Position numbers and translations under genes: made by a program. A stretch of DNA of 64,000 nucleotides from Sulfurivermis fontis (GTDB lineage: Bacteria > Pseudomonadota > Gammaproteobacteria > Thiohalomonadales > Thiohalomonadaceae). The first letter of the stretch is position 1. Each line of letters starts with the position of its first letter. Below are positions 1-64,000 of this stretch, piece after piece. The stretch covers positions 1,666,501 through 1,730,500 of the forward strand of contig NZ_AP018724.1 of assembly GCF_004001245.1 (NCBI RefSeq), given 5' to 3'. The notes below the pieces were generated by a model, which saw nothing but the letters and a program-made list of their open reading frames with translations, did no database searches and was not told the origin of the DNA.

Positions 1-1201
1 CCACCTGGGCGGTCTGCGAGGACTCGGCGGCTTGGTGATTGAATTCGTCCCACTGCCCCTGCCAGGCGTGCATCGCCTCCTCGGCGGCGGCGAGGGCAGC
101 GGCGGCCAGCCGTTCCTCCTGTTGCGCGCTCTCCAACGCCGGCTCCTGCTCACTCAGGGCGGCGGCCAGCTCGTCGAGCTTGCGCCGGTCCGACTCCATG
201 TGCGCCTGCGCCTCGTTCCAGGAACGCTCCACCTGGTTCAAATCCGCCTGCTGCTGCTGGCGGCGTTCGCGCGCATGCTGGATGGACTGTTCCAAGCGGG
301 CGATGTCGGCGCCGACGCTGTAGAAGGTGCTCTGTACGCCGTTGAAGGTATCGGTGGCCTCCACATGCTCCTCACGCAGGCGTTCGATGCCCGCCTCGGC
401 GTTGCGCTGGCGTGCCAGCTGCGCCTCCAGGCCGGTCTCCTGCTCGCTGATCTGGCCTTCCACCAGGCGCGCCTCGCCATCCAGGGCACGCCAGCGCAGG
501 GCCTGCAACTGGCCTTTAATCAAGCGTTCCTCCTGCTTCAGTTCCTTGTAGCGCTCGGCGGTGCGCGCCTGGCGGTTCAGGTGGGCGAGCTGCTTGTCCA
601 GTTCCTCGCGCAGATCGTTGAGGCGATCGAGATTCTCCCGCGTGTGCTTCATGCGGTTCTCGGTTTCGCGCCGGCGCTCCTTGTACTTGGAGATGCCCGC
701 CGCCTCTTCCAGGAAGATGCGCAGTTCTTCCGGCTTGGCCTCGATGAGGCGCGAGATGGTGCCCTGTTCGATGATGGCATAGCTGCGCGGCCCGAGGCCG
801 GTGCCGAGGAAGATATCGGTGATGTCGCGGCGGCGGCAGCGGCTGCCGTTGAGGTGATAGATGGACTGGCCGTCGCGGGTCACGGTGCGACTGATGGATA
901 TCTCGCTGTACTGAGCATACTGGCCGCCGATCTGACCGTCGCTGTTGTCGAACACCAGTTCGATGGTGGCCTGGCCCACCGGCTTGCGCGAGGTGGAGCC
1001 GTTGAAGATCACGTCCGCCATGGAGTCGCCGCGCAGGTGCTTGGCGGAGCTTTCGCCCATCACCCAGCGCACGGCGTCGATGACGTTGGACTTGCCGCAG
1101 CCGTTGGGACCGACCACGCCCACCAGGTTGCTGGGCAGGGGAATGGTGGTGGGGTCGACAAAGGACTTGAAGCCGGACAGTTTGATCTTGCTCAGGCGCA
1201 T
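1..1201 (-). CDS. smc: Chromosome partition protein SMC (N-terminal part, cut by window edge)
   Basis: About 400 N-terminal residues are visible; the gene runs off the left edge. SMC is an ATPase that, with ScpA/ScpB, organises and helps segregate the chromosome. The protein starts MRLSKIKLSGFKSF and has a Walker A motif GPNGCGKSN at residues 31-39, the classic SMC head. A long Gln/Glu/Arg-rich coiled coil follows from about residue 170. The ATG is at 1199-1201 and the frame stays open to base 1. It is divergent from queF. The family assignment is secure; the hinge and C-terminal head are outside the window. Confidence 0.95.
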   Translation of the reverse strand, partial: MRLSKIKLSGFKSFVDPTTIPLPSNLVGVVGPNGCGKSNVIDAVRWVMGESSAKHLRGDSMADVIFNGSTSRKPVGQATIELVFDNSDGQIGGQYAQYSEISISRTVTRDGQSIYHLNGSRCRRRDITDIFLGTGLGPRSYAIIEQGTISRLIEAKPEELRIFLEEAAGISKYKERRRETENRMKHTRENLDRLNDLREELDKQLAHLNRQARTAERYKELKQEERLIKGQLQALRWRALDGEARLVEGQISEQETGLEAQLARQRNAEAGIERLREEHVEATDTFNGVQSTFYSVGADIARLEQSIQHARERRQQQQADLNQVERSWNEAQAHMESDRRKLDELAAALSEQEPALESAQQEERLAAAALAAAEEAMHAWQGQWDEFNHQAAESSQTAQV

Positions 1202-1366
1202 AATTATTGGGTTTGTATCAACCTAACCGATTGAGAGGCAAGAAAAATGAGAAAACGGTAGGTGGGCGCTGGAGCCCCGTGCCTCCCTGCCGCAGGCCGA
1301 AAACAGAACGATTCGGCATGCCTTCCCGGCTGTTTTTCGCTAGAATCGCCGGCCCGCAAAGCTACC

Positions 1367-1771
1367 ATGAAAGCCACCGTCATGCCTACCCAACCGAGCA
1401 AGGACCTGGAAACCTTCGACAACCCGATGCCGGGCCGGGATTATACCATCCGCATCGAGATCCCCGAGTTCACCTGCCTGTGCCCCAAGACCGGCCAGCC
1501 CGACTTCGCCACCCTGTACCTGGACTACGTCCCGGCCCAGAAGTGCGTCGAGCTGAAGTCCCTCAAGATGTACGTCTGGTCGTTCCGCGAGGAAGGGGCC
1601 TTCCACGAGGCGGTGACCAACCGCATCCTCGACGACCTGGTGCGCGCCACCCAGCCCCGTTTCATGCGCCTGACCGGCAAGTTCAACGTGCGCGGCGGCA
1701 TCTGGACCACCGTGGTGGCGGAACACCGCGCCGCCGACTGGAACCCGCCGCAGCCGGTACACCTGCCTTAA
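1367..1771 (+). CDS. queF: NADPH-dependent 7-cyano-7-deazaguanine reductase QueF
   Basis: QueF reduces preQ0 to preQ1 in queuosine biosynthesis in the cytosol. The 134-residue protein is the short, single-domain (YkvM-like) type. The thioimide-forming cysteine lies in [10 protein letters not shown] (Cys39, with Asp46), and the conserved [10 protein letters not shown] segment is at about 72-81. The frame extends upstream to 1262, but residues before the ATG at 1367 match nothing in the family; a second in-frame ATG lies at 1382. Its stop overlaps the stop of the convergent lipoprotein gene (1768-1771). No other queuosine gene is adjacent. Confidence 0.93.
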
Positions 1772-2307
1772 GGCCGTTCGATCGATACCACCTGGCCCAG
1801 GGCGGCACGCATGTCCGCCAGAGTCGGCAACTGCGCCGCCCCGGGCAGATCGAAACCGCCGTGGCAGGTCAGACGCATTACGCCCGGCTGCTGCGACGAG
1901 GCCAGGGTGTAGTGAAAATAGCGATTGATCTGGGACGGGCTGGTATCATCCCCCGCAAGAGTCAGCGCGGCATAGACGAAGAAGCGACGCTGCACGACAA
2001 AATCCTCCCCCTCGCTCACCGCCATCACAGTGAAGCGATCGGCGGCGATGACTGCCGTGCCGTCACTCACGGTCCGCTGCTCGTAGTTACAGTGCGGCCG
2101 ATAGACATCGAGACGGTGCTTGGCCACCACCCGGCCGTGCTGCAGAAACACCCGTGCCTGTCCCGCGGGGACTGCCAGGTCTTGTCGCAATACCAGCGTC
2201 GTTCCGACCGGCAGGCGATAACCGGCCGCACTTTCGTCCAGTACCGGCGTGGCACAGCCAGCCAGCGCCACAACGGTCAATACCAGCAGTCCACTGATGC
2301 GTGTCAT
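1768..2307 (-). CDS. Hypothetical outer-membrane-type lipoprotein
   Basis: A 179-residue protein with a lipoprotein signal: short basic start, hydrophobic stretch and lipobox ALAGC at about residue 18. It is therefore probably lipidated and anchored to a membrane on the periplasmic side. The mature part is beta-rich with two cysteines (in PHCNYEQ and LTCHGGFD) that could form a disulfide. I do not recognise the family. ATG at 2307 is preferred over the adjacent ATG at 2310 because AGGAGAG then has normal spacing. It is convergent with queF and divergent from the sugar kinase gene. Confidence 0.75.
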
Positions 2308-2354
2308 CATGTCTCTCCTATGAAGGGCACTGATCCAAGCATAGGCCGTCGCCC

Positions 2355-3653
2355 ATGACGCGGAACGAGCGCACGCTGGCCGTCGGCATCGACTTCGGCA
2401 CCTCCGGCTGCCGCGCCATCGCCATCGACCGTGACGGTTCGGTCCAGGCCGAAGTGGACCTGCCGCTGCCGCCGCCGGTGCGGCAGGGGGCGGCGGTGGA
2501 GCAGGAGCCGTCCCTCTGGGCAAGCGCCCTCCACGACCTGTTCACACGACTGCTCAGCGCCGTTCCTGCCAAGAGCATTGGCGCCATCGCCGTGGACGGC
2601 ACCTCCGGCACCGTGCTGCTGGCCGATGTCGCCGGCGCGCCGCTGGGCCCTGCCCTGATGTACAACGACGGCCGCGCCACCGCCGAGGCGGCCGCCATCG
2701 CCGCCGTGGCGCCGCGCGAGTCGGCCGCCCACGGCACCGCATCGGGCCTAGCCAAGCTGCTCTGGCTGCGCAGGCAGCCCGGCGCGGAACGGGCCGCCCA
2801 TCTGCTCACCCAGACCGACTACCTCAACGGCCTGCTCGGCGGCCGCCACGACATCAGCGACGCCAACAACTGCCTGAAGAGCGGTTATGACGCCGTCCAG
2901 CGCGGCTGGCCGGGCTGGCTGGAGCAGTTGGGCATCCCTCGCCATCTGCTGCCGCAGGTGGTGACACCGGGGACAACCATCGGCAGCATCCACCCCGAGC
3001 TGGCCCTGCGTTATGGTTTTGCACCCGATACGCAGATCGTCGCCGGCACCACCGACAGCACCGCGGCCTTTCTCGCCACCGGCGCGGCACAGCCGGGCGA
3101 AGCGGTGACATCGCTCGGTTCCACCCTGGTCCTGAAGGTGATCAGCGAACGGCCGGTATTCACACCGGAATACGGCGTCTACAGCCAACCGCTGGGGGAA
3201 CTCTGGCTGGTGGGCGGCGGCTCCAACAGCGGCGGCGCCGTGCTGCGCCAGTTCTTCACTGATGCCGCGATGGCGGCACTGACGCCGCGGCTGCGTCCGG
3301 AGCGTCCCACCGGACTCGATTACTATCCGCTGCCGGCACCGGGAGAACGTTTCCCGGTCTGCGACCCGACCCTGCCGCCGCGGCTGACCCCACGGCCGGA
3401 CGATGCGGCGGTATTTTTTCAGGGACTGCTGGAGGGCATCGCCCGCATCGAGCAGCGCGGCTACCAATTGCTGGCGGAACTGGGCGCGCCCTGGCCCGTC
3501 ACCCTGCGCACGGTGGGCGGCGGCGCGCGCAATCCGGCCTGGACCGCCTTGCGACATACCCTGCTGCAGGTACCGATGGTGGAGCCGCGGCACACCCAGG
3601 CCGCCTACGGTGCCGCCCTGCTGGCACGCAAGACTCTCATGGAGGGACACTGA
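2355..3653 (+). CDS. FGGY-family carbohydrate kinase (D-ribulokinase-like)
   Basis: ATP-dependent sugar kinase of 432 residues with the FGGY/ASKHA fold. The N-terminal phosphate loop is GIDFGTSGCRA (residues 11-21), a sugar-binding segment YNDGRA lies at about 103-108, the candidate catalytic Asp is in AGTTDST (Asp234), and the C-terminal adenosine motif is TVGGGARNPAW. The shortened architecture resembles the cyanobacterial/plant XK1-type D-ribulose kinases more than E. coli XylB or GlpK. That substrate assignment is inference. Its TGA overlaps the ATG of the CysZ-like gene by one base, suggesting translational coupling. Confidence 0.82.
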   Translation: MTRNERTLAVGIDFGTSGCRAIAIDRDGSVQAEVDLPLPPPVRQGAAVEQEPSLWASALHDLFTRLLSAVPAKSIGAIAVDGTSGTVLLADVAGAPLGPALMYNDGRATAEAAAIAAVAPRESAAHGTASGLAKLLWLRRQPGAERAAHLLTQTDYLNGLLGGRHDISDANNCLKSGYDAVQRGWPGWLEQLGIPRHLLPQVVTPGTTIGSIHPELALRYGFAPDTQIVAGTTDSTAAFLATGAAQPGEAVTSLGSTLVLKVISERPVFTPEYGVYSQPLGELWLVGGGSNSGGAVLRQFFTDAAMAALTPRLRPERPTGLDYYPLPAPGERFPVCDPTLPPRLTPRPDDAAVFFQGLLEGIARIEQRGYQLLAELGAPWPVTLRTVGGGARNPAWTALRHTLLQVPMVEPRHTQAAYGAALLARKTLMEGH

Positions 3654-4399
3654 TGGAACCGCTGCGCCAACCCCTGTCCGGCTTCGGCTACCTGCTGGCC
3701 GGCTTTCGCCTGCTGCTGCGCCCGGCGCTGTGGCCTTACGTGCTGTTGCCGCTGGGGGTGAATGTGCTGGTGTTCGGCCTGCTGCTGTGGCTCGCCGCCG
3801 GCGAGTTCGGTGCCCTGGTGGACAGCCTGCTGCCGACGCTGCCCGACTGGCTGGCCTGGCTCGCCTGGCTGCTGTGGCTGGTCTTCGGACTGGTGGCGGC
3901 CATCCTCGTGTTCTTCACCTTCACCCTGGTCGCCAACTTCATCGCCGCGCCGTTCAACGGCCTGCTGGCAGAAGCGGTGGAACGGCTGCTCACCGGCGCC
4001 GCGCCCCCCGGCGGCGGCAGTCTGCGTCAGGCGCTGCGCGAGGCGCCCCAGGCACTGCTCGACGAGCTGCGCAAGCTGGGCTATTTCCTGCTCTGGGCCA
4101 TCCCCCTCGGCCTGCTGTTCCTGGTGCCGCTGCTGAATCTCGCCGCGCCCCTGCTGTGGACACTGTTCTCCGCCTGGATGCTGGCGCTGCAATACCTCGA
4201 CTACCCCCTGGGCAATCACGGTCTGCGCTTTGCCGCCCAGCGCCGACGGCTGCGCGGCCAGCCGCTGCTCGGCCTCGGTTTCGGCGGCGCTGTGCTGCTG
4301 ACCACCCTGATCCCGCTGGTCAACCTGCTCGTCATGCCGGCGGCGGTGGCCGGCGCCACCCGGCTGTGGGTGGAGCGGTTGCAGGACGAGCGGCGATAA
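3653..4399 (+). CDS. cysZ: CysZ/EI24-family membrane protein
   Basis: A 248-residue inner-membrane protein with about four to six hydrophobic segments, matching the CysZ (EI24 domain) family. CysZ is associated with sulfate uptake for cysteine synthesis. Family-like features are the opening GFGYLLAGFRLLLRPALWPY, the amphipathic FIAAPFNGLLAEAVE segment and the QYLDYPLGNHG motif near residue 185. It is coupled to the kinase gene by a 1-bp stop/start overlap. A 7-bp hairpin (GCTTGCA/TGCAAGC, 4401-4423) directly follows the stop. A direct sulfate role is not shown by context, since no cys genes are adjacent. Confidence 0.78.
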   Translation: MEPLRQPLSGFGYLLAGFRLLLRPALWPYVLLPLGVNVLVFGLLLWLAAGEFGALVDSLLPTLPDWLAWLAWLLWLVFGLVAAILVFFTFTLVANFIAAPFNGLLAEAVERLLTGAAPPGGGSLRQALREAPQALLDELRKLGYFLLWAIPLGLLFLVPLLNLAAPLLWTLFSAWMLALQYLDYPLGNHGLRFAAQRRRLRGQPLLGLGFGGAVLLTTLIPLVNLLVMPAAVAGATRLWVERLQDERR

Positions 4400-4400
4400 C

Positions 4401-4423
4401 GCTTGCACTGTCTGGATGCAAGC
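4401..4423 (+). terminator. Small hairpin after cysZ-like gene
   Basis: Perfect 7-bp inverted repeat GCTTGCA/TGCAAGC with a 9-nt loop, two bases past the cysZ-like stop codon. There is no U-tract, so it is at best an attenuating or mRNA-stabilising hairpin before the permease gene. Confidence 0.35.
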
Positions 4424-4463
4424 ACGCTAAATATGCGACGTTTGCTTCGCACAGACAGCCGTC

Positions 4464-5687
4464 GTGAATCTTTCCCTCATCATCCTGCTGATCGTCTTCA
4501 CGCTCATCGCCGCGCGGCGCATCGGCCGCTTCCGGATAGCCATCTGGCAGGCGATGCTGGGCGGTGCCGTCGCAGCCCTGCTCAGCGGAGAGATCGCGCC
4601 GCGGGCGGCACTGCAGGCCATCGACTGGGATGTGATGCTGTTTCTGTTCGGCATGTTCGTCATCGGCCAGGCCCTGGTGCAAAGCGGCTATCTGTATGCC
4701 ATCGCCTACGGCCTGTTCAGCCGCGCCCGCAGCAGCGACGGCCTGATCCTGCTGATCCTGTTCGGCGGCGCACTGACTTCGGCCCTGCTGATGAACGACA
4801 CCCTCGCCATCATCGGCACACCGCTGGTACTGCGCCTGGCCCGCGAGCACAACATCGCACCGCGGCTGGTTCTGCTGGCGCTGTGCTTCGCCGTCACCCT
4901 GGGCAGCGCAATGAGCCCCATCGGCAATCCGCAGAACCTGCTGATCGCCCTGTGGGGCAACGTGGACAGCCCCTTCCTCACCTTCGCCCGCTACCTGGCC
5001 CTGCCCACCCTGCTCAACCTGTGCATCGCCTACGGCCTGCTGCGCTGGATGTTCCGCAGCGAATTTCACCGCACACCGCTGGTGCATACTGCCGTCACCC
5101 CCACCGACGCGACGCTGACACAGCGGGTCAGGATCGCCATGCTTCTGCTGCTGCTCCTGATCGGGGCCAAGGTGGTGCTCGCCCTGCTGCCGACCGAGCT
5201 GACGCTGCGCCTCAGCCACATCGCCCTCATCGCCGCCCTGCCGCTGCTGCTGACACGCCGCATTGGCGCACGCCTGCGCGGGGTGGACTGGCCGACGCTG
5301 ATCTTCTTTGCCGCCATGTTCGTGCTGATGGCCAGCGTCTGGCAGAGCGGAGTCTTCCAGCACCAGCTCGCCGCGGCCGACCTCGATCTACACGCGCCGG
5401 GCACCGTGCTCGGCCTCAGCGTGCTGCTCAGTCAGCTCATCTCCAACGTGCCGCTGGTGGCCCTCTACCTGCCGCTGCTGCAGCCGGCCGATACGGCCAC
5501 CCTGATGCTGCTCGCCGCCGGCAGTACGGTGGCCGGCAATCTACTGCTGCTCGGCGCCGCCAGCAACATCATCGTGGTGCAGAGCGCCGAACGTCATGGC
5601 GCCACACTGACCTTCCTGGAATTCGCCCGAGTCGGTATCCCGCTCACCACCCTGAATGTCCTGGTGTACTGGCTGTTCCTTTTTTGA
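4464..5687 (+). CDS. ArsB/NhaD-type anion permease (SLC13-like)
   Basis: A 407-residue protein with about 10-11 membrane helices of the ArsB/NhaD/CitM superfamily, which moves anions or exchanges Na+/H+. It opens with hydrophobic helices and a RRIGRFRIA loop. Family-like loops are LLMNDTLAIIGTPLVLRLA and SAMSPIGNPQNLLIALWG, with a mirrored LGAASNIIVVQSAE near the C-terminus. The start is GTG at 4464 because the family N-terminus aligns there; an ATG-initiated frame further upstream is in another phase. Substrate cannot be told from sequence. IS5-like MITE copy 1 lies 71 bp downstream. Confidence 0.8.
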   Translation: MNLSLIILLIVFTLIAARRIGRFRIAIWQAMLGGAVAALLSGEIAPRAALQAIDWDVMLFLFGMFVIGQALVQSGYLYAIAYGLFSRARSSDGLILLILFGGALTSALLMNDTLAIIGTPLVLRLAREHNIAPRLVLLALCFAVTLGSAMSPIGNPQNLLIALWGNVDSPFLTFARYLALPTLLNLCIAYGLLRWMFRSEFHRTPLVHTAVTPTDATLTQRVRIAMLLLLLLIGAKVVLALLPTELTLRLSHIALIAALPLLLTRRIGARLRGVDWPTLIFFAAMFVLMASVWQSGVFQHQLAAADLDLHAPGTVLGLSVLLSQLISNVPLVALYLPLLQPADTATLMLLAAGSTVAGNLLLLGAASNIIVVQSAERHGATLTFLEFARVGIPLTTLNVLVYWLFLF

Positions 5688-5758
5688 CTTACAGCACTAT
5701 AGGAATTTTCCTACAGCGGCCGGTCCCGGAAGCTGCCAACCTGATACCGGACAATTAA

Positions 5759-5911
5759 GGAAGCTCTGAATAAGTTCAGAGCTTCCGCGGCACAGGGATG
5801 TGCCGCCATTTTTCAACGACGATAAGTCGTTGAAAAATGAAGCCAAGCGAAAATCACACTTTTCGCTTGGCGTGGTCTGAGAAGTCCAGGATGGACTTAT
5901 TCAGACCTTCC
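5759..5911 (+). mobile_element. IS5-type MITE, copy 1 (153 bp, short form)
   Basis: Non-autonomous element bounded by TTAA on both sides (5755-5758 and 5912-5915). Left end GGAAGCTCTGAATAAG; right end is the inverse of GGAAGGTCTGAATAAG. Inside are stacked hairpins: a 12-bp stem at the left end, GCGGCACA/TGTGCCGC with a GGGA loop, a 14-bp CATTTTTCAACGAC stem, a CCAAGCGAAAA stem and the right-end stem. No transposase is encoded. Same length as copy 2 and lacks a 52-bp segment found in copies 3-5. The ends resemble the IS5 terminal repeat and the flanks fit its YTAR target. Confidence 0.85.
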
Positions 5912-5930
5912 TTAACAGGGAGAATTTGCC

Positions 5931-6137
5931 ATGGATGCCGCTATCGTCCACCAGGAACTCCAGGCCGGTCTGGCACAACTGAAGACCCGCCTGGAACGGG
6001 AACTGGAACACCTGCACACCGGCCTCAACAGTCTCAACGCCTGCGGCGATGACGCCGAACGCTGGGCCCATGAGCTCTACCAGCGCCTGATCGAACGTCG
6101 CCGCACGACCCTGGCCCTCTTCTTCTCCCCCCGCTGA
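5931..6137 (+). CDS. Small hypothetical protein (68 aa)
   Basis: Encodes 68 residues rich in Leu, Glu and Arg, predicted almost entirely helical (heptad-like LQAGLAQLKTRLERELEHL). An AGGGAG Shine-Dalgarno precedes the ATG by 8 bases. It starts 20 bp after MITE copy 1, so its original promoter may have been displaced. No family is recognised. It could be a small coiled-coil regulator or a chance ORF; the ribosome site and composition favour a real gene. Confidence 0.5.
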   Translation: MDAAIVHQELQAGLAQLKTRLERELEHLHTGLNSLNACGDDAERWAHELYQRLIERRRTTLALFFSPR

Positions 6138-6249
6138 AACCAGATGAGGCGGGCGCGCCGCTCCTGCGGCCGCCCGCGTCACTCACTCCCCCTCCCGCCC
6201 CTCTTTTGCCGCCAGGAGGGCCCCGCTCATCCTCAGTACACGGGATTCG

Positions 6250-6301
6250 TTGTATACCGCCGGCAAAGCCGCTAGGCTTGCGACTGACCGACCGGTCAGT
6301 C
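6250..6301 (+). promoter_or_regulatory. Promoter and TetR-type operator of the tetR-like gene
   Basis: Candidate sigma70 boxes TTGTAT (6250-6255) and TAGGCT (6273-6278) have a 17-bp spacer. Just downstream, 6282-6301 carries a near-perfect palindrome (ACTGACCG-ACCGGTCAGT), typical of TetR-family operators and placed over the likely transcription start. It supports autorepression. Confidence 0.65.
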
Positions 6302-6315
6302 AGCGAGGTTGTCCC

Positions 6316-6954
6316 ATGAGCGAAGTCCCCGGCCACCTGCCCCCCCTCCCCAGCGAGGGCGCCCGCGCCATACTGGCAGCCGCCGAGACCCTGTTCGCCT
6401 CGCGCGGCTACGACGCCGTGTCCATGAACGAGATCGCCCAGGCCGCCGGTGTCAGCAAGGCCAATGTATTCCATCACTTCAGCACCAAGCGGTCGTTGTA
6501 TCTGGAGGTCCTCCGCAATGCCTGCGCCAACGACTCGGCGAACCTGCTGGATGAGCTGGAACAGCAGACCGGCCCCGTCGTTGAACGCCTGCAGCGCTTT
6601 GTCACCCACCACCTGGCGTCCCTGCTGCGCAATGAACGCAGCGCGCGACTGATCCAGCGCGAGGTGCGTCAGAGCAGCGATGAATGCGCCAAGGAACTGG
6701 CCGAGCAGGTTTTCGGCGCCAACTTTCTGCGCCTGCTCCGCCTCATCAAGGCCGGGCAGCACCAGGCCGAGCTGCGCCAGGACATCGAACCGGCCCTGAT
6801 CGCCGTGCTGCTGCTCGCCGGCAACCTGTTCTTTTTCGATGCCCACCGCGTACTGCGCCACCTGCCGGAGACGGGCTTTGCCGACGACCCGGCCGAATTC
6901 AACCGCCGGGCGATGACACTCCTGCTGCACGGCATCCAGCCGCCCGCAGCCTGA
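6316..6954 (+). CDS. TetR/AcrR-family transcriptional regulator
   Basis: A 212-residue repressor-type regulator. The N-terminal helix-turn-helix spans about residues 18-62 (ILAAAETLFASRGYDAVSMN, then AAGVSKANVFHHFSTKRSLY), followed by a variable all-helical ligand domain with a hydrophobic FFFDAHRVLRHLPE segment near the C-terminus. The ATG at 6316 is chosen because the earlier start at 6250 lies in the promoter. No efflux pump or enzyme gene is adjacent in the same direction, so its targets besides its own palindrome are unknown. The next gene, a decarboxylase, is 111 bp downstream on the same strand. Confidence 0.88.
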   Translation: MSEVPGHLPPLPSEGARAILAAAETLFASRGYDAVSMNEIAQAAGVSKANVFHHFSTKRSLYLEVLRNACANDSANLLDELEQQTGPVVERLQRFVTHHLASLLRNERSARLIQREVRQSSDECAKELAEQVFGANFLRLLRLIKAGQHQAELRQDIEPALIAVLLLAGNLFFFDAHRVLRHLPETGFADDPAEFNRRAMTLLLHGIQPPAA

Positions 6955-7065
6955 CATCCTGCCCCACCGGACAGAAAAAATCCGTTTCATCGCCCCCCGC
7001 CCCTAGTAGGGACATGGCTCAGCACCTAGAATAGCGCCTACCTTTTTCCTGGCGAGGCCCCAGCA

Positions 7066-8229
7066 ATGCCCTTCAAGCTCGACGACTACTTCGACCGCGA
7101 AACCTTTGCCCGCATCAAGGCCTTCGCCGCTACCAAAGAGACACCGTTCCTGGTGGTCGACACCGCCACCGTCAGCCGCCAGTACGACGAGATGGTGAAG
7201 TGCTTCCCCTATGCCAAGGTGTATTACGCGGTGAAGGCCAATCCGGCCCCCGCGATCATCGAATTGGTGCGTGACAAGGGCGCCAATTTCGACATCGCCT
7301 CCATTTATGAACTGGACAAGGTGATGGGGCTCGGCGTGACCGCCGACCGCGTCAGCTACGGCAACACCATCAAGAAGAGCAAAGACATCCGCTACTTTTA
7401 CGAAAAGGGCGTGCGCCTGTTCGCCACCGACTCCGAGGCCGACCTGCGCAACATTGCCAAGGCAGCCCCCGGCTCCAAGGTCTATGTGCGCATCCTCACC
7501 GAAGGTACGCAGACCGCCGACTGGCCGCTGTCGCGCAAGTTCGGCTGCCAGACCGACATGGCCATGGACCTGCTGATCATGGCACGCGACCTCGGCCTGG
7601 AACCCTACGGCGTCTCCTTCCATGTCGGCTCGCAGCAGCGTGACATCGGCACCTGGGATGCCGCCATCGCCAAGGTCAAGGTCATCTTCGAGCGCCTCAA
7701 GGACGAGGACGGCATCGAACTCAAGATGATCAACCTGGGTGGTGGATTTCCCGCCAACTACATGTCGCGCACCAACCCGATGGAGACCTACGCGGAGGAA
7801 ATCACCCGCTTCCTGGTAGAGGACTTCGGCGAGGAATTGCCCGAGATCATCCTGGAGCCGGGCCGCTCGCTGGTCGCCAATGCCGGCGTGCTGGTGAGCG
7901 AGGTGGTACTGATCTCGCGCAAAGCACGCACCGCCTTGAACCGTTGGGTATATGTCGATGTGGGCAAGTTTTCCGGCCTGATCGAAACCATGGACGAATC
8001 GATCAAGTTCCCCATCTACGTGGAGAAAAACGGCGAGTTGGAAGAGGCCGTCATCGCCGGCCCGACCTGCGACAGTGCCGACATCATGTACGAGGACTAC
8101 AAATACCCGCTGCCGCTGAACCTGGCCATCGGCGACCGCCTCTACTGGCTGTCCACCGGCGCCTATACCACCACCTACAGTGCCGTCGAGTTCAATGGCT
8201 TCCCACCGCTGAAGGACTACTACATCTAA
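7066..8229 (+). CDS. Ornithine/lysine decarboxylase (fold-III, PLP-dependent)
   Basis: A 387-residue alanine-racemase-fold decarboxylase that makes putrescine and/or cadaverine for polyamine synthesis. The PLP lysine is Lys57 in YYAVKANP; other family landmarks are SFHVGSQ, the phosphate-binding NLGGGFP, EPGRSLVA and the dimer-interface active-site GPTCDSAD (Cys about 335). It is the eukaryote-like type, distinct from E. coli SpeC. Ornithine versus lysine preference is not decidable by eye. The TAA stop (8227-8229) is part of the CTAA flank of MITE copy 2, which inserted exactly at the gene's 3' end. Confidence 0.9.
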   Translation: MPFKLDDYFDRETFARIKAFAATKETPFLVVDTATVSRQYDEMVKCFPYAKVYYAVKANPAPAIIELVRDKGANFDIASIYELDKVMGLGVTADRVSYGNTIKKSKDIRYFYEKGVRLFATDSEADLRNIAKAAPGSKVYVRILTEGTQTADWPLSRKFGCQTDMAMDLLIMARDLGLEPYGVSFHVGSQQRDIGTWDAAIAKVKVIFERLKDEDGIELKMINLGGGFPANYMSRTNPMETYAEEITRFLVEDFGEELPEIILEPGRSLVANAGVLVSEVVLISRKARTALNRWVYVDVGKFSGLIETMDESIKFPIYVEKNGELEEAVIAGPTCDSADIMYEDYKYPLPLNLAIGDRLYWLSTGAYTTTYSAVEFNGFPPLKDYYI

Positions 8230-8382
8230 GGAAGGTCTGAATAAGTCCATCCTGGACTTCTCAGACCACGCCAAGCGAAAAGTGTGATTTTCGCTTGGCT
8301 TCATTTTTCAACGACTTATCGTCGTTGAAAAATGGCGGCACATCCCTGTGCCGCGGAAGCTCTGAACTTATTCAGAGCTTCC
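8230..8382 (-). mobile_element. IS5-type MITE, copy 2 (153 bp, short form, inverted)
   Basis: Reverse-orientation twin of copy 1, same length. It is flanked by CTAA at 8226-8229 and again at 8383-8386. Because CTAA is not palindromic, this pair is good evidence for a genuine 4-bp target duplication rather than extended terminal repeats. The left CTAA overlaps the decarboxylase stop codon. Confidence 0.87.
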
Positions 8383-8393
8383 CTAAACATCAG

Positions 8394-8436
8394 CAACAAA
8401 CAACCCCGATCACAATGGTGCCGGGGCTGTTTGTTG
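8394..8436. terminator. Long hairpin downstream of the decarboxylase/MITE
   Basis: A 15-nt stem with one mismatch (CAACAAACAACCCCG paired with CGGGGCTGTTTGTTG) and a 13-nt loop. No strong T-run follows on either strand. It probably serves as a 3'-end hairpin for the plus-strand decarboxylase transcript. Confidence 0.45.
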
Positions 8437-8491
8437 TGCAAGATAAACAGCGAGCGCTCTGAAGGCATTCGATGCCTTTGGAACAGAAAAC

Positions 8492-8524
8492 AAAAAACCC
8501 GATCACCTTGCGGTAACCGGGTTT
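8492..8524 (-). terminator. Intrinsic terminator of tRNA-Glu
   Basis: On the minus strand a roughly 13-bp stem (AAACCCG...CGGGTTT) with a GCAA tetraloop is followed by a T-run, just past the 3' end of tRNA-Glu. Confidence 0.8.
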
Positions 8525-8530
8525 CCTGAT

Positions 8531-8606
8531 TGGCGTCCCCTAGGGGAGTCGAACCCCTGTCGCCGCCGTGAAAGGGCGATGTCCTAGGCCTCTAGACGAA
8601 GGGGAC
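8531..8606 (-). tRNA. tRNA-Glu (anticodon TTC)
   Basis: 76-nt cloverleaf beginning GTCCCCTTCGTCTAGAGG, anticodon loop CTTTCAC with TTC, T-arm GGGGTTCGACTCCCC, acceptor closing AGGGGAC-G and encoded CCA. It lies downstream of tRNA-Ala and is near gltX, which charges it. Confidence 0.96.
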
Positions 8607-8621
8607 AAAACACACTGTCTA

Positions 8622-8652
8622 GAAAAAAACCGGGACTGCCTTGGGCAGTCCC
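8622..8652 (-). terminator. Terminator between tRNA-Ala and tRNA-Glu
   Basis: On the minus strand GGGACTGCC-CAA-GGCAGTCCC is followed within two bases by seven T residues. A complete intrinsic terminator between two tRNA genes of one cluster implies partial read-through or separate promoters. Confidence 0.75.
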
Positions 8653-8659
8653 CAGCATT

Positions 8660-8735
<76 letters not shown>

Positions 8736-8748
8736 GAAAGGAAGCGCC

Positions 8749-8776
8749 ATTTTAATGAAATAGCGCCCTCTGTCAA
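8749..8776 (-). promoter_or_regulatory. Sigma70 promoter of the tRNA-Ala/Glu cluster
   Basis: Minus-strand TTGACA (8771-8776), a 16-bp spacer and TAAAAT (8749-8754), ending 13 bp before the tRNA-Ala 5' end; close to consensus. Confidence 0.7.
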
Positions 8777-8796
8777 GCAGGGATTCCAGGCTTTTT

Positions 8797-10497
8797 TCAA
8801 TCACCCTGCTGCTCGATCTTCGCCCAGGAATCGCGCAGCGTTACCGTGCGATTCCAAATGGCCGTACCATCGGCAGCGCGTTGCGCATCGAGGCAAAAAT
8901 ACCCTTCACGCTCGAACTGGAAGGTGTCCCCGGGCCGGGCTTCGGCCAGCACCGGCTCCAGATAGCAGCGGGTCAGCGTGCGCAGCGAATCGGCATTGAG
9001 AAAGTCCTTGTAGTCCTTGCCCTCCTTCGCCGCCGCCGCATCGGGGTTCGGCACGCTGAACAGGCGATCGTACAGGCGCACCTCGGCCGCCACCGCATGA
9101 CGCGCGGACACCCAATGGATCACGCCCTTGATCTTGCGCCCTTCCGGATTGACGCCGAGCGTGGCCGGGTCGTAGCTGCACCGCAGCTCGATCACCTCGC
9201 CCTGTGCGTTCTTGATCACCTGCTCGCAGCGGATGACATAGGCGTTGCGCAGACGCACCTCGCCGCCGGGCACCAGGCGCTTGTATTTGGGCGGCGGCAC
9301 CTCACGGAAGTCTTCGGCATCGATGTAGACCTCACGGCAAAACGGCAGCTGGCGGCTGCCCATGGAATCGTCCTGTGGATGGTTGGCGCAGTCCAACATC
9401 TCCACCTGATCTTCCGGATAGTTCTCGATCACTACCTTGAGCGGACGCAACACCGCCATACGGCGCGGCGCATGCACGTTGAGGTCTTCACGCACACAAT
9501 TCTCCAGCAGGCTCATCTCCACCGTGTTGTCGGACTTGCTGATGCCGATGCGATCGCAGAAATCGCGCACTGCGGCCGGGGTATAGCCGCGGCGGCGCAT
9601 ACCGGCGATGGTGGGCATGCGCGGATCGTCCCAACCCTCGACGAAACCTTCATCCACCAGCTGGGTCAGCTTGCGCTTGCTCATCACCGTGTATTGCAGG
9701 TTGAGGCGCGAGAACTCAATCTGCTGCGGATGACAGGGGATGGTGATGTTGTCCAGCACCCAGTCGTACAACGGACGATGGTCCTCGAACTCCAGGGTGC
9801 AGAGGGAATGGGTGATGCCCTCCAGCGCGTCGGAGATCGGATGGGTATAGTCGTACATCGGATAGATGCACCACTCGGCACCGGTCTGGTGATGGATCAC
9901 GCCGTGGCGGATGCGGTACAGCGTCGGATCGCGCAGATTGATGTTGGGCGACGCCATATCGATCTTGGCACGCAGCACGCGGGCGCCGTCGGGGAACTCG
10001 CCGGCCCGCATGCGCCGGAACAGGTCCAGGTTTTCCGCCACCGACCGGTTACGGTAGGGACTGTCCTTGCCGGGCTGGGTGAGCGTGCCACGGTAGGCGC
10101 GCGTCTCCTCCGCCGACAGATCGCAGACATAGGCCAGGCCCTTCTCGATCAGCTCTACCGCAAACTGGTACAACTGCTCGAAATAATCGGAGGCGTAGTA
10201 CACCTTGTCGCCCCAGGAAAAGCCGAGCCAACGCACGTCATTCTTGATCGACTCGACGAACTCGATGTTCTCCTTGTGCGGATTGGTGTCGTCGAAACGC
10301 AGGTTGCAGGTGCCGTTATAATCGCGTGCGATGCCGAAATTCAGGCAAATGGACTTGGCATGGCCGATGTGCAGATAGCCGTTGGGTTCGGGCGGAAAGC
10401 GCGTGGCGACGCGGCCGCCGTTCTTGCCCGCCGCCAGATCCTGGTCGATGATCTGGCGGATAAAGTTGCTGGGGGCGCTGGTGTCGTTACTGCCCAT
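8797..10497 (-). CDS. glnS: Glutaminyl-tRNA synthetase
   Basis: A 566-residue class I synthetase that attaches Gln to tRNA-Gln. The HIGH signature is in [14 protein letters not shown] (about residues 36-49), the KMSKS equivalent is [11 protein letters not shown] near 275, and the C-terminal half carries the anticodon-binding beta-barrels. Length matches the bacterial family. It lies 39 bp downstream of gltX on the same strand, so both may be cotranscribed. The presence of both enzymes argues for direct Gln charging rather than sole reliance on the GatCAB route. Confidence 0.97.
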
Positions 10498-10535
10498 GCT
10501 GGTGTATTCCTTGTCGATGCTTCTTCAAGCGGTAA

Positions 10536-11945
10536 TCAGTTGTCTTCGGCGCGGGTGCGGATGAAATCCACCGCGCGGTCGATGCGACGCAAGGTTGCCT
10601 CGCGCCCCAGCAGGTGCAGGGTCACGTCGATACCCGGCGAGGCGGCGGCACCGACCACGGCCACACGCAGCGGCTGTGCCAATTTGCCCATCTTGAGTTC
10701 CATGGCCGTGGCCACCTGTTCCACCGCCGCATGCAGCGCCTGCGGTTCCCACTCCGGCAACTGCGCCAGAGCCTCGCGTACCTTGAGCAACGGCTCCAGC
10801 GCCACCGGGCGCAAGTGCTTCTTCGCGGCATCGGCGTCGTAATCCTCGAAATCGCGGTACAGCCAGGCCGCCTGCGCCGCCATCTCGGCCAGGGTTTTGG
10901 TGCGCTCGGCGTAGGCCTGCACCACCACCACCGGATCGGGCCCCTGGCTGGGGTCGATGCCCAGCTTGCCGAGCTGATAGCGCAGATGGTGCGCCACCTG
11001 CACCGGATCCATGGTCTTCATGTAGTGCTGATTGAGCCACTGCAGCTTGCTCATGTTGAGCGCCGAGGCCGAGTTGTTGATCTCGGTGATATCAAACAGC
11101 TGGATCAGTTCGTCGAGGGTAAAGATTTCCTGGTCGCCATGCGACCAGCCGAGGCGCGCCAGGTAGTTGAGCAATGCCTGCGGCAGATAGCCTTCCTCGC
11201 GGTAGTCGGTGACGCTGGCGGCGCCGTGGCGCTTGGACAGCTTCTGGCCATCCTCGCCCAGGATCATCGGCAAGTGGGCATAGGTCGGTGGTTCCACGCC
11301 GAGGGCGCGCAGGATGTTGATCTGACGCGGGGTATTGTTGAGATGGTCGTCGCCGCGGATGACATGGGTGATCCCCATGTCCATATCGTCCACCACCACC
11401 ACGAAGTTATAGGTGGGGCTGCCGTCGCTGCGTTTGATGATCAGGTCGTCCAACTCGTCGTTGCTGAACACCACCTTGCCACGCACCAGGTCGTTCACCA
11501 CCACGGCACCACCCACCGGATTACGGAAGCGGATCACGTGCGGCTCATCGGGGCTCACATGTTGACCGCGGCAACGACCGTCATACCGCGGCTTCTGCTT
11601 GTTGGCCATCTGCTCCTCACGCAGCGCCTCCAGGCGCTCCTTGGAGCAGTTGCAGCGGTAGGCCAGGCCCTGGGCCAACATCTGCTGAATCACTTCCTCA
11701 TAACGGTCGAAGCGGTGGGTCTGGAAGAAAGGCCCCTCGTCATATTCCAGACCGAGCCAGGTCATACCCTCCAGGATCACGTTCACCGATTCCGCCGTGG
11801 AGCGTTCCAGGTCGGTGTCCTCGATGCGCAGCACGAACTTGCCGCCGTGGCGGCGGGCATACAGCCAGGAAAACAGCGCCGTGCGCGCGCCACCGATATG
11901 CAGATAGCCGGTCGGGCTGGGGGCAAAACGGGTCTTGATCATCAT
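10536..11945 (-). CDS. gltX: Glutamyl-tRNA synthetase
   Basis: A 469-residue discriminating-type GluRS charging tRNA-Glu. HIGH-like motif [16 protein letters not shown] starts near residue 10, a Cys cluster (CNCSKERL...) resembling the zinc-binding insertion follows near 100, and the KMSKS equivalent is [11 protein letters not shown] near 240. The ATG pair at 11945/11942 gives the conserved [13 protein letters not shown]-terminus; the open frame further upstream has no family match. No strong Shine-Dalgarno is visible. A psiE-like gene ends 16 bp upstream on the same strand, and glnS follows. Confidence 0.97.
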
Positions 11946-11961
11946 AGAAAATTCAACGTGC

Positions 11962-12378
11962 TCAGGGTTTATCGGCCTCGCGGCCACTCGTCTCATAGGG
12001 AAAACGCACATGCCCGTAGCGCACTATCAACACGGCCAGGCCGAGCAGCAGGATCGCCACCGCCACCGCCAGCATGCGCCACTCATCCAGCTCTTTCATG
12101 TCCAGGATCAGGTAACGCGCCAAGGCCACCATGCCGATATATAACGGCATACGCACCGGTAACTGGCCGGACTGCCAATAGGCGTTCACCATGGCCACCA
12201 CTTCCAGGTAGATGAACAGCAGCAGCAGGTCGGCCAGATGTACGCTGCGCGCACCTATCATGTGGGCCACCTCGCCCGCCGCCGCCACCAGCGTCGCCAG
12301 CAGGATCAGCAGCAGACCGGCATCCTCGATTAACCGGACCAGACGCCGCCCTGCGCGCTGCAATTTTTCCTCGGCCAT
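11962..12378 (-). CDS. psiE: PsiE-like phosphate-starvation-inducible membrane protein
   Basis: A 138-residue inner-membrane protein with four hydrophobic helices, consistent with the PsiE family; the middle segment ([17 protein letters not shown], then [19 protein letters not shown]) is characteristic. Molecular function is unknown; PsiE is phosphate-starvation induced in E. coli. ATG at 12378 follows an AGGTGG ribosome site; a longer start at 12396 lacks one. It reads into gltX with a 16-bp gap. Confidence 0.78.
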
Positions 12379-12490
12379 CTCCCCCCACCTCATCATGTAA
12401 GCAGACCGGCCTGTAGGCGCGGCATCACCAACGCAAAAAGGCGGCCATTATACCCTCCGGCAACGACGCCGGCGCAGAACGAAAAAGAGT

Positions 12491-12519
12491 TTGACGCTAA
12501 CCAAGGGCCTTATTATGAT
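12491..12519 (+). promoter_or_regulatory. Sigma70 promoter of tRNA-Val(CAC)
   Basis: TTGACG (12491-12496), a 17-bp spacer and TATGAT (12514-12519), followed by a GC-rich discriminator (GCGACCC) as expected for a growth-rate-controlled stable RNA promoter. Confidence 0.75.
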
Positions 12520-12534
12520 AGCGACCCTCTCGAC

Positions 12535-12609
12535 GGGCGGTTAGCTCAGTGGTAGAGCACTGCCTTCACACGGCAGGGGTCACAAGTTCAAGCCTTGTAC
12601 CGCCCACCA
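12535..12609 (+). tRNA. tRNA-Val (anticodon CAC)
   Basis: 75-nt cloverleaf GGGCGGTTAGCTCAGTGG..., anticodon stem CTGCC/GGCAG enclosing loop TTCACAC with anticodon CAC, T-arm CAAGTTCAAGCCTTG, encoded CCA. It decodes GTG; a second isoacceptor (TAC) is at 36148. Confidence 0.95.
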
Positions 12610-12635
12610 AATAAAATCAATCAGTTATACTCAGT

Positions 12636-12667
12636 CAAGCCCCGCCCCGTGCGGGGCTTGGTGTTTT
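12636..12667 (+). terminator. Terminator of tRNA-Val(CAC)
   Basis: CAAGCCCCG/CGGGGCTTG perfect 9-bp stem, short loop, then GTGTTTT, beginning 27 bp after the tRNA. Confidence 0.75.
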
Positions 12668-12737
12668 CATGGCATACCTCGTCCCCGCCGGGGATGCACT
12701 CTGCCCGCGGCACTGATGTGTCAGGAGGAGAGATACC

Positions 12738-13005
12738 ATGCCTCACTCCTCACAAGCGCCCATCAAACGGCATAGGCCGGCGATGGCTATCGCGTGTTGG
12801 TCGAACGGCTGTGGCCACGCGGATTGCGGCGGGAGGCACTGCGCGAGGATGAATGGCTGAAGGAGGCAATAGCATCTGCTGGACTACACCCGCTGGCGCA
12901 GCGGTCCCGTCCAGCCATCGTCGCCCTGCTCGATGCTGTCAATGACCGGCGACACAACAATGCCGCTGTAGTGAACCCATATCTGAAACTGCTGAAAAAA
13001 GCGCT
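12738..13005 (+). pseudogene. Decayed DUF488-family gene
   Basis: Starts with a strong ribosome site (AGGAGG) and ATG at 12738 reading MPHSSQAPIKR. The DUF488 core then continues in a different frame as GDGYRVLVERLWPRGLRR and REDEWLKE. After a deletion the C-terminal signature RRHNNAAVVNPYL appears near 12945-12985. So at least one frameshift and an internal deletion have occurred. DUF488 proteins are about 115-130 residues and of unclear role. The remnant runs toward the 3' end of the convergent NnrS-like gene. Confidence 0.75.
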
Positions 13006-13011
13006 GCCGAC

Positions 13012-14091
13012 CTATTCGCGGGCGCCACGGATCACGCTGCTGATGGTACTGAGGATGAACAGCAGTAGGGCCAGGGCATTGGCCACGCCACCCAGGGCGA
13101 CGAGGCGAGTATCGGCCAGAACGTCGCCGGCCAGCCGCAACAGCAGCGAGGCGTGCAGCACCAACAGCGGCAGATAAAAGGTCCAGTGCCAGGGCATACG
13201 TACGTGCACCACGGCGGGAAAGATGATCGGCGCATGGCCGAACACCATTGCGAACACGAAACCCAGTAGCAGCGCATGCAGCACCGCATCGTAGCCGGGA
13301 GCGTGCAGGCCGCCACTGGCCAGCAGAATCACCCCGGACAGCGCCAGCCAGCCATAACCGGACAGCAGACACACCGCGATGAAGCGGGTCAACCCATGCT
13401 CACGTACGGTGCGGCGGGCGATATCCTGGCGCAGCAGCCACAATGCCAAGGCCAACAGCCCCAGTCCATAGAGCAGCTCCGCTCGCTGCAGCACTACCGC
13501 CACACTGCCCGACAACAGCAGCAGCACGACCAGCAGGAAAACCTGCCGTGCGCGCTGCGACAGCGGCAGGAAGCGCGACAGCTCCAGACGCTCGCCGGCA
13601 ATGGTGAGCACCAGGAAATTGCCCCACAGCGCCACGACCTGCGACGGTGGCGCCCCGCCCAGCCACAGCAGATTACCGAGCAGACAGCTGGCCGCGCCCA
13701 GGGCCAGCGTCACGGTAAACAGCTCACGTTGACGGCGCACGACGCGCAGGGTTGCCGTCAGCAACAGCGCACTGCCGCCGCTCAGCAGGATGGCCCCGGC
13801 CTGCCACGGCCCGCCCAGCAGGAGCACACCGCCGCCGGCGCCAGACATCAGTGGCGCGGCATAGGCCCAGCGCCGTCCCAGGGCCACGGCACGTTCCAGG
13901 CCTATCACCGTGCCGAAGAAGCCGCAGATCATCAGCGGGCCATGCAGCGCCAGCGCCTGCGCCGACGGCAGCGGTACCGCCCAGCCCAGCCGCGCCAGCC
14001 CACCCAGGATGCCGCTGAGCAGGGACAGAAAGCCCAGGATCAACAAGGGCACGCGCAGTGCGACCGGCAGATCGCCCACCCGACCAGGCAT
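13012..14091 (-). CDS. NnrS-like polytopic membrane protein
   Basis: A 359-residue protein with about 11-12 hydrophobic helices. Conserved-looking His motifs inside helices, LHGPLMICGFFGTVIGLERA and FGHAPIIFPAVVHV, suggest a heme/metal-binding membrane protein of the NnrS type, which is linked to nitric oxide stress tolerance and denitrification. I am confident of topology, less of the family. ATG at 14091 is preferred because GGGAG lies 8 bases upstream, inside the end of the DUF59 gene. The two genes overlap or abut and are probably coupled. Nearby norE/norF-like genes fit an NO-related role. Confidence 0.65.
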   Translation of the reverse strand: MPGRVGDLPVALRVPLLILGFLSLLSGILGGLARLGWAVPLPSAQALALHGPLMICGFFGTVIGLERAVALGRRWAYAAPLMSGAGGGVLLLGGPWQAGAILLSGGSALLLTATLRVVRRQRELFTVTLALGAASCLLGNLLWLGGAPPSQVVALWGNFLVLTIAGERLELSRFLPLSQRARQVFLLVVLLLLSGSVAVVLQRAELLYGLGLLALALWLLRQDIARRTVREHGLTRFIAVCLLSGYGWLALSGVILLASGGLHAPGYDAVLHALLLGFVFAMVFGHAPIIFPAVVHVRMPWHWTFYLPLLVLHASLLLRLAGDVLADTRLVALGGVANALALLLFILSTISSVIRGARE

Positions 14092-14096
14092 CGTGC

Positions 14097-14420
14097 TCAC
14101 TCCCAACCAAAGCGCCGACGCGCCTCGACACTCATCCGCTGGGGGCTCCACGCCGGCTCCCATACCAGGCGCACCTCGACCGTCGTCCCCTGCGGCGTCA
14201 CCGCCGTCAGCGCACGCCGGGCATCATCGGTGATCATCTCGCCCAGCGGACAGGCGGGCGTGGTCATGGTGAGGTCAACGGCGACGCGTCCGGGCTCGAT
14301 GGTCAGGCCGTAGACCAAACCGAGGTCGACCACATTCATACCCACCTCGGGGTCGTTCACGGTACGCAGGGCCGCCAGCACGGTGGCCTCGTCCGGCATG
14401 GTTGGCGGGGATTCGGTCAT
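14097..14420 (-). CDS. DUF59/MIP18-family Fe-S assembly factor (SufT/PaaD-like)
   Basis: A 107-residue single-domain protein of the DUF59 family. The core VNDPEVGMNVVDLGLVYG and the conserved cysteine in TTPACPLGE (near residue 60) match SufT/PaaD/MIP18-like factors involved in Fe-S cluster maturation. The C-terminal VRLVWEPAWSPQRMS is also typical. It is followed directly by the NnrS-like gene. A partial FNR-type box (TTGAT-N4-GACAA, 14488-14501) lies about 70 bp upstream, hinting at anaerobic or NO-linked expression. Confidence 0.85.
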   Translation of the reverse strand: MTESPPTMPDEATVLAALRTVNDPEVGMNVVDLGLVYGLTIEPGRVAVDLTMTTPACPLGEMITDDARRALTAVTPQGTTVEVRLVWEPAWSPQRMSVEARRRFGWE

Positions 14421-14487
14421 CTAACACTCACCATGGTTCACGATAGCCGGGAGGCTATGAATCTAGCCAATGCCGCCACCGGCGTAC

Positions 14488-14501
14488 TTGATCAAGGACA
14501 A
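14488..14501. promoter_or_regulatory. Possible FNR/DNR-type box upstream of the DUF59-nnrS pair
   Basis: TTGAT-CAAG-GACAA matches 8 of 10 consensus positions of TTGAT-N4-ATCAA and sits 68 bp before the DUF59 start codon. Confidence 0.4.
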
Positions 14502-14594
14502 CCGGCCAATGGGCAACACGATGCAGTGAGCGCATAGCTTACGGTGCAGCCACTATCCCGCGCGGTATTGCGCCTGGGCCTCAGCATCCCTTAG

Positions 14595-14799
14595 GGAAGG
14601 TCTGAATAAGTCCATCCTGGACTTCTCAGGTCGCTCCCGCTCCTCCCTGGGCTGAGCGACATAAGTCCATCCGTGGACAAAACCACGCCATGCGAAAAGT
14701 GTGATTTTCGCTTGGCTTCATTTTTCAACGACTTATCGTCGTTGAAAAATGGCGGCACATCCCTGTGCCGCGGAAGCTCTGAGCTTATTCAGAGCTTCT
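14595..14799 (-). mobile_element. IS5-type MITE, copy 3 (205 bp, long form, inverted)
   Basis: Long form: contains the extra 52 bp (GTCGC...GCGAC-containing segment) missing from copies 1 and 2. The left flank is TTAG, fitting YTAR. The right end is GCTTCT followed by GCGG rather than GCTTCC plus YTAR, so this end is diverged or rearranged and no duplication is visible. It abuts the wrecked response-regulator gene. Confidence 0.78.
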
Positions 14800-14805
14800 G
14801 CGGCA

Positions 14806-15040
14806 CCGGACTATCCTCACCCCAGGTCACGCGCACAATCTGCAGATGAGTACGCTCCAGCTCGCGCATCACCGCCTCCTGGCAGCTGATCTGCATCTAC
14901 TGGCAAGGTGACCGAGTGGACACGACGCAACGCCAGCTCCGCGGCAGCGAACGATTCGCTGGTGTAACGAGGCGACTTCAGCAGCCGTTACAGCGTGCGC
15001 AAGCGCCCGGTTCTTCATCCACCAGCAGAATGCGGTACAT
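14806..15040 (-). pseudogene. Remnant of a response-regulator gene
   Basis: A good ribosome site (GGAGGTGACG) and ATG at 15040, inside the end of the REC-HD-GYP gene, open MYRILLVDEEP, the start of a receiver domain. The frame then reaches a stop. In another phase, LRTL-stop-RLLKSPRYTSESFAAAELALRR continues the receiver fold, and a third piece QEAVMRELERTHLQIVRV follows before MITE copy 3. So the gene was the last member of an operon with the HD-GYP regulator and has decayed by frameshifts and truncation. The original output domain is not visible. Confidence 0.7.
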
Positions 15041-16385
15041 CGTCACCTCCCTCCGCCAGAACATGAACGATGAACTCCTGCTTTTCATCCTGCTGAAGTT
15101 CCCTGATCTTGTGCACCAGGATATCGTTCAACTTGTAGCCCTTGGTCAACAGCAGCACGCCATCGTGCCCCAGCAGGTCGCGCGACAAGACCATTCCCGC
15201 CCGCAACTCCGCCGGCGCCAGGCGCAACTCGCGTATCATCCCCTCGCCGCGTTCGCGCGCATCGAGCACGGCGATACAGACGTCGACCACAGTCCCGTCA
15301 TAGTGCTTGTTGCGCCGTTGCAGCAGAAAGGTACGGGCATCGAGCGGACTCAACTCCTCACCCAGCAGCGTGCCGGCACGCAAGCCGTCATAGTCATTGG
15401 CAACGGCCACGATGCGCGCACCCAGCGGGATCTTTTCGCCATAGAGTCCGTCAGGATACCCCTTGCCGTCGTACTGCTCGTGGTGGTGCCGGATGAATAG
15501 CCCCGTCTTCGACAAAGGCTCCATCCCCATCAGGATCGCCTGCCCGGTAATGGGGTGCTTCTCCACCACCTTGCGCTGGGCGGCATTCAGGTTGGCGGGA
15601 AGGAGGCGCAACAAGTCATCGGGCCAGGCCAGCTTGCCGATGTCGTGCAGCAGCCCGGCGAAATAAACATGGCGTACGTCGTCTTCATCCAGTTCCATGG
15701 AGACGGCTATCTCGCGCGCCAGCTCGCCGACCCGCTTGCCGTGGCCGCCGCCGGGCCCTTCACGCAATTGCACCAGATTTGCAAACACCGGAATGGCGGC
15801 GTAGTAGCTTTCCTGCAACTGCTCATAGGCCAGCTCCAGGAACATGTTGGTCTGGCGCAGCTCCTCGGTACGTGCCGCGACGATCTTCTCCAGATTGGCA
15901 TTGAGGTCCTTGAGCTCCTGGTTCTGGCGCTGCGTCAGCGCCAGCAGCCGATCGTGCTCCTCACGCAGCCGTTTCTGCTCCAAGGCATGTTGCACCGCCA
16001 GCTTGATTTCATTGTCTTCCCACGGCTTGCTGAAATAACTGTAGATATGTCCCTGATTGATGGCGGCGACGGTGGCATCGAGATCGGCATAACCGGTCAG
16101 CAGGATGCGCACCACCTGCGGCCAGCGCTGCGCTACCTGGGCCAGAAACTGCGCGCCGTCCATGTGCGGCATGCGCATGTCGGAGATCACCAGGTCGATG
16201 TGTTCCTGCTCCAGGATGGCCAGCGCTGCCGCGCCGCTTTCGGCGTTGTGCACCGTATAGCCCAGCGGGCGAAACAGGCGGCGCAAGGCCGCCAGGATGT
16301 TGGCCTCGTCATCCACCAGCAAAATCGAGACAGGCGCCTGGCTGGCCGGCACGGCTGCCCCCACTGCGTTTTCCTCTGCTGCCAT
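15015..16385 (-). CDS. Response regulator with HD-GYP domain (predicted c-di-GMP phosphodiesterase)
   Basis: A protein of about 456 residues. An N-terminal receiver (SILLVDDEAN, phospho-acceptor Asp in LVISDMRMP, Lys in YFSKPW) is followed by a coiled-coil linker (about 135-190). The HD-GYP domain then carries HDIGK and HHHEQYDGKGYP, and a C-terminal beta-rich tail ends the protein. Intact HD and GYP residues predict hydrolysis of cyclic di-GMP under control of a partner kinase not encoded here. ATG at 16385 has AGAGG upstream; an alternative ATG at 16409 adds 8 residues. It overlaps the start of the decayed response regulator by 26 bp. Confidence 0.9.
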   Translation of the reverse strand: MAAEENAVGAAVPASQAPVSILLVDDEANILAALRRLFRPLGYTVHNAESGAAALAILEQEHIDLVISDMRMPHMDGAQFLAQVAQRWPQVVRILLTGYADLDATVAAINQGHIYSYFSKPWEDNEIKLAVQHALEQKRLREEHDRLLALTQRQNQELKDLNANLEKIVAARTEELRQTNMFLELAYEQLQESYYAAIPVFANLVQLREGPGGGHGKRVGELAREIAVSMELDEDDVRHVYFAGLLHDIGKLAWPDDLLRLLPANLNAAQRKVVEKHPITGQAILMGMEPLSKTGLFIRHHHEQYDGKGYPDGLYGEKIPLGARIVAVANDYDGLRAGTLLGEELSPLDARTFLLQRRNKHYDGTVVDVCIAVLDARERGEGMIRELRLAPAELRAGMVLSRDLLGHDGVLLLTKGYKLNDILVHKIRELQQDEKQEFIVHVLAEGGDDVPHSAGG

Positions 16386-16409
16386 CACTTGCCTCTGCGC
16401 CTTGGTCAT

Positions 16410-16689
16410 GAGCGGGCCGCATCACGGCCTGCGACGACTTTTTCCTTGTCAGTATGTCCCGTCCACCGAGCATTGCCACAATACCACCGATACAGACCAG
16501 CCTCCCCGCTCGGCGCCACCCGGCAGGCTGGCCATCTGCTCGATAAATCCCATACAAACTATGCGACTAAACTACTGTCCGCCAGAGCCCCCTGGCACCC
16601 ACCCGGCGCAGGCGGTAACGTCTGTATTGCAGCAAAATAACCAAGTATTTGCATTGGGTTATTTTTCTGACATTTTATACTGAAAGATA
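16410..16689. other. Divergent intergenic region before the chemoreceptor
   Basis: No gene is supported here. An AT-rich 9-bp inverted repeat (AAAATAACC/GGTTATTTT, 16634-16665) is visible. It could be an operator or weak terminator. Promoters for the HD-GYP gene should lie in this stretch but none is convincing. Confidence 0.4.
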
Positions 16690-16716
16690 TACACTTGGTC
16701 CCAATTCAGCCGATAT
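16690..16716 (+). promoter_or_regulatory. Candidate sigma28 (FliA) promoter of the chemoreceptor gene
   Basis: TACACTTG (16690-16697), 11 bp, then GCCGATAT (16709-16716). This compares with TAAAGTTT-N11-GCCGATAA: the -10 matches 7 of 8, the -35 matches 5 of 8. The start codon is 71 bp downstream. Chemoreceptor genes are often FliA-dependent, which supports the call. Confidence 0.5.
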
Positions 16717-16786
16717 GCATGACTGAGACAGGGATTCTTTATGTCCCGCCCAGGAAGGGTCAGTCCATTCAGCGACAGGTAATGAC

Positions 16787-18370
16787 ATGAAAAAGAACTT
16801 CCCGATCACCGGCAATGAGGTGAATTACGCCGACAGCGCCAACATTCTCTCCACCACCGATCTCAAGGGCGCCATCACCTACGTCAACGACGACTTCATC
16901 AACATCAGCGGTTTCACCATCGATGAGCTGATGCACAAAAACCACAACGTGGTGCGCCACCCGGAAATGCCACCGGCGGCCTTCGAGGATCTCTGGTCCA
17001 CCGTCAAGTCCGGCAAGTCCTGGATGGGCATCGTGAAAAACCGCTGCAAGAACGGTGACCACTACTGGGTCAGCGCCTATGTCACACCGATCCTGCACAA
17101 CGGTCAGGTGGTGGAATACCAGTCGGTACGTACCAAACCCAAGCGCGAACTGGTGCAAAGGGCGGAACGTGTCTACGCCGATCTGATGGCGAGCCGGACA
17201 CCACTGGCATTGCGTATGCCGCGCCTCGGCCTCAAGTCCAAGACCGTCGCTGCCGTGGCCGTGGGCGTAGGTGCGGGCCTTGCCGCCGGCGTCGTCTTCG
17301 GCGCTGTGACCCTCCTCGGGGCGGCCATTGTCGGCGGCGTGGCACTGGCCGTCGGCGGTCTGTTGGGCGCCCTGGCCCTCTCCCCGATCTGCCAGGTTGT
17401 GGCCCATGCCCGCACCATTGCCAACAATCCGATAGGGCAATTGATCTATACCGATCGCCTGGACGAGGCAGGCCAAATCATGTTCGCCATGAAGATGTTG
17501 GAGGCCGAAGCAGGCGCCGTGGTGGGACGTATCTCCGATGCATCGCGGCAGTTGTCCGTCACGGCCGATAATCTGGTGACCGCTGTGGAGCACAGCAGCG
17601 AGGGCATCCGCCAACAGCAGAGCGAAACCGATCAGGTGGCGACGGCCATTACCGAAATGGCAGCCAGCGTGCAGGAAGTGGCGCGCAACGCCCAGAATAC
17701 CGCCGATGCCGCCGACAAGGCCGACGCCGAAGCCCGTGAAGGGCGTCAGGTGGTAGCCGACACCAGCGCCGCCATCGGTCGCCTCGCCGCAGAGGTGGAA
17801 AAGGCAGCGGGCGTCATCCAGCAGCTGGAAGCGCGCAGCAGCGAGATCACCTCGGTGCTCGATGTGATCCGCGGTATCGCCGAACAGACCAACCTGCTGG
17901 CACTGAACGCCGCCATCGAGGCCGCCCGTGCCGGCGAGCAGGGACGCGGCTTTGCCGTGGTCGCCGATGAGGTGCGCACCCTGGCCTCACGCACGCAGAA
18001 GTCGACGCAGGAAATCCAGGCGATGATCGAGAAGTTGCAGGAAGGCGCGCGCTCGGCCGTAAAGGTGATGCAGCACAGCCGTGAGCAGGCCGACAGCAGT
18101 GTGGAGCAGGCGCGCCATGCCGCCAGTTCGCTGGACAGCATTACCCGCAGCGTCAGCGTGATCACCGACATGAGTGCGCAAATCGCCACGGCTGTGGAGG
18201 AACAGAGTGCCGTAGGCGAAGAGATCAACCGCAACATCATCTCCATTCGCCACATTTCCGACTCCAACGCCCATACCGGCGCGGAAAGCGAACAGGCAGC
18301 ACAGAACGTCGCCCAGCTGGCCATGAGCCTGCAACAACTGGCACAGCAGTTCTGGTCCAAGCGCCGCTGA
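16787..18370 (+). CDS. PAS-domain methyl-accepting chemotaxis protein (Aer-like)
   Basis: A 527-residue chemoreceptor. An N-terminal PAS domain (about 15-115; [40 protein letters not shown]) suggests cytoplasmic sensing, with FAD as in Aer being likely but unproven. Two adjacent Gly/Ala/Val-rich membrane helices follow at about 150-200. The signalling hairpin has tip [16 protein letters not shown] and [13 protein letters not shown]. There is no periplasmic sensor domain, so it probably reports internal redox or energy state. CheV and CheW genes lie 2 kb downstream on the other strand. Confidence 0.93.
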
Positions 18371-18433
18371 GTTATGCTGCGCCGTGACAGCCCGTTGCCA
18401 TATTGGCGACGAATTGTCATGAGGTGAACAGCC

Positions 18434-19021
18434 ATGACTAGCGCCTACTGCAACCAGCTTCCTCCAGCTGGCCACATCCCCGGCAACCGGGGAATGTGGG
18501 CGGGTATTCTGTGCGAAATGACGGAATTTGCCGTATTGTTCACCGTCTACTTCACCGCACGGGTGTTTTTTCCGCAGGAATTCCGCAGCGGCCCGGGCAA
18601 TCTCAATCTCCTCGCCGGCACACTCAATACCCTGTGGATGATCTCCGGCAGCTATTTCGTGGTCAACGCGGTGATCGCCATCCGGCAGAACCGTCCGGTC
18701 CTCAGCGTGCGCTTTCTCTATCTGGTATTGGCCTCGGCTGTCGCCTACATGGTGACCAAATATCTGGAATTCGAGTGGAACGTCGCTCACGGCGTCACAG
18801 CGGGCAATGGCGCCTTCTTCACGGTCTATTACTACCTGACGCTGACACACATGGTGCACGTCTTCTGGGGCATGATCGGCCTGGGTTGGATCATTTTCCG
18901 CACCCACGACGACGCCTACAGCCCGACAGAGCATGAAGGCATGGAGTCCTTTGCCTCCTACTGGCATGCAACCGATCTGGTGTGGCTGATCATCTTCCCA
19001 CTGCTATATCTGCTGCGTTGA
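18434..19021 (+). CDS. norE: NorE-like cytochrome c oxidase subunit III family protein
   Basis: A 195-residue protein with five hydrophobic helices of the heme-copper oxidase subunit III family. Motifs GMWAGILCEMTEFAVLF, KYLEFEWNVAHG and FASYWHATDLVWLIIFPLLY match the short NorE form associated with nitric oxide reductase. It is followed 10 bp later by a NorF-like gene. No norCB catalytic genes are in the window, so the partner reductase must be elsewhere. Confidence 0.82.
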   Translation: MTSAYCNQLPPAGHIPGNRGMWAGILCEMTEFAVLFTVYFTARVFFPQEFRSGPGNLNLLAGTLNTLWMISGSYFVVNAVIAIRQNRPVLSVRFLYLVLASAVAYMVTKYLEFEWNVAHGVTAGNGAFFTVYYYLTLTHMVHVFWGMIGLGWIIFRTHDDAYSPTEHEGMESFASYWHATDLVWLIIFPLLYLLR

Positions 19022-19031
19022 GGGCGCAACA

Positions 19032-19301
19032 ATGAGCCATAAGCAAGTCGTTGCGGTGCTGTGGATAGTGCTGGTGATATTGACGCTGGGTGGATCTCTG
19101 CTGGGAGAAACCACCGAACCCGGCTATGTATTGATGTTGCTCATCACACTCACCATGGCCTTCAAGGGACGCATGGTAGTTGATCATTTCATGGAACTGA
19201 AAAACGCCCATCCGCTGATCCGGCGTCTGATGCAGGGCTATTTCTATATCCTGCCGCTTGCCACGGCGACCACCTATCTGCTCAGCAACGCACAGTTGTA
19301 G
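19032..19301 (+). CDS. norF: NorF-like small membrane protein (oxidase subunit IV family)
   Basis: An 89-residue protein with three hydrophobic helices (VAVLWIVLVILTLGGSLL, VLMLLITLTMAFKG, GYFYILPLATATTYLL) and a central KGRMVVDHFMEL motif. This is the size and pattern of NorF and subunit IV-like partners of NorE. It is immediately downstream of norE, and the two are almost certainly one operon. Confidence 0.75.
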   Translation: MSHKQVVAVLWIVLVILTLGGSLLGETTEPGYVLMLLITLTMAFKGRMVVDHFMELKNAHPLIRRLMQGYFYILPLATATTYLLSNAQL

Positions 19302-19669
19302 TAACCACGCTCCCGCTCGACACCATGCACGGCTTGTTGTCGCTTACGCAAGGCATGAACAAGTCCATTTTGGACTTCCCGACACACATCGATGCGAGCG
19401 CTCTCGAAGGAGAAAGCCGGAGGCCGGCACCATTGACCCACTCAGCGCACCCGGTGGTCCGGTTCCCAGGCATGGCAGTCATAGTGCATACGCTGAAAAT
19501 CGGCGGTCATGGCGCGGGGCAATCAACAATGTCTGGGCATGCGCGGTGTTCAGCGGTGTGGAGAAAACGTTCTGTCGCGTCATGAGGTCAGGGTTGCAGT
19601 GCGCGCAAACGCAGCGTGCCCATCAATTCATGACCGCAGCAACGGTGATGCAGCTCTGCTGCGCGCAAC
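19302..19669. other. Intergenic stretch with relic of an IS5-type end
   Basis: No convincing coding region; short ORFs here lack ribosome sites and homology-like features. At 19348-19378 a degraded end of the same repeat family is visible: GAACAAGTCCA-TTT-TGGACTTC, preceded by a partly matching AAGG block. It looks like a decayed element end. Confidence 0.45.
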
Positions 19670-20557
19670 CTACGCCCTCATCGCGCGCGCCACCGCATGG
19701 GCAAGGTCAACGGGAACGAATTTGGTAAGCACGTCGTTGGCGCCGACTTTATGGGCCTTCTCGGTATTGATGGCACCGTTGAGCGATGTATGCAACAGCA
19801 CGTACAGATGCTGCAGCGCCGGGTCGTTGCGGATCTCGCGTGTCAGACTGTAGCCATCCATCTCCGGCATCTCGATGTCGGACAACACCATGTCCACCAG
19901 CTTGCCGTCGCGGGCCTGCGCCTGCAGCGCCTGCAGCGCCTCCTTGCCGTCGCGCACCATCACACACTCCATGCCCAGCGGTTCCAGGGTATTGGCGGTC
20001 TGGTGGCGGGCCACCATCGAATCATCCACCACCATCACGCGGCGCCCCTGCAACTTCGCCCGTTCCCCCTCAGCCAACTGCACCTCACCCGTGGCCTCCA
20101 CCGGCTCGATTACCTCGCCGATGACCTTCTCCACATCGAGGATCTGTACCAACTCGCCATCCACATCGGTGACGCCGGTGATATAGCTGCCGAGTCCGGT
20201 GCCCACCGGCGGCGGCAGCACCTTCTTCCAGTCGCAGTGCACAATGCGATCCACCTGGCGCACCAGAAAGCCCTGCATGCTGCGGTTGAACTCGGTGATG
20301 ATAATGGAACCGTTGCACGTCCCTTCCTGCTGCACCTGGCCGCGGCCGATGGCTCGGGCCAGATCAATCACCGTCACCGGCGCACCACGCAGATGGGCGA
20401 CACCCTTTACCGCGACATGGGCCTGCGGCAAATGGGTCAGGCTGGGACAGGGAATGATCTCCTTGACCTTGAGTACGTTGATGCCGAAGCGCTGCTTGCT
20501 GCCCAGATCGAACAACAGCAACTCAAGACGGTCATCGGAGTGGGACTGCTTGACCAT
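19670..20557 (-). CDS. cheV: Chemotaxis coupling protein CheV (CheW plus receiver)
   Basis: A 295-residue protein. The N-terminal CheW-like domain (about 10-150; FDLGSKQRFGINVLKVKEI, HLRGAPVTVIDLA) is followed by a receiver domain (about 175-290; VMVVDDSMVARHQT, acceptor Asp in MVLSDIEMPEMDG, Thr in LLHTSLN, Lys in LTKFVPVDLA). CheV couples receptors to CheA and can be phosphorylated for adaptation. ATG at 20557 follows GGGAGG; an upstream in-frame start overlaps the cheW gene. cheW ends 25 bp upstream, so the pair is an operon. Confidence 0.93.
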   Translation of the reverse strand: MVKQSHSDDRLELLLFDLGSKQRFGINVLKVKEIIPCPSLTHLPQAHVAVKGVAHLRGAPVTVIDLARAIGRGQVQQEGTCNGSIIITEFNRSMQGFLVRQVDRIVHCDWKKVLPPPVGTGLGSYITGVTDVDGELVQILDVEKVIGEVIEPVEATGEVQLAEGERAKLQGRRVMVVDDSMVARHQTANTLEPLGMECVMVRDGKEALQALQAQARDGKLVDMVLSDIEMPEMDGYSLTREIRNDPALQHLYVLLHTSLNGAINTEKAHKVGANDVLTKFVPVDLAHAVARAMRA

Positions 20558-20582
20558 GCTGCCTCCCGCGGCGCATCTGCGC

Positions 20583-21059
20583 CTAGTAGCTCGCCAGTTC
20601 GGACAGCTCCTCGTCGGACAACAGCTTGCTGGCATCCACCAGGATCAGCAGGCCCTCCTTGCGGTTGGACAGGCCGGAGATGAAACGTGCCGCGTCGCCG
20701 GCGCCGGTATCGGGAGCGGACTCGATCTCGGAGGAACGCAGTTCGGCCACTTCGCACACGCTGTCGACCAGAAAGCCGACCGCATGGTCGCCCGCCTCCA
20801 GGATCAGGATACGCGAGGCATCATCCATGTCGTGCGGCGGCAGACCAAAACGGCTGCGGGTGTCGATGATGCTGACCACGTTGCCGCGCAGATTGATGAT
20901 ACCCAGCACATAGCCGGGTGCGCCGGGCACCGGGGATATCTCCGTGCCGCGCAGCACCTCGCGCACCTGCATCACATCGATGCCGTAGGTTTCGCTGCCC
21001 AGACGGAAGGTAACCCAGCGCGACACCGTCTCACTACGCGACTTCATTTCCTGAGCCAT
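20583..21059 (-). CDS. cheW: Chemotaxis coupling protein CheW
   Basis: A 158-residue single CheW domain linking chemoreceptors to CheA. Landmarks are WVTFRLGSETYGIDVMQVREV, ISPVPGAPGYVLGIINLRG and VVSIIDTRSRFGLPP. ATG at 21059 has GGAGGAG 9 bases upstream. The frame continues upstream into MITE copy 4, whose MDLFRPSL-coding sequence could only give a spurious N-terminal extension. The MITE sits 27 bp before the start codon, so transcription must begin within or beyond it. Followed by cheV. Confidence 0.94.
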   Translation of the reverse strand: MAQEMKSRSETVSRWVTFRLGSETYGIDVMQVREVLRGTEISPVPGAPGYVLGIINLRGNVVSIIDTRSRFGLPPHDMDDASRILILEAGDHAVGFLVDSVCEVAELRSSEIESAPDTGAGDAARFISGLSNRKEGLLILVDASKLLSDEELSELASY

Positions 21060-21086
21060 GCAGGCGCTCCTCCAGTTTGCTCTTAA

Positions 21087-21291
21087 GGAAGGTCTGAATA
21101 AATCCATCCTGGACTTCTCAGGTCGCTCCCGCCCGTCCCTGGGCTCCGCGACATAATTCCATCCATGGACAAAACCACGCCAAACGAAAAGAGTGATTTT
21201 CGCTTGGCTTCAATTTTCAACGACTTATCGTCGTTCAAAATTGGCGGCACATCCCTGTGCCGCGGAAGCTCTGAACTTATTCAGAGCTTCC
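21087..21291 (-). mobile_element. IS5-type MITE, copy 4 (205 bp, long form, inverted)
   Basis: Complete long form flanked by TTAA on both sides (21083-21086 and 21292-21295). Several point changes relative to copy 5, for example CAATTTTCAACGAC instead of CATTTTTCAACGAC with a compensating change on the other arm, so the stem is kept. It separates cheW from its upstream region and lies downstream of dnaQ's 3' end. Confidence 0.86.
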
Positions 21292-21327
21292 TTAAGAATA
21301 TTACTTACAGAAACATTGTATAGGAGA

Positions 21328-22071
21328 TTACTCTGACTCGCCCGGGACCGCCAGCGCAGCGGCATCCAGACTGCGCCACAGACACCTGCCGCCACTGGCC
21401 TTGTCTATGGCCTGCAGACGCTGTTCGTGCGCCGCCAGTTCCTCGTCGCTGGCGCGCACCACACGCAGTGCCGGCCGGCCGGCCAGCCGCTGGATCGCCT
21501 CAGGCGCGGCCGTCGTGCCGGTGTTGCCGCTGCCGCCCAGCGACAGCGTAGCCTGGCCGCCGGTCATGGCCAGATAGACATCGGCCAGGATCTCGGCGTC
21601 GAGCAGCGCGCCGTGCAGTTCGCGGTGTGTGTTGTCGATACCGTAGCGCTTGCACAGGGCATCCAGATTGTTCTTCTGTCCCGGATGCAACTGCCGCGCC
21701 ATCGCCAGGGTGTCCAGCACCGAGCAAAAGGCGTCGATGCGGCCCCACTCGTCCCCCAGGAGTTTCAGTTCGTGGTTGATGAAACCGACATCGAACGGGG
21801 CATTGTGGATGATCAGTTCGGCGCCACTGACGAAATCGAGAAAGTCGCGCGCCACATCGGCAAAGCGCGGCTTGTCGGCCAGCATTTCATTGGTGATGCC
21901 GTGTACTTCGATGGCGCCGGCATCGATCTCGCGATCCGGCTGCAGGTACTGATGATAGGTATTGCCGGTGAGACGGCGGTTGATCAGTTCGACGCAGCCA
22001 ATTTCGATGATGCGGTGGCCATCGGCCGGCTCCAGGCCGGTGGTTTCGGTATCGAGCACAATCTGGCGCAT
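21328..22071 (-). CDS. dnaQ: DNA polymerase III epsilon subunit (proofreading exonuclease)
   Basis: A 247-residue 3'-5' exonuclease of the replicative polymerase. DEDDh motifs are visible: IVLDTETTGLE (Exo I), HNAPFDVGFINHEL (Exo II) and HGALLDAEILADVYL (Exo III). The C-terminal tail that binds the alpha subunit follows. The start codon overlaps the rnhA stop by one base (TGATG). The rnhA-dnaQ pairing is conserved in gammaproteobacteria. A longer open frame upstream is antisense-like overlap with rnhA and is not used. Confidence 0.95.
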   Translation of the reverse strand: MRQIVLDTETTGLEPADGHRIIEIGCVELINRRLTGNTYHQYLQPDREIDAGAIEVHGITNEMLADKPRFADVARDFLDFVSGAELIIHNAPFDVGFINHELKLLGDEWGRIDAFCSVLDTLAMARQLHPGQKNNLDALCKRYGIDNTHRELHGALLDAEILADVYLAMTGGQATLSLGGSGNTGTTAAPEAIQRLAGRPALRVVRASDEELAAHEQRLQAIDKASGGRCLWRSLDAAALAVPGESE

Positions 22072-22529
22072 CAGGCCTGCTCCTCCATTTCGTCGATGGC
22101 GTGGTTGGCCAGTTGATCGGCCAGTTCGTTCTCCGGGTGGCCGTTGTGACCGCGCACCCAGACCCACTCCACCTGATGGCGCTGGCAGGCTGCATCCAGC
22201 CGCTGCCACAGGTCGGCGTTCTTCACCGGCTTCTTGTCGGCAGTCTTCCAGCCGCGACGGCGCCAGTTGGCCAGCCACTCGGTGATGCCCTTCATCACGT
22301 ACTGCGAGTCGGTGGTCAGGCGCACCTTGCAGCCGCGCGTCAGTTCCTCCAGCGCCATGATGGCCGCCATCAGTTCCATACGGTTGTTGGTGGTCTGCGC
22401 GTCGGCGCCGTACAGGCGCTTTTCCTTGCCCTTGTAGCGCAGCAGCGCCCCCCAGCCACCGGGGCCCGGGTTGCCGCGACAGGCGCCGTCGGTATAGATC
22501 TCCACGATATCGTTACAACTTTCCGTCAT
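22071..22529 (-). CDS. rnhA: Ribonuclease HI
   Basis: A 152-residue enzyme that cuts RNA in RNA-DNA hybrids. Catalytic carboxylates lie in [17 protein letters not shown] (Asp), [10 protein letters not shown] (Glu) and TTDSQYV (Asp), with the C-terminal [15 protein letters not shown] (His, Asp). Size is exact for the family. The ATG at 22529 lies 17 bp inside the end of the upstream methyltransferase gene, and dnaQ follows with a 1-bp overlap, forming a tightly packed three-gene unit. Confidence 0.96.
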
Positions 22530-23325
22530 GTTCCTGCTTTCTAACAGTGGGACCGGCGAGCCCGGCGGACACCAGGGCACGGCGCGGGCGCCAGCGCGGG
22601 CGGATCGGGGTCAGCGTGGCGACACGTTTCTTGGCCACCAGCAGATAGGCGCCGCCAAGGACCGGCCACCAGCGCCCTCCCCAGCGTTCGAGAAACTGCA
22701 GGCGCTGCAGCAGGCCCGGGTGGCGCAGCGGTGGCCGGTGATAGGCGTGGCGCAGCAGCACCGTATCAAAGCCCAGCAGGGACAACCAGTCCTTCACCCG
22801 CCACGGACTCAGGAAACGCCCGCACCACGGCGCACGCCGCCGCCAGCCCAGCAACAACCGGCACAACCCCCACAGACTCCACGGATTGAACCCCAGTACG
22901 GCCACATGTCCCTCGGGAATCAGCACGCGCTCAGCCTCGCGTAGCACCTGATGGGGCTCGTCGGCAAAGGCCAGGACATGGGGCAGCAACAGCAGATCAA
23001 TGCTGTCCGTCGCCAAGGGCAGGGACTCCGGCAGCCCGGCACACCCCTCGGCACCCGCAGCGCCTGGCAGAGCCGCAGGCGTGTCCACCAAGACCATGCG
23101 GTGGGCAATGCGCGAGGCGGTGGTCAGGTCGCGCCCTTGCGGCGCCCCCACCTGCAGCAGGTGGTAGCCAAACAGGTTGTACAGGGTTTCATCCAGCAGT
23201 TGCTGCTCGCAGGTGGCGAGACTTTGGCCAAGGGGTGTGGCATACCACTGGCGCAGGCCGGCGCGCGCCTCGCTGCCCGGGCCGCAGCGGTAGGACTGCA
23301 AGACACGCCTGACGCTAGCCCACAT
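22513..23325 (-). CDS. SAM-dependent methyltransferase (class I, type 11-like)
   Basis: A 270-residue protein with a degenerate class I methyltransferase fold: an early [11 protein letters not shown] segment where motif I is expected, [40 protein letters not shown] typical of the type 11 core (motifs II-III), and a basic C-terminus. This gene commonly sits between gloB and rnhA in gammaproteobacteria. Its substrate is unknown. It is divergent from gloB with a 37-bp spacer, so the promoters overlap. Confidence 0.8.
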
Positions 23326-23362
23326 TGACCCGTTCCCCGCCCCCTGTCACCATGCACCCATT

Positions 23363-24136
23363 ATGCTTGAAGTCCGCTGCGTTCCCGCCTTTGACGACAA
23401 TTATATCTGGCTTCCCGGATTGCCCGGCAGCCGCCGCGTCGCCATCGTCGACCCCGGTGATGCCGAACCGGTACTGGCCTACCTAAGCACCCATGGCCTG
23501 GAGCCGGCCGCCATCCTCGTGACCCATCACCACGGCGACCACACCGGCGGCATCTGCGACCTCACTGCCCGCTATGACATCCCGGTCTACGGCCCGGCCC
23601 GCGAACGCATCCCGGGCATGACCCATCCGGTGAGCGACGGGGAGCGGCTGGAACTGGAAGCGCTGGGCCTGGAGTTCGAGGTCATGGAAACCCCCGGCCA
23701 CACCCGCGGCCACGTCTGCTACCTCGGCCACGGCGCCCTGTTCTGCGGCGACACCCTGTTCACCGCCGGCTGCGGCCGTCTGTTCGAGGGCACGCCGCAG
23801 CAGATGCACGCCTCCCTGAGCCGCATCGCCGCCCTGCCCCAGGCCACGCTGATCTACTGCGCCCATGAATACACCGCCACCAATCTGCGCTTTGCCCGGG
23901 TGGTGGAGCCGGACAATCCCGACATCCTCGCCCGCATCGACGAAGTGGCACGCCGCCGTGCCCGCCACGAGGCCACCGTACCGGCACCGCTGCTGCAGGA
24001 ACTGAAGACCAACCCATTCCTGCGCTGCGGGGTGCCGGAGGTGGTGACCGCCGCCGAGGGCTTCGCCGGCCACGCCCTGCCGGACGGCGCCAGCGTGTTC
24101 GCCACCGTGCGCCACTGGAAGGACACCCTCGACTGA
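23363..24136 (+). CDS. gloB: Hydroxyacylglutathione hydrolase (glyoxalase II)
   Basis: A 257-residue metallo-beta-lactamase-fold enzyme that hydrolyses S-lactoylglutathione, completing methylglyoxal detoxification. The metal motif THHHGDHTGG is at about 54-63, further ligands are in ETPGHTRGH, FCGDTLFTAGCGRLFEG and YCAHEYT, and the C-terminal helical glutathione-binding region ends with LKTNPFLR. Full length. MITE copy 5 begins 36 bp after the stop. Confidence 0.96.
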   Translation: MLEVRCVPAFDDNYIWLPGLPGSRRVAIVDPGDAEPVLAYLSTHGLEPAAILVTHHHGDHTGGICDLTARYDIPVYGPARERIPGMTHPVSDGERLELEALGLEFEVMETPGHTRGHVCYLGHGALFCGDTLFTAGCGRLFEGTPQQMHASLSRIAALPQATLIYCAHEYTATNLRFARVVEPDNPDILARIDEVARRRARHEATVPAPLLQELKTNPFLRCGVPEVVTAAEGFAGHALPDGASVFATVRHWKDTLD

Positions 24137-24172
24137 GGCCGCTACCGCATCCAGCGGCAGATCCTGCGTTAA

Positions 24173-24377
24173 GGAAGCTCTGAATAAGTTCAGAGCTTCT
24201 GCGGCACAGGGATGTGCCGCCATTTTCCAACGACGATAAGTCGTTGGAAAATGAAGCCAAGCGACAATCACACTTTTCGATTGGCGTGGTTTTGTCCACG
24301 GATGGACTTATGTCGCGGAGCCCAGGGACGGGCGGGAGCGAGCTGAGAAGTCCAGGATGGACTTATTCAGACCTTCC
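24173..24377 (+). mobile_element. IS5-type MITE, copy 5 (205 bp, long form)
   Basis: Complete long form flanked by TTAA on both sides (24169-24172 and 24378-24381). Stems carry paired changes (CATTTTCCAACGAC with GTCGTTGGAAAATG), so the 14-bp hairpin is retained despite sequence drift. It lies between gloB and the mltD-like gene; the next gene begins about 50 bp past its end. Confidence 0.87.
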
Positions 24378-24431
24378 TTAAATCTTGAACCGTACCCGGG
24401 CCACGGCCTACCATTGCACCCTGTGCCCGAG

Positions 24432-26066
24432 ATGAGAACAACAATGCGCCGGATACTGTCCCTGTCGCTGCTGGTCCTGACCCTGAACGGCTGCCTGCCG
24501 CAACAGGCGCGCCACGATACTGCCTCCCCGGCGCTGAACGCCCCTCCAAGCACAGACCGCACCGCCACAACGACCATCGCCGCCATCCAGTGGAGCCAGC
24601 CCGATCAGTCCGGTGAGATTTGCGTGCCGCCGCTGGATATCTGGGACCGCATCCGCGAAGGCATGACCCTACCCGATCATGACCATCCCGGGGTACGCGC
24701 CGACCTGGAGTGGTATGCCAGCCATCAGGGCTATCTGGACCGCGTGGTGACCCGTGCCAGCCCCTACCTGCACCTGGTGGTCGAGGCCGTTGAAGAACGC
24801 AACCTACCCACCGAACTGGTGCTGCTGCCGGTGGTGGAAAGCGCCTACCAGCCCTTCGCCTACTCCCACGGCCGCGCCGCCGGCCTGTGGCAGTTCATCC
24901 CCGGCACCGGCCGCCGCTTCGACCTGAAACAGAGCTGGTGGTACGACGGTCGCCGTGATGTCGCCGCCTCCACCCGCGCCGCCCTTGACTACCTGGAATA
25001 CCTGCGCGACCACTTCGACGGCGAATGGCTACTGGCCATTGCCGCCTACAACTCCGGTGAAGGCACCGTGAAGCGTGCCGTGGCCCGAAACAAAGCACGC
25101 GGCAAACCGACGGACTTCTGGTCCTTGGACCTGCCGCGCGAGACGCGCGGCTATGTCCCCAAGCTGCTGGCCATCTCCCGTCTGATCAAGGACCCGGAAG
25201 CCCATGGCGTCAGCCTGGGCCCCGTGCCCAACGAGCCCTTCCTCACCAGCGTCGAACTGGATTCACAGATCGATCTGGCCCTCGCCGCCGAACTGGCGGA
25301 TATCTCGCTGGAGGATATCTACCTGTACAACCCCGGCTTCAACCGCTGGGCCACCGACCCGGACGGCCCATACGACCTGCTGCTGCCCATCGAGCGTGTG
25401 GACACATTCAAACAAAAACTGGCCGCCTATCCGCCGGAACGGCGTGTGCGCTGGGAACGCCATCGCGTCAAGAGTGGCGAGAGCCTGCTGCAGATCGCGC
25501 AGAACTATCGCACCACGGTCGAATTACTGAAGAGCGTCAACAACCTGCGCAGCAACACCATCCGTGCCGGCGACTACCTTACCATACCGGTGGCACGCCA
25601 GAAACTAGCCAGCTACCGCCTCAGCGAGGAACAGCGCCTCATCGCCACCCAAAACCAGCCGCGCGAAGGACGCCGCATCGACTATCAGGTTAAGCATGGT
25701 GATTCACTATGGGGCATAGCACGCCGCTACGACGTCGGCGTCAACGAACTGGCGCGCTGGAACGGCATGGCGCCACGCGATCCGCTGCTGCCAGGACGCA
25801 CGCTGGTGATCTGGACCGATGCCAAGGCAGATACTGTGGCGGCCATCAATCCGGCACGCTTCACCCATCCCTTCAGCAGCAGCACGCGCCAGCGTATCGG
25901 CTATGTCGTGCGCAGCGGTGACTCCCTCGCCACAATTTCCCAGCGCTTCCGCGTCAGCGTCGACAACCTGATCAGCTGGAACAAACTGGACGGCAAGAAA
26001 TACCTGCAGCCGGGTCAGCGCCTGACCCTGTACGTGGACGTTATCCGACAATCGGAGAATCTATAA
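24432..26066 (+). CDS. mltD: Membrane-bound lytic murein transglycosylase D (LysM)
   Basis: A protein of about 544 residues that cleaves peptidoglycan glycan strands in the periplasm. A lipoprotein signal (RRILSLSLLVLTLNGC) precedes a transglycosylase SLT domain, with catalytic Glu in PVVESAYQPFAYSHGRAAGLW and IPGTGRRFDL and AIAAYNSGEGTVKRA motifs. Three LysM repeats follow (HRVKSGESLLQIAQNY, YQVKHGDSLWGIARRY, YVVRSGDSLATISQRF). ATG at 24432 or 24444 gives the signal peptide; the longer frame from 24357 starts inside the MITE and is rejected. Confidence 0.94.
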   Translation: MRTTMRRILSLSLLVLTLNGCLPQQARHDTASPALNAPPSTDRTATTTIAAIQWSQPDQSGEICVPPLDIWDRIREGMTLPDHDHPGVRADLEWYASHQGYLDRVVTRASPYLHLVVEAVEERNLPTELVLLPVVESAYQPFAYSHGRAAGLWQFIPGTGRRFDLKQSWWYDGRRDVAASTRAALDYLEYLRDHFDGEWLLAIAAYNSGEGTVKRAVARNKARGKPTDFWSLDLPRETRGYVPKLLAISRLIKDPEAHGVSLGPVPNEPFLTSVELDSQIDLALAAELADISLEDIYLYNPGFNRWATDPDGPYDLLLPIERVDTFKQKLAAYPPERRVRWERHRVKSGESLLQIAQNYRTTVELLKSVNNLRSNTIRAGDYLTIPVARQKLASYRLSEEQRLIATQNQPREGRRIDYQVKHGDSLWGIARRYDVGVNELARWNGMAPRDPLLPGRTLVIWTDAKADTVAAINPARFTHPFSSSTRQRIGYVVRSGDSLATISQRFRVSVDNLISWNKLDGKKYLQPGQRLTLYVDVIRQSENL

Positions 26067-26071
26067 AGACA

Positions 26072-26098
26072 CTGTAGGAGCCCGCTTCGCGGGCGAAT
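26072..26098. repeat. REP-like palindromic repeat
   Basis: TGTAGGAGCCCGC-TTC-GCGGGCGAA has the form of gammaproteobacterial REP sequences. It lies between the convergent mltD and yejF genes, where it may act as a transcription or mRNA end hairpin. A single copy is seen in this window. Confidence 0.6.
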
Positions 26099-26141
26099 AC
26101 ACGCGTGGCCCAGGTATGATACGCCGAGAGGACTCGGCAGA

Positions 26142-27746
26142 TCATTTGAACAACGCTGCCGCCAGCAACTGCTGCGTGTAGGGATGCTGCGGCGCATCGA
26201 ACACCCGCTCCGTCTCTCCTGCCTCCACCACCCTGCCCTCATGCATTACCAGCACGCGATGAGCAACGGCACGGATCACCTTGAGGTCGTGGGAAATGAA
26301 CAGATAGCTCATCCGGTGCCGGCGCTGCAACTCACGCAGCAAAGTCAGCACCTGCTTCTGCACCGAGACATCCAATGCACTGGTCGGCTCATCGAACAAA
26401 ATCAATTTCGGTTCCAGCACCACCGCGCGAGCGATGGCGATACGCTGACGCTGGCCACCGGAAAACTCGTGCGGATAGCGTGCCAGTATGTCAGGCGACA
26501 AGCCGACTTCCTCCAGTACCTGCACGATGCGCTCACGCCGCGCCGCCGCGTCGAGTTCGGGGAAATGCAGCTCCAGCCCCTCGCCGATGATCTGCTCCAC
26601 CGTCAGGCGCGGCGACAATGATGAGTACGGATCCTGGAACACCACCTGGAACTGGCGCCGCAACGGCCGCAGGGCGCGCTGCTGCAAGGTATCGAGCCGC
26701 CTGTCTTCGAAATAAATCTCGCCCTGGCAATCCTGCAGGCGCAGCAGGCACATGCCCAGTGTCGACTTGCCCGAACCAGACTCGCCCACCACACCCAGCG
26801 TCTCGCCGGGACGCAGTTCCAGCTCCACGCTGTCCACCGCCCGCACCGCGCCCACCTGGCGCCGGAAGAAACCGGCCTTGATGGGAAAGTGACAGGACAG
26901 TTCCCGCGCCGCCAGCAGCGGCGTCAGATCGGCCAGGGCCACGCGCTCCTCCGCCGCCGGCAGCACATCCAGCTCACTGGCCAACAGCTGCCGTGTATAG
27001 GGATGCTGCGGCGCGGCGAACAGCTCGGTTACCGCGCCCTGCTCCACCAGACGGCCACGCTGCATCACGCACACGCGGCCAGCGAAATGGCGCACCATGT
27101 TGAGGTCGTGGGTGATGAGCAATACCGCCATACCGAACTCGGCCTGCAACTCATCCAGCAGATCGAGGATCTGGCGTTGGATAGTGACATCCAGCGCGGT
27201 GGTCGGCTCATCGGCGATGAGCAGTTTGGGTCGACAGGCCAAAGCCATGGCGATCATCGCGCGCTGGCGCTGACCACCGGACAACTGGTGCGGATACGCC
27301 TCCAGGCGCTGCATCGGATCGGGAATACCGACGCGACCGAGCAGCTCGATAGCACGCCGCTGTGCGGCCTTGCCGTCCAGTCCCTCATGCAGCAGCAACG
27401 GCTCGATGATCTGGCGGCCAATGGTGTGCAGCGGATTGAGAGCAATCATCGGCTCCTGGAAGATCATCGCGATATCACGGCCACGGATATGGCGCATCTC
27501 TGCCTCGGACAGCGTCAGCAATTCACGGCCGGCAAAGCGGATGCTGCCGCCGTAGGCGGTACGCTGCGCCTCATGCAGACGCAGGATGGACAGAGCAGTC
27601 ACCGACTTGCCTGAACCCGACTCACCCACCAGCGCCAGCTTTTCACCGGGATGTATGGCGAAGCTCACCTCCTCCACCACGTGTTGCCGTGCCTCGGTGG
27701 GACCGAAAGCGACGCTGAGTTGCTCGATCTGCAGTAGCGGTTCCAT
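26142..27746 (-). CDS. yejF: Peptide ABC transporter, fused ATP-binding protein YejF
   Basis: A 534-residue cytoplasmic ATPase with two ABC domains in tandem. The first has GESGSGKSV and signature [17 protein letters not shown]; the second has GESGSGKST and [17 protein letters not shown], each with Walker B ([24 protein letters not shown]). The fused form, rather than separate DppD/DppF, is typical of YejF in the YejABEF oligopeptide/microcin C importer. It starts 1 bp after the yejE stop. Last gene of the operon. Confidence 0.93.
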
Positions 27747-27747
27747 A

Positions 27748-28767
27748 TCAGCCCTGCCGCGTGTCCAGCGCCGAACGCAGCGCCTCACCGATGAAGATGA
27801 GCAGCATCAGGGTCCCCACCAGCACGATGAAGGTGGTCATCGACAGCCACCATGCATCGATGTTGTCCTTGCCCTGGGCCAGTAGCTCACCCAGGCTGGG
27901 CGTGGTCGGCGGCACACCGAGGCCGAGGAAGTCCAGGCTGGTCAGCGCCAGCACTGCACCACTGATGCGGAACGGCAGAAAGGTAATCACCGGCGTCAAG
28001 GCATTGGGCAGCAGGTGGCGCCACATGATGGTGCGGTTGGACACACCCAGGGCACGGGCCGCGCGCACATAGTCCATATTGCGTCCGCGCAGGAATTCTG
28101 CACGCACATAATCGGCCAACCCCATCCAGCCGAACAGACTGAGGAGGACAATCAGCAGCAGCAGGCTGGGCTGGAAGATGGAGGCGAAGATGATGAGCAG
28201 ATACAGCTCCGGCATCGAACCCCATACTTCCATAAAGCGCTGCGCAAACAAATCGATACGGCCGCCGAAATAACCCTGGATGGCGCCGGCCAGGATACCG
28301 ATGGCAACACCGATGGCGGTCAACACCAGACCGAACAGTACCGAAATGCGGAAACCGTAGATCAGACGCGCCAAGACATCGCGGCCGCGATCGTCAGTAC
28401 CGAGCAGATTGTCTGCCGAGGGCGGCGCCGGATTGGGCGCTTGGGCAAAATAGTTGATGGTGTCGTGGCGATAGGGATTGGGCGGATACAGCGCCCAGTT
28501 GTCGCCTGCGTGCAACTGTTCGCGTATGAACGGATCGAGATAATCGGTCTCGGTGGCGAAATCGCCGCCGAAGGTGGTCTCGGGATAGGTGACGAGCAAC
28601 GGAAAGTAATACTCGCCCTGATAATGCACGATGATGGGCTTGTCATTGGACAACAATTCTGCACCCAGACTCAACATGAACAACAGACCGAACAGCCACA
28701 GACTATAGTAGCCACGGCGGTTAGCTTTGAAGCGGCGCCATGCACGTCGGCTGCTCGACTCGTTCAT
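27748..28767 (-). CDS. yejE: Peptide ABC transporter permease YejE
   Basis: A 339-residue inner-membrane permease of the DppC/OppC type. It has an N-terminal helix after RRAWRRFKANRRGYYSLWLF and a long periplasmic loop characteristic of YejE (about 45-130). The transport domain has LLGTDDRGRDVLARLIYG and the EAA loop ARALGVSNRTIMWRHLLPNA. Its ATG overlaps the yejB stop (ATGA) and its stop nearly touches yejF. Confidence 0.93.
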   Translation of the reverse strand: MNESSSRRAWRRFKANRRGYYSLWLFGLLFMLSLGAELLSNDKPIIVHYQGEYYFPLLVTYPETTFGGDFATETDYLDPFIREQLHAGDNWALYPPNPYRHDTINYFAQAPNPAPPSADNLLGTDDRGRDVLARLIYGFRISVLFGLVLTAIGVAIGILAGAIQGYFGGRIDLFAQRFMEVWGSMPELYLLIIFASIFQPSLLLLIVLLSLFGWMGLADYVRAEFLRGRNMDYVRAARALGVSNRTIMWRHLLPNALTPVITFLPFRISGAVLALTSLDFLGLGVPPTTPSLGELLAQGKDNIDAWWLSMTTFIVLVGTLMLLIFIGEALRSALDTRQG

Positions 28768-29816
28768 TGCCTCACCGACTCGAATTGGATGCGTGGATCG
28801 ACCAGCACGTAACAGATATCGGTGAGCAACTTGCCCACCAGACCAATCAGAGTGAACAGATACAGCGTACCCATTACCACCGGATAATCACGCTTCATGA
28901 CCGCGTCATAGGACAGCAGGCCGATGCCATCGAGGGAGAAGATGGTTTCAATGAGCAGGCTGCCGGTGAAAAACGCCGCCAGGAAGGCGCCGGGAAAACC
29001 GGTAATCAGCGGGATGATGGCATTGCGGAACACGTGACGGTACAGCACGGCGTTCTCGCTCAGCCCCTTGGCGCGGGCGGTGAGCACATATTGTTTGCGA
29101 ATCTCTTCGAGAAAACTGTTTTTGGTCAGCATGGTCATCACCGCAAAGCTGCCCACCACCGAGGCGGTGACCGGCAACACCATGTGCCACAGATAATCCA
29201 GCACCTTGCCGAACACTGACAGTTCCTCCCAGTTGTCCGAGGTCAGTCCACGCAATGGGAACACGTCCCAGAAGCTGCCGCCGCCGAACAGCACCAGCAG
29301 GGTGATGCCGAGCACAAAACCGGGGATGGAGTAGCCGATGAGGATCAGCGTGCTGGTAGCCAGGTCGAATGGGGTGCCATCGCGTACCGCCTTGGCTACA
29401 CCAAGCGGCACCGAAATCAGATAGGTGAGGAAAAAAGTCCACATACCGAGGCTGATGGACACCGGCAGCTTGGATAACACCAGCTGTAACACCGACTGAT
29501 GATGAAAATAGCTGTCCCCCAGGTTGAAGGTAAGGTAATTACCCAGCATCTCCATAAAACGCTGCCAGGCCGGCTTGTCGAAACCGTAATAGGCCTTGAG
29601 TTCCGTCAGCCGTTCGCTGTCCAACCCCTGTGCGCCACGATACAGTCCCTGCAAACCGGCACTGGCTTCACCCTGCACCCCCTGCCCCTTGAGTTGGGAA
29701 ACCAGTTGCTCTACCGGACCACCAGGCACGAACTGGATGACGATGAAAGTGATCAGTAGTACACCGAACAACGTCGGGATCATCAGCAGCAGGCGCTTGA
29801 GGATATAGGCAGCCAT
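28764..29816 (-). CDS. yejB: Peptide ABC transporter permease YejB
   Basis: A 350-residue permease of the DppB/OppB family with six helices. The N-terminus AYILKRLLLMIPTLFGVLLI and the FVPGGPVEQL segment are family hallmarks, and the EAA-type loop is TARAKGLSENAVLYRHVFRNA. Start ATG at 29816 overlaps the yejA TGA by one base; the longer upstream frame lies over yejA and is rejected. Pairs with YejE to form the channel. Confidence 0.93.
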   Translation of the reverse strand: MAAYILKRLLLMIPTLFGVLLITFIVIQFVPGGPVEQLVSQLKGQGVQGEASAGLQGLYRGAQGLDSERLTELKAYYGFDKPAWQRFMEMLGNYLTFNLGDSYFHHQSVLQLVLSKLPVSISLGMWTFFLTYLISVPLGVAKAVRDGTPFDLATSTLILIGYSIPGFVLGITLLVLFGGGSFWDVFPLRGLTSDNWEELSVFGKVLDYLWHMVLPVTASVVGSFAVMTMLTKNSFLEEIRKQYVLTARAKGLSENAVLYRHVFRNAIIPLITGFPGAFLAAFFTGSLLIETIFSLDGIGLLSYDAVMKRDYPVVMGTLYLFTLIGLVGKLLTDICYVLVDPRIQFESVRQ

Positions 29817-31606
29817 CAGTGCGGTCCTTCCTCGCTCCACCAGGTAGTCAGCATCCAATTCGCTGCGTTGTAATACAGCGGCAATCTCTCCGGCCGACCG
29901 AAGCGGTCCCAGTAGGCGACGCGATGGGTGCCGATGTACCAGTGCGGCACCAAGTATTCTCCCCACAGCAGTACCCGATCCAAAGCATGCACTGCCGTCA
30001 CAAGGGCGGCGCGGTCGCGGGCGTAGATCACCTGTTCCACCAGGGCATCCACTACCGGATTCTGGATACCGATGAGATTGCGTGTACCTTCCTGCGTCGC
30101 GGCCGAGGAATGGAACATGCCCATCAGCTCGTTGCCCGGTGACTGCGACTGGCCGAAACCGGCCACCACCATGTCGAAGTCATAGGTATCTATACGGCGC
30201 TGATATAGCGCCGGATCCACCGTACGGTAACTCACGGTGATGCCAAGCTTGCCCAGATTGCGTGCGTAGGGCGCAACGATACGTTCGAAACCCTTCTGCA
30301 CCAGCATGATATCGAACTGAAATGGCTCGCCTTGCCCGTTGCGCAGCGCACCGTCACGATACTCCCAGCCGGCTGCATGCAGTAGCGCTTTGGCATCACG
30401 CAGATTCTCGCGCAGACTGTGCGGTGGATCGGTACTCGGCGGCAACCACGGCCGCTGGAACAGCTCCGCCGGCAATTGCGCACGGAACGGCTCCAGCAGG
30501 GCCAGCTCGGCGCCTGTGGGCACGCCGCGTGATGCCAGTTCGCTGTTACTGAAATAGCTGTCACACCGCTGGTACTGGTTGTAGAACAACTGACGGTTGG
30601 ACCACTCGAAATCGAATGCCAGCGACAGGGCGCGGCGCACACGGATATCACGAAACTGTGGGCGGCGTAGGTTGAACACGAAACCCTGCATGCCGGCGTT
30701 ATTGTGATGTTCCAGCTCGGTCTTGACGATACGGCCATCGCGGAATTTGCTACCGACATAATCCCGTGCCCAAGTCTTGGAATTGTATTCGACATTGAAA
30801 TCGAATTCACCGGCCTTGAATGCCTCCAGTGCCACGGTGAAATCACGGTAGAACTTGAAAGTAACCCGATCAAAATTGAACATGCCGCGGCGCACATTGA
30901 GGTCGCGTGCCCAGTAGTCAGGATTGCGCACAAAGGTTATGTACTTGCCCAGTTCATACTTCTCGATGCGATAGGGACCACTGCTGAGCGGCTCTACCAG
31001 TGCCATTTTGTCAAAGTCACTGTCGCCGACCCAAGCACGGGAGAAAATGGGGATCTGCCCGGCAATCATGTGCAACTCTGGGTTGACGCGGGCGAACTCG
31101 AAACGCACGATGCGCTCATCCAGCACCACCGCCCGCTCAATATCACTCCAATAGAAACGGTACTGCGGATGGCCCTTGTCGCGCAGGGTTTCGAAAGAAA
31201 ACTTCACGTCGGCGGCGGTCACCGGCGTGCCATCATGGAAACGGGCACGCGGATTCAGCCGGTAGGTCACCGAGCGACGGTCCGGCGCCAATTCAACATC
31301 CTCAGCCAGCAATCCATACTGGCTGAACGGCTCGTCGAGGCTGCTCTCCATAAGGGTTTCGAACATCAACTCGGTAAGCCCGGCGGCAGCCTGGCCCTTG
31401 AGGGTAAACGGATTGAGACTGTCGAACCCACCCACCGCGGCCAGATTGACGCTGCCGCCTTTGGGGGCCTCCGGGTTAACATAGTTGAAGTGGGCAAAGC
31501 CCGGTGCGTAGGCCGGGGTGTACCCCAGCGCCTGCGCTGGTGCCGCAGACACCGGAGCTGTGCTGCACAGCAGGAGAAGGATCAGCGCAAGGTATCGCAT
31601 AGGCAC
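29816..31606 (-). CDS. yejA: Peptide ABC transporter substrate-binding protein YejA
   Basis: A 596-residue periplasmic binding protein (SBP family 5). It has a Sec signal peptide (RYLALILLLLCSTAPVSAAPA), then the YejA-like mature start LGYTPAYAPGFAHFNYVNPEAPKGG. Family core segments include FHDGTPVTAADVKFSFETL and SSGPYRIEKYELGKYITFVRNPDYW. It delivers oligopeptides, and microcin C where present, to YejB/E. First gene of the operon and divergent from fabI, sharing a 140-bp promoter region. Confidence 0.92.
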   Translation of the reverse strand: MPMRYLALILLLLCSTAPVSAAPAQALGYTPAYAPGFAHFNYVNPEAPKGGSVNLAAVGGFDSLNPFTLKGQAAAGLTELMFETLMESSLDEPFSQYGLLAEDVELAPDRRSVTYRLNPRARFHDGTPVTAADVKFSFETLRDKGHPQYRFYWSDIERAVVLDERIVRFEFARVNPELHMIAGQIPIFSRAWVGDSDFDKMALVEPLSSGPYRIEKYELGKYITFVRNPDYWARDLNVRRGMFNFDRVTFKFYRDFTVALEAFKAGEFDFNVEYNSKTWARDYVGSKFRDGRIVKTELEHHNNAGMQGFVFNLRRPQFRDIRVRRALSLAFDFEWSNRQLFYNQYQRCDSYFSNSELASRGVPTGAELALLEPFRAQLPAELFQRPWLPPSTDPPHSLRENLRDAKALLHAAGWEYRDGALRNGQGEPFQFDIMLVQKGFERIVAPYARNLGKLGITVSYRTVDPALYQRRIDTYDFDMVVAGFGQSQSPGNELMGMFHSSAATQEGTRNLIGIQNPVVDALVEQVIYARDRAALVTAVHALDRVLLWGEYLVPHWYIGTHRVAYWDRFGRPERLPLYYNAANWMLTTWWSEEGPH

Positions 31607-31746
31607 AGCTCAGCGCAGTGCACTCCGGGACGGTGATGGTGCCGGTAGTCCATGGTTATCGTTCGGTTGTATGATGAACCCGTTATGTGTAAGACAACTG
31701 CCGCATGGTAGTACGAGCCTCCCTTCTGGAACAACTGGAGTTCGTC

Positions 31747-32535
31747 ATGGGATTTCTGCAGGGTAAACGTGCGCTGATTGTCGGTCTGGCCAACAACCAC
31801 TCCATCGCCTGGGGCATCGCCAGGGCGATGCGGCGCGAAGGTGCCGAACTGGCCTTTACCTACCAAAGCGAAAAACTGGCTGCCCGCGTCACCGCCCTGG
31901 CAGCGGAACTGGACTCCGACATCGCACTGCGCTGCGATGTCGGCAGCGATGCCGATATCGCGCAGGTGTTTCATCATCTCGATAATTACTGGAATCATAT
32001 CGACATACTGATCCACTCCGTAGCCTTTGCACCGGCCAGCCAACTGGAAGGCAACTACATAGACGACGTGACCCGTGAAGGGTTCCGTATCGCCCACGAC
32101 ATCAGTTCCTACAGCTTCGTCGCCCTGGCCAAGGCGGCACACCCTATGCTGCGGGCTGGCAGCAACCTGCTCGCCATCAGCTATCTGGGCGCGGTGCGTG
32201 CCGTACCGCACTACAACGTGATGGGCCTGGCCAAGGCCAGTCTGGAGGCCAACGTTCGTTACATGGCCGCAGCCCTCGGGCCGCAGCAAATCCGTGTCAA
32301 CGCCATCTCCGCCGGTCCGATCAAGACGGCTGCCGCCAAGGGTATCCGCGACTTCAACAGAATGCTCGACTACGGTGCGCGCAACGCACCGCTGCGGCGC
32401 AACGTTACGCTGGATGAGGTAGGAAATGCCGCTGCCTTTCTTTGTTCGGACCTCGCCTCTGGCATCACCGGCGACGTACTGTATGTAGATGCCGGCTATC
32501 ACATCCAGGGCATGGCCGTGCTGGATGGCAAATAG
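31747..32535 (+). CDS. fabI: Enoyl-[acyl-carrier-protein] reductase (NADH), FabI
   Basis: A 262-residue short-chain dehydrogenase-type enzyme catalysing the last step of each fatty-acid elongation cycle. Cofactor motif [17 protein letters not shown], catalytic region [21 protein letters not shown] (two Tyr and Lys) and [13 protein letters not shown] are FabI-specific. ATG at 31747 has GGAG 7 bases upstream; an earlier in-frame ATG at 31705 adds non-homologous residues. FabI presence predicts triclosan-type sensitivity unless another isozyme exists. Confidence 0.96.
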
Positions 32536-32765
32536 TCCGAAGATTGTATAAATTCGCGCATTGATAGCGCAGTATATTGGCCACACAAGGGAATTTCCGA
32601 ACGATTTTCAAGGAACCAATCGTCGCTGCAGCCCATAAGGATGAGGCGCAAGGACGCGCCGGGCAAGGAGCGGCGCATCGGTGATTACGGCCGCCTGAGG
32701 TCAATCCCATGTGCGGTAAGAGACCAGCGATGACGGGCGTAATTTATGAAATATTCGCACGGGGC

Positions 32766-34052
32766 TCAGGCCGCCGTCTTCTCCTGTAGAATCCCCTCCT
32801 CCCCTTCCAACCGCGCGATAACCACCGCGCCGCAGGAATCGCTATAGACATTCACCGCGGTACGGCACATGTCGAGGACGCGGTCGACCGCCAGGATCAT
32901 GGCAATTCCCTCCAGTGGCAGGCCGATACTACCCAGAATGATCGCAATGGCCACCAGACTGGCAGCCGGAACACCAGCAACACCAATGGAGGTAAGGAGT
33001 GCCAAGGTGACGATGGTGAACTGCACGGCGAAACCAAGCTCCAGACCATAGGCTTGGGCGATGAACATCGCCGCCACACACTCATACAGGGCCGTGCCGT
33101 CCATATTGACCGTCGCCCCCAGCGGCAGCACAAAGCTGCTGGTACGGTTGGATACCCCGGCATTCTTTTCCACGCACTCCAGCGTCAGCGGCAGTGTGGC
33201 CGACGACGAGGCAGTGGAAAAGGCGGTGAGCAGGGCCGGTGCCATCGCCTTGTAATGCCGCCAGGGATGGACCCGCCCGATCAGACGCAACAACAAGGGC
33301 AAGACCACAAAGAAGTGTACCGCCAGTGCCGACAAGACCGTGAGGAAAAACCAGGCCAGCGGTGCAAAGGCGGCAAAGCCGGTATCGGCCACCACCCGCG
33401 CCACCAGGGCAAATACCCCGAACGGAGCAAAACGGATCACCCATTCGGTGATCAGCATCATCACCTTGAACACACCGTGCCAGAAGTTGTACTGCACCTC
33501 GGCATAGGCGGTGCCGATCCGGGTCATGAAATACCCATACAGCAGGCTGAAGAAGATCAGCCCCAGCATCTGCCCATCGGCTGCCGCCGCGACGATATTG
33601 ACGGGTACCATGCGCAGGAACACCCCCACCACATCGCCCGCCCCATGCCCGGAAACCTTGTCCATCACATCATGGTTGTCCACTGCCAGACCCAGACGCT
33701 GCTGAGCCGGCTCGCCATTGACGATACCAGGTGCAATCAGGTTGACCAGCACCAGCCCCACCAGTATCGCCAGCAGGCTGGTAGAGAGGTAATACAGCAG
33801 GGTACGGCCGCCAAGACGGCCCAAGGCGGAAGATGAGCCGATACCGGCGATACCGCTGATGATCGATGCCATGATCAATGGCACGATCAGCATCTTCAGT
33901 GCATTGAGGAACAGCGTGCCGACAAAGTCGAACACGGCATAGAAGGTGACACCGAACAGTCCACCGTCACGGCCGGACAACAGACCGGCGGGCAGTGCAA
34001 ACAACAGCGCGATGAGGATCTGCCAGTGCAGTTTGAGCTGCAGCAGCCTCAT
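32766..34052 (-). CDS. Dicarboxylate/amino acid:cation symporter (DAACS/SLC1 family)
   Basis: A 428-residue inner-membrane transporter. Signatures of the glutamate transporter fold are the Ser-rich hairpin AFSTASSSATLPLTLE, the NMDGTALYE helix and the DRVLDMCRTAVNVYSDSC segment with substrate-contacting Asp, Arg and Asn. It imports C4-dicarboxylates or glutamate/aspartate with H+ or Na+; which one cannot be told from sequence. It lies directly after ppiD on the same strand (15-bp gap). No terminator is obvious after its stop. Confidence 0.92.
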   Translation of the reverse strand: MRLLQLKLHWQILIALLFALPAGLLSGRDGGLFGVTFYAVFDFVGTLFLNALKMLIVPLIMASIISGIAGIGSSSALGRLGGRTLLYYLSTSLLAILVGLVLVNLIAPGIVNGEPAQQRLGLAVDNHDVMDKVSGHGAGDVVGVFLRMVPVNIVAAAADGQMLGLIFFSLLYGYFMTRIGTAYAEVQYNFWHGVFKVMMLITEWVIRFAPFGVFALVARVVADTGFAAFAPLAWFFLTVLSALAVHFFVVLPLLLRLIGRVHPWRHYKAMAPALLTAFSTASSSATLPLTLECVEKNAGVSNRTSSFVLPLGATVNMDGTALYECVAAMFIAQAYGLELGFAVQFTIVTLALLTSIGVAGVPAASLVAIAIILGSIGLPLEGIAMILAVDRVLDMCRTAVNVYSDSCGAVVIARLEGEEGILQEKTAA

Positions 34053-34067
34053 CGCTCTAGCCCCGGA

Positions 34068-35966
34068 TTACTGTGGCCGCGCCGGACGGCTGATCTGTGC
34101 CGACGCGCGAATGCTGGCGAGTGTGGCAGCAAAGGCGGCCTCTCCGGCCGCACGTTCCAGATCACCGGCGGCGCCGACTTCGCCATCCACCACCTCACCA
34201 TCCCGCACGGCGTAAACACCGAGCACCGCCATATCGCCAGCGGCGGTAACCACCAGTTCCCAGCTCGGCTTGCCCTCCTGCGGGCGCGGCATGGCAAAGG
34301 CACGTCGCACGATAGTGGCATCGACACTGCCATCATCACGGGATACGCCATCCTTGCGCTGCCACTTGACGCGCGCGGCCTTGGCGGCCAATACCGGGTC
34401 AGTCCCCTGCTGCAGTTGTTGCAGCAGCGCGGCGGCGGCCTCATTTGCAGCGGCGGCAGCCTTGTCACGACGCAGGCGCGTCACGATATCTTCGCGCACG
34501 CTATCCAGTGGACGCCGCGCCTCGGCCTGATGCTGCAGGACGCGCAACACCACCAGATGATTGCGTCCCACCTCGATGGTTTCGCTGTTGTTGCCGCGAG
34601 CCAAGACGTCTTCGCTGAAAGCCGCCGCCACCAGACGCGGATTGGCCAGCACGCCGGGGCCACCACGGCGGGTAAACGGCTCGCTCTGCTTGATGGTCAG
34701 CCCCAGTTGCCGCGCGGCCTCTTCCAGGGTATCCGGATGCTCATAGGTCAGGCTGGCGAGCTGTTCGGCCTGTTCGTAGTATTGCTGCTCTGCGCGTTCA
34801 TTGCGTATTTCCGCCAGCAGTTGCTCACGCACCTCGGCAAACGGCTTGGTAGCACCGCCGCGCACCGCTTCGAGCTTGATCAGGTGATAACCAAAGGCGC
34901 TGCGCACCGGCTCGCTCAACTGACCCGGTTGCAGCGCAAAAACGGCATCTTCAAAGGGCTTGTCCATCACACCACGGCCAAAGAAACCGAGGTCTCCTCC
35001 CTCCGCAGCGGAAACAGGATCCTGTGACTCCTTGCGGGCAACATCAGCAAAAGATGCGCCGGCACGAATCTGCGCCAGCAGTTTCTCTGCTCTGGCACGC
35101 GCAGCCGCATCAGTCGCGGCATCGGCATCGGTGGCAACCTGAATCAGGATATGACGGGCGCGTCGCTCTTCCGGCGCGGTGTAATTGGCCTGGTTGGATT
35201 GGTAGCGTGCACGCAACTCATCGTCTCCCACCTTGATACCCTGTGCAATCTGCTCGGCAGACAGTTCCAGATAGGCGATACTCACCTGCTCCGGTTGCAT
35301 GAACAAGGCACCCTGCGCCTCGTAGTAGGCCTGCACCTCGGCATCCGTGACTTGCACCTTGGCCGTGAAATCGGTCAGCGGCAGCACCATGAAACCGATA
35401 TCACGCTGCTGCCCCTGCAATTTCTGCATGGCAAGCCGCTCGGCCGGAGTTGTGAAATCACTACGTGCCACACCGGCATACAGTTGTTGCGTGAGCATGT
35501 CGCGACGCAGATCGGCCTCGAACGACTTGACCTCCATACCGCGGCTGCGCAAGGCTGTCTCGTAAGCCTGCTGTGAGAAATGGCCGTCGACCTGGAATGC
35601 AGGGACGTTGTGGATGGTCGCCGCCAACAAGGCATTGCCAATACGCATACCGCTGTCAGTAGCCGTCTGTACCAGCAATTCCTGTTCGATCAGCCCATCC
35701 AGCACCTGCCGCCGCATCTGTTCCTCCGGAAACATCTCCGGACGGTAATTGGCACCCAGCATTTCCTGCAAGCGCTGCTGCTGCTGGTAGTACACCTGCT
35801 GCAGGCGCTGCTGGGAAATTTCGGTGTCGTTGACCTTGGCGGCCGGCAGTTCCTTGCCGCCACCAAAATACTGATTGATACCCCACAGTGCGAATGGAAT
35901 GATGATCAGGATTACGATAACCCAGGCAATCCAACTCTGGGCGCGTTCACGGATGAATTGCAGCAT
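34068..35966 (-). CDS. ppiD: Periplasmic folding chaperone PpiD (SurA_N/PpiC type)
   Basis: A 632-residue protein anchored in the inner membrane by one N-terminal helix (SWIAWVIVILIIIPFALWG), with a large periplasmic part. The N-terminal SurA_N-like region is followed by a parvulin (PpiC) domain at about 265-360 (RRARHILIQV, KESQDPVSAAEGGDLGFFGRG, FGYHLIKL) and a helical C-terminus. PpiD assists newly exported proteins near the Sec translocon. It follows the canonical lon-hupB order, separated by two tRNA genes and a terminator. Confidence 0.93.
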   Translation of the reverse strand: MLQFIRERAQSWIAWVIVILIIIPFALWGINQYFGGGKELPAAKVNDTEISQQRLQQVYYQQQQRLQEMLGANYRPEMFPEEQMRRQVLDGLIEQELLVQTATDSGMRIGNALLAATIHNVPAFQVDGHFSQQAYETALRSRGMEVKSFEADLRRDMLTQQLYAGVARSDFTTPAERLAMQKLQGQQRDIGFMVLPLTDFTAKVQVTDAEVQAYYEAQGALFMQPEQVSIAYLELSAEQIAQGIKVGDDELRARYQSNQANYTAPEERRARHILIQVATDADAATDAAARARAEKLLAQIRAGASFADVARKESQDPVSAAEGGDLGFFGRGVMDKPFEDAVFALQPGQLSEPVRSAFGYHLIKLEAVRGGATKPFAEVREQLLAEIRNERAEQQYYEQAEQLASLTYEHPDTLEEAARQLGLTIKQSEPFTRRGGPGVLANPRLVAAAFSEDVLARGNNSETIEVGRNHLVVLRVLQHQAEARRPLDSVREDIVTRLRRDKAAAAANEAAAALLQQLQQGTDPVLAAKAARVKWQRKDGVSRDDGSVDATIVRRAFAMPRPQEGKPSWELVVTAAGDMAVLGVYAVRDGEVVDGEVGAAGDLERAAGEAAFAATLASIRASAQISRPARPQ

Positions 35967-36017
35967 GGCGGTTTGGCCCCTACGCTGACGAATTAGTATT
36001 TTTGTTCACAAAAAAGA

Positions 36018-36047
36018 AAAGGGCGCACTGTGCGGTGCGCCCTTTTG
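36018..36047 (-). terminator. Terminator after tRNA-Asp
   Basis: GGGCGCAC/GTGCGCCC 8-bp stem with 6-nt loop, followed on the minus strand by TTTTCTTTTTT. It ends the hupB-tRNA unit before ppiD. Confidence 0.85.
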
Positions 36048-36051
36048 CTAG

Positions 36052-36128
36052 TGGCGGAGTGGACGGGACTCGAACCCGCGACCCCCGGCGTGACAGGCCG
36101 GTATTCTAACCGACTGAACTACCACTCC
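36052..36128 (-). tRNA. tRNA-Asp (anticodon GTC)
   Basis: 77-nt cloverleaf GGAGTGGTAGTTCAGTCGG..., anticodon loop CTGTCAC with GTC, T-arm CGGGTTCGAGTCCCG, acceptor CCACTCC-G and encoded CCA. Confidence 0.96.
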
Positions 36129-36147
36129 ATAAAACAACTGCATTGCA

Positions 36148-36223
36148 TGGTGGGTGCTGAGGGACTTGAACCCCCGACCCTCGCCTTGTAAGGGCGACGC
36201 TCTACCAACTGAGCTAAGCACCC
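36148..36223 (-). tRNA. tRNA-Val (anticodon TAC)
   Basis: 76-nt cloverleaf GGGTGCTTAGCTCAGTTGG..., anticodon loop CTTACAA with TAC, T-arm GGGGGTTCAAGTCCCTC, encoded CCA. It begins 15 bp after the hupB stop with no room for its own promoter. Confidence 0.96.
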
Positions 36224-36238
36224 TATCCTAAAGGCGCG

Positions 36239-36511
36239 CTAGTTTACTGCATCCTTCAAGGCTTTGCCAGCCTTAAATGAAGGATTTTTTGCAGCCTTGA
36301 TATTGATGGTTTCGCCGGTGCGCGGGTTACGGCCGCTACGAGCAGCACGCTCACGCACAACGAAAGTACCGAAACCAACCAGATTCACCTGTTCGCCATT
36401 CTTCAGCGCGCTGGTCACAGCCTCGATCATGGCATCCAATGCACGGCCGGCGGCAGCCTTGGAAATATCGGCGCCTGCAGCAACCGCATCGATCAACTCG
36501 GACTTATTCAC
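36239..36511 (-). CDS. hupB: DNA-binding protein HU-beta
   Basis: A 90-residue histone-like protein that bends and compacts DNA. It begins [20 protein letters not shown]; the beta-arm carries [20 protein letters not shown] and the C-terminus ends [15 protein letters not shown], all diagnostic. It is transcribed from a near-consensus sigma70 promoter at 36587-36616. The tRNA-Val and tRNA-Asp genes follow within 15 and 111 bp before the first terminator, suggesting one mRNA-tRNA transcript. Confidence 0.97.
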
Positions 36512-36586
36512 CAGGTCATCTCCTATATTTCGCTGTTCAAAAAAAACACCGCCTCATGACTGGGCGGCCGGCGATTCGAGGGGCGT

Positions 36587-36616
36587 TTTATACCAACTGC
36601 CTTGAGACACTGTCAA
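36587..36616 (-). promoter_or_regulatory. Sigma70 promoter of hupB
   Basis: Minus strand TTGACA (36611-36616), 18-bp spacer, TATAAA (36587-36592), about 75 bp upstream of the start codon; strong consensus match. Confidence 0.75.
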
Positions 36617-36656
36617 GCAAGGATTTGCGACCTACGGATTGCGAATTGATTTTGCA

Positions 36657-36690
36657 GGAAAAACATCCCGCTGCCTGGACAACGGGATGT
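36657..36690 (-). terminator. Terminator after lon
   Basis: ACATCCCG/CGGGATGT 8-bp stem with 12-nt loop, then TTTTTCC on the minus strand, 11 bp after the lon stop. Confidence 0.75.
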
Positions 36691-36700
36691 GAACGGCATA

Positions 36701-39127
<2,427 letters not shown>

Positions 39128-39219
39128 TCTCGGTTACCTCATTGCCAAGCCGACTCACCCTCATCGGTAGTCAGGCCATGGCCGTGTGTGGGCATGCAAA
39201 CCCCATGCATTGAGAAAGG

Positions 39220-39248
39220 ATATGCGGATTAGGCATAGGGTTTTCAAG
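39220..39248 (-). promoter_or_regulatory. Sigma32 (heat-shock) promoter of lon
   Basis: Minus strand CTTGAAA (39242-39248), 14-bp spacer, CCGCATAT (39220-39227), against consensus CTTGAAA-N(11-16)-CCCCATNT: one mismatch. The lon start codon is about 93 bp downstream. Confidence 0.7.
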
Positions 39249-39264
39249 CAAGGCCAGAAACAGC

Positions 39265-39286
39265 ACGGCCGCCCTGGGGCGGCCGT
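39265..39286 (-). terminator. Terminator-like hairpin after clpX
   Basis: ACGGCCGCCC/GGGCGGCCGT, a 9-10-bp GC stem with a tiny loop, 10 bp past the clpX stop. The downstream T-tract is interrupted (GCTGTTTC), so termination may be partial. Confidence 0.6.
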
Positions 39287-39295
39287 GGATATGGC

Positions 39296-40573
39296 TCATT
39301 CGCTGGCCGCCGCCGGGCGTTCACCACCTTCATACAGCAACAACGGCTCCGCTTCGCCCTTGATGACGCCTTCGTCAATCACCGCCTTGCTGACATTCTC
39401 CAGCGAAGGCAGTTCATACATGACATCCAGCAGGATCGCCTCGAGGATGGAGCGCAGGCCACGGGCACCGGTTTTGCGCTCCATGGCCTTGCGCGCCACT
39501 GCCGTCAGTGCCTCGGGGGTGAATTCCAATTCCACCCCTTCCATGTCGAACAGACGCGCATACTGCTTGGTCAACGCGTTGCGCGGCTCGGTGAGGATCT
39601 GCACCAGGGCCGCTTCGTCCAGCTCCTCCAGGGTCGCTACCACCGGCAAACGGCCGACAAACTCGGGGATCAGGCCGTACTTGATGAGATCCTCCGGCTC
39701 GACATCATAGAGCACCTCACCAACATTACGCTTGTCATCCTTGCTCTTCACCTCGGCGGAGAAACCGATGCCGCCCTTTTCGGAACGACTGCGGATCACC
39801 TTTTCCAGACCGGCGAAGGCACCGCCGCAGATGAACAGGATGTTGCGGGTATCCACCTGCAGGAACTCCTGCTGCGGATGCTTGCGTCCGCCCTGGGGTG
39901 GCACCGAAGCCACCGTACCCTCAATGAGCTTCAGCAACGCCTGCTGCACGCCCTCACCGGATACGTCACGGGTGATGGAGGGATTGTCGGACTTGCGCGA
40001 TATCTTGTCGATTTCGTCGATGTAGACGATGCCAGTCTGCGCCTTCTCCACGTCATAGTCGCACTTCTGCAACAACTTCTGGATGATGTTTTCCACGTCT
40101 TCACCGACATAACCTGCCTCGGTCAGCGTGGTGGCATCGGCGATGGTAAACGGCACATTGAGTAGGCGCGCCAGGGTTTCCGCCAGCAGGGTCTTGCCAC
40201 TGCCGGTGGGGCCGATGAGCAGGATATTGCTCTTGGCGATCTCGACATCGTCCTTTTTGTGGCCGGCTTCCAGGCGCTTGTAGTGGTTGTATACCGCCAC
40301 CGACAGCACCTTCTTGGCGCGCTCCTGGCCGATGACATACTCGTCGAGGATGCTCTTGATCTCGCGCGGTGCAGGCAACTTGCTGCGGCCCTGATGGGTC
40401 TGCTCCTCCTGCACCTCTTCACGAATGATGTCGTTGCACAGTTCGACACATTCGTCGCAGATGAAGACGGACGGTCCGGCAATAAGCTTGCGCACCTCAT
40501 GCTGGCTCTTGCCGCAGAAGGAGCAGTAAAGCAGCTTGTCATTGTCGCCCGTGCTGTTGGATCCTTCGCTCAT
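39296..40573 (-). CDS. clpX: ATP-dependent Clp protease ATP-binding subunit ClpX
   Basis: A 425-residue AAA+ unfoldase that feeds tagged substrates into ClpP. The N-terminal zinc domain has [11 protein letters not shown] and CDECVELCN (four Cys). Walker A is [15 protein letters not shown], Walker B is [10 protein letters not shown], the pore loop is [10 protein letters not shown], and the ClpP-docking IGF-type loop is GGIGFSAEV. Length matches E. coli ClpX. It lies 121 bp downstream of clpP; the GC-rich gap holds a palindromic CGCCGC-ATG-CGGCG hairpin. Confidence 0.98.
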
Positions 40574-40694
40574 GGGCTGTCCTCGCGTCTTTCGGTTACT
40601 TGTTTACACCTTGCAGGGTTTCGGCCCGCTTTGCAAGCCGCCCCGGCCCGGTCTCTGCCATCCCTGCGCCGCATGCGGCGCGGGGTCGCGTACG

Positions 40695-41327
40695 TCAGAC
40701 GCGCTTCTCCAGCACCTTGTCCACCAAGCCGTATTCCTGGGAGACGGTGGCGCTCATGAAGTTGTCGCGCTCGGTATCCTGCTGGATGCGCTCCAGCGGC
40801 TGGCCGGTGTGGTGGGCCAGGATACCGTTCAGGCGTTCACGTATATATAGGAGTTCCCGGGCGTGAATCTCCACGTCGGAGGCCTGGCCGGAAAAACCGC
40901 CTAGCGGTTGGTGGATCATCACGCGGGAATTGGGCAGGCAGTAGCGCTTGCCCGGCTCGCCCGCCGCCAGCAGCACCGCGCCCATGCTGGCCGCCTGGCC
41001 GATGCACATGGTACTGACATGGGGCTTGATGAACTGCATGGTGTCGTAGATCGCCATACCTGCGGTCACGGAGCCGCCGGGAGAGTTGATATAAAGATGG
41101 ATGTCCTTGTCCGGGTTTTCCGATTCGAGGAACAGCAGTTGAGCCACAATCAGATTGGCCATGTGGTCCTCGATGGGACCGACCACAAAGATCACCCGCT
41201 CCTTGAGCAGACGCGAATAGATATCAAAGGCGCGCTCGCCGCGACCCGTCTGCTCGATGACCATGGGAACCAGTCCCAGGTTGCGGATTTCCTGCATTCC
41301 GGCCATAGGCCCCTTATCGGTAAACAT
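40695..41327 (-). CDS. clpP: ATP-dependent Clp protease proteolytic subunit ClpP
   Basis: A 210-residue serine protease forming a tetradecameric chamber. Catalytic Ser in [16 protein letters not shown], His in [11 protein letters not shown], and Asp in [10 protein letters not shown]. The N-terminal propeptide region precedes [20 protein letters not shown]. Preceded by tig with a 23-bp gap, so tig-clpP-clpX is probably one transcriptional unit. Confidence 0.98.
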
Positions 41328-41350
41328 GCACGTTCCTTTAACTGGCGTGC

Positions 41351-42643
41351 TTACGCACGGTTCATAAGCTCATTGAAGTCCTGCGGCTTCTCCGTCACCT
41401 GCACCTGACCCAGCACCCATTCGACCACGCGCTCTTCCAGGGCCAGGGACTCCACCTCACCCAGGCGTCGCTGATCGGCATAGAACCACTTCACCACCTC
41501 GTCCGGCTGTTCATAAGCGGCAGCCATCTGTTCCACCTTGCGGCGCAGGGTATCGGCATCCACCTTGAGATTGTGGCGCTGTACCAGTTCCGCAAGTAGC
41601 AGGCCGAGGGTCACGCGCTTTTTCGCCTGTTCTTCGAACATGGCGGGCGAAATCGAACCACTCTTGTCGGCCGGCAGCTGCATGTTCTCACGCATTTGTT
41701 GTGCCAAGGCCTGCGACTCCTGCTGTACCAGCGCCTGAGGAACATCTATATCATTGATTTCCAACAACTTATCCATCACCTGCTGCTTCACCAGATTGCC
41801 CAGACGCTGTTCCAGCTCGCGTTCCATATTGGTGCGTACCTCATTGCGCAGTGCAGCAATCCCCCCCTCCACACCAAACTTTGCGGCAAAGGCGTCATCC
41901 AGCGCGGGCAGCTCGGGTGCTTCAACCTTTTTGACGCTGACCTTGAACTGAACCGGCTTGCCGGCGACGTCCTTATAACCGTAGTTCTCCGGGAACTGCA
42001 GGTCGAGGGTACGCTCCTCGCCCGCCCTGGCCCCCACCAGCCCCTCTTCGAAGCCGGCGATCATGCGTTTGCCACCGAGAGTCACGGGAACGTTTTCGCC
42101 CTTGTTACCCTGGAAATCGGCACCGTCGATGGTGCCGTGGAAGTCAATGGTGAGCCGGTCACCAACGGCAGCGCCACGCTCCACCTCCTGCCAACCGGCG
42201 TTCTGCTTGCGCAGGGTCTCCAGCATGGCGTCGACATCGGCCTCGGTGACCTGGGCAACAGGCTTTTCAATAGTGACACCGTCAAAGGCCGCCAGCTGAA
42301 CCTCCGGCATAACCTCGAAGGTGGCCACGTACTCGATCCCCTTGCCCTGTTCCAGGCTCTTGGGTTCAAAAGAAGGGTAACCGGCCGGGCGCAGCTTTTC
42401 CTGGTTCACGGCTTCGAAATAGGTAGACTGGATGACGTCGCCCAGCACTTCCTGGCGCACCTGGGCACCGAAGCGTTGCTGCACCATCTTGAACGGCACC
42501 TTACCGGGACGGAACCCCTTGATACTGGTAGTGCGGGCCAGCTGGCGCAGGCGGTTGTCCACCTCCGTAGCAATGCGCTCCTCGGGAACCTGAACAGTCA
42601 TGCGGCGCTCGAGGCCGGCGGTCGTCTCAACTGAAACCTGCAT
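41351..42643 (-). CDS. tig: Trigger factor
   Basis: A 430-residue ribosome-bound chaperone and peptidyl-prolyl isomerase. The N-terminal ribosome-binding domain carries [19 protein letters not shown] (signature GFRxGxxP). The FKBP-like domain lies at about 150-245 ([19 protein letters not shown]), followed by the helical SurA-like C-terminal arms. A very good ribosome site (AAGGAG) precedes the ATG. It lies downstream of tRNA-Lys and tRNA-Leu on the same strand. Confidence 0.98.
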
Positions 42644-42750
42644 TGCAACTCCTTAATTTCAATAGCAATAGTTGTAATCATGAAACTGGGCCACCCGGTC
42701 GAGGGCACGGCGCGTGCGATACGGCAGGGTAACGGCTGCACCAGGTATGC

Positions 42751-42835
42751 TGGTGCGAAAGGAGAGACTCGAACTCTCACGGGTTGCCCCGCTGGAACCT
42801 AAATCCAGTGCGTCTACCAATTCCGCCACTTTCGC
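42751..42835 (-). tRNA. tRNA-Leu (anticodon TAG)
   Basis: 85-nt class II tRNA GCGAAAGTGGCGGAATTGG..., anticodon loop TTTAGGT with TAG, variable arm CGGGGCAACCCGT, T-arm GAGAGTTCGAGTCTCTC, encoded CCA. Confidence 0.96.
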
Positions 42836-42937
42836 GAATCGGGGAATTATAACGGTTCCCACCGGCACGATATAGCCCCAAAAGGCGCGCCTGGCGCGGA
42901 GAAAATCAGGAGCGAGGGATTAAAGAAGAGGAAAAAT

Positions 42938-43013
42938 TGGTGGGCCGTGTAGGACTCGAACCTACGACCAAGAGATTAAGAGTCTCCTGCTCTACCAACT
43001 GAGCTAACGGCCC
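42938..43013 (-). tRNA. tRNA-Lys (anticodon CTT)
   Basis: 76-nt cloverleaf GGGCCGTTAGCTCAGTTGG..., anticodon loop CTCTTAA with CTT, T-arm GTAGGTTCGAGTCCTAC, encoded CCA. CTT is the AAG-reading isoacceptor. Confidence 0.94.
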
Positions 43014-43027
43014 TGAAGAGGGCGCAA

Positions 43028-43056
43028 ATTAAACCAAATTCATTGCCGCCGATCAA
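43028..43056 (-). promoter_or_regulatory. Sigma70 promoter of tRNA-Lys/tRNA-Leu
   Basis: Minus strand TTGATC (43051-43056), 17-bp spacer, TTTAAT (43028-43033), 15 bp before tRNA-Lys. Confidence 0.65.
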
Positions 43057-43097
43057 GAGGGAAGTACAACCAGTTTATCCCCCCTGCCTGCACGCCC

Positions 43098-43111
43098 TTG
43101 ATCACTGTCAA
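43098..43111 (+). promoter_or_regulatory. FNR/DNR-type box upstream of the sigma54 activator gene
   Basis: TTGAT-CACT-GTCAA matches 9 of 10 positions of TTGAT-N4-ATCAA. It lies 124 bp before the activator's start codon, which leaves room for a class II promoter with start near 43146. This would tie expression of the whole island to low oxygen or NO. Confidence 0.6.
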
Positions 43112-43234
43112 GGCACCAAGCGCCGCGTCATGGCCTTATGTCACCCAGGGACTTTACCGCATGCAGCCTCGACGTTATTCTTGGGTGTGCATGCAGGGCA
43201 AACCAACGACAAACGACGGGACAGGAGCAGCACC

Positions 43235-44194
43235 ATGTCTGGCATGAATGCTTTTGATCAACTGCTGATCGGCCAAGCACCAGAGTTCTGTGCCCTCGTC
43301 CGCTCTGCCAAGGTGGTTGCCGCTACCGATGTCACGGCACTGCTACTGGGGGAAAGCGGAACCGGTAAGGAACTGTTCGCCTCGGCCATTCACCAGGAAA
43401 GCCGCCGGGCCCGTGGCCCCTTTGTTGCCATCAACTGCGCTGCACTGCCGGAAGGTCTCGCCGAGTCCGAACTCTTCGGCCACCGCAAAGGAGCATTCAC
43501 CGGTGCCGTACGTGAGCATGCCGGCCGCATCCGTGCCGCCCACGGTGGCACCCTGTTCCTGGATGAAATCGGTGAGCTGCCTCTGGCGGTGCAAGCCAAA
43601 CTGTTGCGTTTCCTCGAGTCCAGCGAACTGCAGCCCGTGGGGAACACGGAAATCGAGCGTGTCGATGTACGCGTTATCGCCGCCACCCATCACGATCTGC
43701 ACCAACGGGTCAAGCAGGGCCTGTTCCGTGCGGACCTGTACTACCGACTCAATGTCGTGCCGCTGGAACTGCCGGCGCTGCGCAACCGCTCCGGTGATAT
43801 CCGCCTGTTGCTCGATCGCCTCACGGCGCGCATTGCGGAGCAACATGGTCTGCAAGCCCCCCGCTACCGCCCGCGCGCCCTCAAGGCGCTGGAACAATAC
43901 CGCTGGCCGGGCAACATCCGTGAATTACGCAATTTTGCCGAGCGCATGGTCGTTCTCCTGCCCGGCGGTGATGTCGATCTGGAAAATCTGCCCCATGAAA
44001 TCCGCCTTCCGCAACTTGAGGAACCGACCCTGTTCACCCTACCTGACAGCGGCATCAATCTCGAGGAGCTGGAACAGCAGATGATCCGCCAGGCGCTGTA
44101 CAAGACCCGTGGCAACCGCAGCCATGCCGCCCGCCTGCTCGGCTTGACGCGCGACACTCTGCTCTACCGGCTAAAGAAATACGCCATCGAATAA
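43235..44194 (+). CDS. Sigma54-dependent enhancer-binding activator without sensor domain
   Basis: A 319-residue PspF-like activator. The AAA+ domain starts almost at the N-terminus, with Walker A LLLGESGTGKELFA (about 43-56), the sigma54-contacting loop GAFTGA (near 95), Walker B TLFLDEIGELPL and an arginine-finger region FRADLYYRLNVVPLELP. A Fis-type helix-turn-helix closes the protein (TRGNRSHAARLLGLTRDTLLYRLKKY). No receiver, GAF or PAS domain is present, so activity is probably set by its own expression (FNR box) or a protein partner. ATG at 43235 has AGGAGCAG upstream. It probably acts at the divergent promoters near 49 kb. Confidence 0.9.
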   Translation: MSGMNAFDQLLIGQAPEFCALVRSAKVVAATDVTALLLGESGTGKELFASAIHQESRRARGPFVAINCAALPEGLAESELFGHRKGAFTGAVREHAGRIRAAHGGTLFLDEIGELPLAVQAKLLRFLESSELQPVGNTEIERVDVRVIAATHHDLHQRVKQGLFRADLYYRLNVVPLELPALRNRSGDIRLLLDRLTARIAEQHGLQAPRYRPRALKALEQYRWPGNIRELRNFAERMVVLLPGGDVDLENLPHEIRLPQLEEPTLFTLPDSGINLEELEQQMIRQALYKTRGNRSHAARLLGLTRDTLLYRLKKYAIE

Positions 44195-44205
44195 AGACGC
44201 CACAC

Positions 44206-44252
44206 CCGGAAACGACAAGGGCGGCCTCGGAGGCCGCCCTTGTCGTTTCCGG
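44206..44252. terminator. Strong bidirectional terminator
   Basis: A perfect 23-bp stem (starting CCGGAAACGACAAGGGCGGC) with a one-base loop, between the convergent activator gene and the PCu(A)C gene. TTGTCGTTTCC follows on both strands. Confidence 0.85.
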
Positions 44253-44262
44253 AACACCGCCG

Positions 44263-44736
44263 TCAGTGATGGTGGTGCATCATCTTGCCGTCATCCATGG
44301 GCATGCCCATGCCGGTGCGTACCTCGAAGGAGGCCGGCACACTGCTGCCGTCCTTGAACTTCAGGGTAATGTCCACCTTTTCCCCAGCCTTGAGCGCACG
44401 CTTCGGCTGCATCAGCATCAGATGGTAATCGCCGGGCTTGAATTCGAGCTTGCCATGGGCCGGAATTTCGATGCTGGGCTGATGCACCATGCGGGCCATG
44501 CCGCCGTCCATCACCGTACGGTGCAACTGCACCTCTGCCGCCGCCGCGCTCTCCGCGCCAACCAGCACCAGCGGTGCGGCGCCATGGTTATGCAGCACCA
44601 TGAATGCACCGAGCGCCGGCGCCATCGGCGGCGCCTCGCGCACCCAGGGATTTTCCACCACCGCACCGGATGCAGCCGCCGCGGCCGTATACAATCCCGC
44701 CGCCAGCAGTCCCAGTACCCGCACCATCCTCATCAT
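44263..44736 (-). CDS. Periplasmic copper chaperone, PCu(A)C family
   Basis: A 157-residue secreted protein. A Sec signal (VRVLGLLAAGLYTAAAAAS) precedes the PCu(A)C fold: NPWVREAPPMAPALGAFMVLHNHG, then Met/His-rich LHRTVMDGGMARMVHQP and GDYHLMLMQPKRAL, which match the H(M)X10MX21HXM copper-site pattern. The C-terminus adds MGMPMDDGKMMHHHH, a further metal-binding tail. PCu(A)C proteins deliver Cu(I), for example to oxidases. Here it is the last gene of the receptor-exbB-exbD-tonB operon, which points to a metal role for the operon. Confidence 0.92.
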   Translation of the reverse strand: MMRMVRVLGLLAAGLYTAAAAASGAVVENPWVREAPPMAPALGAFMVLHNHGAAPLVLVGAESAAAAEVQLHRTVMDGGMARMVHQPSIEIPAHGKLEFKPGDYHLMLMQPKRALKAGEKVDITLKFKDGSSVPASFEVRTGMGMPMDDGKMMHHHH

Positions 44737-44770
44737 CGCCGTTCTCCTCCCGCTAGCTGTGTAAAAACCG

Positions 44771-45409
44771 TCAATTCAACTTGAACTCCATGCCGAAACT
44801 CACCCGCATGGGGCAAACCACGTCGCGCGGCGGCGCCGGCAGCGGCAGGGCGGCGCGTACCGCCACCTCCGCCGCCTTGCGCAGGACATCAGGGCCGTCC
44901 TCCACCCGCACATCGCCGATCCGGCCGTCGTCATGCAGCACGAATGATACCTGAATCACTCCCTGCAACCCGCGCCGCCGCGCCGCCCGCGGATAAAACT
45001 TGTGTTCCTCGATATGTGCCAGCAGTGTGCCCAGATAATGCCGCCGCGCCTGCTCCTGCTGCCGGGGGTCACCCGCGGTTTCCACCGGCGCGGGAGCGGA
45101 GTCGGCCACAGGCTCCGGCGCGCTGACCGGCGCGGTCTCCGCCGGAAGTGCCTGCTTGACCGGTCGCGGTTCCGGCGGCCGCTGCTTGGGCGGCTCCGGC
45201 GGCTTGGGACGCGGCTGTACCTCGGGTACCGGAGCCGGCGGCTGCGGCTTGGTGGCGACGCGAAAGCTCAGGCGGGTGACGCCGGCGGCCTGCCGCGCCT
45301 TGCCGTCATCCGCGCTCAGGGCGAAGGCTCCCGGCCAGAACAGGAGCAGGTGCAGCCCCAACGACACCACGGCGGCAACGGTCCAGATAAGACTCTCGCG
45401 CAAGGTCAT
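44771..45409 (-). CDS. tonB: TonB energy-transducing protein
   Basis: A 212-residue protein with one N-terminal membrane helix (LIWTVAAVVSLGLHLLLFWPG), a Pro/Glu/Lys-rich periplasm-spanning region (about 55-110) and a C-terminal TonB domain (YPRAARRRGLQGVIQVSFVLHDD without the break; key YPxxAxxxGxxG pattern). It carries proton-motive energy to the receptor encoded three genes upstream. Its ATG overlaps the exbD stop by 4 bp. A dedicated TonB in the receptor's own operon suggests a specialised uptake route. Confidence 0.9.
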   Translation of the reverse strand: MTLRESLIWTVAAVVSLGLHLLLFWPGAFALSADDGKARQAAGVTRLSFRVATKPQPPAPVPEVQPRPKPPEPPKQRPPEPRPVKQALPAETAPVSAPEPVADSAPAPVETAGDPRQQEQARRHYLGTLLAHIEEHKFYPRAARRRGLQGVIQVSFVLHDDGRIGDVRVEDGPDVLRKAAEVAVRAALPLPAPPRDVVCPMRVSFGMEFKLN

Positions 45410-45804
45410 TGCTCCACGGTCACGATGTCCACGCCCTCGGCCCCAGCCTTGCGCGCGGCATCCAGCACGCCGACGGCCAGACCCAGCGTGGCGGCGCGAT
45501 CACCGCGGATGCGTACCACCTTTTCCCCCTGCTGCTGCAATTCGGAGCTCAGACGCGACTCCAGCTCGCTGATGTCGATGAAGTGATCGCGCACCAGGAT
45601 GCGTCCCTGCGCGTCCAGCACCACCTGTACGTACTCACTGTCGTCAGGGGCACCGCTCTGCGCCACCGGCAGGTCAACCTTGATGTTCTCCTCGCGCACG
45701 AAGTGCGAGGTAAGCATGAAGAACACCAGCAGCAGGAAGACGATGTCGATGAGCGGCGTCAGATTGGGAACGTGGCTCAGGCGGCGGCGGCCCTCAAACT
45801 GCAT
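45406..45804 (-). CDS. exbD: Biopolymer transport protein ExbD
   Basis: A 132-residue proton-channel component with one N-terminal helix. The family segment is NLTPLIDIVFLLLVFFMLTS, with the essential Asp in PLIDIVF (near residue 20), and a periplasmic domain follows. It overlaps exbB by 11 bp and tonB by 4 bp, so translation of the three is coupled. Confidence 0.92.
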   Translation of the reverse strand: MQFEGRRRLSHVPNLTPLIDIVFLLLVFFMLTSHFVREENIKVDLPVAQSGAPDDSEYVQVVLDAQGRILVRDHFIDISELESRLSSELQQQGEKVVRIRGDRAATLGLAVGVLDAARKAGAEGVDIVTVEQ

Positions 45805-46453
45805 GGACGACGCCCTCGCGATGATGCACCGGTTCCGCGCTATCCGTCAGGTCGCAGCCCGGCATCTGCTCCAGCACCACCGAGGCGCAGCTGCGCATGG
45901 CCTGGGCGCGGCGATCCGCCATGCCCTCCAACACATGCAGCATCAGCAGTATCGGGATCGCCACCGCCAGCCCAACGCCGGTGGTCAACATCGCCTCCCA
46001 GATACCGCCGGCCAGCGCCTGGGCATCCACCCGGCCACCGGCCTGCTCGATGACCATGAACGCCTTGATCATGCCGATGATGGTGCCGAACAGGCCAAGC
46101 AGCGGTGCGGTGTTGCCCAGCACACCGAGGGTGCGGAAGCCGCGCTCCATGCGCTGCAACTCCTCCGAGCCGATGCGCGAGGCCACCCGGCCGAGGTCCT
46201 TCACGCCAGCCGCGGCGGCCTCCAGCATGCCGCGGACGATGGCCGCCTCCGGACCACGCAATGATTGCAGCAGCGCAGCGGTTTCATTGCCGCGCAGCGC
46301 ATACAGCAGGCGCCCTTCGAAATCACGCGGCGGACGCCCCAGCAGGGCGAAGCTCAGAAACCGCTCGACGAGCAATGCCAGCGCGACAACGGAATAGGTC
46401 AGCAGTATCCATACCACCGCACCGCCCTTGGCCAGAATCTCTTCAATAGTCAT
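45794..46453 (-). CDS. exbB: Biopolymer transport protein ExbB (MotA/TolQ/ExbB family)
   Basis: A 219-residue three-helix protein. The N-terminal helix is GGAVVWILLTYSVVALALLV; the conserved core includes ERGFRTLGVLGNTAPLLGLFGTIIGM and EAMLTTGVGLAVAIP, typical of the ExbB channel pentamer. ATG at 46453 follows GGAGCAG; the longer frame to 46492 overlaps the receptor's end and is not favoured. The receptor gene ends 35 bp upstream. Confidence 0.92.
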   Translation of the reverse strand: MTIEEILAKGGAVVWILLTYSVVALALLVERFLSFALLGRPPRDFEGRLLYALRGNETAALLQSLRGPEAAIVRGMLEAAAAGVKDLGRVASRIGSEELQRMERGFRTLGVLGNTAPLLGLFGTIIGMIKAFMVIEQAGGRVDAQALAGGIWEAMLTTGVGLAVAIPILLMLHVLEGMADRRAQAMRSCASVVLEQMPGCDLTDSAEPVHHREGVVHAV

Positions 46454-46488
46454 GGCTGCTCCGGTTCTTTGCCAATCTGGGTCTGCCT

Positions 46489-48732
46489 TCAAAACTGCAC
46501 GGACAAACCGGCGGTCCAGACACGCCCCGGGTTGACCACGATGGAGATATCCTCGGCATCGAACACCCCGTCCTTGTTACCGTCGCTGCTGCCCCGTGCG
46601 GTGTTGTAGTAGTGCTCGTCGAAGACGTTGTCGATACGCACGAAGAATGACGCCTTGTTGGCAGCGCCGAAACGGGTATCGTAGCGCAGCAGGGCGTTAA
46701 ACACCGTGCGCGCACCGATCTCGATGGTATTCGGCTCGTCGACATAGTAACTGGAGTAGGCATCCATTTCACCAGTCACCGTCCAGCCCCGCGCCGGCCG
46801 ATAGTCCAGCGACAGATTCAGGTGATGCTGCGGCGTGCGCGGGATGACGTTGCCGGTAAGATTCATGGACTGGAGGCAGTACTGCGTAGCCGGGTTGAGT
46901 ATGCTGCAATCCGCCACGTAGGTGCCGTAACGATTGCCCAGCAGCAGGTTGAAGTTGTCGTAACGGGTAAACTCCGACAGCAGATAGGTATAGGCGACGT
47001 TGAGCGCTACCTTCCTTTCCCGATCGCTGTTCATCGCCAGCTCGAAGCCGCGCGAGCGCATGCCGCCGATGTTCTGGTACTGCTCCAACTCGCCGCTCAC
47101 CGGCAGACTGTACTGCCCCGCCGTGGACATGATGTAGTCGTCGCGCTCCAGCTGGAAAATGGCGGCATCGAAATCCCAGTCCACGCCGCCCCAGTTGCCC
47201 CTGCCGCGCAGCCCCAGCTCCATGTTCAGCGACTGTTCCGGGCGCAGGTCGGGGTTGCTGGCGGTCTTGCCGGTGGGCGAGATGGTGCCGGCGAACAACT
47301 GGCTGATGGACGGTGCGCGGAATCCGGTGGACACATTGCCGTAGATATCCACCGTGTCGGCCAGGGCGTAGTTACCACCCAGGCGCCATGAGGTGACATT
47401 GAAGCTCTTGTCCAGTTTGAGCGCGGCGAGATAGTCCTCGTAGTCGAGGGCCAAATGGTCGTAGCGGCCATTGACGGTGAAGGTGAAACGATCTGCCGGC
47501 TGGAACTTGATCTCGCCATAAACGGCGTGCACCTGCTCGCGGGTAAAGTCGTCGCCGACGACTGTTCCGGCGTAGCGGATGGGGTTGAGCGGCGATGGAC
47601 TGGGGCTGGACTTGAAGTCCACCAGATACTTAGTGTAATTGCGGTAGGTGTTGTCGCGCAGGTCGAGTGCGGCCATCCAGGCCATACCGGTGCCGGCACT
47701 GCGGTACTCGCTCTTCACGCCCCGCTGCACCTGCTTGTAATCGTTGCCGGTGGTGTAGGCATTCACATCGGTTACGATCTGGGGCGGCGTATCCGCTGTG
47801 TAGTTCTGCGGCGCGGTGACGAAGCGGGTGTGGTCGTTGTACTGATAGGCGTTCAGAAGCAGATTCTTGCCGCCGTCCAGATCCTTGGCATAGGTCAGGT
47901 AGTACTTGCCCAGATCGACGTCATACATACGGGCATAATCGCGTCCTTCGTAGCTCTGCGGATCGGTCTCGGCCTGCGTCACGCCCTCAACAGAACCGTG
48001 ACTGTCCTTCTTGCGGTTGGAGGCCTCGAAGCCGAAGGTCAGATCGCTGCTGTCGTCGACATACCATTGCAGCTTACCGTCCACATAGTCCGCACGGTAC
48101 TCCGACTGGAACCAGTAGCCGTCGCTCTCGCGCCGTGACACCTGGACGTGGGCATTCATGTTGTCGCTGGCATAACCGGCCCGTGCCAGGTACTTCTGGT
48201 AGTTGAAACTGCCGCGCTCTGCCTCCAGGCGGTAGCCGGCCAGTTTGGCGCCGCGCTTGGTGGTTATGATGACGGCACCGGCCAGCGCATCATCGCCGAA
48301 CAGATAGGACGCACCGCCCTTCACCACCTTGATGGACTCGATGTTGTCCAGGTCGATATTCACGGCGCCGGTACGCTCGAACACCGGCACGCCGTCGATG
48401 ACCACGGCAACGCCGGGCTTCTCGCCCATATAGCGCTGGTTTTCCACGCCGCGGATATGAATCTTCAGGTTGCCGCCGCTGGTGAACTCCGAGGTGATGC
48501 CGGGGACGGACTGCAGGACCTGTTGCAGGTTTTCCACATGGGACTCGTCCACCTTCTCGCCGGAAATGGTCCTGGTGTTGGACGGCTCGTCACGCTTCTG
48601 CTCAAAGCGGTCGTCAATGGTGGTCGACTCGACATAGATTACCCCAAGATTATCCGCCGCCGACACGCCGGACAGCGCCAGAACACTACCCAGCGCCCCC
48701 GCCAGGACAGGAAAGCCGCAACCACGTCTCAT
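46489..48732 (-). CDS. TonB-dependent outer-membrane receptor
   Basis: A 747-residue receptor. A signal peptide (cleavage near VSA-AD) is followed by a probable TonB box GVIYVES, a plug domain (about 45-165; LQQVLQSVPGITSEF, IHIRGVENQRY, IESIKVVKGGASYLFGDDAL) and a 22-strand barrel ending in the outer-membrane C-terminal Phe (GLSVQF). Two cysteines in a predicted external loop (ADCSILN, QYCLQS) may form a disulfide. It is first in an operon with its own ExbB-ExbD-TonB and a copper chaperone. Substrate unknown; a metal complex is favoured by neighbours. A sigma54 promoter and a dyad lie upstream. Confidence 0.9.
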   Translation of the reverse strand: MRRGCGFPVLAGALGSVLALSGVSAADNLGVIYVESTTIDDRFEQKRDEPSNTRTISGEKVDESHVENLQQVLQSVPGITSEFTSGGNLKIHIRGVENQRYMGEKPGVAVVIDGVPVFERTGAVNIDLDNIESIKVVKGGASYLFGDDALAGAVIITTKRGAKLAGYRLEAERGSFNYQKYLARAGYASDNMNAHVQVSRRESDGYWFQSEYRADYVDGKLQWYVDDSSDLTFGFEASNRKKDSHGSVEGVTQAETDPQSYEGRDYARMYDVDLGKYYLTYAKDLDGGKNLLLNAYQYNDHTRFVTAPQNYTADTPPQIVTDVNAYTTGNDYKQVQRGVKSEYRSAGTGMAWMAALDLRDNTYRNYTKYLVDFKSSPSPSPLNPIRYAGTVVGDDFTREQVHAVYGEIKFQPADRFTFTVNGRYDHLALDYEDYLAALKLDKSFNVTSWRLGGNYALADTVDIYGNVSTGFRAPSISQLFAGTISPTGKTASNPDLRPEQSLNMELGLRGRGNWGGVDWDFDAAIFQLERDDYIMSTAGQYSLPVSGELEQYQNIGGMRSRGFELAMNSDRERKVALNVAYTYLLSEFTRYDNFNLLLGNRYGTYVADCSILNPATQYCLQSMNLTGNVIPRTPQHHLNLSLDYRPARGWTVTGEMDAYSSYYVDEPNTIEIGARTVFNALLRYDTRFGAANKASFFVRIDNVFDEHYYNTARGSSDGNKDGVFDAEDISIVVNPGRVWTAGLSVQF

Positions 48733-48824
48733 TGTATTTACCCCGTATATTCGTTGTTTTATGCATTCGCTTCCGGTGATGCATCGCATCCCGGGCAGTG
48801 CCGCTATTGGCGCAGGCAGCAACG

Positions 48825-48838
48825 TTGACAAATATCAA
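48825..48838 (-). promoter_or_regulatory. FNR/DNR-type box in the receptor leader
   Basis: Minus strand TTGAT-ATTT-GTCAA, 9 of 10 to consensus and the same half-site pairing as the box at 43098. It lies 93-106 bp before the receptor start. It would fall just downstream of the predicted sigma54 start, so it either represses that promoter or drives a second sigma70 start near 48790. Confidence 0.55.
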
Positions 48839-48873
48839 TCGCCCTACCGCCTTGTTGCGCGGGCGTAAACAAG

Positions 48874-48889
48874 TGCATGATTCATGCCC
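48874..48889 (-). promoter_or_regulatory. Sigma54 promoter of the receptor operon
   Basis: Minus strand GGGCATG-AATC-ATGCA compared with TGGCAYR-N4-TTGCW: invariant GG and GC have the exact 10-bp spacing, with two mismatches elsewhere. Predicted start near 48862, about 130 bp before the start codon. Confidence 0.68.
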
Positions 48890-48945
48890 GCCGCCAAGTG
48901 ATTGTTTCCACACTCCATGTGGTTTCAACATCACCACGGGATCAC

Positions 48946-48975
48946 GGTAAATGCCGCACTGCCGCGGCATATGAC
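48946..48975 (-). promoter_or_regulatory. 30-bp dyad 1, putative enhancer site for the receptor promoter
   Basis: GGTAAATGCC, 10 bp, GGCATATGAC: arms match 7 of 10 as inverted repeats and share the layout of dyad 2. The near edge is 57 bp from the GG of the minus-strand sigma54 promoter. Confidence 0.62.
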
Positions 48976-49035
48976 ACAGCGGCAGATTCCACCGCCCGTC
49001 GCCGCACCGCGAACTACGTCCGCCGGCTGCGCTGT

Positions 49036-49065
49036 GTCAAATGCCACAGGATCGCGGCATATGAC
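49036..49065 (+). promoter_or_regulatory. 30-bp dyad 2, putative enhancer site for the reductase operon
   Basis: GTCAAATGCC, 10 bp, GGCATATGAC: arms match 9 of 10 as inverted repeats. The right arm is identical to that of dyad 1, 90 bp away. The near edge is 59 bp from the GG of the plus-strand sigma54 promoter, mirroring dyad 1. Confidence 0.65.
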
Positions 49066-49123
49066 CTGGCGCCCACCCGCTGCGCCAGCGCCGCGAGTGC
49101 ATAGGTTCAATGGCTTATACCGT

Positions 49124-49139
49124 TGGCATGCATCGTGCT
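49124..49139 (+). promoter_or_regulatory. Sigma54 promoter of the reductase operon
   Basis: TGGCATG-CATC-GTGCT compared with TGGCAYR-N4-TTGCW: one mismatch, with invariant GG and GC 10 bp apart. Predicted start near 49150, about 47 bp before the first gene of the operon. Confidence 0.72.
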
Positions 49140-49196
49140 CTCCTCAATAGTCGCGCCTTCCCCGCGCATCACGCCGGACAACCAACGGATTTGCCC

Positions 49197-50144
49197 ATGA
49201 GAACAACGACAACCCTGTTAATGACACTATTACTCGCCTGCGGTGCACCTCTGACGGCAGCGCCCCTGTGGTGGTCGGAAACCAACCCCCATGCCGAACA
49301 CGGCGACGCGCGCCATTCCCACGGTGGTCCGGTAGAGATACGCCGTGGTGTCTATTACAAGAATCTTTGGCTGCGCAGCGGCGATGGGCCGGCAAATTCT
49401 GCCTATGTGGATCAGCTCATGCCCGGACGGCTGCTGTTGCAGAACGTCAAGGGCGATGTCGTGGAAATGTCCGGCGGCAACCTGCACGGTTCCTTCGGCG
49501 TCAACTTCGCCATGCCGGACGAGGGGTTCTACAACCTGTACCTGATCTCCGAATTCGTCAGTGACGGCGTGCGTCATATCGGCGTCGCCAAGTCCGAGGT
49601 GCTGAAACACAGCTGCCGAGAGGGCCATGATCACATCAAACCGCTGATTGCGCCGCGCACCCTCGACACCCTGCCGCTGGAGATCGTGCGCGAACGCCAG
49701 ATGGCGGAGAACTTCCATACCCTGCTTGGCTACGGCGACACCGTCACCTTCCAGATACGGCGTCAAGGCCAGCCGCTGGCCGACGCCGAGGTCACCTTTC
49801 ACACCGCGCAGGGCTGGCACAAGACCGTACGCAGCGACGCCGCCGGCCACGCCAGCTTCATGCTGGTGCGCGACTACTATCCGGACTGGCATGAGTTCGA
49901 GCGCCGCTACCGCCAAGACTACATGGTCAGCGCCGCTTACAGCGTCACCGAGGACGGCATGCCCACCCGCTATGTCGCCACGTACAACGGCAGTTACTAT
50001 CCGTCGACGCGCGACTATCGCTCCTACGCCTACGGTCTGCTGCTGGGCACCTTCGCCCTGACCTTCACCGGCGTCGCCGTCTACCTGTACCGTCGCCGCC
50101 GTCAGCGTCGCTTCCACGAGGTCCGCTTCGATGAAAAGAATTAG
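49197..50144 (+). CDS. His-rich periplasmic protein with C-terminal membrane anchor (DUF4198-like)
   Basis: A 315-residue protein. A signal peptide (TTLLMTLLLACGAPLTA) is followed by a His-rich mature N-terminus (NPHAEHGDARHSHGG) and a second metal-suggestive HSCREGHDH near residue 145. A beta-sandwich-like domain (GQPLADAEVTFHTAQGWHK, SDAAGHASFML) resembles DUF4198/NikK-type metal-uptake proteins. One C-terminal helix (YGLLLGTFALTFTGVAVYLY) and a basic tail anchor it. First gene of the sigma54-driven operon, overlapping the next by 14 bp. Function is inferred as periplasmic ligand or metal handling; the family call is tentative. Confidence 0.7.
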   Translation: MRTTTTLLMTLLLACGAPLTAAPLWWSETNPHAEHGDARHSHGGPVEIRRGVYYKNLWLRSGDGPANSAYVDQLMPGRLLLQNVKGDVVEMSGGNLHGSFGVNFAMPDEGFYNLYLISEFVSDGVRHIGVAKSEVLKHSCREGHDHIKPLIAPRTLDTLPLEIVRERQMAENFHTLLGYGDTVTFQIRRQGQPLADAEVTFHTAQGWHKTVRSDAAGHASFMLVRDYYPDWHEFERRYRQDYMVSAAYSVTEDGMPTRYVATYNGSYYPSTRDYRSYAYGLLLGTFALTFTGVAVYLYRRRRQRRFHEVRFDEKN

Positions 50145-51117
50145 GGACGCCGTCAACAGCGTCGACCTGCGGCGCTTCCGCTTCTGGCTGCAACTGTTCT
50201 TCTTCGTGCTGCTGGTCTATGGCGGCTATCTGGCCGTCAATCTGGGTCAGTACCTGCCCACCTTCGCCTGCGGCTTCAATCAGGAGGGCCGCGGCGGCAT
50301 CTGCTATCTGCTGCCCTTACAGCACCAGTTGGCGATGTCCTGGAAAACCTTGTTCAGTTGGGCCGGGCTGATGGTGTTGCAGGGATTTCTGTTCTTCGCC
50401 CTGTGGTTCTTCGTGCTCAATAAGGGTTGGTGCGGCTATGTCTGCCCGCTGGGCACCCTCCAGGATTGGATCACCAGCCTGCGCGCCCGTCTCGGCATCC
50501 GTTACTCGCGTTATACCGAAGGCCAGTTCCGCCGCCTCAGCCTGATCAAGTATCTGCTGCTGGCCCTGATGATTCTGATTCCGCTCGGCATCGGCGGTGC
50601 GCTGCTGCCCCACGACATGGGCACGCCGTTCTGCGACATCTGTCCCGGGCGCATGATCATTCCCATGTTCACCGGTGACTTTTCCCAGCTCACCATCGAC
50701 TTCTCCACCAAGACCACCATGGTGATGACTGCGCTGGGCATGCTGGTCACCGGCCTGTTTCTGGCCGGCGCCTTTTTCAAGAAACGGTTCTTCTGCTTCT
50801 TCTGCCCCATGAGCGCCCTGCACTACCTGCTGTCCAAGCCGGCACTGCTCAGGCTGAAGAAGGACGGCGCCAAGTGCACCCGCTGCGGCGACTGCTATCG
50901 GGTGTGCGACATGGAAATCAGGGAAATCGCCGATGAAGTGAAGGATCCGCGCATCATGCAGGATGACTGCATCATGTGCCTCAAGTGCGTGGCCCATTGC
51001 CCGGAACCCGGCGCACTCAAGGCCACCTTTGCCGGCATCCCCATTTTCGAATCCACTGAATACGGCTTCATCAAGCGCATGAACAAGGGACACCAACATG
51101 AACACAACGCCCAGTGA
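50131..51117 (+). CDS. NapH-like membrane polyferredoxin
   Basis: A 328-residue inner-membrane electron-transfer protein with about four to five helices. CxxxCP-type cysteine pairs are at 101/105 (CGYVCP), 168/171 (CDICP) and 222/225 (CFFCP). Two [4Fe-4S] motifs lie at the C-terminal cytoplasmic end (Cys249/252/255/259 and 280/283/286/290). NapH/NosR-type proteins move electrons between quinol and Fe-S partners. Here no nap or nos genes are adjacent; its neighbours are the double-cubane-like protein and activase. It is a plausible electron entry point for them. Start overlaps the upstream gene and its end overlaps the next by 20 bp. Confidence 0.85.
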   Translation: MKRIRDAVNSVDLRRFRFWLQLFFFVLLVYGGYLAVNLGQYLPTFACGFNQEGRGGICYLLPLQHQLAMSWKTLFSWAGLMVLQGFLFFALWFFVLNKGWCGYVCPLGTLQDWITSLRARLGIRYSRYTEGQFRRLSLIKYLLLALMILIPLGIGGALLPHDMGTPFCDICPGRMIIPMFTGDFSQLTIDFSTKTTMVMTALGMLVTGLFLAGAFFKKRFFCFFCPMSALHYLLSKPALLRLKKDGAKCTRCGDCYRVCDMEIREIADEVKDPRIMQDDCIMCLKCVAHCPEPGALKATFAGIPIFESTEYGFIKRMNKGHQHEHNAQ

Positions 51118-52372
51118 GGCCCTGGCCTACAACCGTTCACGCCAGGCGCGGGAGGCGGAAACCCTGCTTGATCGCATACAGGATGGCTTCCCCGACAATC
51201 CGCAGGCGATGCGCTATTTCTACGACCTGTTCCGCAACGTCTATTGTCATGGCGAGCCAGTCAAGCACGAGGGCACGCTGGTCGGTACCACCTGCATCCA
51301 TGCCCCGGAGGAACTGATTTACGCCTTCGGTGCCACGCCGGTACGGCTATGCAACGGCTCCTATCACTACGACCAGATCGGTGCCGACTTCATGCCGGCC
51401 AAGTCCTGCCCTCTGGTGAAGGCCACACTGGGTTCCCTGCATGCCAAGGCGGCGGTGCCCAATACCGCGGCGCTGGAGTTGATCGTCAACCCCACCACCT
51501 GCGATCAGAAGACCAAGGCGAGCGCAATGATCGCGGCCATGGGCTACCAGGTGCATGACCTGGAGCTGCCGCCGGCCAAGGAAAGCGAGGAGGCACGGCT
51601 GTACTGGCAGCGCTCCGTACGCCGCCTGGCCGTGCGCCTGCGCGAACTGACCGGGCGCAAACTGACGCGCAACAATCTGAAGCAGGCCATGGCGCGCACC
51701 GCCCGCGCCCAGGCCGCTTTCCGAGCCCTGCATCAACTGCGCAAATCCGCACCGGCACTGTTCCTCGGCAAGGATGCCTTCCTGGTGACCAACGCCTATT
51801 TCTTCGATGATCTCGACCGCTGGACCGCTGCGGTGGAGCAGCTCAACGCCGAGCTTCTGCAACGGCAACAGGCGGGATTCCAGGCGGCGCAGAAACGCGC
51901 GCCGCGCATCCTGTTCACCGGTTCGCCGCCCATCTTCCCCAACCTGAAGCTACCGCTCCTCATCGAGGAAGCGGGCGGCGTGGTGGTGGCCGACGAGACC
52001 TGCTCCGCCAACCGCATGCTCTACGACATGACGGCGGTGGACGAATGGCTGCTCAACGATATGGTGGACGGCCTGGCCGATCGCTATCTCAAGCCCTGCA
52101 CCTGCCCGATCTTCACCCGCAACGACGATCGCCAGCGCCGCCTGCTGCAACTGGCGTCTGACTTCAGCGTCGACGGCGTGGTGTATCAGGCCTTCGCCGG
52201 CTGCCAGGTCTACGAAATGGAGCACCGCAGCATCGCCGACGTGCTCGCCGCGCAGGACATTCCCATGCTGTACGTGGAGACCGACTACAGCCCCGACGAC
52301 ATGGGCCAGTTGTCCACCCGCATCGAGGCGTTTCTGGAGTCCATCAAAACCCGCAAGAGGAGCAAGCAATGA
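51098..52372 (+). CDS. 2-hydroxyacyl-CoA dehydratase D-component family / double-cubane-cluster-like protein
   Basis: A 424-residue cytosolic Fe-S protein of the HgdB/BcrC/FldB fold. Single-chain organisation with its own activase is like the double-cubane cluster protein (DCCP) branch, which reduces small molecules at an [Fe8S9] cluster in an ATP-dependent way. Nine cysteines are present: 50, 66 (GTTCIHAPEE), 85 (RLCNGSY), 104 (KSCPLVKA), 135 (PTTCDQK), 302 (DETCSANRM), 334 and 336 (KPCTCP), 369 (FAGCQVYEME). This is enough for a double cubane. No CoA-transferase or second dehydratase subunit is nearby, so fermentation is unlikely. Natural substrate unknown. Confidence 0.85.
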   Translation: MNTTPSEALAYNRSRQAREAETLLDRIQDGFPDNPQAMRYFYDLFRNVYCHGEPVKHEGTLVGTTCIHAPEELIYAFGATPVRLCNGSYHYDQIGADFMPAKSCPLVKATLGSLHAKAAVPNTAALELIVNPTTCDQKTKASAMIAAMGYQVHDLELPPAKESEEARLYWQRSVRRLAVRLRELTGRKLTRNNLKQAMARTARAQAAFRALHQLRKSAPALFLGKDAFLVTNAYFFDDLDRWTAAVEQLNAELLQRQQAGFQAAQKRAPRILFTGSPPIFPNLKLPLLIEEAGGVVVADETCSANRMLYDMTAVDEWLLNDMVDGLADRYLKPCTCPIFTRNDDRQRRLLQLASDFSVDGVVYQAFAGCQVYEMEHRSIADVLAAQDIPMLYVETDYSPDDMGQLSTRIEAFLESIKTRKRSKQ

Positions 52373-53169
52373 GTTATTTCGCCGGTATCGACATCGGCTC
52401 CACCGCCATCAAGGCCGCCGTGGTCGATGACGCAGGCGCACTGGTCGGCACCCATATCGCTCCTACCGGAAGTTCCTTTCACAAAAACGCCATGGAAACC
52501 TTCGAAACGCTGCTGGCCCGGCACGGCATCACCCGCGACGCGGTAAAGTTCATCACCGCCACCGGCTACGGCCGCAAACTGTTCAAAGAGGCGGACGACT
52601 CCATCAGCGAGATCACCGCCAACGCCATAGGTGCCTGGGAGGCAGGCAAGGCCTTCGGCGGCGTGCGCACCATCATCAACATCGGCGGCCAGGACTCCAA
52701 GGCGATCCAAATCGACGTCAACGGCAACGTCAGCAACTTTGCCATGAACGACAAGTGCGCCGCCGGCACCGGCCGTTTCCTCGATGTGGCCGCGCGCAAC
52801 CTGGAGATCGACCTGGAAGAACTGGGCGACTACCACTTCGGTGGCAACGGCACACCGCTCACCATCAACAGCACCTGCGCGGTATTCGCCGAGTCGGAGA
52901 TCATCGGCCTGCTGGCCAAGGGCCACGGCAAGGAAGAGATCGTCGCCGGCATCCACTACTCCATCGCCCGCCGCACCGTGCGCTTGGCCAAGCGCGTCGG
53001 CATCGAGGACCGTGTCTACTTCGACGGCGGCCCGGCGCTGAACAAGGGCCTGGTGGCGGCGCTCCAGGACGAACTGGGCCGCGAACTGGTGATTCCGCAG
53101 GAGCCGCAGACCACCACCGCCTTCGGTGCCGCGATGCTGGCGCGCAGCCAGTTTCTGGCCGAGGCGTGA
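52369..53169 (+). CDS. ATP-dependent activase, BadF/BadG/BcrA/BcrD family
   Basis: A 266-residue ASKHA-fold ATPase that feeds single low-potential electrons into its partner. ATP motifs are GIDIGSTAIKAAVVD (about 7-20), NIGGQDSKAI (104-113) and FDGGPALNKGL. The inter-subunit [4Fe-4S] cluster would use Cys130 (NDKCAAGTGRFL) and Cys170 (NSTCAVFAESE), the 40-residue spacing seen in HgdC/DCCP reductase. Its ATG overlaps the upstream gene's stop by 4 bp and its TGA overlaps the next ATG by 1 bp, so expression with the partner is tightly coupled. Confidence 0.93.
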   Translation: MSYFAGIDIGSTAIKAAVVDDAGALVGTHIAPTGSSFHKNAMETFETLLARHGITRDAVKFITATGYGRKLFKEADDSISEITANAIGAWEAGKAFGGVRTIINIGGQDSKAIQIDVNGNVSNFAMNDKCAAGTGRFLDVAARNLEIDLEELGDYHFGGNGTPLTINSTCAVFAESEIIGLLAKGHGKEEIVAGIHYSIARRTVRLAKRVGIEDRVYFDGGPALNKGLVAALQDELGRELVIPQEPQTTTAFGAAMLARSQFLAEA

Positions 53170-53852
53170 TGGAACCCATCGAGCAGACCATCGTCACCCT
53201 GCCCCTGGCCCTGGCCCTCGGTCTGGTGTTCGGTTTCAGCGCCTGCACCATCAGTTGCCTGCCCTATCTCGGCCCGGTGTTCCTCGCCAGCGAGGGCGGC
53301 ATCCGCCAGTCCTGGCGCACCGTGCTGCCCTTCTCCCTGGGGCGCCTGTGCAGCTATGGCGGCCTCGGGCTGCTGGCGGGCTATGTGGGGCAATATCTGG
53401 GCGACGATGCGGGACTCGGCGGCATGCGCTGGGTGCTTGGCAGTGCGGCGATCATGGTCGGCCTCGCCCTGTTGCTGCGCCGGACGCGGCGTACATCATG
53501 CAGCGTTCCGGTCGCCACGGAGCAGCCGCTGCAACGCTTCGATCCGGCGGCACCGCGCACCCTGATGCCCGGTGGACTGTTCCTGCTCGGTGCCAGCATG
53601 GCCCTCACCCCCTGCGCCCCCCTCGGCACGGTGCTGTTCTCCGCCGCCCTCACCGCCAGCGCCGCGCATGGCCTGGCCCTCGGCTTGTCCTTCGGACTCG
53701 GTGCCATTGCCCTCCCCGCGCTGATCTTCGGCATCGGCGTGGCCTACATCGGCGCCCGCCTGCGCGAACAATTGCGCCACTGGAGCCACGGCGTACAGCA
53801 CCTCAGCGCGCTGCTCCTCATCGCAGTCGGCGGGGTGAATCTGTTCGGCTGA
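53169..53852 (+). CDS. TauE/CcdA-like six-helix membrane protein
   Basis: A 227-residue inner-membrane protein with two repeated three-helix halves. Each half has a Cys-Pro motif near a helix: GFSACTISCLPYLGPVFL at the N-terminus and LTPCAPLGTVLFSAAL in the middle, resembling CcdA/DsbD-type reductant carriers and UreH/TauE-SafE proteins. It could pass electrons or thiol reductant across the membrane, or export a product. Last gene of the operon, followed by a strong terminator. Confidence 0.72.
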   Translation: MEPIEQTIVTLPLALALGLVFGFSACTISCLPYLGPVFLASEGGIRQSWRTVLPFSLGRLCSYGGLGLLAGYVGQYLGDDAGLGGMRWVLGSAAIMVGLALLLRRTRRTSCSVPVATEQPLQRFDPAAPRTLMPGGLFLLGASMALTPCAPLGTVLFSAALTASAAHGLALGLSFGLGAIALPALIFGIGVAYIGARLREQLRHWSHGVQHLSALLLIAVGGVNLFG

Positions 53853-53872
53853 ATGCGCGAACGCCGGAAACG

Positions 53873-53898
53873 AAAAAGCCCGCTGATGCGGGCTTTTT
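53873..53898. terminator. Bidirectional terminator ending the island operon and the tRNA-His unit
   Basis: AAAAAGCCCGC-TGAT-GCGGGCTTTTT, perfect 11-bp stem with flanking A/T runs. It serves the plus-strand operon and the minus-strand tRNA cluster. Confidence 0.88.
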
Positions 53899-53906
53899 CT
53901 GTTAGG

Positions 53907-53983
53907 TGGGGTGGACGATGGGACTCGAACCCACGACGGCCGGAATCACAATCCGGGACTCTACCAACTGAGCTACGTCCACC
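53907..53983 (-). tRNA. tRNA-His (anticodon GTG)
   Basis: 77-nt cloverleaf with the extra 5' G (GGTGGACGTAGCTCAG...) paired to C73, anticodon loop TTGTGAT with GTG, T-arm GTGGGTTCGAGTCCCAT, encoded CCA. Confidence 0.95.
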
Positions 53984-54016
53984 ATTGAAACTGTGGCCAC
54001 TGAAGGCCGCCGGGAT

Positions 54017-54093
54017 TGGCGCGCCCGGCAGGACTCGAACCTGCTACCCTCGGCTTAGAAGGCCGATGCTCTATCCGGATGAGCTACGGGCGC
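54017..54093 (-). tRNA. tRNA-Arg (anticodon TCT)
   Basis: 77-nt cloverleaf GCGCCCGTAGCTCATCCGG..., anticodon loop CTTCTAA with TCT, T-arm GCAGGTTCGAGTCCTGC, acceptor CGGGCGC-G and encoded CCA. The 5' end is set by full acceptor pairing. Confidence 0.95.
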
Positions 54094-54143
54094 CGGATGG
54101 CCGAGTCCGCGTATCCTATCGAAAAACGGTCCCTTAATCGAGT

Positions 54144-54220
54144 TGGTCGGGGTAGAGGGATTTGAACCCCCGACATCCTGCTCCCAAAGCAGGCGCGCTA
54201 CCGGACTGCGCTATACCCCG
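54144..54220 (-). tRNA. tRNA-Pro (anticodon TGG)
   Basis: 77-nt cloverleaf CGGGGTATAGCGCAGTCC..., anticodon loop TTTGGGA with TGG, T-arm GGGGGTTCAAATCCCTC, encoded CCA. First gene of the tRNA-Pro-Arg-His unit. Confidence 0.96.
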
Positions 54221-54267
54221 GATTCAGGAGCCGCGCCCGACCTTCGGCAGGACGCGCGAAGCGGGCG

Positions 54268-54296
54268 ATAATACGCGCCGACCGCCGGCGAGTCAA
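54268..54296 (-). promoter_or_regulatory. Sigma70 promoter of the tRNA-Pro/Arg/His unit
   Basis: Minus strand TTGACT (54291-54296), 17-bp spacer, TATTAT (54268-54273), about 48 bp before tRNA-Pro; strong match. Confidence 0.72.
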
Positions 54297-54437
54297 CGGC
54301 CGGAAGCGCCGGGCGCGGCTTGCTGCAATGGCGGACATTATATAGGAAAAGACGCGCGCAATACCGCACGAATCTTGGCGAAACCGCGCCCGGCGTGCGA
54401 ACATATGCCGCTTCCATTTTCAGCCCACGGCAAGGTT

Positions 54438-55292
54438 ATGAGCGCGCAGATCATCGACGGCAAGGCCATCGCATCCCGACTCCGCCAGCAGGTCAAGCAA
54501 CGTGTGGACGAGCGCGTCGCCAAGGGACTGCGTGCCCCCGGCCTCGCCGTGATCCTGGTGGGCAACGATCCGGCCTCCGAGGTCTATGTGGCACACAAGC
54601 GCAAGGATTGCGCCGAGGTGGGCTTCGCCTCCCGCGCCTACGACCTGGCCGCCGACACCAGTGAGCAACAGCTGCTCGGCCTCATCGACGAGCTGAACGA
54701 CGATGCCAGCGTCGACGGCATCCTGGTACAGCTGCCGCTGCCCGCACACATCGATGCCGAAAAGGTCATCGAGCGCATCCACCCGGACAAGGATGTGGAC
54801 GGCTTTCATCCCTACAACATCGGCCGCCTGGCCCTGCGCATGCCGGTGCTGCGTCCCTGCACCCCGCGTGGCGTGATGGTGCTGCTGGAAAGCCTCGGAC
54901 AGTCGCTCAAGGGCATGCACGCAGTGGTGGTGGGCGCCTCCAACATCGTCGGCCGTCCCATGGGCCTGGAACTGCTGCTGGCCGGCTGCACCGTCAGCAC
55001 CTGCCACCGCTTCACCCGCGACAGCGCCGCCCTGGCCCGTCAGGCCGACATCGTGGTGGTGGCCGTGGGCAAACCCGGTCTGGTCAAGGCCGACTGGATC
55101 AAGCCCGGCGCCATCGTCATCGATGTCGGCATCAACCGCACCGCCGACGGCAAGCTGGTGGGCGACGTGGACTACGCCGGCGTCAGCCAGGTGGCCGGCT
55201 GGATCACCCCGGTGCCGGGCGGCGTCGGGCCCATGACCCGCGCCCTGCTGCTGCAGAACACCCTCGACGCCGCCGACAAGCTGCATAAATAA
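54438..55292 (+). CDS. folD: Bifunctional methylene-THF dehydrogenase/cyclohydrolase FolD
   Basis: A 284-residue cytosolic enzyme interconverting 5,10-methylene- and 10-formyl-tetrahydrofolate. Signatures are [18 protein letters not shown] (catalytic Lys), [16 protein letters not shown]-binding [13 protein letters not shown], and the C-terminal [18 protein letters not shown]. The ATG at 54438 gives the standard [10 protein letters not shown] start; a longer frame reading back through the tRNA-Pro gene is spurious. Confidence 0.97.
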
Positions 55293-55340
55293 GGCCGCTT
55301 TGGCATTATCGGCGGGACAACTACAACAGAACCCGCCGCC

Positions 55341-55883
55341 ATGGAACTGCCCGGCCTGCTGCTCACCGCCCTCTTCGTCTGGGGCGTCATCATCTACAAC
55401 CGGCTGGTGCGTGACCGCAACCGCGTGCTCGCCGCCTGGTCGGACATCTCCGTCCAGCTCAAACGGCGCCACGACCTGCTGCCCAAACTGGTCGACGCGG
55501 TCAAACAGTACGCCGCCTATGAACAGGCCACCCTCAGCGCCGTCATCGAACTGCGCACCCGGAGCGAACACACCACTGCCCTGGCCGAAAAGGGCCGTCT
55601 GGAAAGCGCGCTCGGCACCGGCATGCACCAGTTGCTGGCCATGGCGGAGCAGTATCCGGAATTGAAGGCGAACCAGAACTTCCTCGCCCTGCAGCGCGAC
55701 ATCACCGCCGTGGAAGACCACTTGCAATACGCCCGCCGCTACTACAACGGCGCGGTGCGCAATCTCAACACCCGTATCGATTCCTTTCCCGACCTGCTGC
55801 TGGCCCGTCTGTTCGGCTTCCGGCAGCGTGAATATTTTGAACTGGAATCTGCCACCGAACGCCAGACTCCGGAGGTTCGCTGA
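55341..55883 (+). CDS. lemA: LemA family protein
   Basis: A 180-residue membrane-anchored helical-bundle protein. It has an N-terminal helix [18 protein letters not shown], then the LemA core ([78 protein letters not shown] spread over the rest). Function is poorly defined. The ATG of the DUF2207 gene overlaps its stop by one base; this pairing is common for LemA. Confidence 0.9.
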
Positions 55884-57778
55884 TGCGCCATTGGCTGTTT
55901 TTGCTGCTGCTCGTTGCCACCGGTGCCCACGCCGATGAGCGCATCCTCGACTTTCACAGCGCCATCATCGTCTACAGCGACGGCAGCATGCTGGTCACCG
56001 AAACCCTGCGCGTGCGCGCCGAAGGACAGCAGATCCGCCGCGGCATCTACCGCGACTTTCCCACCGATTACCGTGATCAACAGGGCAACCGCTACCGCGT
56101 GGCCTTCGATGTCATCGAGGTACTGCGCGACGGCCGCCGCGAGGACTACCACACCGAGCGCCGCAGCAACGGTGTCCGCGTCTATATCGGTCACGCCGAT
56201 CGGCTGCTGCAACGCGGCGAGTACACCTACACGCTGAGTTACCGCACCAACCGCCAGCTCGGCTTCTTCAGCGACCACGACGAACTGTACTGGAACGTCA
56301 CCGGCAACGGCTGGAGCTTCCCCATCGACCACGCCGAGGCCACCGTACAGCTGCCGCCCTCGCTGGGCGACAGCGTACTTACCCTGGAGGCCTATACCGG
56401 CCCCGCCGGCAGCCAGGGCCGGCTGTATCGCGCCGCCCAGACCGATCAGGCCCTGGCCTGGTTCGAGACCACACAGCCGCTGTGGCCGCAGGAGGGTCTG
56501 ACCATCGTCGTGGGCTGGCCCAAGGGGCATGTGCACGCACCGACACAACAGGAACAGCTCGGTTACCTCCTCGACGACAACCGGGAACTGCTGGTGGCGG
56601 GCGGCGGCCTGCTGCTGCTCACCTTCTATTACCTGATGGCGTGGCACCGGTTCGGCCGCGATCCGGAGCCCGGCGTCATCATCCCGCAGTACGAGCCGCC
56701 GCCGCAGTTCTCCCCCGCTGCGCTGCGCTTCATCCGCCGCATGGGCTATGACCACAAGGCCTTTGCCACAGCCCTGGTCGGGCTGGCCGTCAAGGGACTG
56801 GTGCGCATCGATTACCTCAACGGCCATTACTCTGCCCACCGTGAAAAGACGCCGACCAGCGAACTGGCCCCGGGCGAGCACGCCCTGCTCAAGCACCTGT
56901 TCGATTCCTCCGCCAGCATCACCTTCAAGCAGGAAAACCATCGCCGCATCAAGACGGCCATCGACGCCCACAAGGCGGCGCTGAAACGCCATTACGAAAA
57001 ACTGTTTTTCGTCACCAACAGTGCCTGGCTGCTGCCCGGCATCCTGATCTCCCTCGCCACCCTGGCCCTTGCCGCCATGCAGCTGCCGCAGGGAGAGGAG
57101 GCCTTCGCCGGCATCTTCATGCTGGTCTGGCTCAGCGGCTGGAGTGTCGGTGTCACCGTGCTGGTCATCGGCGCCGTCACGGCCTGGCGCAATGCCTTCC
57201 ATGGCGGCAGCTTCCTCGGCGCCATCGGCATCACGGCCTTCAGCATTCCCTTCCTCGCCGGCGAGGGCTTCGGCCTCTGGGCCCTACTCCAGTTCACCTC
57301 ACCGAGCATGGTCGCCATCCTGCTCGGCGTACTCCTGCTCAACTTCGCCTTCTACCATCTGCTCAAGGCACCGACACTGGCCGGACGCAAGCTGCTCGAC
57401 AAGGTCGAAGGCCTGCGCCTGTATCTCGATGTGGCGGAGAAGGACGAGCTGCAGCTCAGGCATCCGCCGGAGAAAACTCCGCAACTGTTCGAGCGCCTGT
57501 TGCCCTACGCCATGGCATTGGACGTGGAGCAGCGTTGGGCCGAACGATTCGCCGCCGTATTCGCCCGGCTCAGTGCCGAGCGGCAGGAGTACAGTCCATC
57601 CTGGTACCGCGGCAGCCACTTCAGCAGCCATGACCTGGGCGGCTTTGCCGGCAGCCTCGGCGGCGCCATGAGCAGCGCCATCTCATCGTCTTCCAGCGCC
57701 CCCGGCTCCAGCTCGGGCGGCGGGGGCGGCGGCTCTTCGGGTGGCGGCGGCGGTGGTGGTGGCGGCGGCGGCTGGTGA
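55883..57778 (+). CDS. DUF2207 domain membrane protein with Gly-rich tail
   Basis: A 631-residue protein. A signal peptide ([16 protein letters not shown]) precedes the extracytoplasmic DUF2207 domain ([50 protein letters not shown]). A membrane helix near 240 ([16 protein letters not shown]) with [15 protein letters not shown] follows, then a cytoplasmic part and two to four more helices at about 375-490. The tail is Ser/Gly with a run of glycines ending in Trp. Paired with lemA in one operon; role unknown. Confidence 0.88.
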
Positions 57779-57881
57779 TGCCCGGAAATGGTGCACAACG
57801 GCCTGTTTTTTCCTGTTGCCTCGCTGTCCGGCGCGCGCTATTTTTCGCACTTCCAAACAATAACCTGCGCATGAGGCGCCT

Positions 57882-59327
57882 ATGCTGCTCTGGTTCGTGA
57901 TTGGCTATCTGGTGATCTCCATCGGCCTCGGCCTGATGGCGGCGATGCGCGTACACAACTCGCGCGACTACATCGTGGCCGGACGCCACCTGCCGATGTT
58001 CATGGTGTTCGCCATGGTGTTCGCCACCTGGTTCGGCGCCGAAACGGTGCTCGGCATCTCGGCCACCTTCCTTACCGACGGCCTTTCCGGCCTGGTGTCC
58101 GACCCCTTCGGCGCCTCGCTGTGTCTGATCCTGTTCGGCCTGTTCTTCGCGCGGCCGCTGTACCGCATGAACCTGCTCACCATCGGCGACTTCTACCACA
58201 ACCGCTACAACCGGCCGGTGGAAGTGATCACCTCCATCTGCATTGCCCTGTCCTACCTCGGCTGGGTGGCGGCGCAGATCACGGCGCTGGGCGTCGTATT
58301 CAACGTGCTCACCGATGGTGGCGTATCGCAGTCCCTCGGCATGGTCATCGGCGCCTCGGTGGTCCTGCTCTACACCCTGTTCGGCGGCATGTGGTCGGTG
58401 GCCTTCACCACCGCCGTGCAGATGGTGATCATCGTCCTCGGCCTGCTGTTCATCGCGGTGCTGGTCTCCGATCAGGCCGGTGGTGTCGTCACCGTGGTCA
58501 ATCACGCCAACGAGGCCGGCAAGTTCGAGTTCTGGCCCGCCTTCAGCGCCGCCGAATGGCTCGGCTTCATCGCCGCCTGGATCACCATGGGTTTCGGCTC
58601 AATCCCGCAGCAGGACGTATTCCAGCGCGTCAACTCGGCACGCAGCGAGAAGATCGCCGTGCATGGAACGATCATCGGCGGCAGCGCCTACTTCGTGTTT
58701 GCTGCGGTGCCGCTGTTCCTGGCCTATGCCGCGACGCTGATTGACCCGGAAATGGTCAGCCGCCTGATCGACGAAGACTCGCAGCTGATCCTCCCCACGC
58801 TGATCAAGGAACACCTGCCGCTGTATGCACAGATCATCTTCTACGGCGCCTTGCTGTCGGTGATCATGAGTACCGCCAGCGGTACCCTGCTGGCGCCATC
58901 GGTGACCATCTCGGAGAACGTGATCAAGAATCTCGTCGGTCCGATGGACGATCGCCGCTTCCTGTGGCTGACGCGCGTCGTGGTGGCGAGCTTTGCGGTG
59001 CTGGTCACCCTGTACTCCCTGTCTTCCGACACCACCATTCACCACATGGTGGAAAACGCCTACAAGGTTACCCTCGTGTCGGCCTTCATTCCGCTGGTGT
59101 TCGGCATCTACTGGAAACGCGCCACCACACAGGGGGCCATGCTGGCCATCGTGCTGGGTCTGGGGTCGTGGATCCTGATGGAACTGTTCCTGCCGGAAGG
59201 CGACAGCATGTGGCCGCCGCAGCTCGTCGGCCTGCTGTTTGCCTTTGTCGGCATGCTCGCCGGTTCGCTGCTGCCGCAGGTGTATGGCCGGCATCACATG
59301 ACAGCGGCGGAAGAGTCCCATATCTGA
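57882..59327 (+). CDS. Sodium:solute symporter (SSS family)
   Basis: A 481-residue inner-membrane transporter with about 12-13 helices of the LeuT-like SSS family. Features include SRDYIVAGRHLPMFMVFAMVFATWFGAE, split helix residues after GLVSDPFGASLCL, ARPLYRMNLLTIGDFY and the signature region GSIPQQDVFQRVNSARSEK. Near the end it has IPLVFGIYWKRATTQGA. Substrate is unresolved; choline/proline/acetate-type relatives are possible. The 2OG oxygenase gene begins 12 bp downstream and may be cotranscribed. Confidence 0.88.
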   Translation: MLLWFVIGYLVISIGLGLMAAMRVHNSRDYIVAGRHLPMFMVFAMVFATWFGAETVLGISATFLTDGLSGLVSDPFGASLCLILFGLFFARPLYRMNLLTIGDFYHNRYNRPVEVITSICIALSYLGWVAAQITALGVVFNVLTDGGVSQSLGMVIGASVVLLYTLFGGMWSVAFTTAVQMVIIVLGLLFIAVLVSDQAGGVVTVVNHANEAGKFEFWPAFSAAEWLGFIAAWITMGFGSIPQQDVFQRVNSARSEKIAVHGTIIGGSAYFVFAAVPLFLAYAATLIDPEMVSRLIDEDSQLILPTLIKEHLPLYAQIIFYGALLSVIMSTASGTLLAPSVTISENVIKNLVGPMDDRRFLWLTRVVVASFAVLVTLYSLSSDTTIHHMVENAYKVTLVSAFIPLVFGIYWKRATTQGAMLAIVLGLGSWILMELFLPEGDSMWPPQLVGLLFAFVGMLAGSLLPQVYGRHHMTAAEESHI

Positions 59328-59339
59328 CGCCCCACTGCG

Positions 59340-59978
59340 ATGATTCTGACCCCGACCGCCAACGACGAGGACCTGCGCCTCATACCGATCCTGGATGACC
59401 TGATCAACCAGGGCTGGTCGGTGCAGAAGAACTTCCTCGACAGCGCCACTGCGGCCATGCTGCGCGCCGAGTGCCTCATCCGCTGGCAGGGCGGCGAGTT
59501 CCGCCACGCCGGCGTCGGGCGCGGCGCCGAGCTGCGCATCCGTCCCGAGGTGCGCAGCGACCACGTCTGCTGGCTCGACCCCACCATTCCCGATACGCCG
59601 CAGCAACAGCAGTACTTCGCCATCATGGAGCAGTTGCGGCAGGCGGTGAACCGCACGCTGTACCTCGGCCTGTTCCAGTTCGAGGCCTTCTTCGCCGTCT
59701 ATCCGCCGGGCACGTTCTACCAGAAACACCTCGACCGCTTCCGCGGCAGCGAGGAGCGAACCCTCACCGCAGTGCTGTATCTCAACGAGGACTGGAAGGA
59801 AGAGGACGGCGGCCAGTTGCGCCTGTATCTGGACGAGGCCGGTGTCGGCCCCCATGTGGACGTGTTGCCGGAGAGCGGCACCCTGGCGGTGTTCATCACC
59901 GAGGGGCGCTGGCACGAGGTATTGCCCGCCACGCGCGAGCGCATGAGCCTGACCGGTTTTTTCCGCACCCGCGGCTAG
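59340..59978 (+). CDS. 2-oxoglutarate/Fe(II)-dependent oxygenase (prolyl 4-hydroxylase-like)
   Basis: A 212-residue single-domain protein with the double-stranded beta-helix fold. The iron facial triad is visible as His and Asp in KHLDRF (about 130-135) and His in GRWHEVLP (near 190), with the 2OG-binding Arg in ERMSLTGFFRTRG. The segment TAVLYLNEDWKEEDGGQLRLYL is typical of the P4Hc/PiuC-like group. It likely hydroxylates a protein or small molecule. Follows the symporter gene closely; convergent with the Gly/Cys-rich gene. Confidence 0.88.
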   Translation: MILTPTANDEDLRLIPILDDLINQGWSVQKNFLDSATAAMLRAECLIRWQGGEFRHAGVGRGAELRIRPEVRSDHVCWLDPTIPDTPQQQQYFAIMEQLRQAVNRTLYLGLFQFEAFFAVYPPGTFYQKHLDRFRGSEERTLTAVLYLNEDWKEEDGGQLRLYLDEAGVGPHVDVLPESGTLAVFITEGRWHEVLPATRERMSLTGFFRTRG

Positions 59979-59991
59979 CAGCACAACGCGC

Positions 59992-60648
59992 TCAATCGCC
60001 GCCGCACCCTCCGCCGCCATCGCCGCCACAACCGGCGCCGTCACCGAGACCTCCGCTGCAACCACTGCCGCCGCAACCGATGTGCGAGGCGCAGTAGCTG
60101 CCGGTATTCTGCGTGCCTGTGGTCACCGCGCAGTCCAGGGTGTAGCGGAAGCCGTTGGGGATAGCGAGATCACTGTCGATGGAGAACAACAGGGGCAGGC
60201 GCAACGGCTGCTTCGGATCGATGCCGTCACGCGCGCAGGCCAGGCGCCAGGCGCGCCTGATGCCATCCTGGGCCAGGGTCGGCGCCGCCATCGCCTCGGC
60301 CGGGGTATGGTGCAGAAAACGGCCGAAGGCGCGGCGGCAGAACTGCTCGTAGGCGCGGGTGAACAGGATGAAGGCATGCCACGCATCATCCACCACCTGC
60401 GACGGCATCGCCACCATGCGCCGACCGGCCATGTTGCAGAGATGGAAATAGTCGCGCAGTGCCGCCAGCACCAGTTCTTCCTGCGCCGTTGTCAGGCCGG
60501 GGCGCACCTCGCGCAACTTGTTCAGCACTGCGGGGTGAAACGCGAAATCATCGATATAGGCGGCGCGGCGCCGACGCGCCGCGGACCGCCCCAGCCGCCC
60601 TGCCGCCATGGCCATGGCGGCCAGGGCCAGCAGATACAGCACCTCCAT
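59992..60648 (-). CDS. Membrane-anchored protein with Gly/Cys-rich C-terminus
   Basis: A 218-residue protein with an N-terminal helix (VLYLLALAAMAMAAGRLG) and a conserved middle (FHPAVLNKLREVRPGL, SQVVDDAWHAFILFTRAYEQFC, LHHTP), a pattern seen in glycine-rich-domain proteins. The end is extraordinary: about 35 residues of almost only Gly and Cys (CGGSGCSGG, GCGGDGGGGCGGD) with six cysteines. It could bind metal or be disulfide-crosslinked; function unknown. ATG at 60648 avoids overlap with the mutarotase gene, which ends 11 bp upstream. Confidence 0.72.
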   Translation of the reverse strand: MEVLYLLALAAMAMAAGRLGRSAARRRRAAYIDDFAFHPAVLNKLREVRPGLTTAQEELVLAALRDYFHLCNMAGRRMVAMPSQVVDDAWHAFILFTRAYEQFCRRAFGRFLHHTPAEAMAAPTLAQDGIRRAWRLACARDGIDPKQPLRLPLLFSIDSDLAIPNGFRYTLDCAVTTGTQNTGSYCASHIGCGGSGCSGGLGDGAGCGGDGGGGCGGD

Positions 60649-60659
60649 GGCCGCGGCGG

Positions 60660-61565
60660 TCAGATGCCGGCGCAGGAATACTCGGCCACCAGACGATGCT
60701 GCGCACCCGGCGCGAGGTTCACCACATCTTCCGCCGCGTTGGCCGTTTCCACGCACAGCATGCGCAGATAACCGTCGCTGCCGAAGTCACCCATCTTGGT
60801 CGCCTTCTCGACGCCCGGATTCCACACGATGGTGGAGGCGCTGTTGCGGCTGCGGATGATGATACGGCGTTTCAGTACCGGGTCGCGGATCTCGCAGCAG
60901 TTGCCGGTACCGAGATAGATGCGATCCACTTCGCCGGCGATGGTCACCGGCCCCCCCTGCTGCTTGCGCGCCCCGCCGTCCACCTTGTCGATATAGGCAC
61001 AGCCTTCCAGGCCGTGCACGGTGGCCCGGGTCACGTCACCGACATGGAAGTAGGTGTGCAGTGCATCGCCCAGCACGTAGGGCGTGGTGCCCAGATTGGT
61101 GGTTTCCAGCTCCACCTGCAGGGTGGCGCCGACGGTAACCGTATTGCGCACACGCAACGGATGCGGCTCCTGGGCGCGGGTGGCCGGCGTATCGATCAGT
61201 TCGAAGATCAGCTGAATACGGCCGTCATCCAGCGGAGTGACCCGCAGCAGGCGCCAGTCGACGGTGCGTGCGTAACCGTGACCGGGCAACTTGGCATTGC
61301 TGGCATGCGGGCCGAACCACGGCCAGCACACCGGCACACCACCGCGTATCGACTTGCCCGCCGCATACTTGGCCTGCTCGCTGACCCACACCACCGGCGC
61401 CTGCCCCTGCGGCGCCCAGGTGGTGACGTGCGCGCCCTGCAGGGCGATGTCGGCCTGCCCCTGTGCGGTGCGCACCTCGATCAGCACGAAGCCGTCGCCG
61501 CGCTCGACGAAACGCACCTTGCCATCGATACCAAACTGCCGGTTCAACTGTTCTGCACTTGTCAT
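60660..61565 (-). CDS. D-hexose-6-phosphate mutarotase (YeaD family)
   Basis: A 301-residue aldose-1-epimerase-like beta-sandwich enzyme interconverting anomers of glucose-6-phosphate. Family features are GAHVTTWAPQGQAPVVWVS, GKSIRGGVPVCWPWFGPH (catalytic region with HGYART His), the DALHTYFHVGDV segment and VVWNP/LCVETANA near the end (catalytic Glu). It precedes the Gly/Cys-rich gene on the same strand. A divergent small gene follows upstream. Confidence 0.92.
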   Translation of the reverse strand: MTSAEQLNRQFGIDGKVRFVERGDGFVLIEVRTAQGQADIALQGAHVTTWAPQGQAPVVWVSEQAKYAAGKSIRGGVPVCWPWFGPHASNAKLPGHGYARTVDWRLLRVTPLDDGRIQLIFELIDTPATRAQEPHPLRVRNTVTVGATLQVELETTNLGTTPYVLGDALHTYFHVGDVTRATVHGLEGCAYIDKVDGGARKQQGGPVTIAGEVDRIYLGTGNCCEIRDPVLKRRIIIRSRNSASTIVWNPGVEKATKMGDFGSDGYLRMLCVETANAAEDVVNLAPGAQHRLVAEYSCAGI

Positions 61566-61700
61566 GTCGCTCTCCCTCCGGGTCTCAGTGCCCAGTGTCG
61601 CCGCAGGCTAATGGAGCGGACGGCGGAAAACAAGCGGCCTAAACAAATATCCCCCGGCGCCGATAAACCCTACAAGAGCCGTCGGCAGGAGGTATCCATC

Positions 61701-61865
61701 ATGTCCTATGAAGACTATGTGCGGCAGCTGGACGAGGCCGGGTTCGGCGATGAGCAAATGGAGCGTCTGAACCGCCAGGAGGCGGTGCATCAGGGGCGGC
61801 TGCGGGTCGATGACGAGGCCACCCGGCGTCTGCTGGCCGCTGCCGGCCAGGGCGGCAGCTACTGA
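61701..61865 (+). CDS. Small hypothetical protein (54 aa)
   Basis: Encodes MSYEDYVRQLDEAGFGDEQM and 34 further residues, acidic/Arg-rich and helical. A strong ribosome site (AGGAGG) lies 8 bases before the ATG. Too short for most gene callers but composition and start signal look genuine. No family recognised. It is followed on the opposite strand by a decayed sensor kinase. Confidence 0.55.
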   Translation: MSYEDYVRQLDEAGFGDEQMERLNRQEAVHQGRLRVDDEATRRLLAAAGQGGSY

Positions 61866-62240
61866 CGACGGGTCACCAGGCGCGCCAGTTCCATGTTCAG
61901 TTTTTTCATGTCCTGCGGCTATGCCACGATGGCAGCCATACCAGCGGCAAGGCAGCGCACCGCCGGCACCACCTGCCCCGCCGGGGTAAACTTGATGGCA
62001 TTGTTGAGCTGATTGTGCAACACCTGATGCAGGCGGTTGGCATCGCCATGCACATGCCGTGACACATCATCCATTTCGGCAACGGATTGCAGTTGCTTGG
62101 CCGCCGTCTGTGTGCGGCACTCCTCGCGCACCTTGTTCACTTCCAGCTGCACCAGCCACAGCGTCACCAGCAGCAGTGCCGCGGCGACCGCCACACCGGC
62201 CAGGCTGAACAGGAGATAGGGGTAAAGCGAAAACGTTCCA
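61866..62240 (-). pseudogene. Remnant of a sensor histidine kinase
   Basis: A membrane helix (YPYLLFSLAGVAVAAALLLV) is followed by a short coil. It then jumps directly to an HATPase N-box, GDANRLHQVLHNQLNNAIKF, with TPAGQV after it; the phosphoacceptor His region and the ATP lid are missing. The end resembles a receiver-like CLAAGM piece, a stop, and a continuing KKLNMELARLV in frame. Internal deletions and a premature stop make this a gene relic. Confidence 0.68.
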
Positions 62241-62315
62241 TGTCGTTTGGCACAACGGTTTCAGCGATGACAGGACGCGGGGCGGCGCACTGCATGCCGC
62301 CCCGGACAGCGGGAT

Positions 62316-63719
62316 TCAGGCACGGCGCCAGGTGGTGCCGCCGGCAGCATCCTCCAGCACCACTCCCTGCGCCTTCAGCTCGTCGCGGATCCGATCGGAG
62401 GTGGCCCAATCCTTGTTCTTGCGCGCCGCCAGACGTTCGGCGATGAGGCGCTCGATCTCGGCATCGGCCAGGCCGCCTGCCGCACCACCCTGCAGGAATG
62501 CCTGCGGCTCGCGCTGCAACAGACCGAGCAGACCAGCCAGGTGCTTGAGCAACGCGCCATGCTGTGCCGCGGCGCTCTCATCGACACCACGCAGGCGGTT
62601 CACCTCGCGCGCCAGATCGAACAGCACCGCCAGCGCCTCCGGCGTGGCAAAGTCGTCGTCCATCGCCGCGTAGAAACGCGCGGCATAGTCGCCCAGCCCC
62701 TCGTCCGCCGCCGGCAGAGTCAGACCGCGCAGCGCGGTGTACAGGCCGGTAAGCGCCGCCTTGGCGCCGTCCAGGTGTTGGTCGGAGTAATTCAGCGGGC
62801 TGCGGTAGTGGCTGGCGAGGATGAAGTAGCGCACCACCTCCGGGTCGTACTTCTTGAGCACGTCGCGGATGGTGAAGAAGTTGCCCAGCGACTTGGACAT
62901 CTTCTCGTTGTCCACACGCACGAAGCCGTTGTGGATCCAGTAATTGACGTACTTGCAGCCGCAGGCCGCCTCGGACTGGGCGATCTCGTTTTCATGGTGC
63001 GGGAACTGCAGGTCGAGGCCGCCACCGTGAATGTCGAAGTGATGGCCCAGGGCCTGGGTGGACATGGCGGAACATTCGATATGCCAGCCGGGACGCCCCG
63101 GCCCCCAGGGCGAATCCCAGTACGGCTCGCCCGGCTTGGCCGCCTTCCACAGCACGAAGTCCAGCGGGTCATCCTTGGCCTCGTCCACCGCCACGCGTTC
63201 GCCGGCACGCAGGTCTTCCACGTTCTTACCGGACAACTGGCCGTAGTGCTCGAACTTGCTGACATCATAGTACACGTCGCCGTTAGCGGCGGCATAGGCA
63301 TAGCCCTTGTCCATCAGGGTCTGAATCATGACCAGGATTTCCCCGATGTGCAGTGTGGCGCGCGGCTCCTGGTCGGGGCGCTGCACGCCGAGGGCGTCGG
63401 CGTCTTCGTTCATGAACCCGATGAAACGATCTGTCAGTGCGGTATACGGCTCGCCGTTTTCGTTGGCGCGCTTGATGATCTTGTCGTCGATGTCGGTGAT
63501 GTTGCGCACATAGGTCAGGTGCTCGGCACCATAGATCTTGCGCAGATAGCGGCTGATGACGTCGAACACCACCAGCACACGGGCATGGCCGATGTGGCAG
63601 TAGTCATACACCGTCATGCCGCACACATACATGCGTACCCGCTTGGGATCGATGGGCCGGAACGGCTCCTTGCGCTTGGTGAGGTTATTGTGGATGTGCA
63701 GATTGTGCTGATAGCTCAT
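62316..63719 (-). CDS. cysS: Cysteinyl-tRNA synthetase
   Basis: A 467-residue class I synthetase. Zinc and HIGH region: [21 protein letters not shown] type start (key CGMTVYD, HIGHAR at about 32-48), zinc ligands in WHIECSAM and [12 protein letters not shown], and KMSKS in [14 protein letters not shown] near 265. The C-terminal DALR-like anticodon domain ends with [13 protein letters not shown]. Full length. Divergent from the cyclophilin gene. Confidence 0.97.
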
Positions 63720-63786
63720 CGTTCGGTTGTCCGCTGCGGCCGGTCGAAACGGGAAGTGGCACGCATGATATCAGCCCGGCGGGGCA

Positions 63787-63812
63787 GGCAGAAGGCGCCG
63801 GTGCCTTCTGCC
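63787..63812. other. Inverted repeat in the cysS/cyclophilin divergent region
   Basis: GGCAGAAGGC/GGCAGAAGGC-complement (GCCTTCTGCC), a perfect 10-bp stem with a 6-nt loop, 55 bp before the cyclophilin start. A terminator makes little sense between divergent genes, so it may be an operator or leader hairpin. Confidence 0.4.
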
Positions 63813-63866
63813 CCGTGTCCGGGGCTGCTATCATGGCGCCTCACTCAGGATTTAGGGAGTCTCGCC

Positions 63867-64000
63867 ATGCATCGCCTTACCGCTTTCCTGTGCGCCCTGC
63901 TGCTCGGTCTGAGCGCCGCTGTCTGGGCCGACGAGGCCAACCCGCGCGTGCGCCTGGTCACCAACAAGGGCGACATCGTGCTGCAACTGGACCGCGCCAA
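63867..64000 (+). CDS. ppiA: Periplasmic peptidyl-prolyl cis-trans isomerase (cyclophilin), 5' part
   Basis: The first 44 codons are visible before the window ends. A signal peptide (MHRLTAFLCALLLGLSAAVWA-DE) is followed by NPRVRLVTNKGDIVLQLD, the cyclophilin beta-1/2 opening. An export signal marks the PpiA rather than the cytosolic PpiB type. An AGGGAG ribosome site precedes the ATG. The catalytic part lies outside the window. Confidence 0.8.
   Translation, partial: MHRLTAFLCALLLGLSAAVWADEANPRVRLVTNKGDIVLQLDRA

Follow-up and report, generated by a model that had tools for sequence, protein, structure and literature searches.

Divergent operons and the intergenic region

The analysed window is a 64,000-nucleotide stretch of Sulfurivermis fontis DNA, in which two divergent operons flank an intergenic region with sigma-54 promoters on both strands and palindromic repeats between them (Table 1; positions are those of the window unless a contig or locus is named). 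The minus-strand operon combines a TonB-dependent receptor with its own ExbB-ExbD-TonB genes and a copper chaperone gene; TIGR01778 is absent from the matches of the receptor, which reached no copper-receptor model. The plus-strand operon encodes, among others, a double-cubane-cluster reductase, solved relatives of which are available (7yyl, 6eno). Frequently accompanied by a TonB receptor, the gene cluster at 49197-53852 is also present in Proteobacteria, Nitrospirae and Bacteroidetes MAGs.

Table 1. Positions of the promoters, operators and genes discussed in the text.
Feature	Position	Strand	Remarks
Candidate activator	43235-44194	plus	AAA+ sigma-54 interaction domain with GAFTGA; Fis-type helix-turn-helix
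Periplasmic copper chaperone PCu(A)C	44263-44736	minus	PF04314, 8.3e-39
TonB	44771-45409	minus	domain search
ExbD	45406-45804	minus	domain search
ExbB	45794-46492	minus	domain search
TonB-dependent receptor	46489-48732	minus	first gene of minus promoter
FNR-type box TTGACAAATATCAA	48825-48838		~+31 from predicted minus start
Sigma-54 promoter GGGCATGAATCATGCA	48874-48889	minus	serves TonB-receptor operon; predicted transcription start ~48863
Operator S1 CACGGTAAATGCCGCA	48943-48958		near site, minus promoter; window matrix rank 4
Operator S2 CGCGGCATATGACACA	48963-48978		far site, minus promoter; 20 bp from S1; matrix rank 1
Operator S3 TGTGTCAAATGCCACA	49033-49048		far site, plus promoter; matrix rank 2
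Operator S4 CGCGGCATATGACCTG	49053-49068		near site, plus promoter; 20 bp from S3; matrix rank 3
Sigma-54 promoter TGGCATGCATCGTGCT	49124-49139	plus	serves DUF4198-reductase operon; predicted start ~49150
DUF4198-like secreted protein	49197-50144	plus	first gene of plus promoter; His-rich N-terminus; match weak, below cut-off
NapH-like membrane ferredoxin	50131-51117	plus	profile searches
Double-cubane-cluster reductase	51098-52372	plus	NF040772, 362.1 bits, above cut-off 350
BadF/BcrA-type ATPase	52369-53169	plus	presumed activator of reductase
DsbD_2/TauE-like membrane protein	53166-53852	plus	

Divergent promoters of the GG-N10-GC type, a classical form of sigma-54 promoter, had been proposed in an earlier note on this DNA and were found again at the same positions when the sequence was re-read, both near the sigma-54 consensus. 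By inspection, the two elements occupy -24/-12 within a TGGCAY...TTGCW context; at the eight further positions scored against the consensus TGGCACG-N4-TTGCW, the minus promoter agrees at six and the plus promoter at seven. RpoN is encoded in the genome, which contains, in addition to rpoN, a weak second match to the sigma-54 DNA-binding domain (G000:C1:21476-21928).

The repeats at 48946-48975 and 49036-49065 had been described as a single 30-bp dyad per promoter. Their positions, the identical right arms (GGCATATGAC) and the distances of 57 and 59 bp to the promoter 16-mers all stood up to re-reading; the left dyad, however, is imperfect, its arms agreeing at 7/10 positions as opposed to 9/10 in the right one. 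The claim that this layout exceeds chance is also supported, as the 3.25-Mb genome contains just two copies of GGCATATGAC, both of them in the intergenic region under study. By contrast, the 30-bp dyad had to be abandoned as the unit because each arm is itself palindromic (10.5/16 self-matches versus 4.2 in shuffles) and the spacing varies at other loci (20, 21 or 22 bp). Dimers of Fis-type helix-turn-helix proteins usually bind one 16-bp palindrome of this kind, and each reported dyad is therefore better described as two operators, that is, two per promoter and four in total (S1-S4), with the consensus TGYGGCATATGCCRCA. The 10-bp arms form the cores of these palindromes; the operator core is GNCATATGNC, with the strongest constraint on the inner G..A..T..C.

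Own-genome scans were pattern searches. The pattern suggested in the earlier note, GTCAWATGCC-N10-GGCATATGAC, matches the right repeat and misses the left one; GKCAWWTGMC-N10-GKCAWWTGMC with at most one mismatch has three matches in the genome, namely, the two pairs of the window and one before a TonB copper receptor. With an operator matrix derived from 32 training sites, mostly from other genera, including two promoters of the same genus (L060 and L129) and none from the window, the four operators score 21.6, 20.6, 17.5 and 14.2 and occupy ranks 1-4 in the 64-kb window, the fifth-best position reaching 11.6.

The corresponding loci of three congeners (L012, L014 and L042) carry sigma-54-like sites in both directions and four operator sites arranged as two pairs with 20-22 bp spacing, and these promoters and operators have been retained while the flanking DNA diverged. 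GG-N10-GC is found at the place equivalent to the minus promoter in all three loci; the plus promoter is preserved in L014 and L042 and exists in a poorer version in L012, where the near operator on the plus side is located 91 bp from the promoter, compared to the usual ~62. Some of these sites are weak, among them the left pair of L014 and one site of L012. An FNR-type box, TTGAT-N4-ATCAA with 0-1 mismatch, is present at +30 to +34 relative to the sigma-54 start on the minus side in the window and in 3/3 congeners; on the plus side, such a box lies near the promoter in all three congeners and is absent from the window. The box suggests a second, oxygen-linked layer of control at the minus promoter, where it could either halt elongation or, at low oxygen, drive a second promoter.

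The candidate activator and recurrence of the arrangement

The protein encoded at 43235, which the earlier note had named as the nearest candidate regulator, combines the features of bacterial enhancer-binding proteins, with a Sigma54_activat AAA+ domain (PF00158, 1.1e-69), a GAFTGA motif visible in the translation and a Fis helix-turn-helix (PF02954, 1.7e-15); the domain search found no N-terminal sensor domain. None of the 25 listed NCBIfam models for named enhancer-binding families (NtrC, NifA, PspF, NorR, ZraR, PrdR and others) reaches its cut-off, and there are no specific conserved Cys, His or Met residues among the orthologues that would represent dedicated metal ligands. The protein is 90-93% identical in the three congeners, and orthologues occur in 30/274 sampled genomes of the class and in the majority of genomes of the family, with a near-invariant recognition helix (GNRSxAARLLGLTRDTLLYRLKKY). 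Directly 5' of the activator gene and on the same strand, 22 of the 36 neighbourhoods encode a DsbD_2 membrane protein with the motif SLHCVGMCGG; in other genomes, copper-receptor homologues, SCO and PCuAC are among the proteins encoded around the activator gene. The conserved synteny, the co-localization with the sites in many genomes and the near-invariant helix strengthen the case for this protein as the likely binder.

The enhancer-type arrangement, in which paired palindromic operators lie at a constant distance 5' of the promoter, also recurs beyond the genus, across Gammaproteobacteria. A search for operator pairs in 20 genomes of the order returned 36 distinct matches, ten of which have a strong promoter of the sigma-54 type at a distance of 58-67 bp (0.05 expected). 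A composite model (paired operator, gap and sigma-54 promoter) gave 18 matches in 1.31 Mb of related loci, inside which part of the training set lies, and 0 on reversed sequence; with an allowed range of 50-72 bp, all 18 have gaps of 60-65 bp. Matches unused in training are those in L054, L093, L166, L173 and L176, the plus site of L014 and the ExbB site of L094; the L166 match may be false, being weak and facing into the terminal part of the activator gene.

In a class-wide operator search, a sigma-54 promoter at 51-65 bp was found in nine genomes (G000, G053, G141, G164, G176, G190, G209, G230 and G286), and all nine contain the activator, including G176, G190 and G286, which at first seemed to be devoid of it and carry a 54-57% homologue 2-4 kb from the site. 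A strict pair (20 or 21 bp spacing, at most one mismatch) is present in only 8 of the 30 activator-bearing genomes; thus, the sites vary or are missed. The class-level co-occurrence of activator and operator pairs is modest (Fisher p=0.004; p=0.012 without S. fontis itself) because pairs with a single mismatch also arise by chance, and the association becomes clean only once a sigma-54 promoter is demanded as well.

Copper-linked targets and alternative explanations

The third operator pair of the S. fontis genome (L089) is located 64 bp from TGGCACTGTGCTTGCT and precedes a receptor that matches the copper-receptor model TIGR01778 above the cut-off, aligns with OprC over its length and retains the CxxxM and HxM copper ligands of OprC (PMC8610252). 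In other genera, the full arrangement is found before ExbB-ExbD-TonB-PCuAC genes beside the activator gene (L091, L093, L094 and L095) and before copper-receptor homologues (L094, L173, L176, L185 and L201); the TonB receptor/DUF4198/double-cubane reductase cluster is another recurring target. SCO1/SenC-PCuAC operons (L110, L120, L126 and L192) are likewise preceded by paired operators, some of which lack a good promoter at the typical distance. Given that the OprC-type receptor in the same genome is preceded by the same operators, the most likely role of the 43235 activator is to control a copper-acquisition regulon that extends beyond this intergenic region. We infer copper as the signal from the company of genes, and their uptake character indicates that the regulon is probably switched on at low copper. 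Two further observations concern these loci. An operator pair with one mismatch (L109:1501-1531) precedes a gene for a NosR-like FMN-binding protein but lacks a good sigma-54 promoter at the typical distance, and the gene for a PAS-type sigma-54 activator (L089:453-1358) has cytochrome bd genes and an OprC-type receptor gene in its vicinity.

The copper role of the receptor and the reductase cluster of the window is unproven, and the FNR-type box is conserved, both of which would fit a genuine regulon that responds to a different signal, such as another metal, the redox state or respiration. Such a signal appears rather unlikely to us, however, as the regulon is repeatedly found in the company of OprC-type receptors, PCuAC and SCO. 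The operators might instead be bound by a different enhancer-binding protein, and one candidate is the PAS-type paralogue at C1:2630455, near the copper receptor of S. fontis and within a few kb of the third operator pair; moreover, in L128 and L130, an operator pair is placed between the divergently arranged genes for a PAS-type homologue and an OprC-like receptor. Nevertheless, the recognition helix of the paralogue is quite different (GDKRALADQLGLSERTLYRKLREL), and in L091, L093, L094, L095, L173 and L176, the full arrangement is close to the 43235 orthologue, making the paralogue an improbable binder.

Binding by NifA deserves consideration because nifA is present in the genome (C1:1948323-1949822; 707.8 bits, above the cut-off), so that the organism may fix nitrogen, and because S3 fits the NifA pattern TGT-N10-ACA. 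Yet only one of the six operators of the genome conforms to this pattern, constraint is strongest at the inner G..A..T..C and not at the outer TGT/ACA, the downstream genes are not nif genes, and in other genera, the sites co-occur with the 43235 orthologue. Hence, it is very improbable that the operators are NifA sites. Finally, although GG-N10-GC by itself is common, the conservation, genome-wide rarity, fixed spacing and recurrence across genera leave virtually no room for chance palindromes combined with chance promoter matches.

A predicted sigma-54 switch for copper acquisition

We consider it likely, on the basis of the sequence comparisons, that the 43235 activator binds the four operators and, together with RpoN, activates both divergent operons within a copper-acquisition regulon. 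The intergenic region would then represent a bidirectional sigma-54 control unit, in which 43235 dimers occupy the paired operators S1/S2 and S3/S4 and the paired dimers allow their AAA+ domains to assemble into a hexamer next to each promoter. The centre of the near operator is located ~63-65 bp 5' of each -24 GG, and the activator would contact RNA polymerase-sigma54 over a short DNA loop, using ATP for opening. Since the two units face outwards, one activator could raise both operons together, with the minus promoter driving TonB receptor-ExbB-ExbD-TonB-PCuAC and the plus promoter driving DUF4198-NapH-like-double-cubane reductase-ATPase-DsbD_2. Because the 43235 protein is devoid of a sensor domain, our guess is that a partner senses copper on its behalf, perhaps the DsbD_2 membrane protein encoded 5' of the activator gene in many genomes.

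In its general design, the predicted system resembles sigma-54 promoters of the NtrC/NifA/PspF type, with GG-N10-GC, upstream tandem palindromic operators and an AAA+ activator with GAFTGA and a Fis-type helix-turn-helix, but differs from them in the operator core, the presence of two mirror-image units in one region and the copper-linked targets. Like PspF-type sensor-less enhancer-binding proteins, the 43235 protein consists only of the AAA+ and helix-turn-helix domains, with no N-terminal domain; however, its PspF scores of 272.8 and 240.4 bits are a long way short of the respective cut-offs of 443.6 and 529 bits, and no psp genes were seen near its gene. Control of TonB-dependent copper receptors is known from Pseudomonas aeruginosa oprC, which is repressed by the MerR-type protein CueR (PMC6907878), and from crtA, for which the upstream ORF CruR exerts post-transcriptional control (PMC9426467, PMC12914433), whereas here a sigma-54 activator is predicted. 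In the thiocyanate dehydrogenase cluster of Thioalkalivibrio, a sigma-54 Fis-family regulator adjoins putative copper-uptake genes, but that regulator belongs to a two-component system with a histidine kinase and has other target genes (PMC5744179). Within the open-access literature searched (copper receptors, copper starvation, PCuAC and OprC), there was no precedent for a sigma-54 activator of copper uptake or acquisition, which points to a so far undescribed sigma-54 switch for copper acquisition built on a known promoter type.

Little is known about how copper import is turned on and off in bacteria; the activator, together with the operator consensus and the listed target promoters, makes this control directly testable. 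Whether this family of sensor-less sigma-54 activators is a widespread main regulator of copper acquisition in Gammaproteobacteria, covering OprC-type receptors, a dedicated TonB system, chaperones and, here, the double-cubane reductase operon, is in our estimation an even bet. If so, the double-cubane reductase cluster would gain a regulatory context, and its operon would have a role in obtaining copper.
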